The position numbers and the translations under genes are program-made. The notes under the pieces were generated by a model. The model did no database searches. It worked only from the letters and a program-made list of their open reading frames with translations, and was not told where the DNA came from. A DNA stretch of 34,778 nucleotides from Saccoglossus kowalevskii. Its lineage: Eukaryota > Hemichordata > Enteropneusta > Harrimaniidae. Of the stretch, positions 1 to 34,778 are shown piece by piece. The stretch covers positions 1,499,667-1,534,444 of the forward strand of contig NW_003121911.1 of the NCBI RefSeq assembly GCF_000003605.2. The letters run 5' to 3'. The number at the start of each line of letters is the position of its first letter. Positions within the stretch are counted from its first letter, which is position 1.

Positions 1-255
1 GCTGCCAGCTTTATATCATTTTGACTACCCAGCTTCCTGCTTTGTATTATTTGGACTACCCAGTTGCCTGCTTTATATCATTTGGACTACCCAGTTGCCT
101 GCTTTGTATCATTTGGACTACCCAGCTGCCTGCTTTATATCATTTTGACTACCCAGCCTCATGCTACGTACCATTTTGACTACCCAGCTTCCTGCTTTGC
201 ATGGTTTGGACTAATCAGCTTTCTGCTTTGTTCATTTGGACTATAAAGTTTCCTA
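1..255. repeat. 31-nt minisatellite, about 8 imperfect units
   Basis: About eight head-to-tail copies of a 31-nt unit built around 'tttgactacccag' and 'cctgctttatatcat'. It starts at the window edge, so the array may continue to the left. The last units decay near 240-255. Because 31 is not a multiple of three, the short open frame here is a by-product of the repeat. It lies in the intron upstream of the first visible protease exon. Confidence 0.85.
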
Positions 256-317
256 CTACCTACATATTTCGGTCAATTTCATTATTTTAACATCAACTTA
301 TTTTTTCCATTATGCAG

Positions 318-438
318 GTCATTCACAAAGTTATGGATTGTTTATTGGCACCAATGATATTAAAAATTCTGTTAATTTTCACAAAGATGCAAGCAGTGTT
401 TACAAGGAGTTTACAAATCCGCACGTTGGTGCTATTAA
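318..438 (+). CDS. protease exon: first strand of the C14 fold
   Basis: Acceptor 'tatgcag' ends at 317 and donor 'gtaagg' begins at 439. The exon encodes GHSQSYGLFIGTND... and ends after GAI plus two bases. The reading frame would stop within the intron, and joining in phase 2 restores AAA (Lys) with the next exon. Hydrophobic YGLFIG is the expected first core strand of a caspase-like domain. Confidence 0.78.
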
Positions 439-1548
439 GTAAGGAACCATTAACAGATCATATATTTTGCTGTATTATTTGCGAATTTTTATACAATTCA
501 TGTGTTTTTTTGTTCTATAAGGAACTTTGAGATTAATACAGTGCATGAAGTTTTATTGAGGAACATGAAGATTAATTGTTTATGTTCAGAATTTTGCCAC
601 CTAATGTTTAGCCAGTATTTTTCAGATGTATTATTGTATTTTATTTTCACAGTTGCCATACAAAGAAAACATCATACTAGATGACTAATTTGTTTGTGTT
701 CATTCAGAATTCCTACTTGATTTTCAATAGACAAGGTTGTAATAATTATGCTATGTTTTGTTTTTTTTAGAAAAGAGAATGCAGTTTTGATGACAAATAA
801 AGGGGATACTCACCTGCAACTAACTGCAAAAAATATACTCCATCAACTACAAGATTTTAGCAAGAAAATGGAAAACCAGTTTGAAACGAGCTTCTTGTTT
901 TATTTTTCTGGACATTCTTCTAACAGTGGAGAGGGTCTTGTTTGTAATGGTGGCGATGATTTAGAAGTGTCAGAGTTGCGCAAATGCCTTTACAAGATGA
1001 AATGTACACAGTTGCTCATCATCCTTGATTGCTGTTTTGCTGCCGACAGGGGGCCTATGCCGAGTAACTTGTTATTTTCGAAGTCCGTGGATGCCGACTG
1101 TGAAAACGACCAAGAGATGAAAGAATGTGGTGTTCCGATTCTATATAAATTTGATACAGGTGATGATAGTGTTGTAAAAGCCAAAAATGCCAATTCAGCA
1201 TCCAAGTCTGCAAATTACAGTGTCGTGCAGTGGTCAGCAAGTAAAGGCCATGAGGAATCAATCGGTTACCGCAACAGAAAGCTCAGTTTGTTTACCCAGC
1301 ATATCGTTGCCGGACTACGTGCTGCTGAGAAGTGTCACCTGAATCCGTACGAGTCACAAGTATGTCATGAATGCTCAAATTACCGAGACAAAGTAATGCG
1401 ACAGGGGTATATTACTTTGAACGATCTCGCTGACTACGTCTTCTACCATGTCAAAGAAGGTAGCATAAGGGAACATAGGGAACAAACGCCACTGACGGTC
1501 TCTGAAGAAAATACCAGAAAGCGACTACTTGGTTATTGTAGGAAATGA
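318..1548 (+). CDS. C14 caspase/metacaspase-like protease, 3' part (two last exons)
   Basis: The 3' end of a cysteine protease gene of the C14 (caspase-fold) superfamily. Two exons are visible, 318-438 (enters in phase 1, leaves in phase 2) and 771-1548, joined as ...GAIK-KENAVL..., giving 299 residues plus stop. The order fits the family: a first beta-strand (YGLFIGTND, then DASSVYKEF), a hydrophobic strand ending in the catalytic histidine (FYFSGHSS; His codon 913-915), a second strand ending in the catalytic cysteine (LLIILDCCFAA; likely the second Cys, 1033-1035), then a later block (QWSASKGHEES...SLFTQHIVAGL) and a C-terminal ITLNDL...QTPL segment. The DCC motif resembles metacaspases and bacterial caspase-family proteins rather than QACRG of animal apoptotic caspases. 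No stop or frameshift interrupts it. N-terminal exons, and any adaptor domain on them, lie outside the window. Family assignment is strong; substrate and pathway are unknown. Confidence 0.82.
771..1548 (+). CDS. protease terminal exon with His/Cys dyad
   Basis: Acceptor is a T-tract plus 'ttag' ending at 770, entering in phase 2. The exon runs without a break to TGA at 1546-1548 and carries both catalytic motifs (His 913-915; Cys pair 1030-1035). An ATG at 748 lies upstream of the acceptor, inside the intron, so it is not taken as the start. Confidence 0.82.
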
Positions 1549-2197
1549 AATTACATAATTTCATTTCATAATAATCGAGTGACATAATTTTCTCTGAAGA
1601 GACTTTGATGCAATATTTTGTATGCATTTTCTGTAATTTGTTGTTTATTTTTAATTTAAGTAATCCTGGTCTTGATCAAAATTGTTGGGTAAATATGGAA
1701 ACAATTTTGTAGATTTTTTATTTGGCAAAAAATGACACAGCTGGCTTTGACTGTCAAGGGTTAATTTAGTTACCACATCTATGTACGCTGTTAACCATTT
1801 TAACGACAAAATGAAATTTTTTTATTTCGCAAAATATACCTGCATTATTTTTTTTTTATATTTATTTGGTCGAAAATTACAGAAAAATTACCAAATATTG
1901 CATCAAATTATTGGTTTGAAAGGGTATAGCTTATAAAAAGTTAATTCATTTTAATCAGGCAGTACTCACAATAACTCTTGTATTTTATCAAACCAACATT
2001 AATAATGTTTAGATTTTTAAAAATTTTAATGGTGCTAACTACATATACAATTTCTCAAAATAATTATATAATATGTTGTTCATATTGTCTAAAATTCTAC
2101 CATGGTCATACGGCCTTTTAAATGACAAATTGAATTTATTGGTTTCGTATATTTTTAATCAAATTACAACTTTGACAAAAAAAGTTGGAAAAAGCGT
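1549..2197. other. 3' flank of protease gene, no gene seen
   Basis: AT-rich sequence that presumably begins with the protease 3' UTR. I see no clear AATAAA near the stop, no convincing coding frame and no structured repeat. Confidence 0.5.
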
Positions 2198-2359
2198 TTA
2201 AAGCGGGGGAGTCGTCACCTGCGCATGCGTCAGATGGCCATAGCGTGTCATTGTTTACAAACAAGCATCTACCCATGAGCCTTTGCCTTTTTGGCGTGTG
2301 TTATCGTCGCTTGGGACTCAATTCCCGCGTATGCGCAGGTGATGACCCTCTGGCTTTAA
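2198..2359. mobile_element. MITE-like inverted-repeat element (162 bp)
   Basis: The ends are inverted repeats. Left arm 2211-2229 (gtcgtcacctgcgcatgcg) matches the reverse complement of right arm 2328-2346 at 17 of 19 positions. The similarity continues outward in weaker form to ttaaagc (2198-2204) and gctttaa (2353-2359). It has no coding capacity; the 62-aa frame across it is incidental. It resembles a non-autonomous DNA transposon, but no target-site duplication is evident. Confidence 0.55.
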
Positions 2360-2370
2360 TTCGTTGTTAT

Positions 2371-2513
2371 TAAAGTTAAAGTGAGGAAATCGTCCCCTGT
2401 ACATGCAACAAATGGTGTAATGTTGTCTAAAATTAAGCATCTACCCATGAGCCTTTGCATTTTTACTGTTCATTATTATTGTCAATTAAGACTTGATTCT
2501 CTTATATGCACAG
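2371..2513. repeat. diverged second copy of the 2198-2359 element
   Basis: A degraded direct copy lies immediately downstream of the first. A 24-nt core beginning 'aagcatctacccatgag' is identical at 2263-2286 and 2435-2458, and both flanks of this core align loosely (cgtcccctgtacatgc on the left, ttatatgcacag on the right). Confidence 0.55.
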
Positions 2514-3230
2514 AATAACAGTTGAATAATCATGTTCTGATTAAAATCCAATGTTTGTAGAGGCTTCATTCAGTTCAGATTATGATGACATCACCTCCAC
2601 GTATATCTGAACAACTCCATGTACCTGTGCAAATTGTATTCAAGCAGCATATCCCGAGTAGGGAATGTTAACAAAACCGAGTGAATTTTCCTAGAAAGTG
2701 CTCTGTAACACAACTTCTGATTGGTAGTAAGATGACTGGAACAATGCAGATTTCAATCAAATTGAAGCGATCATTCATTTTCTATCAGTTGTCTAAAAAT
2801 GAGGATCACCAATAGAAAATATCACAAATATCCCAGATGTCAGCAATTTGTTTTTAAAGTGACGGTACACTTTATTATAGAGATAATCTAAAAATATAAT
2901 TATCATGGAAACAAATTTGATAACTCATTCTTATTTCACTAATTTTACAAATAAATAATGACAATTACAATGAACCATTTTTGCAACTGGCCACTGAAAT
3001 CTCATTCAGACTGAGAGCTGTAACATTTTGTTTTTGTCCCATTCTCTCTCACTATTCTGTCCATTGTTTCCAAATGCCATGGTTACATAGATCCTGGGAA
3101 CATTCTATGTGATGATGGGGTCAGCGGCCATTTTCATCTATTGCTAAGTTATGATTTTAATGAAATGTCTGTTGTAAATAACCTTTGCAAACAATAATTT
3201 TTCCAACAATATTTTGGTGCACATTTTTAG
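2514..3230. other. no gene or clear structure seen
   Basis: AT-rich noncoding sequence with frequent stops in all frames. Nothing could be assigned. Confidence 0.4.
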
Positions 3231-3580
3231 CTTCGCTGTCAACTTTGTCGAGTGGAGCTTATCATATGAGTTATTGTCTGTCTTTGTTTGTCGTCTGTAG
3301 TTTGTGTCCGTCTTCATTTGTCGTCGGTGTCAAATTATTAATTTTTTGACTCCTTTTTGAAAACTACAAGCCTTATTCTTTTGATACTTGGTGTATATGT
3401 ATCATTTTCGGTAAAAAGTTATATTTTCGACTTCTTGTTGAAGTCTGATTGATTTGATACTATACATATAGGTACCTCAGATACGTCTCGATTTGTTCAT
3501 TTTCTAATGTTATCATCAGTTCTGTCATTGAAATGTGCATTGCTAACAGCGGAGCTATCTCAGCCAAGAGGCTGCTTGTT
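3231..3580. repeat. probable dispersed repeat
   Basis: The segment starts near 'agcttcgctgtcaactttg' and ends near 'agcggagctatctcagccaag'. It contains T-rich low-complexity runs (tgtctgtctttgtttgtcgtc). The internal phrase 'tttgatacttggtgtatatg' is similar in style to 'gtgaaacttggtacatagatg' in the tandem-repeat element at 18095-19335, so the two may be relatives. Boundaries are uncertain. Confidence 0.35.
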
Positions 3581-5630
3581 TTTACCTTGCCCGTATTATC
3601 AAAGATGGAAGGGAAAGGTATATTAAGGGGAAAATGTCTGTCCGGTGGTGGTGTTGTTGTTGTTGTTGTTATCGTTGTTAATAATTGTTAATGTGTGCAC
3701 AATAACTTTACTAATTCTATTCCAAACTTTATCAAACCTGGTCACCTAATTCATCAATTTAAAATCTTCCCTTAGTTCAAACGACAGATATCCTGTGTAA
3801 AAATATCATGCAAAAATTAAGAAAATTAGATCAAATATTTTGACTGTTTCTACTTGACTGATCACTGGTGATACACATTCAAAGGTCACTGATCCCAGTG
3901 GGAAATATGTGTTGTTGTATGTGTTCAATGAAGCAAATCATTTATCTTGTAATCATATCCCATGCTTTCAATGCCATAGATAGTTTTTGCACAGTCTGAT
4001 ACACATTTGCAAACCTACCAATAAAATCTTAACAAAAACAAGATGTCAGATAATCGATATAAGCACTCCTATGAATTGGGTGCCAAACTTTTGATCAAGA
4101 TCTGAAGCCAAAGTTATCAAAACAAAAACAATGCAAAAATACATAAAAAGCAAAACATTGCATGGACATTTTGAAAGGAAAATTGTACTAAAAAATATGT
4201 ATATTATGACAAATGATTAAACAAATTAGGCATCAATTTTTTTGTAAGATATTCGGTAGACTGCTTTCCTACTGATGTTTTAATTCTAAAACTTGTTTTA
4301 ATTCAAAATTAATTATGACTAGATATTCATATTGAAACTATGAGAACGGAAATAATATTATACAACAAAGAGCAAGGTCACCAGAGTTCAACTATGTTTA
4401 CTATTTTTGTTTTCTTCTAATTAATGTGGGTTGTAATTTTTGACAAAAGTTGACTTGGAGATGTGAATGGTTAGTTTGTTTCATAAAATGTTTACTTATA
4501 GAAAAACATCTTTCTGGTCTACATTGTTCCTAAGATGAGTGCAATCTTTTTTTTTTTTTTTTGGCATTAGAATTCCACTTAGGAATTTTTATTTTAGCTT
4601 GAAGTACTGGTTGCCTGCAACAATTTTATGTAATTGGATATTTGACTCCTTAGTTTATTGATTATTAATAGTAATATCTACACCTATCCAACTTGTCTGT
4701 GACAAATGGATGTAACAATACACATTTTTGACCCAGGAATTTTCTGAAATTATGTTAATCCATTAGACTGACTGGTTGAAAGTCTGAAGAAAAAACTTGG
4801 TGTACTTAAAATAGTTTTTGAAATATGAACCGTAGTTGTTGTATGTATGCTATAAAAACAAGTACATCCCCCCCCCCTTCCAATTTATTTTTCTCATTTA
4901 TTTTGATGAAATCTTGTATCAAGAAATTGTTGTGCTTACATTGTCTGCATTTCATTAGTTAGCTGTGTCTATTAGGATCTGGGGCTGTACTTTACTATTT
5001 TTTTAGTAAACCTTGTGTCATTATTAAGCAGAGATGTATTATTATTGCAGTGTATTGTAAATTTTAAAAATAGAGCACAATTTTCAGAGCATTAGTTCTT
5101 TGAGCAGCATACATTTTTCCCGCATAAATTTGGTGCATCATTTTTAGGTATTTTTTTATATTTTTTGATTTTCGACCAAATAGATCTAATTTTCCAACAG
5201 AATCTGATCAAAATTATTGAAAGAAATATGTAAATTTATTTTTGTGAAAGGTAACAAAATCTAACATTGGTGTTCAGGGGATTAATTTATCTGTATCTAC
5301 TATGCAAATATTTCATCATTTGGTGAAAAATTTTACACTTTTTAAAACAATTGCTTTATTCACTAGATATGCTATGTAGAGTCAATTTTTAGTAAAGCTT
5401 GCTTGGTTACAAATAGTTTCTTCTCTAGCTTCATATAATGAATATTCAATAAAGAATTGATTCTGGATTACCTTTAAATAAAGAAAAAAATCATTATGAC
5501 CATTCCCCCCCCCCCCCAAATAATTTCTTGGATTTTAATTACTCTGGATTAATTACTCTTTTGTAGCAGAATGTAAATGAAAATTCTCATTGACATCTAA
5601 ACAATGGTAATAGCACAAGATATCCATGAT
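3581..5630. other. gene-free stretch with simple repeats
   Basis: No coding exon recognised. It contains a (GTT)n run near 3652-3670, a T-run near 4549-4562, a C-run near 4867-4877 and another near 5505-5517. The rest is AT-rich unique-looking sequence. Confidence 0.45.
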
Positions 5631-5698
5631 GTGTTTAGTGGTTCAGTTGGTGAGATGCTTGTTCAAGTTACTTACATTGAGTTACGAAAACATTGACC

Positions 5699-5955
5699 AT
5701 GCCCACTTTTGTGAAACCACTCCCAAATTGTAATTTGATGTTCAATTAACAGTTATCAGCATTTTTATAGTACAAGCAACATGCATTTTTGTTTTCAGTG
5801 AATGTCCACATTTAGTAACTCAAACTTTAATTAACAGTTACGAACAATAGAGATTTTTTTTTGGTTTAACGTATGATCCCTGTAAATTGAAGTTTGATTA
5901 ACTTTTAATTCAACATTTAGTTACAATATGGGTGTGGTTTCACAAAAGCAGGCAT
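5699..5955. mobile_element. MITE with terminal inverted repeats of about 58 nt
   Basis: The left arm 5699-5756 and the reverse complement of the right arm 5898-5955 match at about 48 of 58 positions. Both arms share cttttgtgaaaccac, attgtaa and aattaa blocks. Total length is 257 bp with no open frame, as expected for a non-autonomous DNA transposon. No target-site duplication was established. A weak tRNA-like stretch just upstream (about 5638-5672) is not claimed. Confidence 0.65.
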
Positions 5956-6333
5956 CTTGAGTTGGTGAAAAAGCACATGAAAAAAAAAACTCTGCTCAAA
6001 CTGACAAAACTGAAGTAAACAAGACACCTTAAGTGGGACTGCACCTAGAGAATTACAGACAAGAACATACAAATACATTTACAATTTGTGAAAACAAAGT
6101 GTGTAACCTATTGTAGTGAGTTATCAACATCGGCACTAGTTCGTCGTCAAATCAGTGCCTGGAATTGTTGTAAAATAAACACACAGGTACTAAAACTACC
6201 AAGTAGTAAACAAAAGATCACGTGTTAGTCTCACCTTTGACCTAGATAATGCACGCCTTCAAACAGTGCTCACCTGCAATTCAAAATTTCTCAAATTGAG
6301 TGATTGGTTATTCGTGGCATGATAACTATAGGA

Positions 6334-6374
<41 letters not shown>

Positions 6375-7475
6375 TTCTTTTTATTTAGATCATGGCAATT
6401 TTTTGGTCAGAGCGCCCTCTAGTTTTGTGGAGAATCATGTTCATTTGGAATGCTCTGATTGGATGGAAGTTCAAGCCTAGCAAGGTGTGATAGAATTGTA
6501 TATATATATATTTGTGTGTATGTGTGCTTCCTTCTTGTGGTGACTTGTCTTAATTATGTTACAGCAGGCGCACACGAGGTTAGAATGAATAACTTGTAAC
6601 TTCCCAGGGAAAGCTAAGTGTTCTCATAAACCAATCAATTTGCCCAAGACGGCTGTGACAACCGCAAATAAGATTCATCCAGTAATTTACAACTTCCTTT
6701 TCATGATCACAACAATGTTGCAATATGAAAACGTACACCGTAGCCATAGTACGTACCTAGGCATAACTTAGTTAAAAATCAAATGGCACCAGGCGGAAGT
6801 GAGATTGTTACAAGATGTACCAAGTCGTTTTCGTGACATTAGGTCCCTCGCTATCATGCAATGTTGATAGGAAATTTCCTAGAGAGTTTGCTAACTCCCC
6901 TCGTGTTTGCGTCCGCTGTAATAAGGTACCTAGCTCTGTTGTTCCGATCTTGTCAAATGACTAATATTACAAGGTACCATAACTACAAGCACCCAACCAT
7001 TAACTCGGGTTCCAAGTACAGAGAAGGACAACAGCACCGGCCCTTGTGGACTAAATGGTTTTGAAATACTGAGTGGGGTAAGTTCTTCAAAACAAAACAG
7101 CGGATCAGGCTGTACACTACTGTATGTCATGGGAGAATGTGTCAATGATATTATTACAACCTTTTGTTACATATGATGTGCAGAAACCCCTTATTACCAT
7201 AAGTTCGTCATAACATGACTGCGATTCAACAAATCAAATGCCAAGGGCACGAATAACGAGAAGGAAACCAAATAATGTCTACATACCAGACTTCGGATTT
7301 AACGCTTGGCGGCAAATGTTGGCATGTTGGCAGGCGGAATCATGGAAAGAACCAAGAAGTAGTTCGCAGAGTATCTAAGCTACATAATGTTGACTATGTA
7401 AAACGAACAAAAATAACCATAAATACAAGTTGCTAGCCGGGATATTTGACTGGCAAGGTTAAAACGGGGTACAGT
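5956..7475. other. noncoding stretch with AT microsatellites
   Basis: An alternating (TA)n tract lies at about 6337-6370 and a short one near 6499-6511. No gene recognised; the open frames at 6861-7145 on both strands resemble nothing and overlap each other. Confidence 0.4.
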
Positions 7476-7556
7476 CACTTCGCCCGAACTCCTTCGCCTG
7501 ATTACCAGTTCGCCCAATTACCGGTTCGCCAGTTTTCCTTTTCGCCCGATTTACCG
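7476..7556. repeat. 16-nt tandem repeat (ttcgccc units), 5 copies
   Basis: Five imperfect units of about 16 nt, each carrying ttcgcc followed by a variable attacc-like half (for example agttcgcccaattacc). Part of an open frame at 7446-7643 runs through it, but the repeat explains that frame. Confidence 0.7.
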
Positions 7557-8688
7557 ATGTTACACAGTAGGCCTACTGGGGTTTTCTATTCGAAATGTAC
7601 ATCTGGTAAAATGCATAAAATCTACCATATGATCGCATTTTAGTCGGGGTTTTCTTGCCGATGCAAACACTGCAACTGATGCCCGCCATTGAACCCGAAC
7701 ATTGAACATTGAACCCGAACACACAATGTCTATAACTGTTGTGGTAGACAGCATCACAATAAATCAAATTTGTCTTGCAAGAAAAGCAACATGTCACAAA
7801 TTCCAGAAATCATATGTGACACTTTATCAGTAGTCAAGTCATTAAATGAAATAAAAAAGCTTGGAGAAATTGAAATCCCATTTATTGAATTTGTAACGAA
7901 TACTATATAATAATTTTTAAGCTTAAATAACATGATATACCATTCAAGATAGATACCGGTGTTTCAGTCATTGTTGACAATATTCTCTACTTTGATCGTC
8001 TGGTATCTATCTTCCAGTACATTTAAAGATGGTCGTCAAGGGGTATTTATTGTAATCAACTGTTTTTATTTACTTTATATTGTAATTTAAATAAATAAAA
8101 AACGTAAATTCGCAGATATGGGCAAGGTGTGAAATGTAATCAACTATTTTATTCGTCCATTTTTTAAGCGTATAAAACATTTCCACATTAAATGTCGTAA
8201 TTCGTACGCAATTTCCAATTTTGATTCTTAAACACAAATTATCAAATATATTATAAAAATGTAATTAGGAATTTGCTTTACCTGTAAAGTGTAAAAACCT
8301 ATATTTTACTGTAAATGGAACGTTCATTTTATTTCCTGTAAAAACGTAAAATGTCTTTTTTATTTCCTGTAACCTGTACCAGCTATCCACCTTGCCCCCT
8401 CTTTTAAAGCTATACCAGAATACTATGATGAAATTGTTTTTGCGTATCTGTTAATCGACTTAATTAGCTGAATGGCTGTGTTATGTCTGGCACCGTTTAG
8501 GCCATGTGAAGTTTTGGACGGAACTTGGCTCAGTGATTTGGAACTAATTACGAGATAACCGTCGCTATTCGAACTACTATTTCTGACAGTTGGTATTCGT
8601 AGTTATTAATGTAGTGAACGATTAATCAAAAGATATGACGTGTTCAGTACTTAGTGTGATTAGTTGAACGTGTGAAGGCCACGCCTTA
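7557..8688. other. noncoding stretch with one hairpin
   Basis: No gene recognised. It includes a perfect 12-nt inverted repeat, aagatagatacc at 7946-7957 and ggtatctatctt at 8002-8013, separated by 44 nt. The region around 8080-8400 is AT-rich without structure I can assign. Confidence 0.4.
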
Positions 8689-9062
8689 GAGTCTTAATAC
8701 TGTTTTGTAATTGGTTAGAGTTTTGAAAATGAATAAAGTTGTTTGAGTTGGTCTTGGCGAGTACACAGGACAAACGCAGTCCAGTCCTAGAGAGTCTTGA
8801 GACGAGACTTGAGACGCAGTCTTGGGCGAGTCTTGAGTCAGATTTGCGATAGTCTTGGGGATTTTTCCCCAGGGCGCTGTGTCTTATAGAGTGCTCGACT
8901 AAAGACGAAAGTTGAAACGTATTTCGTTGTGTGTGTCTTATTTGACTGTAAGGCTTAAGTGACTTTCCCGATCCCGCACCTCAAGGGGACGCGATAGAGA
9001 GACGAGACGAGATTCCCCCCTGACACGTGTGGAGAACCCTAGAGGGAAGAGATTTTTCCCCC
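8689..9062. repeat. low-complexity agtcttgag/gacgagac region, possibly retroelement-derived
   Basis: Repeated agtcttgag and gagacgagac words occur at about 8785-8850 and again near 8995-9015. The palindrome ggggatttttcccc is at about 8858-8871, and AATAAA is at 8732-8737. The mix could be a decayed LTR, but neither terminal repeats nor a target duplication could be shown. Confidence 0.25.
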
Positions 9063-10224
9063 TGATAATACTGCCAATTTCATGAGTGAACAGCTCAAAG
9101 CGGCACCACCACTTTTATTTTCATCAAATAAGTCATCACTTAGACAAATGTAATAATTATGTGGTCTATATAACTTCTGCCCTAAGGTCTTAATCGTAAA
9201 TTCAATATAAGTATAGGCAAATACATATAAACACACACCATTCACAATTTAAATCCATGACAATGTGCTTCACCAATGTAGGCATACATGAACTTAGCCA
9301 CACCATGGAGGTATAAACTTGGTGTTTGCTGCTAGATTATCAAGCAAACATTTTAATCACTGAGTAAACGACGGAAATGATCATGGAACCTTTGATCTTA
9401 AACCAGTTGTGACTCCTTCTGTTTATACCTCTGTTGCCACACCTTCTAACTTCTGACCCCCAAAAGACGGTTAGTGTAATCATTATACCTACATGGTGTA
9501 ATGGATGCAGACCCACAGTGATAGAAAGTGATTGAGACAGGAGAAAATCTAATCCCTTATGCGTCAGCAGCTGTGACAAACACCTTACAGGCAAATTATT
9601 GCTCAAAGTACGAACATATAAACATGAATAATGCTAGATTCGATTATTTGCAATCATTGCAAAGTGCATCATCATTTTATGTGGATGCACACTGCAATAG
9701 ACCACTCTAAAATAAGTACATGTAATCTGTAAAGTCAACTAAATAGTTATAACTGAATAATGGCAAATATAAAGAAGCTTTCAAATAATGTTATTACAAA
9801 TTACAGATTGCCCAGTTCCATCTAAACACAAAATTGTTTCTCCGAGTACTTCTAGTTTATCGTTGTCATGATCACTCTGATTGTGGCAGTCATGTCTGGA
9901 TTGATACATACAATCAGCTATAAAAGACATGTCTTGTGGGCGTGTTCTCCCAGGAGTATCGAAAAACAGTTTATGACGAGCTGAATAACTGATCAATTGA
10001 CTGCTTCATCAATAAATAATCTAGGTATTACAATAAATCGTTTAGCCAATTCATAAAAGGTACATTTGCCCTGCCCTGAGGTTAGTTTACGTCGCCTCAA
10101 AATAAGAATTTTGAACTAAAACACAAATAAGCCAATTTTTAATGCAATGGTTTAGAAATGTGAATGTGAATGTTCTGTTGTTTGGGTGTCAACATTGTGA
10201 CCAGATTTAGCAGTGGTTTGTTTG
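9063..10224. other. no gene recognised
   Basis: Several 60-90 codon open frames on both strands, none with family resemblance or plausible splice context. No ordered repeats seen. Confidence 0.4.
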
Positions 10225-10558
10225 TACAAACACAAATAGTGTCATTGCACTATGGTTTAGTTACGTAAACGAAGGAAAACATTCACAAGGTACGGACTAA
10301 GATATTTGTTGATGTCTTATTCAACCCCAACTCTGTTACTCGACTTATTGTTATTTGATCTGTCTGTGGTACTTTTGCCAAAAAACACCCCATCAATTGC
10401 TAGGACTCCATTGAAAACGAGCTCGTCTCCATAACAACAAACACGGCGTGGTCCCGATTTAGTCTTTGTGGCTCTAACCACCAAACAACAATTCCAATGA
10501 ACATTGTAATGGTTTTGTGCTTTTTTGTATGCCATATAATAAAAGGCAAGTCGTATAG
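10225..10558 (+). promoter_or_regulatory. upstream block of EGF gene A, shared by genes B and C
   Basis: This noncoding block recurs upstream of all three EGF genes. Shared anchors, in order, are cattcacaagg, a ...tgtcttattca... segment, a ...gactccattga... segment, acaacaa, and (A and B only) ccaccaaacaacaatt followed by about 65 further alignable nt ending aagtcgtata. It ends about 370 nt before the inferred 5' UTR donor. An open minus-strand frame covers it in A, but the aligned frame is broken in B, so conservation is not of that protein. It is probably a promoter or proximal enhancer, inferred only from position and paralogue conservation. Confidence 0.5.
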
Positions 10559-10889
10559 GTGTAATAGCGTTTGTCGTTATTACAAGATGTCACTAAAAAT
10601 AACACTGACTTATAATATTTTATAGTAAAGCAGATCCAATTTGAACAACGTGTGCAGACGGTAACGACAATGTCACTTTTCTGTGGCTTTTTAGTTATTT
10701 GTAAAGAAACACAAGGAAGTTGTTTGCTTAACCATATTTTAACGCCTCGAAAGTTATAAATATGTCTGTCGTGATTTTATTTTTTTGTTTACTTGTTTAG
10801 TCGAATCTAACTTCTTCATGAATAATTAATGCATTAACATAATACTTAGTGACATCACTATTTTACTCCCTATATATTTATTCTGTTAT

Positions 10890-10928
10890 ATTACGGTGCA
10901 CTGCTGAGCCCTGTGATTCAAACTTGGG
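10890..10928 (+). other. inferred 5' UTR exon of EGF gene A (3' end)
   Basis: The donor gtaagt begins at 10929, and the exon sequence gtgcactgctgagccctg resembles gtgcactaagtcctgcgac of gene B. The first ~40 nt of the following intron also align with B and C. A TATA-like tatatattt lies at about 10871-10880. The transcription start is not known; the left boundary is a guess. Confidence 0.4.
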
Positions 10929-11920
10929 GTAAGTTATTATTCAGACATTTTTTACACTGTAATCCAGTACTTCAACAACGTTCATGTTATCCAATGGCCA
11001 TGTATAGACACGTGTGTTTACCTCGTGAAGTGTGTTTTATTCAAATTACTAAACGTTGACCGAACATGGTTCAGTTAGTCTAAGATTGGATTGGATTCAA
11101 TATATCTTGATTTCTCTAAAGCAACTCACTCATTATTGGTAAACAAAATGGCTCTGCTCGTTTTTTGGCAATAGTTATGATTGAACGTGTTTCACGGGTA
11201 AAAGACAGATGATTCATTCTCACAGCTAAATTAAATTAGACCACACATGATAGTTGTGTATTGTGGTCTGCTTTAAGGGATATTAAAGATTGGATGTACA
11301 GCAACAAATTAAAGCTCATTTCTGAAAAAACACACAGATATTATGGTAATTGGCAATCCATGTCAATTTAACAAAGTTATAATCCGAGCTCGGTTGAATT
11401 TGACTGAGTGTTTATTTATGCCAGTCTTTGATTATGTTCGCAAACTGGTGTGATAAGCATGGATAACCGTGTCAGTGTTGTGACTAAATCGCCGTTTAAA
11501 CACCTACGTAAAAATTCCCAAATTGGAAAATGTTTATCATTGAAGACTATAGAGATTCTTGTTTATGCGTTTCTTGGTTCTTGATTATTGCAATAGCCTG
11601 CTGTATGACGTAACACAAATAGAGATGAATATTACAGGGAGTGCAGAATGCAGCTGTTCGATTAATTCTGGGGACAAGACGTTGAGAACATATCACGTTT
11701 TTTTTACCAGAGTTTCAGTCTGTTTTATTTGTTTTACTTGGCATACCAATATCATCGAGATAATAAATTACACGGATGATCCCAGCCCAGAGTTGTATGC
11801 ACTTGTCGCTATCTATGACTTCAAACAATGCAATTAAATATACATTATAATTATACAGCAATGTATGAAAATGCTTACATAACTGATTGTAATGGTGTCG
11901 ACTTTAGTTTGTTCTTATAG

Positions 11921-11991
11921 TTTTACGATGAGTCTACTGTTGTACATCGTAGTGTGTTTGGTATCATTGCCTAAGGCGTTGACCATTACCG
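11921..11991 (+). CDS. EGF gene A exon 1: signal peptide
   Basis: Acceptor 'ttcttatag' ends at 11920, then 7 nt of 5' UTR (ttttacg) and ATG at 11928. The signal peptide is MSLLLYIVVC followed by LVSLPKALT; donor gtgagt starts at 11992 in phase 1. The same 7-nt leader precedes the ATG in gene B, which supports this start. Confidence 0.85.
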
Positions 11992-14900
11992 GTGAGTGGT
12001 ATTAGGCTAATATTATCATTTCAGAATTCAGCAAAATAAATGCAGAATTTCCGAAGACAATTATTGTTGTTCTCTCTACAAGAACCAAATAAACAATATT
12101 CAAAAGAAACAGTACATTCTATATATTATATAGTACTGCAATTGAAAAGGATTTCTATAGTCGGTTTAATCGTGTGTGTAATCTGAACCAATGTATGGTC
12201 AATGTTCAGTGACCTGTGATGGACAATCAATGATATTTGTAAAAGAACAGGGTGGAGTTTTGACGTTAGTTTGCTCGTTATGTCTGCAATCAACATTCCC
12301 ACGTACGTTTGATGAGATGAGTGCATGCACTCCATTCATATTCATATATTTGTCACGTGACTAGTTTCAGCGTGTGTCTGAGTGATGTCATACTTATTAG
12401 ACATGGCTTGAAAACACGTCGATTGCTTGACGTGTGTAGTTAGATAAATAAATATATATATATACAAATATATATTTTTTAATAATCATGTTAATTCTAC
12501 ATGTTAATGAATACATTTGATTACAAATCATAATTACGCAAAAACGTGGTTCTTGCAGTCCATAACTAAATATTTGTTGAATTCTATGATTAAAAACAGC
12601 AATTGTATGTACCAAGCCATTTCGTGCCCGGGAGTTCTCATCTGTAACATTACCGCGATTTATACCAAATTCTAGACCCATACACGTCATGTTATACTCG
12701 TCCAAATCTCAAATATAAAAACAGTCTGTATTAAACATTGTATTTGTTCTTACAGTATGTGACCAAGTCTGTGTACATGCGTCTTCTTGCGATGCAAACA
12801 CTGACGGCTGTGCTTGTAACGCCGGGTGGTCTGGAACACAGTGCGGTGAGACTTGCGCTTTAGGGATTGACCATTACAAACTTAAAATATAGGGTAGATA
12901 CTTGAGGGTCTGCACATCAAAGCACTGGAGAGGAGAAATTACCACACACATATTCGATGTGCAGTTGTGTAGCAACAGGATTGTGCATAAAACAATATAT
13001 TATTGTGACATCGAAATATTGAGCAAAAAAGTGGCTATTTTATTTTTTCAGGCAAGTGTCTGTCATTTGTTAACGTTTCTAATATGTCCTTTTCTGTTTC
13101 AGATGGGTGTACTAATAATGACGTGTGTGGTCACGGTTCGTGTGTAGGCGGCAGTTGTGTCTGTGATTTGCAATGGATAGGAGAAACGTGTGGTACGTGT
13201 TTTCTGTATGTACAATAATATATTGTAGAAGTTAAAAACTACATACATGTGTATTTCAAACAACATTGCTGTTGTGTTGTTTTGTTTATATGTAATTTAC
13301 AAAGTGTGCAATTATGCGTTCTGATTGGTCGAAGGTTGTATTATAAGGAAGAAATACATGTGTTGAATTTATTTTGGTAGATAAATGTGGTTCTGGTACA
13401 TGTGTACATGGAGAATGTACCGCTGATAGTGGTTACACAGAGTGTGCCTGTGACGAAGGATGGGAACTTGATAGATGCAGTAGGTATACACTACACTGCC
13501 ATTTTGCTTCAATGTTAATTACTCTTCAGTCATCTTGTTTTTTTCTCTTGATGAAAAATTTCCTCCCTGTTATATAGGGTGGTACGCATATCGGTTTTCA
13601 AAACTGTTGATGAATTGTTGTTTACGGAAACAGTTATAAGCTGTTGGGTAAAAATATTAACGATTTAAAATATAATGAAAAGTGTATTGACATTTTGCAT
13701 AGTCATTGCATTGATGCTAACTGTTCCAATAATGTTGGGAATAGTTCATTAAACAACAATGAGAAGTAAAGGCACATACATCATAATCGATGTTGCAAAG
13801 TAGACTATGATTAGAGTTCCTGCCCATTCCTAGAAAAATGTATGAAATATTTGTGCTTTAATGGATATGAAGAAAAGTACATTTACAACGTTTACAATTT
13901 CAAAATATTGAATAGTTTTAAGACATTTTAATAATAGTAGGTTTATTTCTACACAAAAGAATCAATTTTTAACCATAATGAACAACGGATAAATGATTGT
14001 GCATTAACTATAACATTTATAAGTTGTGAATAAAATAGGTGACGTATACATTTGTATACACGTCCACGAACAGATTCTTGCAATTATGATAGAAACAAAC
14101 TTTTGGCCCGAGAATAATGATATTGTCGTAAAAATATTAAAGCGTTCGCTAGCTTTACAAAAACAAATCAAACTAAATTGTAAATACTATCTTCGTTGCA
14201 CTGTATATTATGTTTCAGGGGTATCATGTGACCAAATAACCAAATGTTATATGTAATTATGTATTTTATTTAGTCTGTTATTTCGCTGTTTTCATTTCGG
14301 CATCTCGTTCACAATTCATGATTAACAGGAAACTGTTTGACCAGTACTAATCCTTATATCAAATTATATGTTTGTTTTTTTCTAGATACGAATTTTATTC
14401 TTCTAGAAGCGAGGCATTTTTCTCTAATTTTTGTAGAGTTTAGATCTTATATCTGATAGAATGCCATATTTGTGTCTACTAGCAATATTTGATAATATCA
14501 CGTAGCCCTTTTTTGATATCCATATTACTATTTCCTTGTCTTTTGACCCATAGTTAGATACCTCGAATATTAGGGTTTTTGCACTTATGCAGTGTATTGG
14601 CATAGGCACATTTCCACACAATTGTATACATTTTTAAATCAACTTCTCCTTACGTCTGATGTATTCAAAACAGTCGCCATTAAAGGCGGACTGCACCTAG
14701 GATATTTATTTTTTTAATTAACCCAGTGGGATGCAATTTGGCGAATAAACCACAGTTGCTAGAAGAACCGTGAAAAAAACCTAGGTATATCTTCTGTGAG
14801 TTTCTGGTCTATCTATAAAACAAATAGTCTAGCGGCCGTCTAGCGGCCCTCCATCTTTTAATCATTATCATCTAAGACAATGGTTATTTAAGACAATTTC

Positions 14901-17900
14901 TCGCTCTCTCTCTCACTCTCTTCCTCACAAACATTTTGCTAAGATTGGTGTATGGTGGACGATGACAATGTATGTAACCATGGAACCTGTAACCGAGAAA
15001 CCGGACTGTGTGATTGTGATGAAGGATTCAGTGGTTACGATTGCGGTAAGACACGTTCTCGTTTCAAATCTTTGATTTTCCAAGCAATCTAAAGGGAAAT
15101 TGGTGATGCCTTTAAGGGGTATAATAAAGTGCTACGCGTTTGGTATTCGATGTTCAGTGTTACGTGTAAAATACTTATTCATTTCATTAATCTTCAAAGT
15201 TAGACATAAGGTACATTATCAATACTTTGTCCAACTAACTTGCTTATTGATGTGTTGAAGACGGTAAATCAATAATTTTAAAAGAATAATTTTAAAGGCA
15301 AATTTGATGAATTTACAGGTAGTATGCCACATTACAATTGTTGACTAACGTAATTGTAATTGCCGTTATATAAGATCTTAGTGGTGTATGTACGTATGTA
15401 GGGGAAAAGTACATGAGTATAATATTTGTGTGTTGTCATGTTATAGCTACGTGTGGGGATGGTACATGTGTGCATGGGGAGTGTACAGAAGAGAGTGGTT
15501 ACACTGAGTGTCTTTGTGATAGGGGTTGGAATGGAACACTCTGTGGTAGGTACAATATATTGTATCCATATATTTCATCTGTCAATGTATAGTCCGACAG
15601 CAACTCTTGGGTACATTCGTAATTCTAACATTCTAGTTCAGTCGCATAATTTCGTATTCATCATAACAGCCTGCTAACGGTACACTTATTCCAATTAACT
15701 ACAGTACAACAAAGTGCGTCGGTGCAAATATCTATCGTAACCTTACAGTGTAATGTATATACTGGTATATTGTATCCAGCATTACCATCTCTTTTCTGTA
15801 TACACAACATAGTTGTGCTGTCTATAGTGACTCTTATGTGAGCCCCTTATAGTAATTCGTCCAATATCACTACAATAAATCGCACATACGAACGAATTCA
15901 CAATTAAAATCACAACCACTCAATAAAAATAATTGATTTTTGTTATATTATTGTTGTTTCCCCTATTTTATCTAAGATGTCTGTGTGTCCGATGACGCCT
16001 GTATCTATGGTAACTGTGACACAGACACTGGCACGTGTGAGTGTGATGCAGGATGGAGTGGATATGATTGTGGTAAGTCAATAGTACGTCCTAATTCCGT
16101 CCGTTTCTTAAGAGCCAGAATTTTTGATATCCTTAAAAGTAAATAAAACCTTAAATATAGGAAAGTATACCTTGGTGAATGTACATTACGTAACGTGATT
16201 AATTATTCATGAATATGATGTTTTCTCATTTTAGGAACATGTGGACCTGGTACGTGCATACATGGTACATGTTCTGGCTCTTCTTGCATATGTTCGGGAC
16301 CGTGGACAGGATTACGATGTGGTATATTCACCTTTTCTCTTAGTTTCATAAATAGAAATGTAATGGACATCAAGGTGCATGCACTAATACATGTTATTCA
16401 CGATTACACGATTTCTACATTATTTCTTTTTGAAATTACATTGCAGCTGTTTATCACCATATCACTAATATGTGATTGGATATTTTTATGTATTTGAATG
16501 TTTTTGCATCACCAAGTCTTAATAGTGCAATGCTCACAGCTATTGCGAGGCAGCAACATTGTCATCTTCATCGTAGAATGTATGTTTGAGGTGACATCAG
16601 ATTCTGGTCTTGTTTTTAAAATATTCACTATGTTCTTTTTGGATTGGAACAATAGCAAATAAACTGAGCCACGAGCGTAAAGGATGAAGATACAATATAC
16701 AAATCTTGGATGATAGAAATCCTTGCTCAAAAGTTAAAAGTTTAGCAGATGGTAACTATGATGGTATCAAACAGTGCAGCGTTGTTTTGACAGCAATTCA
16801 AGTTCCAAGTAACTAATGAACTCAGCAAATAATGTGACTTGTAATATGCGACAATAAACGATAAGTAGTTTCTGGAGATCGGAACTGACTGTCTCTATTG
16901 GCCTGTTACGTATAACAGGTCGTTTGTTTTGAATATGAAAACAAGTAATTCCATTAACTCACTATAAACGTGATTGAAACTAGAAAACGTAAATTTAAAA
17001 GTGTCAAGTTTGGTTAAGAAAGAAAACAATAAATAAACGTATTTATATGACGTAGCTTATATACAAAATAATATATTTATGTGTTGAAACATATTTCATA
17101 CACATGTCACCTTTTTTTAGATGTACTATAAATCAATATTGAAAAAATCCACAGAAACTTCAATTAACATATTTGATTGCTAATACCATACATTATCCAT
17201 CAAGCCTTTGTTTAAAAAAATTGTTCTAGTTTTTGTCTATAAATGCATAGTGATTGGATAGGATTCGACCTACTCCTATGTTCTCATTTTGGTTAGGTGC
17301 AAGAAAGGACTGGTCTTATACTAGGAAATACCAAAACCACACGACACGGTAACTTGTCGGGTTTTCGAATCAGGATTATATACACCATTTATGAGTGAAC
17401 GTTCTACTCCAGCATTGTCCAGTGTTTCAGCACAAACATGATAATATCCATGGTAACTACTCAAGTCCAAGCTTAATAACGGTCAGGATAGTAGACCGCG
17501 TATGGTGCCGATATTTAAAGTCATATAAGAACGTGTGAGAGAGAAACTTATGTTAATTGTGCGTTTTTGTAAAAAAGAAGTGAGGATGAATCTAGTGAAA
17601 ATAGCAACTTGGGCTTTAAAGGCGACTAAAATGCATTTGAAGTTCCGGAGATTGGTTACAAGTAATAATTCTCCCTTACTATCAAGTGCTGTTGGGGCTC
17701 TAGTGGTCACGCAGACATTGTAAATATATGCAGGGTTACTGTGTAACAATTCTCAACTCACTGGCAAGATGCAAAAACAAACAATATCAAATTCAACGAG
17801 TTCATCACGACTTCACATCCCAGAAGTATTAGTATTTGGTAGACCATTCGTGTTTGTCAAAAATACAACTGAAAATTTAGTTATACAAAAGCTAATTTCA

Positions 17901-20411
17901 TCTGTGTAATTTTGTTTGGTATAAATATATTGCGAGGCAGATGAACACTTTGTGGATATCATACAACAATGTAAATGTGTTTAGTGTTTAATTCTAAGTC
18001 AACGCAACGAGTCTTTGTCAGTGACAAATTGAGGAATTGTATTTATGAAATCTCTACCTGTTTTATCTCACAGTATTGGAATGTTTCATTATTGACTCCC
18101 GTGTGCGAAGCACAAAAGGGAGTCTTTGCAGTTACCCTGTCTGTATGTCTGTATGTATGTATGTATGTATGTATGTATGTATGTATGTATGTATGATATG
18201 TATGTATGTATGTCACTTTTTTTGTTCCACCGTTATCTCAAGAACCACTAATCAAATTTTGGTGAAACTTGGTACATAGATGCTCTGGGATAATGCGCAG
18301 AGTTGATTAGGTTTTGGTAAAAATCNNNNNNNNNNNNNNNNNNNNNNNNNNNNNNNNNNNNNNNNNNNNNNNNNNNNNNNNNNNNNNNNNNNNNNNNNNN
18401 NNNNNNNNNNNNNNNNNNNNNNNNNNNNNNNNNNNNNNNNNNNNNNNNNNNNNNNNNNNNNNNNNNNNNNNNNNNNNNNNNNNNNNNNNNNNNNNNNNNN
18501 NNNNNNNNNNNNNNNNNNNNNNNNNNNNNNNNNNNNNNNNNNNNNNNNNNNNNNNNNNNNNNNNNNNNNNNNNNNNNNNNNTTTTCAGCTCTTGATATTT
18601 CGAGTAGTAATGATCACGTTTCAATGAAACTTAGCACATAGTTACTTGAGGACTGTGCAGAGACCTAATTAGTTTTTGGGTAAATATTTGTGCATATTAA
18701 TCACCTTATTAGCATAAATAGTTAATTTTCAGCTTTTCACCTGATACATGTATCTCAAGTACTATCATCACATTTCAATGAGACTTGCGACATAGATATT
18801 CTAGGACTATGCAGAGACCTAATTAATTTTGGGATAAATAATTGTGCCTATTAATTACCTAATTTGCATAATTAGTTAATTTTTTGCTGTTCTATGATGT
18901 CTAAAAACCACTCATTGGATTTAAATGAAACTTTTAAAGAGTACCTGTCACATTTCAATGAACCTAAGACTATGCACCATATTAGTTTTTGGTAAATATT
19001 TATGCTTCTTAATCACCTAATTAACATAATTAATTATAACTGATATCTCAAGTATTGATCATCACATTTGAATAAAACTTGGTACATAAATGCTCTAGGA
19101 CAATAAACAGTCTGATTAATTTTGGGTTAAAATCTGTAAAAAATTTTTTTGGTTCTAATCACATTTCAATGAAACTTGGTACATTGTGCAGACCTTATTA
19201 GTTTTACACTTAAATCTGTTCATATTAGTTACCTTATTTGCATAATTAGTTTTCAGCTATTCCATCAATATCTCAAGTATAAGTAATTTTGAATTAATTT
19301 TTAATGTGTCTCCAAAACTCTCAGCACACGGGAGTTCTTTCTAAGCTTTCTTTGATTTTATTTTAATGTATCCACCTCGTCTGTAGTGAGTAAATTTTTC
19401 TCATGTTCATGACCATTCGTCGTATTTATTTATTTTTACTTTCAAATTAAAATTGGCGTAAATATTCAAAGAAAATTAAAACTCATCACTACATCAATCT
19501 CGGAAATACTCAATACTCATTGCTATATTAACTGACTGCATACCACCGCGGAGAATTGACCCTTTTATTGCTCAGATCATGCATAAGTTTAATAACACTG
19601 TTTGTACGCAAAGAAAAATGTAAAGCCGAATATAAAGGTCGTTCCCTTCCAGATATCCGACTAACCAATTGTTTAAAAACAGATTTAAACTGCTTTCTTT
19701 AACAAAACAAGTTGAAAGCACTATTCATGAATAAAAAAAATCATGTCGCAACGTTTTTATCAAAACCCAGTATTCTTGATTATTCCACAAATGAATTAAT
19801 TTATTTATTATTGTGTAGATACATGTGGCAGTACGTTGTGTTATATCGGAGAATGTTATACCAACGACTATGGGTCTGATATGACTTGTGTATGCTATAA
19901 TGGCTGGACCGGTGGACACTGTGATCAGGGTAGGTGTTGAAACGCACAATAGTTATTACTGTTCAACATACCTTATTGTATGTTTATATTGATGTTAAAT
20001 AATTTATATTGGTTAACATACCCTACGGTATTCTTATATCAGTAAAGAATTTTGTTATCGTTAACATTGTCGTTAGCTATATAATTGTTATTGATCTACA
20101 TTGTATTTTTAAGACGTGCAGCATATTTTGACCCCTGTATCAAGTGTGCTTGTATTTATACTACGGTACTTGATGTCTGTTTAGTAGCCTGACATGTAGG
20201 TGTGAGTAGGCCCTCACCGGCCGAACGGCATCAGACCTCACTGTGTTGGGTTTGGAGCACTGCTGAGGGCGCAACGCGATCTCGTCAGTCTTTCTGTTTA
20301 ACAGCTCAGAGAGTTTATTATTGTACTGTTACAGATAACAGTAAAGCTGAACTGGTCGAGACAAGCATGTTGATGCTAGTTATGACTGGCTTAGTCATAT
20401 TTGCTGGATGA
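11928..20411 (+). CDS. EGF gene A: secreted/surface protein with 8 EGF modules (spliced, 304 aa)
   Basis: Spliced gene with ten coding exons: 11928-11991, 12756-12845, 13103-13192, 13381-13479, 14944-15045, 15447-15545, 15977-16072, 16235-16321, 19819-19929, 20335-20411. Total is 915 nt, giving 304 residues plus stop. Exon 1 is a signal peptide (MSLLLYIVVCLVSL). Exons 2-9 each encode one six-cysteine EGF module ending C-x-C-x8-C with a conserved aromatic (usually GW or GF), with two-residue linkers, much like the compact arrays of tenascin-type EGF domains. Every internal junction is phase 1. No calcium-binding EGF consensus is visible. Exon 10 gives a hydrophobic tail with no cytoplasmic extension, so a GPI-anchor signal is likely. 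The first module has the O-fucose pattern C2-x4-S/T-C3 and the fifth has an N-G-T sequon. The role is unknown; an extracellular adhesion, ligand or recognition protein is inferred. Confidence 0.85.
12150..12325. other. conserved block in intron 1 of gene A
   Basis: This aligns to gene B 23617-23885, which carries about 73 extra nt near its start. The core 12212-12319 has no indel relative to B over 108 nt. It is not part of the spliced product as I read it. It may be a regulatory element or the relic of a coding sequence. Confidence 0.5.
12756..12845 (+). CDS. EGF gene A exon 2: EGF module 1
   Basis: Cysteine spacing is C-x3-C-x5-C-x6-C-x-C-x8-C. CVHASSC fits the POFUT1 O-fucose consensus (C2-x4-S/T-C3), the only module in the gene that does. 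Acceptor 'cttacag', donor gtgaga. Confidence 0.85.
13103..13192 (+). CDS. EGF gene A exon 3: EGF module 2
   Basis: Spacing is C-x5-C-x4-C-x4-C-x-C-x8-C with CGHGSC and a DLQWIGETC end. Acceptor 'tgtttcag', donor gtacgt. Confidence 0.85.
13381..13479 (+). CDS. EGF gene A exon 4: EGF module 3
   Basis: Spacing is C-x4-C-x4-C-x8-C-x-C-x8-C with CGSGTCVHGEC. Acceptor 'ttggtag'. The donor gtaggt starts at 13480 after A, not the usual G, so the junction codon becomes AAT (Asn). A frame running on past the donor to 13577 is intronic. Confidence 0.82.
14944..15045 (+). CDS. EGF gene A exon 5: EGF module 4
   Basis: Spacing is C-x7-C-x4-C-x6-C-x-C-x8-C. The acceptor is an unusual AAG (ttgctaag) where gene B has ttgctcag. 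The donor gtaagacacgtt is shared with B. Confidence 0.82.
15447..15545 (+). CDS. EGF gene A exon 6: EGF module 5
   Basis: Spacing is C-x4-C-x4-C-x8-C-x-C-x8-C. The encoded module is identical in gene B, and the DNA differs at one base. It carries an N-G-T glycosylation sequon (GWNGTLC). Acceptor 'gttatag', donor gtaggt. Confidence 0.87.
15977..16072 (+). CDS. EGF gene A exon 7: EGF module 6
   Basis: Spacing is C-x5-C-x4-C-x6-C-x-C-x8-C, with SDDACIYGNC and DAGWSGYDC. Acceptor is AAG (tatctaag), as in gene B; donor gtaagt. Confidence 0.87.
16235..16321 (+). CDS. EGF gene A exon 8: EGF module 7
   Basis: The shortest module, C-x4-C-x4-C-x4-C-x-C-x8-C (CGPGTCIHGTC...GPWTGLRC). Acceptor 'tcattttag'; the donor gtatat is weak but matches gtataa in B. 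The intron before it (162 nt) is alignable to B near its 3' end. Confidence 0.85.
16322..18094. other. left part of expanded intron 8 of gene A
   Basis: Noncoding intron sequence with no recognised exon. The open frames at 16509-16730 (minus) and 17483-17749 (both strands) match nothing I know and lack EGF cysteine patterns. Gene B's whole intron 8 is only 551 nt. Confidence 0.5.
18141..18213. repeat. (TATG)n microsatellite
   Basis: Nearly perfect tetranucleotide run with one interruption (tatgatatg), inside the left end of the intron 8 element. Confidence 0.9.
18326..18581. other. assembly gap (256 N)
   Basis: A run of N inside the tandem-repeat element. The true repeat copy number here is unknown. 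Confidence 0.99.
19819..19929 (+). CDS. EGF gene A exon 9: EGF module 8
   Basis: The longest module, C-x4-C-x4-C-x10-C-x-C-x8-C, with CGSTLCYIGEC and YNGWTGGHC. It is identical at protein level to gene B exon 9. Acceptor 'ttgtgtag', donor gtaggt. Confidence 0.87.
20335..20411 (+). CDS. EGF gene A exon 10: hydrophobic C-terminal tail
   Basis: Acceptor 'tgttacag' ends at 20334 in phase 1, TGA at 20409-20411. It encodes DNSKAELVETS, then a hydrophobic stretch (MLMLVMTGLVIFAG) that ends the protein. A small-residue site (DNS), a short polar spacer and a terminal hydrophobic run fit a GPI-anchor signal. The frame open from 20202 is intronic read-through. Confidence 0.8.
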
Positions 20412-20830
20412 TATATATACCTCTTCCACAACTGACCAATTTCGGGAATTTTGTGTTCTCGATATTCCGTCCTATTGCGTAAGCCACTTGTAACATTTCA
20501 AAGATGGTCCAATACGGTGCAGGGTTTCGCAATTTTCAAAATCAAATATTGAACTGGAGAACGATTTTAGTAATTATTGCACGGTCATTTACCTCTGAAT
20601 ATAGAATTCACATGGAACAACAATTTTAATAAATCAACTGGCTCAATGCGCTTACCCGTCTTCACCCCCCCCCCCACTTATAATTAAAATACATATATAC
20701 ATGTTTACCTTCTTCATTACTCACTATAACATGTAGCGATCGAAATAGTCAATTATTTCTTTTCAATTGTTGTTTTATATTCATTGTTTTGTTTTTACAC
20801 TTAATAAATTGATTTTTAAATTAGTGTTGT
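20412..20830 (+). other. 3' UTR of EGF gene A
   Basis: AATAAA at 20803-20808 is the likely poly(A) signal. A segment ending 'gcacggtc' at about 20553-20588, built on gaacgatttt and ttgcac words, matches a similar segment downstream of gene B (about 29548-29575). The duplicated unit therefore reaches at least this far. Confidence 0.45.
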
Positions 20831-22209
20831 TTCTCGTTTTTGTATTATGAATAGCCTACGATAAAACACAGATCACATATTCTACATGTCTACCAATTCT
20901 ACCAATCTTCCATGCTGTGTTTGAAAATTGAATAAGATGTTATACTTTTCTCAAATATTCCAAAATATTTGTAACAAAGTACATCTGCACAAATCTGGCC
21001 ACAAAGGAATTACAAGGGTGGCATCATGCGCATTCTCAATCAGTAGGTATGTGCCAAACGAAGAGGACAATAATGGAACCTGGTTTGCCGTGTTATAAAC
21101 AGTACGTTTTGTTGTAATTGCTTTTTCTACAGGCTTATCTAAATATAGGGTTAAAAGTACAACAGAAGTACTGAAAATTGTTTTTCAGCTATATCCATTG
21201 GCTATTGCCGATAATAACATTTCTAGAACGTGACAAGTGTAGAGGTGATGACCATAGCCGTGCATTTAACTAACAAAACCCCACCAAAGTGCACAAAAAC
21301 AACCTTCCTACTTAGACCTTAACATGCCGCGTGCTTGTTCACCAAAAGTGAACTCTACAGTGCGCCGCTTACGATTAATTGCTTTCAATCAGGGGTGTAT
21401 TCTGCCCTCGCCCGATAGGACTGAGCACCACAATAAGTTCGATGCTTTCGCTGTATGTAACGTTGAGCAAATGTCACATAAAGTTGTGAAATGAGACTAC
21501 ACAAAAAACAGCCAATTAGTGAATTGAAATATTACCAATTCGTAAATGTAGAAATGGGTAACAAGACAATATCCCAGCACCATCTATTGAACATTTTCAC
21601 ACTTAAAGTTGCAAGTTCATTGTCAAACAATAATTGTCGTTCAATAGTAAGTAATTTGCATACAATGAAATTAAATAATGGGGAAGTACTGGTTTACATA
21701 TTTACTAACATATATGTATGACATGGTGTAGACCATAAACAATACAGTGTGACCGACAGGGTGGCGTGTTGTCCATTAAAGAGAACCTTGTTGTCTTACG
21801 GGTGTTAAATGACTTTCAACGAGTTTCTTTCTTTCTACAATAGAATCTTCACAATGCATTAAGAGGAAAGTATATTCCAATTTACTGCTATACACATCCT
21901 AAATTTATATAACTAATGTCAACAAAAATACAGGGACATGCCAGGGAGTGTAAGTAACTTTTTAAGGCTGCCAGGGCCAGGGATGCCAGTGTAATTTATT
22001 ATAAGTATAAGAGTCAATTATTTATTCTTGTTTTATTACCTGTAAATTTTATTACAGTTTCTTCCAATCTTATAATTTTTTAGTGCACTATGAATAACTT
22101 ATAGTTAATTAATTTTGTGAATGTTTACTGTGAGTGCTGTTCTCGTGTAAATTTGCGAACCAATGTATTAGAGTTACGTGAAGGTTATTGGATTTTTACA
22201 AATGCTAAA
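20831..22209. other. intergenic between EGF genes A and B
   Basis: No gene or clear repeat recognised. The 76-codon frame at 21491-21721 has no resemblance to a known family. Confidence 0.45.
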
Positions 22210-22520
22210 AAAAAGTTACATTTAGATATATGAACAAAGGCAAACATTCTCAAGGTTCAATCAAATTAAAATATTGTTGGTGTCTTATTCAGCCCTATCC
22301 TCCGTAGCATATTGTTCTTTGGCCTCTTTGTGTACTTTTGTCAACAGCACCCCCAACAACTGCTGGGATTCCATTGAAAAAAGAAACGGGTCTCCTTAAC
22401 AACAAGAACTGTGTGATCCCGATTCATTCCCGAGGTTCCTACCACCAAACAACAATTTCAATGAATATCGTAATGGTATAGTACTTTTTGTATGCGATAT
22501 AATAACAGACAAGTCGTATA
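22210..22520 (+). promoter_or_regulatory. upstream block of EGF gene B, shared by genes A and C
   Basis: Counterpart of 10225-10558. The run from ccaccaaacaacaatt to aagtcgtata (about 80 nt) aligns with A at roughly four of five positions, and the ttggtgtcttattcagccc part matches gene C best. It ends about 90 nt before the inferred 5' UTR donor, much closer than in A. Confidence 0.5.
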
Positions 22521-22559
22521 CCGTGGTTTCCAGGTGATATTGCTCCACATTTAGGTTTT

Positions 22560-22609
22560 CTGCCATTTTGTAGTGCACTAAGTCCTGCGACACGGACGAA
22601 AATATTTAG
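22560..22609 (+). other. inferred 5' UTR exon of EGF gene B (3' end)
   Basis: Donor gtaagttatta begins at 22610 and aligns with the gene A donor region. The left boundary is unknown. Confidence 0.4.
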
Positions 22610-23403
22610 GTAAGTTATTACTCTGACAGTTTGACCACATATTCTAGTAATTTTATTCAATGTCCACTTACATCGTGAAATGTTTTATGCAACGTTGTTT
22701 TGTTTTGTTTTCAAATTACCGAACGTTATTATACGGCTGTTCATTATATCGTTCATATAGTTTATAATTGTGGCTCGGTGAATGTCGCTTGGGTAAATTT
22801 ATTCGATACATTTATTTCTCAATTTTGGTTCTTTGACGAGTATACCACAAATGTGTAAACAGAATTGGGAATTAGAATTTCCCCTCAATTATAATGTGAA
22901 TTAGTACAATTTATTGCGGAATGTTGGTGCCATGAACTAATCGCTAGATGACAGGCGTGTGTAACTCGGAACAAAAGCCACAACGCACCTGAAGATTCGA
23001 CGAGGTCAGGTGATCAAAGGTGCTTCGCGATAATCAACAGAAACCTTAATTTATTGACGTGTCATGCTTAACCCTAGCAACTTAAAATATATGATTCTAC
23101 GCACGTTCTAGTTGTCTCTTTTTACAAACATTTCTTTTGAATCTTGTGAAAAGTTTGAACTACGATATACTGTCATTTTGTTATTCCCATTCCTAGTACG
23201 ACCCCGACTGTATGTTGCTAAGTACCGAGGATACACGTTCAATTAGTCGGCGATATTAATTAATTTTCGGTTTTGATTACTTGATTACTCTTTAACAATT
23301 ACTGCCATAAATTTGTTTTGTGCGTGTGTTTCAATCATAAAATCAAGACGATGGACTTACATCGATAATTGTAATGGTGTCGACTTTCCTTTATAGTTTT
23401 ACG

Positions 23404-29338
<5,935 letters not shown>

Positions 29339-29580
29339 CAATTTGTGGGGTTCTGGTGCACGTTATATCGTGTCCGATTAGTTAGTTCATGGCGCAAACG
29401 CTCACCGTTTCGTGAATAAAAATAAATGAGACAATTTAATGCAGCTTTTTTTTAAAAAAAATCAGTGTATCAAATCAAATATTTGCCTAACATGCAATGG
29501 TGTTATCGATGGGTCGATCCATGTTAGATAGATATTTGGTGAACGATTTTCGTAATCATTGCACGATCGGCTGCGAACGA
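29339..29580 (+). other. 3' UTR/3' flank of EGF gene B
   Basis: AATAAA occurs at 29415-29420 and again at 29421-29426, close to the stop. The segment at about 29548-29575 matches the gene A 3' flank. Confidence 0.5.
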
Positions 29581-31844
29581 GGATGCAGATTGAACTACTC
29601 GGACAAGAATATTACGTGATACTGAAACGCGAATCAGCAGTGTGGATGAGCATTTAAAGTATCTTTTACTTCTTATACATTTGCTTTCTTATATTGATAT
29701 CACCTATTTGTAAATATACATTCAGTATTAAACTTTGCTATCATAATGAATATGATAAAATCACGTTCTCCGTGTGACTGGTGTAAGTGTAAATATGTTG
29801 TATCACTGTGCAAGCAGGCACATATTGGGTATTTTATATATTTCATCGATTCGTTAATTTGCTGATGGGACCGGGTGATTCAGCGGGCAGATGTTGTTGA
29901 CAGATACCGCATACACAGTTCGCTTTGTGTAACATACCATCAATTGCGGTTTCCGTAACTCGACAGTGCAATTCATTGCTAGCCATATCCATACAATAGT
30001 TTCCATTCACATACAGAGAATTTATATGACATTCTGTGTCGAGTACCTTAGCTATAAGCAGCTGCAACTCTGAGTATGTCGCATGTGATTGGTTGTAACT
30101 GTGTTATTTTTGATAAATCGCGTGTTCTGTCAATTTTAATTCGAAAAGAAAGTATGTATATATTTGTAATCGTAATTGTTATTGAAGAAAATTAAAGTAC
30201 AGTACAAGAAAACAAACACGGTGTTATTTAAGTCAAAGTTTCAGCCATTTGAAATCATAAGGGGTGAAGCTGTGTATTTCTTCGCAGTGTCTAATCTGTA
30301 CATTTTTCTTGAATGAGCCATGATTATTTTGTTTCTGTAACACGCATTATTTTCTTAGTGTCTATGTTTTTTTATAAGTCTTCCTGCCATCCCGTGATTT
30401 CGAGTGGCCGACCCCTAAGTCGGTTTTGCATTATGCAACAAATTATTTGCTTGAGCGAAGAAATATACCCAGAGAGGTTCCGTTGTTTGTTTTCTTAAAC
30501 GTATACTGTAATCTTATCAAGATATTGGTTATTATTATAATACATGTTGCTACTGTATTATAATATAGTATGAGTTTTATTGATCAGAGAATACACCATT
30601 ATATTTGAGAACTCCTCAAATACGCGAAGTAAATTATTGTGTAGCTGGAACTGACCCGGCCAGTCGGGAAACAAAGTAGGGAAGCAAGCCGTTCTCAGGG
30701 TAGCGTAAAAACCCGAGGCAACCGAAAGGAATGATGGGTTCCTATCGTTACTTGTAGGCATAAAGGAGTATGTTTGTACCTAGACTTGAGATACTGTTAG
30801 AAACTAAATTAGGGGCCAGTCACAATAGAAATCAATTCATACCAGATCATAATCAAAAGTACAAGTTCAAATTAAAGAGACACATGATATTTACAACCAT
30901 TGGATAGTTTCTTTGTTATGTGGTGAACTGGAATTGTTGTGTCACTTTATCAGACCCTTCCTGTCACGGACGCTAACCTGGGTTAGTGTTTTACGCCTAC
31001 ATATACAGTTCATTTAATTATTCCTGTCACATATATTGTTGATTACCTACTACGGAGGCAAACTGAAGGGCCAATCATTTTGGAGGTTAGATAACTTACA
31101 AACCATCATTGCGATCGGGCGAAATAAGGGGCACTGCAGGAACATTGCCACACATCATTGTGGACCGCCTTCCTTTCGTTATAACTGCATATTAGCTGGG
31201 AATAACTCGCACTGCGTGAATTAAGGGCGTTCACCTTCTGTCATCGGTCCGAGAGGGAGCATAAGTTTCTTTTTTTAAGGTACTAGTACCTCTATTACAA
31301 ACAAATTTCGTTGCTTATTAACTAATAACAATAGCTGGTTCTTATGTTAATTAATGAGCGATTAAAAGTTTGTCAATGTAACAATACAGCAGCTGATCTT
31401 TCCTATGCGGACAAACATTTCTAACACGAACTAATAAACTTCTTGATTATCGTGTACAGCGAAAAAATCATTTTGAATTATATTCAACATGTATACGACC
31501 AAATAATCGCTGAACTGGGTTATGACATTCAACGAATCCCTTGAAATGAATGAGAATCATACAAAATCAATACTGTAACATATAAATTATGAAAGGGCAA
31601 TTTTCAACTACAAATGGAAAGTTAATTCACATAAATTTGAATATTCAGAATTACAACTTATGGACATGGTAATAAACATAGAAAAAATACTGGTGTTGTA
31701 AGAGTTTGACATTGGGCATGATAAACGTATCAAAAATTAAACCCAGCAGGACAACTTCTTGCTGCTGTTTAGGTAATACTGCGAGTACACTATTGAAATT
31801 TGACAAACAGTGACATAGATTGGAGTAAGATATTATTTGAAATT
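29581..31844. other. intergenic between EGF genes B and C
   Basis: No convincing gene. A cysteine-containing 74-codon frame on the minus strand (30067-29843) and a 62-codon frame at 31036-31224 are recorded, but match no family I know. No ordered repeat seen. Confidence 0.4.
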
Positions 31845-32055
31845 TAACTAATAGTGTCACATACAATAGGCTAAATTAGATCTTTTGTGAACGGAAGCCA
31901 TTCACAGGGATCAAGCGAGTATAATTGTTGGTGTTTTATTCAGGCCCATCCTCTGTAGTAATGCGCAAGCCTTTATTATATTCGTCTATTCTTCCCATCA
32001 TCGAATACTGGGATTCTGTTGATAATGAATCAGGTCTTTGTAACAACAACAGTAC
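31845..32055 (+). promoter_or_regulatory. upstream block of EGF gene C, shared by genes A and B
   Basis: It shares aatagtgtca and cattcaca with A, and ttgttggtgt.ttattcag with B, followed by cccatcctctgtag (B has ccctatcctccgtag), tactgggattc and acaacaa. Position relative to the inferred noncoding exon matches the other copies. Confidence 0.5.
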
Positions 32056-32254
32056 GGTACGGATTATTAGCTTTTTAAAGCACTGACCGCCGCATATTTT
32101 ATTTTAAAAAAATAGGCGTGTAGTGCCTGCGTGAGACAATAGGAGAAATCACAGTACTATGGTAGTTTTCTCTCCAAATATCATCGTTGAACAGCAAACT
32201 TATTGAAAACCAAAGTTAAGACAGACTACTAAGGAATATTGCCGTGTCAACAAT

Positions 32255-32296
32255 TGTATTTTGTAATACGCTGAACACTACGACGCAAGCAAACAG
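32255..32296 (+). other. inferred 5' UTR exon of EGF gene C (3' end)
   Basis: Donor gtgagtaacta begins at 32297. The intron start resembles those of A and B, each reaching a 'aatccag' or 'ttctag' word after about 40 nt. The left boundary is unknown. Confidence 0.35.
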
Positions 32297-33410
32297 GTGA
32301 GTAACTATCTAAACATTTCGACAATGGTTATAATCCAGGGCTACGGTGTTTTTTCTTCGCGAATAAAGTGCTCACTTTTTTACGCGATTCTTTAGTTTTT
32401 ACGGTGATGTATTGGTTTGATAATTTATTTATCTTTGAGATGTTGTCAAATTTGCTAACAGGTAAAAACTGCCTAGTATCTCTTGTTATACATGTATCAG
32501 ACAAATTTTGAAAAAAATATAAATTTTGAAAACACTTACTGTTTAATACTTGAGAGCGAAGGTGAACAACTATGATATCCTGTAAGTAGGAAATTTGAGT
32601 TTATTGTGAAATCATACAACTCCAATATACTAAGTATTGTAAATCATAGACGAATACCAGTAAAGTTATCGACTGTTGGGTTCCGTCACAGTGACCACAG
32701 GGGCAACTAATTTATTGCTTTTTGTATGTGTAACCGAGGCAACTAGCTTGGAATATGTGACTCCACTCTTTGTTACTGGTCTGTAACTAGTTGCATGCAT
32801 TCAGTACATTTCAAAATACGAAAAAAACTGTATTTTTTTAGACCTATCACCGTATCACGGTGACACGTCAACAGACTGCCGAATGTTAATTATTCAATTA
32901 TTTTATGATATTTTGGCTTTAGTATTATATTATAACTATGTATACGTTGCGGTGTAATTATTATTATTGAAATTATTATCAATGTATCACGTGTTTACTA
33001 TTCCTATTTTATGTTCCCAATTGCCGTTGGTACGAAGCGTTGCTACGTGTTTTCGTTGATATCAGTAGTTTATTTAATTATCCATATATGTAATTAAATC
33101 ATTTACTAGTATTTCTCGACAATTGACATACACTCCTGTCTCGAATACCTTCAGTGTGTATCACGTGTCGCATACATTTAACTTTAATCACTGTTTTTTC
33201 AATTATTAGTTTAATTGCACATTTCAATCACGTACTGAAGTTGTTAAGTTTTACACTAATACTACTGACTGCTTCTATGCCAACGACTACATGGTACACT
33301 ACACCAAAGGTAACCACGCACGCATTCCAATACACAAACGATGGAATCAAGATCACGAACTTCCATAAATAAGTGTTTATGTATTATTTTTTTCTTTTCA
33401 CAGCTATAAG

Positions 33411-33471
33411 ATGCGGTTACTGGTGTACATTTCACTGTGTGTGCTGTCATTGTCTCTGGTACAGGCACTCA
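33411..33471 (+). CDS. EGF gene C exon 1: signal peptide (partial gene)
   Basis: Acceptor 'tcttttcacag' ends at 33403, then 7 nt (ctataag) and ATG at 33411. It encodes MRLLVYISLC followed by VLSLSLVQAL, like the first exons of A and B. Donor gtaagt starts at 33472 in phase 1, the same phase as A and B. No EGF exon follows before the window ends 1.3 kb later, which is compatible with a first intron like gene B's (1183 nt) or longer. The gene is therefore cut by the window edge, or is an orphan exon. Confidence 0.65.
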
Positions 33472-34778
33472 GTAAGTAATACGGTTCACTGTCAAAAATC
33501 AACGTCAGCTTTCAGAATTTCAATAAAAGAACCAGTTAAACATTCTTCCGATTCTTCATCGTGTAATAGCATAGTGTTGTTCCACTAGATAATACAATCT
33601 ATACATTTAGCCCGAGAACGTTCTTTTCCGAAAGCCGTCGTTCCATGTAAGACTATTTACGTATTCGATGACAGATTATAGGTTAATGGCGCGTGCTTTC
33701 AACGCGTCCTTTGAGTGTGAATAGAGACGCTGACCCGTGCTAAACAATGCTATTATATTCTTAACGGTTTATTCCGCTAGCAGGATGCTAGATTTAAATT
33801 CACAGTCAGGAATTTGAAGGGCAATAGCATAATGCCATAAGGCGAAATACTAAGATGAAAAGTCCTACGAATGCGTTGTCCTGAACCTGAAAGTATTATT
33901 ATATACATCCCAACACACGCTCATTTATTACCGCGCCATCTTGCGACGAAGCGCTTTCGTGATGTCAAAATGGCGTAAATGGTTGAAAGCAAGTAGTTCA
34001 CAACGATGGCTGTGTTTGTCATTTAGAATAGTGTAAATTTAAAAAAAGCAAGATTTATTTATTTTTCGGACCACCAATATTGACGCTATCCTGGGGGCGG
34101 AGTACGTCATAAGACGTTCCACGTTGCTAAGACGCGCACAACTGTGTACCACGTATTTCTCGAACTCCGCACAGTTCGATACGCGTCACTTATCATCACT
34201 GCACAAAGCAGCTTTGCATAGAACTCATTTGCATATTCGAATATGTTCGAACTGCAAGACCCTGTGGGTTAACAAAGTTATGCGTAAGTCACTCGGTTAC
34301 TTTAATCGCTTTCATAGGACGTTTCATGCCATGGCTCCGAATAAATGTCCCGTTAATTAGATTAAAATATACATGAATTGCGTTAGAAAAGTGCAATTCT
34401 TTCCCAGATGAGAAAGCATTAGATTGTACAATAAATGACTAACTTTATAAATTTACAAAAACCTTTGTGTTCTATGGCAGTTAGACGCGGAAAATCGAAC
34501 CCGTTCAAGCCAGAAATAGTATTGAAATATTCACCAGAATACAAGATGAACGGAAATGTTAGGAAACCCCTTTCAGTGAAATTAGTATTTAATGTTTCTT
34601 TCCCAACTATATTCGTTAACAGAACGTTTTTTTCCCTCCAAGTTTTGGTGTATCACGCGCGCCATTTCACTACTATAACATTACCTTGCAAAATATAGTC
34701 CGCGATAAAATGGTTCGTATTTACGTTTTTACTGAAGTCTGACATTATAATAGTTCGGATGTCACATACGTTTTTTCC
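33472..34778. other. intron 1 of gene C / 3' edge of window
   Basis: No EGF cysteine pattern on either strand. A patch at about 34090-34320 is richer in CpG than its surroundings and has a GC-box-like gggggcgg (about 34093) and a CRE-like tacgtcat (about 34102). The 78- and 87-codon frames here match no family I recognise. Confidence 0.4.

Follow-up and report, generated by a model that had tools for sequence, protein, structure and literature searches.

What kind of genes are the clustered EGF exons on this hemichordate contig, how many are there, and what might their products do? In the window (the whole 34,778-nucleotide stretch of Saccoglossus kowalevskii DNA that was analysed) a scan for EGF exons returned 16 on the + strand and 0 on the - strand, whilst 0 came up in 100 windows simulated under a first-order Markov model. 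They belong to two genes lying head-to-tail on the + strand, A (11928-20411) and B (23404-29338), each with ten coding exons and nine introns (18/18 GT-AG) and each with a predicted spliced product of 304 residues in an open frame ending at TGA. Both proteins run from a signal peptide through eight six-Cys EGF modules, each on its own phase-1 exon, to a hydrophobic tail (Table 1). The earlier note on this DNA had described two complete ten-exon genes with 304-residue products of this build and with intact frames and splice sites, and the predicted spliced sequences bear it out on each count. AATAAA occurs near the gene ends (20628 and 20803 in A, 29415 and 29421 in B). As each has its own signal-peptide exon, stop, nearby AATAAA and shared-type upstream block, A and B are best read as two genes, and the candidate of one long gene was rejected. 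In both genes an acceptor AG lies seven bases 5' of the coding start, and the GTAAGT donor common to A (10929) and B (22610) suggests a non-coding 5' exon, so that A and B may have eleven exons; the donor regions (10928-10951 in A, 22609-22632 in B) align at 87.5%, a weak match (E 0.13, blastn).

Table 1. Features of genes A, B and C in the window.
Feature	Position	Strand	Basis or remark
A upstream block, conserved	10256..10557	+	blastn 74% to B 22221-22520; copy C shares part
A possible non-coding 5' exon	10860..10928	+	predicted; start guessed; donor GTAAGT at 10929
A coding exon 1, signal peptide	11928..11991	+	
A intron-1 conserved element	12166..12318	+	84% to B 23726-23879
A exon 2, EGF1	12756..12845	+	EGF-exon scan, splicing
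A exon 3, EGF2	13103..13192	+	EGF-exon scan, splicing
A exon 4, EGF3	13381..13479	+	EGF-exon scan, splicing
A exon 5, EGF4	14944..15045	+	EGF-exon scan, splicing
A exon 6, EGF5	15447..15545	+	EGF-exon scan, splicing; appears homogenised with B
A exon 7, EGF6	15977..16072	+	EGF-exon scan, splicing
A exon 8, EGF7	16235..16321	+	EGF-exon scan, splicing
A exon 9, EGF8	19819..19929	+	appears homogenised with B, plus ~110 bp of following intron
A exon 10, hydrophobic tail and stop TGA	20335..20411	+	
B upstream block, conserved	22221..22520	+	blastn
B coding exon 1, signal peptide	23404..23467	+	
B intron-1 conserved element	23726..23879	+	blastn
B exon 2, EGF1	24651..24737	+	EGF-exon scan, splicing
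B exon 3, EGF2	25526..25615	+	EGF-exon scan, splicing
B exon 4, EGF3	26183..26275	+	EGF-exon scan, splicing
B exon 5, EGF4	26912..27013	+	EGF-exon scan, splicing
B exon 6, EGF5	27268..27366	+	EGF-exon scan, splicing
B exon 7, EGF6	27927..28022	+	EGF-exon scan, splicing
B exon 8, EGF7	28210..28296	+	EGF-exon scan, splicing
B exon 9, EGF8	28848..28958	+	EGF-exon scan, splicing
B exon 10, hydrophobic tail and stop TGA	29253..29338	+	
C upstream block	31876..32049	+	blastn, relaxed scoring
C first coding exon	33411..33471	+	ATG, 20 hydrophobic-frame codons, phase-1 donor GTAAGT at 33472

The note's count of at least three tandem genes holds for the two complete ones; the third, copy C, is represented in the window only by an upstream block and a first coding exon. 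These are collinear with their counterparts in B and match them under relaxed blastn scoring (31876-32049 vs. B 22222-22405, 65%, E 1e-13; ATG exon 33345-33459 vs. B 23341-23452, 64%, E 7e-7), the same pairings with A being weak under standard scoring (E 0.037 and 0.011). Copy C is absent from tblastn searches with A and B queries at E up to 0.01, and its EGF exons would fall just past the window, where contig positions 1534445-1560810 are 26 kb of N. The count of copies in the flanking contig that had been proposed was run by tblastn (E up to 0.01) and returned A and B only, in a 232.9 kb neighbourhood of which 125,635 positions, some of them on either side of the window, are N. Genome-wide, the A query gave 15 matches at E up to 0.001, all in the A/B locus, and the B query gave 29 at E up to 1, 17 at the locus and 12 elsewhere (≤24.6 bits, 32-49% identity); as these searches scored just 31 and 35 candidates, distant family members were possibly missed. 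The conserved intron-1 element was listed at two places only in the genome search, those in A and B, which differ at 20 of 119 ungapped bases. Taken as a candidate hidden exon, it shows 7 synonymous against 10 non-synonymous codon changes in the most favourable + frame, with a - frame likewise open. Rfam returned 0 matches at gathering scores and 0 tRNAs were found. Mitochondrial genes suggest that the host is a hemichordate: nd5 stands beside cob and nd6 on the minus strand, and at nine ATA codons of COX1 the mammal residues that align are Ile 5, Val 2, Leu 1 and Met 1. According to PMC2697986, echinoderms and hemichordates have ATA=Ile in common, and nd5-cob adjacency occurs in Xenoturbella and in two hemichordates. 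The inverted cox1 of the host, on the other hand, departs from the hemichordate gene orders cited in that paper.

The modules themselves are of the hEGF type, with six Cys in EGF spacing in the alignment and Pfam EGF_2 over cut-off. All six Cys columns are invariant in the 14/14 aligned modules (14 of 16; B's EGF5 and EGF8 were left out, as they duplicate the A modules exactly), and the modules have in common an end spacing of C-x-C-x8-C, whilst the earlier spacings vary. Just two residues lie between the final Cys of a module and the opening Cys of its successor, a spacing that points to a stiff rod. All Pfam EGF matches in A and B exceed their cut-offs (EGF_TEN 67 and 78 bits, EGF_Teneurin 57 and 67, EGF_2 51 and 52), no non-EGF domain was matched at E up to 0.01, and neither protein contains an RGD or KGD motif.

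Differences between A and B are concentrated in the first half of the array: with gaps scored as differences, 49/104 non-Cys positions differ in EGF1-4 vs. 5/105 in EGF5-8 (Fisher p 3e-13). Over 300 codons of this one A-B comparison dN is 0.14 and dS 0.48, which points to purifying selection overall. Beyond the near-identical tracts, exons 7-8 have dN 0.036 and dS 0.46, and exons 2-5 have dN 0.24 and dS 0.87, the ratio of changes differing between the two sets (Fisher p 0.0045, rounded counts). Diversifying selection in EGF1-4 is not supported, as dN/dS there is 0.28, below 1. Exons 6 and 9 stand apart, with dS of 0.05 and 0.16 and dN of 0, and their near-identical blocks extend into the intron, where non-coding identity is 151/158 vs. 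776/1004 in other alignable blocks (p 3.6e-9), a background of BLAST-alignable blocks that is thus itself selected. Most of this signal comes from exon 9 (124/128), exon 6 adding 27/30; the flanks of exon 5 are alike too (31/33), though exon 5 itself is just 79/102 identical. Exons 6 and 9 therefore look homogenised between A and B, and gene conversion is the probable cause of the near-identical tracts.

How the products are held, if at all, at the cell surface turns on the tail, LVETS[MI]L[ML]LV[MV]TGLV, which is conserved in A and B and has a hydrophobic stretch of ~14 residues at or near the C-terminus. With an N-terminal signal and a short hydrophobic C-terminal signal in both proteins (hydropathy and inspection), as in GPI-type EGF arrays, GPI or membrane anchoring is plausible. 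An 8-base indel shifts the frame of the last tail residues with hydrophobicity largely kept, which is what a cleaved C-terminal signal would be expected to show. The end of B, Arg-His-Ile, is less typical for a GPI signal and, following the hydrophobic stretch, would suit a short single-pass transmembrane protein whose tail spans the membrane as a helix and leaves a few residues in the cytosol, as would the hydropathy peak over 13 residues (2.6 in A, 2.8 in B); we hold this to be unlikely, as ~14 residues are short for a plasma-membrane helix, A ends inside the stretch, and the frame-changing indel means that no cytosolic motif is kept. Rather less likely still is a secreted ligand, decoy, matrix component or EGF-peptide precursor without lasting membrane attachment: a signal peptide followed by EGF modules fits it, and EGF arrays are common among matrix proteins, but the hydrophobic tail is conserved in both genes and the two-residue linkers hold no paired basic residues.

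The eight modules, the EGF_TEN and EGF_Teneurin matches and the teneurins at the top of the PDB matches of B also bring up a teneurin or TRIP derivative, with the teneurin EGF block duplicated away from the remainder, which we regard as very improbable. Teneurins have two modules with a missing Cys, a trait not found in A and B, where every module has six, yet present in the genome's own teneurin-like locus (C1492, so called from EGF profile matches and Cys pattern only), where, counted in reading order, modules two and five each lack one. This locus also has two modules in one open stretch where A and B have one per phase-1 exon, it matches B at just 19.7 bits, and the EGF_TEN registers differ (101-283 on 43-225; 81-212 on 93-221); against it, teneurin membership of A and B was rejected. 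Teneurins further have a C-terminal fold of ~2000 residues after the EGFs and are type II proteins whose N-terminal domain is intracellular (PMC6428715), whereas A and B stop at 304 aa (20411, 29338) and have no intracellular domain, since the hydrophobic segment starts within their first three residues. Recognition of gametes or of self, after the manner of the ascidian egg-coat EGF array HrVC70, would account for an EGF array in a deuterostome with its distal modules most diverged between copies, and for a C2-x4-S/T-C3 motif, a loose O-fucose-type pattern, found once, in EGF1 of both A and B. This motif does not match the stricter consensus C2XXGG(S/T)C3 given in PMC9265791, no ZP domain was found in either protein (Pfam, E up to 0.01), and the spread of A-B differences over the regions between Cys is unlike HrVC70 (C1-C2 13/37, C2-C3 6/33, C3-C4 13/52, C4-C5 2/8, C5-C6 14/64), so we think it improbable.

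On balance A, B and C are probably tandem GPI-anchored EGF rods for adhesion or recognition, with a constant base and a diverged tip. We infer signal cleavage, anchor, rod shape, tip binding and role from the sequences: the products would enter the secretory pathway via a cleaved signal peptide, fold as eight disulphide-bonded hEGF-type modules into a stiff rod, and be held at the cell surface by the C-terminal hydrophobic signal, most likely through a GPI anchor. The membrane-proximal EGF5-8 would form a shared stalk, with purifying selection and gene conversion preventing its divergence, and the distal EGF1-4, diverged between the paralogues, most likely bear partner specificity, the most likely role being in adhesion or recognition, between cells or between cell and matrix. 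The contrast of diverged distal modules with a constant proximal half hints at recognition. The note's other proposals, defence and gamete interaction, drew no support from the analysis. A bolder reading, which we offer as a long shot, is a recognition family confined to hemichordates and expanded in tandem, its EGF stalk kept constant by gene conversion whilst the distal four modules diversify between copies, perhaps between individuals, as constant-stalk, variable-tip receptors for gamete, self or microbe recognition; no such family was described for hemichordates among the literature matches listed. If the base/tip split holds in other hemichordates, the locus would be a small, testable recognition family; it is now a well-formed duplicate gene pair that illustrates how tandem exons may be homogenised in patches.

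The build of A and B is familiar from other lineages, and it is chiefly the outer part of the rod, its distal half, that sets the two copies apart. To call the architecture strange would be too strong, small GPI-tailed EGF arrays and EGF-array recognition proteins being known elsewhere (PMC4922550 and PMC9265791). Like the hEGF-type teneurins and tenascins, A and B have compact six-Cys modules and short linkers, and teneurins carry seven or eight EGF repeats (PMC6428715); unlike them, A and B have no 2000-residue C-terminal fold, missing-Cys module, fibronectin III or fibrinogen-type domain. Tenascin combines the EGF spacing X4CX3CX5CX4CXCX8C with heptads, fibronectin III and fibrinogen-type domains (PMC1578592), of which A and B share the end spacing. 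The ascidian HrVC120/HrVC70, from a fellow deuterostome, similarly joins a signal peptide to a long run of EGF modules; it has 12 of them, and its C-terminal ZP domain (PMC9265791) is absent from A and B. Plasmodium P25/P28 share with A and B a signal peptide, an EGF array, a short C-terminal GPI region and duplicated genes, a parallel that may be one of working alike, without claim of descent; these protist proteins have four modules and 20-22 Cys (PMC4922550), whereas A and B have eight modules, 48 module Cys and one module per exon.

Independent exon finding and splicing reproduced the two 304-aa, ten-exon proteins that an earlier note had read from genes A and B, tandem EGF-array genes on one strand of the Saccoglossus kowalevskii window (contig positions 1499667-1534444 in a 572 Mb assembly). 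Each gene has ten coding exons, nine introns, all GT-AG, and a TGA stop. Every module in both genes is encoded by one exon with phase 1 at both ends, and a scan for such EGF exons returned 16 matches on the + strand, one for each of the 16 modules, with none on the - strand of the window and none in 100 Markov-simulated windows, which excludes chance. The ATG exon starts seven bases past an acceptor and a GTAAGT donor is common to both genes (similarity weak, E 0.13), from which we infer a putative non-coding first exon upstream.

Self-comparison showed that A and B share an upstream block of ~300 bp and the first coding exon plus the sequence around it (each 74%), as well as a 154 bp intron 1 element (84%); most later exons also align, and most intron sequence no longer does. 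The intron 1 element exceeds exons 2 and 3 in DNA identity and keeps an open frame on the + strand in both genes, and likewise on the - strand; no third place appeared among the matches listed in a genome search, and it is possibly an enhancer or a cassette exon. The earlier note's count of at least three genes stands for the two complete ones; the third, copy C, is seen in the window only as an upstream block (65% to B, E 1e-13) and a first coding exon (64%, E 7e-7), collinear under relaxed scoring. It is less certain than A and B because its pairings with A reach just E 0.037 and 0.011 under standard scoring and because it was absent from the tblastn matches of the A and B proteins (E up to 0.01). 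Copies were counted between N runs of 37 kb before the window and 26 kb after it.

Features of the window (window positions)
Feature	Position	Strand	Remarks
Tandem array	1-243		31-bp unit, 7.9 copies
Caspase domain (Peptidase_C14)	721-1548	+	275-aa open stretch, E 1.9e-10, upstream of cluster; probably a single exon from a different gene
GTAAGT donor	10929 (A); 22610 (B)
Gene A	11928-20411	+
Gene B	23404-29338	+
Intron 1 element	12166-12318 (A); 23726-23879 (B)	+
N run	18326-18581		256 N, long gene A intron between exons 8 and 9; diverged repeats either side
Stretch holding the last exon	20297-20411 (A); 29215-29338 (B)	+	8-base indel
Microsatellite	26470-26574		perfect (TAT)35, in the intron after exon 4 of gene B
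Copy C frame	33411-33471	+	ATG-led, hydrophobic, ends at phase-1 GTAAGT

All eight modules of A and B carry six Cys, with two residues between modules. Pfam profiles over cut-off in both were EGF_TEN, EGF_Teneurin, EGF_2 and EGF_laminin, with a Delta/Jagged EGF profile also in B, and matches at E up to 0.01 were exclusively to EGF families. The best PDB relatives of B are the EGF parts of teneurins, then Delta, WIF1 and Jagged. A and B can nevertheless be ruled out as teneurins since both proteins end after the tail, and we keep "teneurin-like EGF" as a label for the module only. A teneurin-like locus on another contig of this genome (C1492:594156-595530; surrounding region G000:C1492:592656-596571) lacks a Cys in two of its modules and has two modules within one open stretch. 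Outside the A/B locus, a genome search with B gave weak EGF matches only (≤24.6 bits) among the matches listed.

Divergence between A and B (overall dN 0.14, dS 0.48) is very uneven along the modules. In a hand alignment with gaps scored as differences, non-Cys differences number 14/25, 14/24, 10/27 and 11/28 in EGF1 to EGF4, and 0/27, 4/26, 1/23 and 0/29 in EGF5 to EGF8. Low dS in exons 6 and 9 (0.05 and 0.16), no non-synonymous change in either, and near-identical blocks extending into intron (non-coding identity 151/158, against 776/1004 in other alignable blocks, p 3.6e-9) point to gene conversion at these exons, the non-coding signal coming mostly from exon 9 (124/128; exon 6, 27/30). Exon 5 complicates this simple picture, being itself not alike (79/102) although its flanks are (31/33). 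Exons 7 and 8 have a block non-coding identity of just 142/199, with dN 0.036 and dS 0.46, whereas exons 2-5 have dN 0.24 and dS 0.87, and the ratio of changes differs between the two sets (p 0.0045). The two causes of uneven divergence are separable in part. The membrane-proximal half (EGF5-8) thus shows constraint together with homogenisation of some of its exons, and EGF1-4, the distal half, is freer, its dN/dS of 0.28 giving no evidence of positive selection.

Both proteins end in LVETS followed by ~14 hydrophobic residues. The indel in the last exon places the final residues in different frames, yet hydrophobicity is largely kept, which would be more in keeping with a GPI signal that is cleaved off than with a transmembrane helix whose cytosolic end has a function.

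The mitochondrial contig of the same assembly (G000:C4830, 17,037 bp), with genes named from their translations and COX1 also by Pfam, presumably runs atp6-cox3-nd3-nd4L-nd4-nd5-cob, nd6 (minus), a presumed rRNA stretch, nd2, nd1, cox1 (minus), cox2; this order is deuterostome-like, yet cox1 lies on the opposite strand, which is odd for a hemichordate. Nine ATA codons of COX1 align with mammal Ile (five codons), Val (two), Leu (one) and Met (one), the pattern expected if ATA is Ile, as it apparently is here. The available part of PMC2697986 gives ATA=Ile as common to echinoderms and hemichordates and nd5-cob adjacency in Xenoturbella and two hemichordates, which suggests that the host is a hemichordate; the inverted cox1 is at odds with the Balanoglossus order in that source.

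A and B, with gene structure and divergence pattern shown above, form a sound duplicate pair of a familiar kind, and no earlier description of the pair was found in the literature searched. Each protein is best read as a rod for adhesion or recognition on a putative GPI anchor, in which the stalk is constant and the tip has diverged; its partner and role are likewise proposals. Precedents for such a possible mode of action, to whose families A and B do not belong, are Plasmodium P25/P28, whose four EGF modules are GPI-anchored (PMC4922550, available part), and the ascidian sperm receptor HrVC70, with 12 EGF repeats (as far as the accessible text of PMC9265791 goes).
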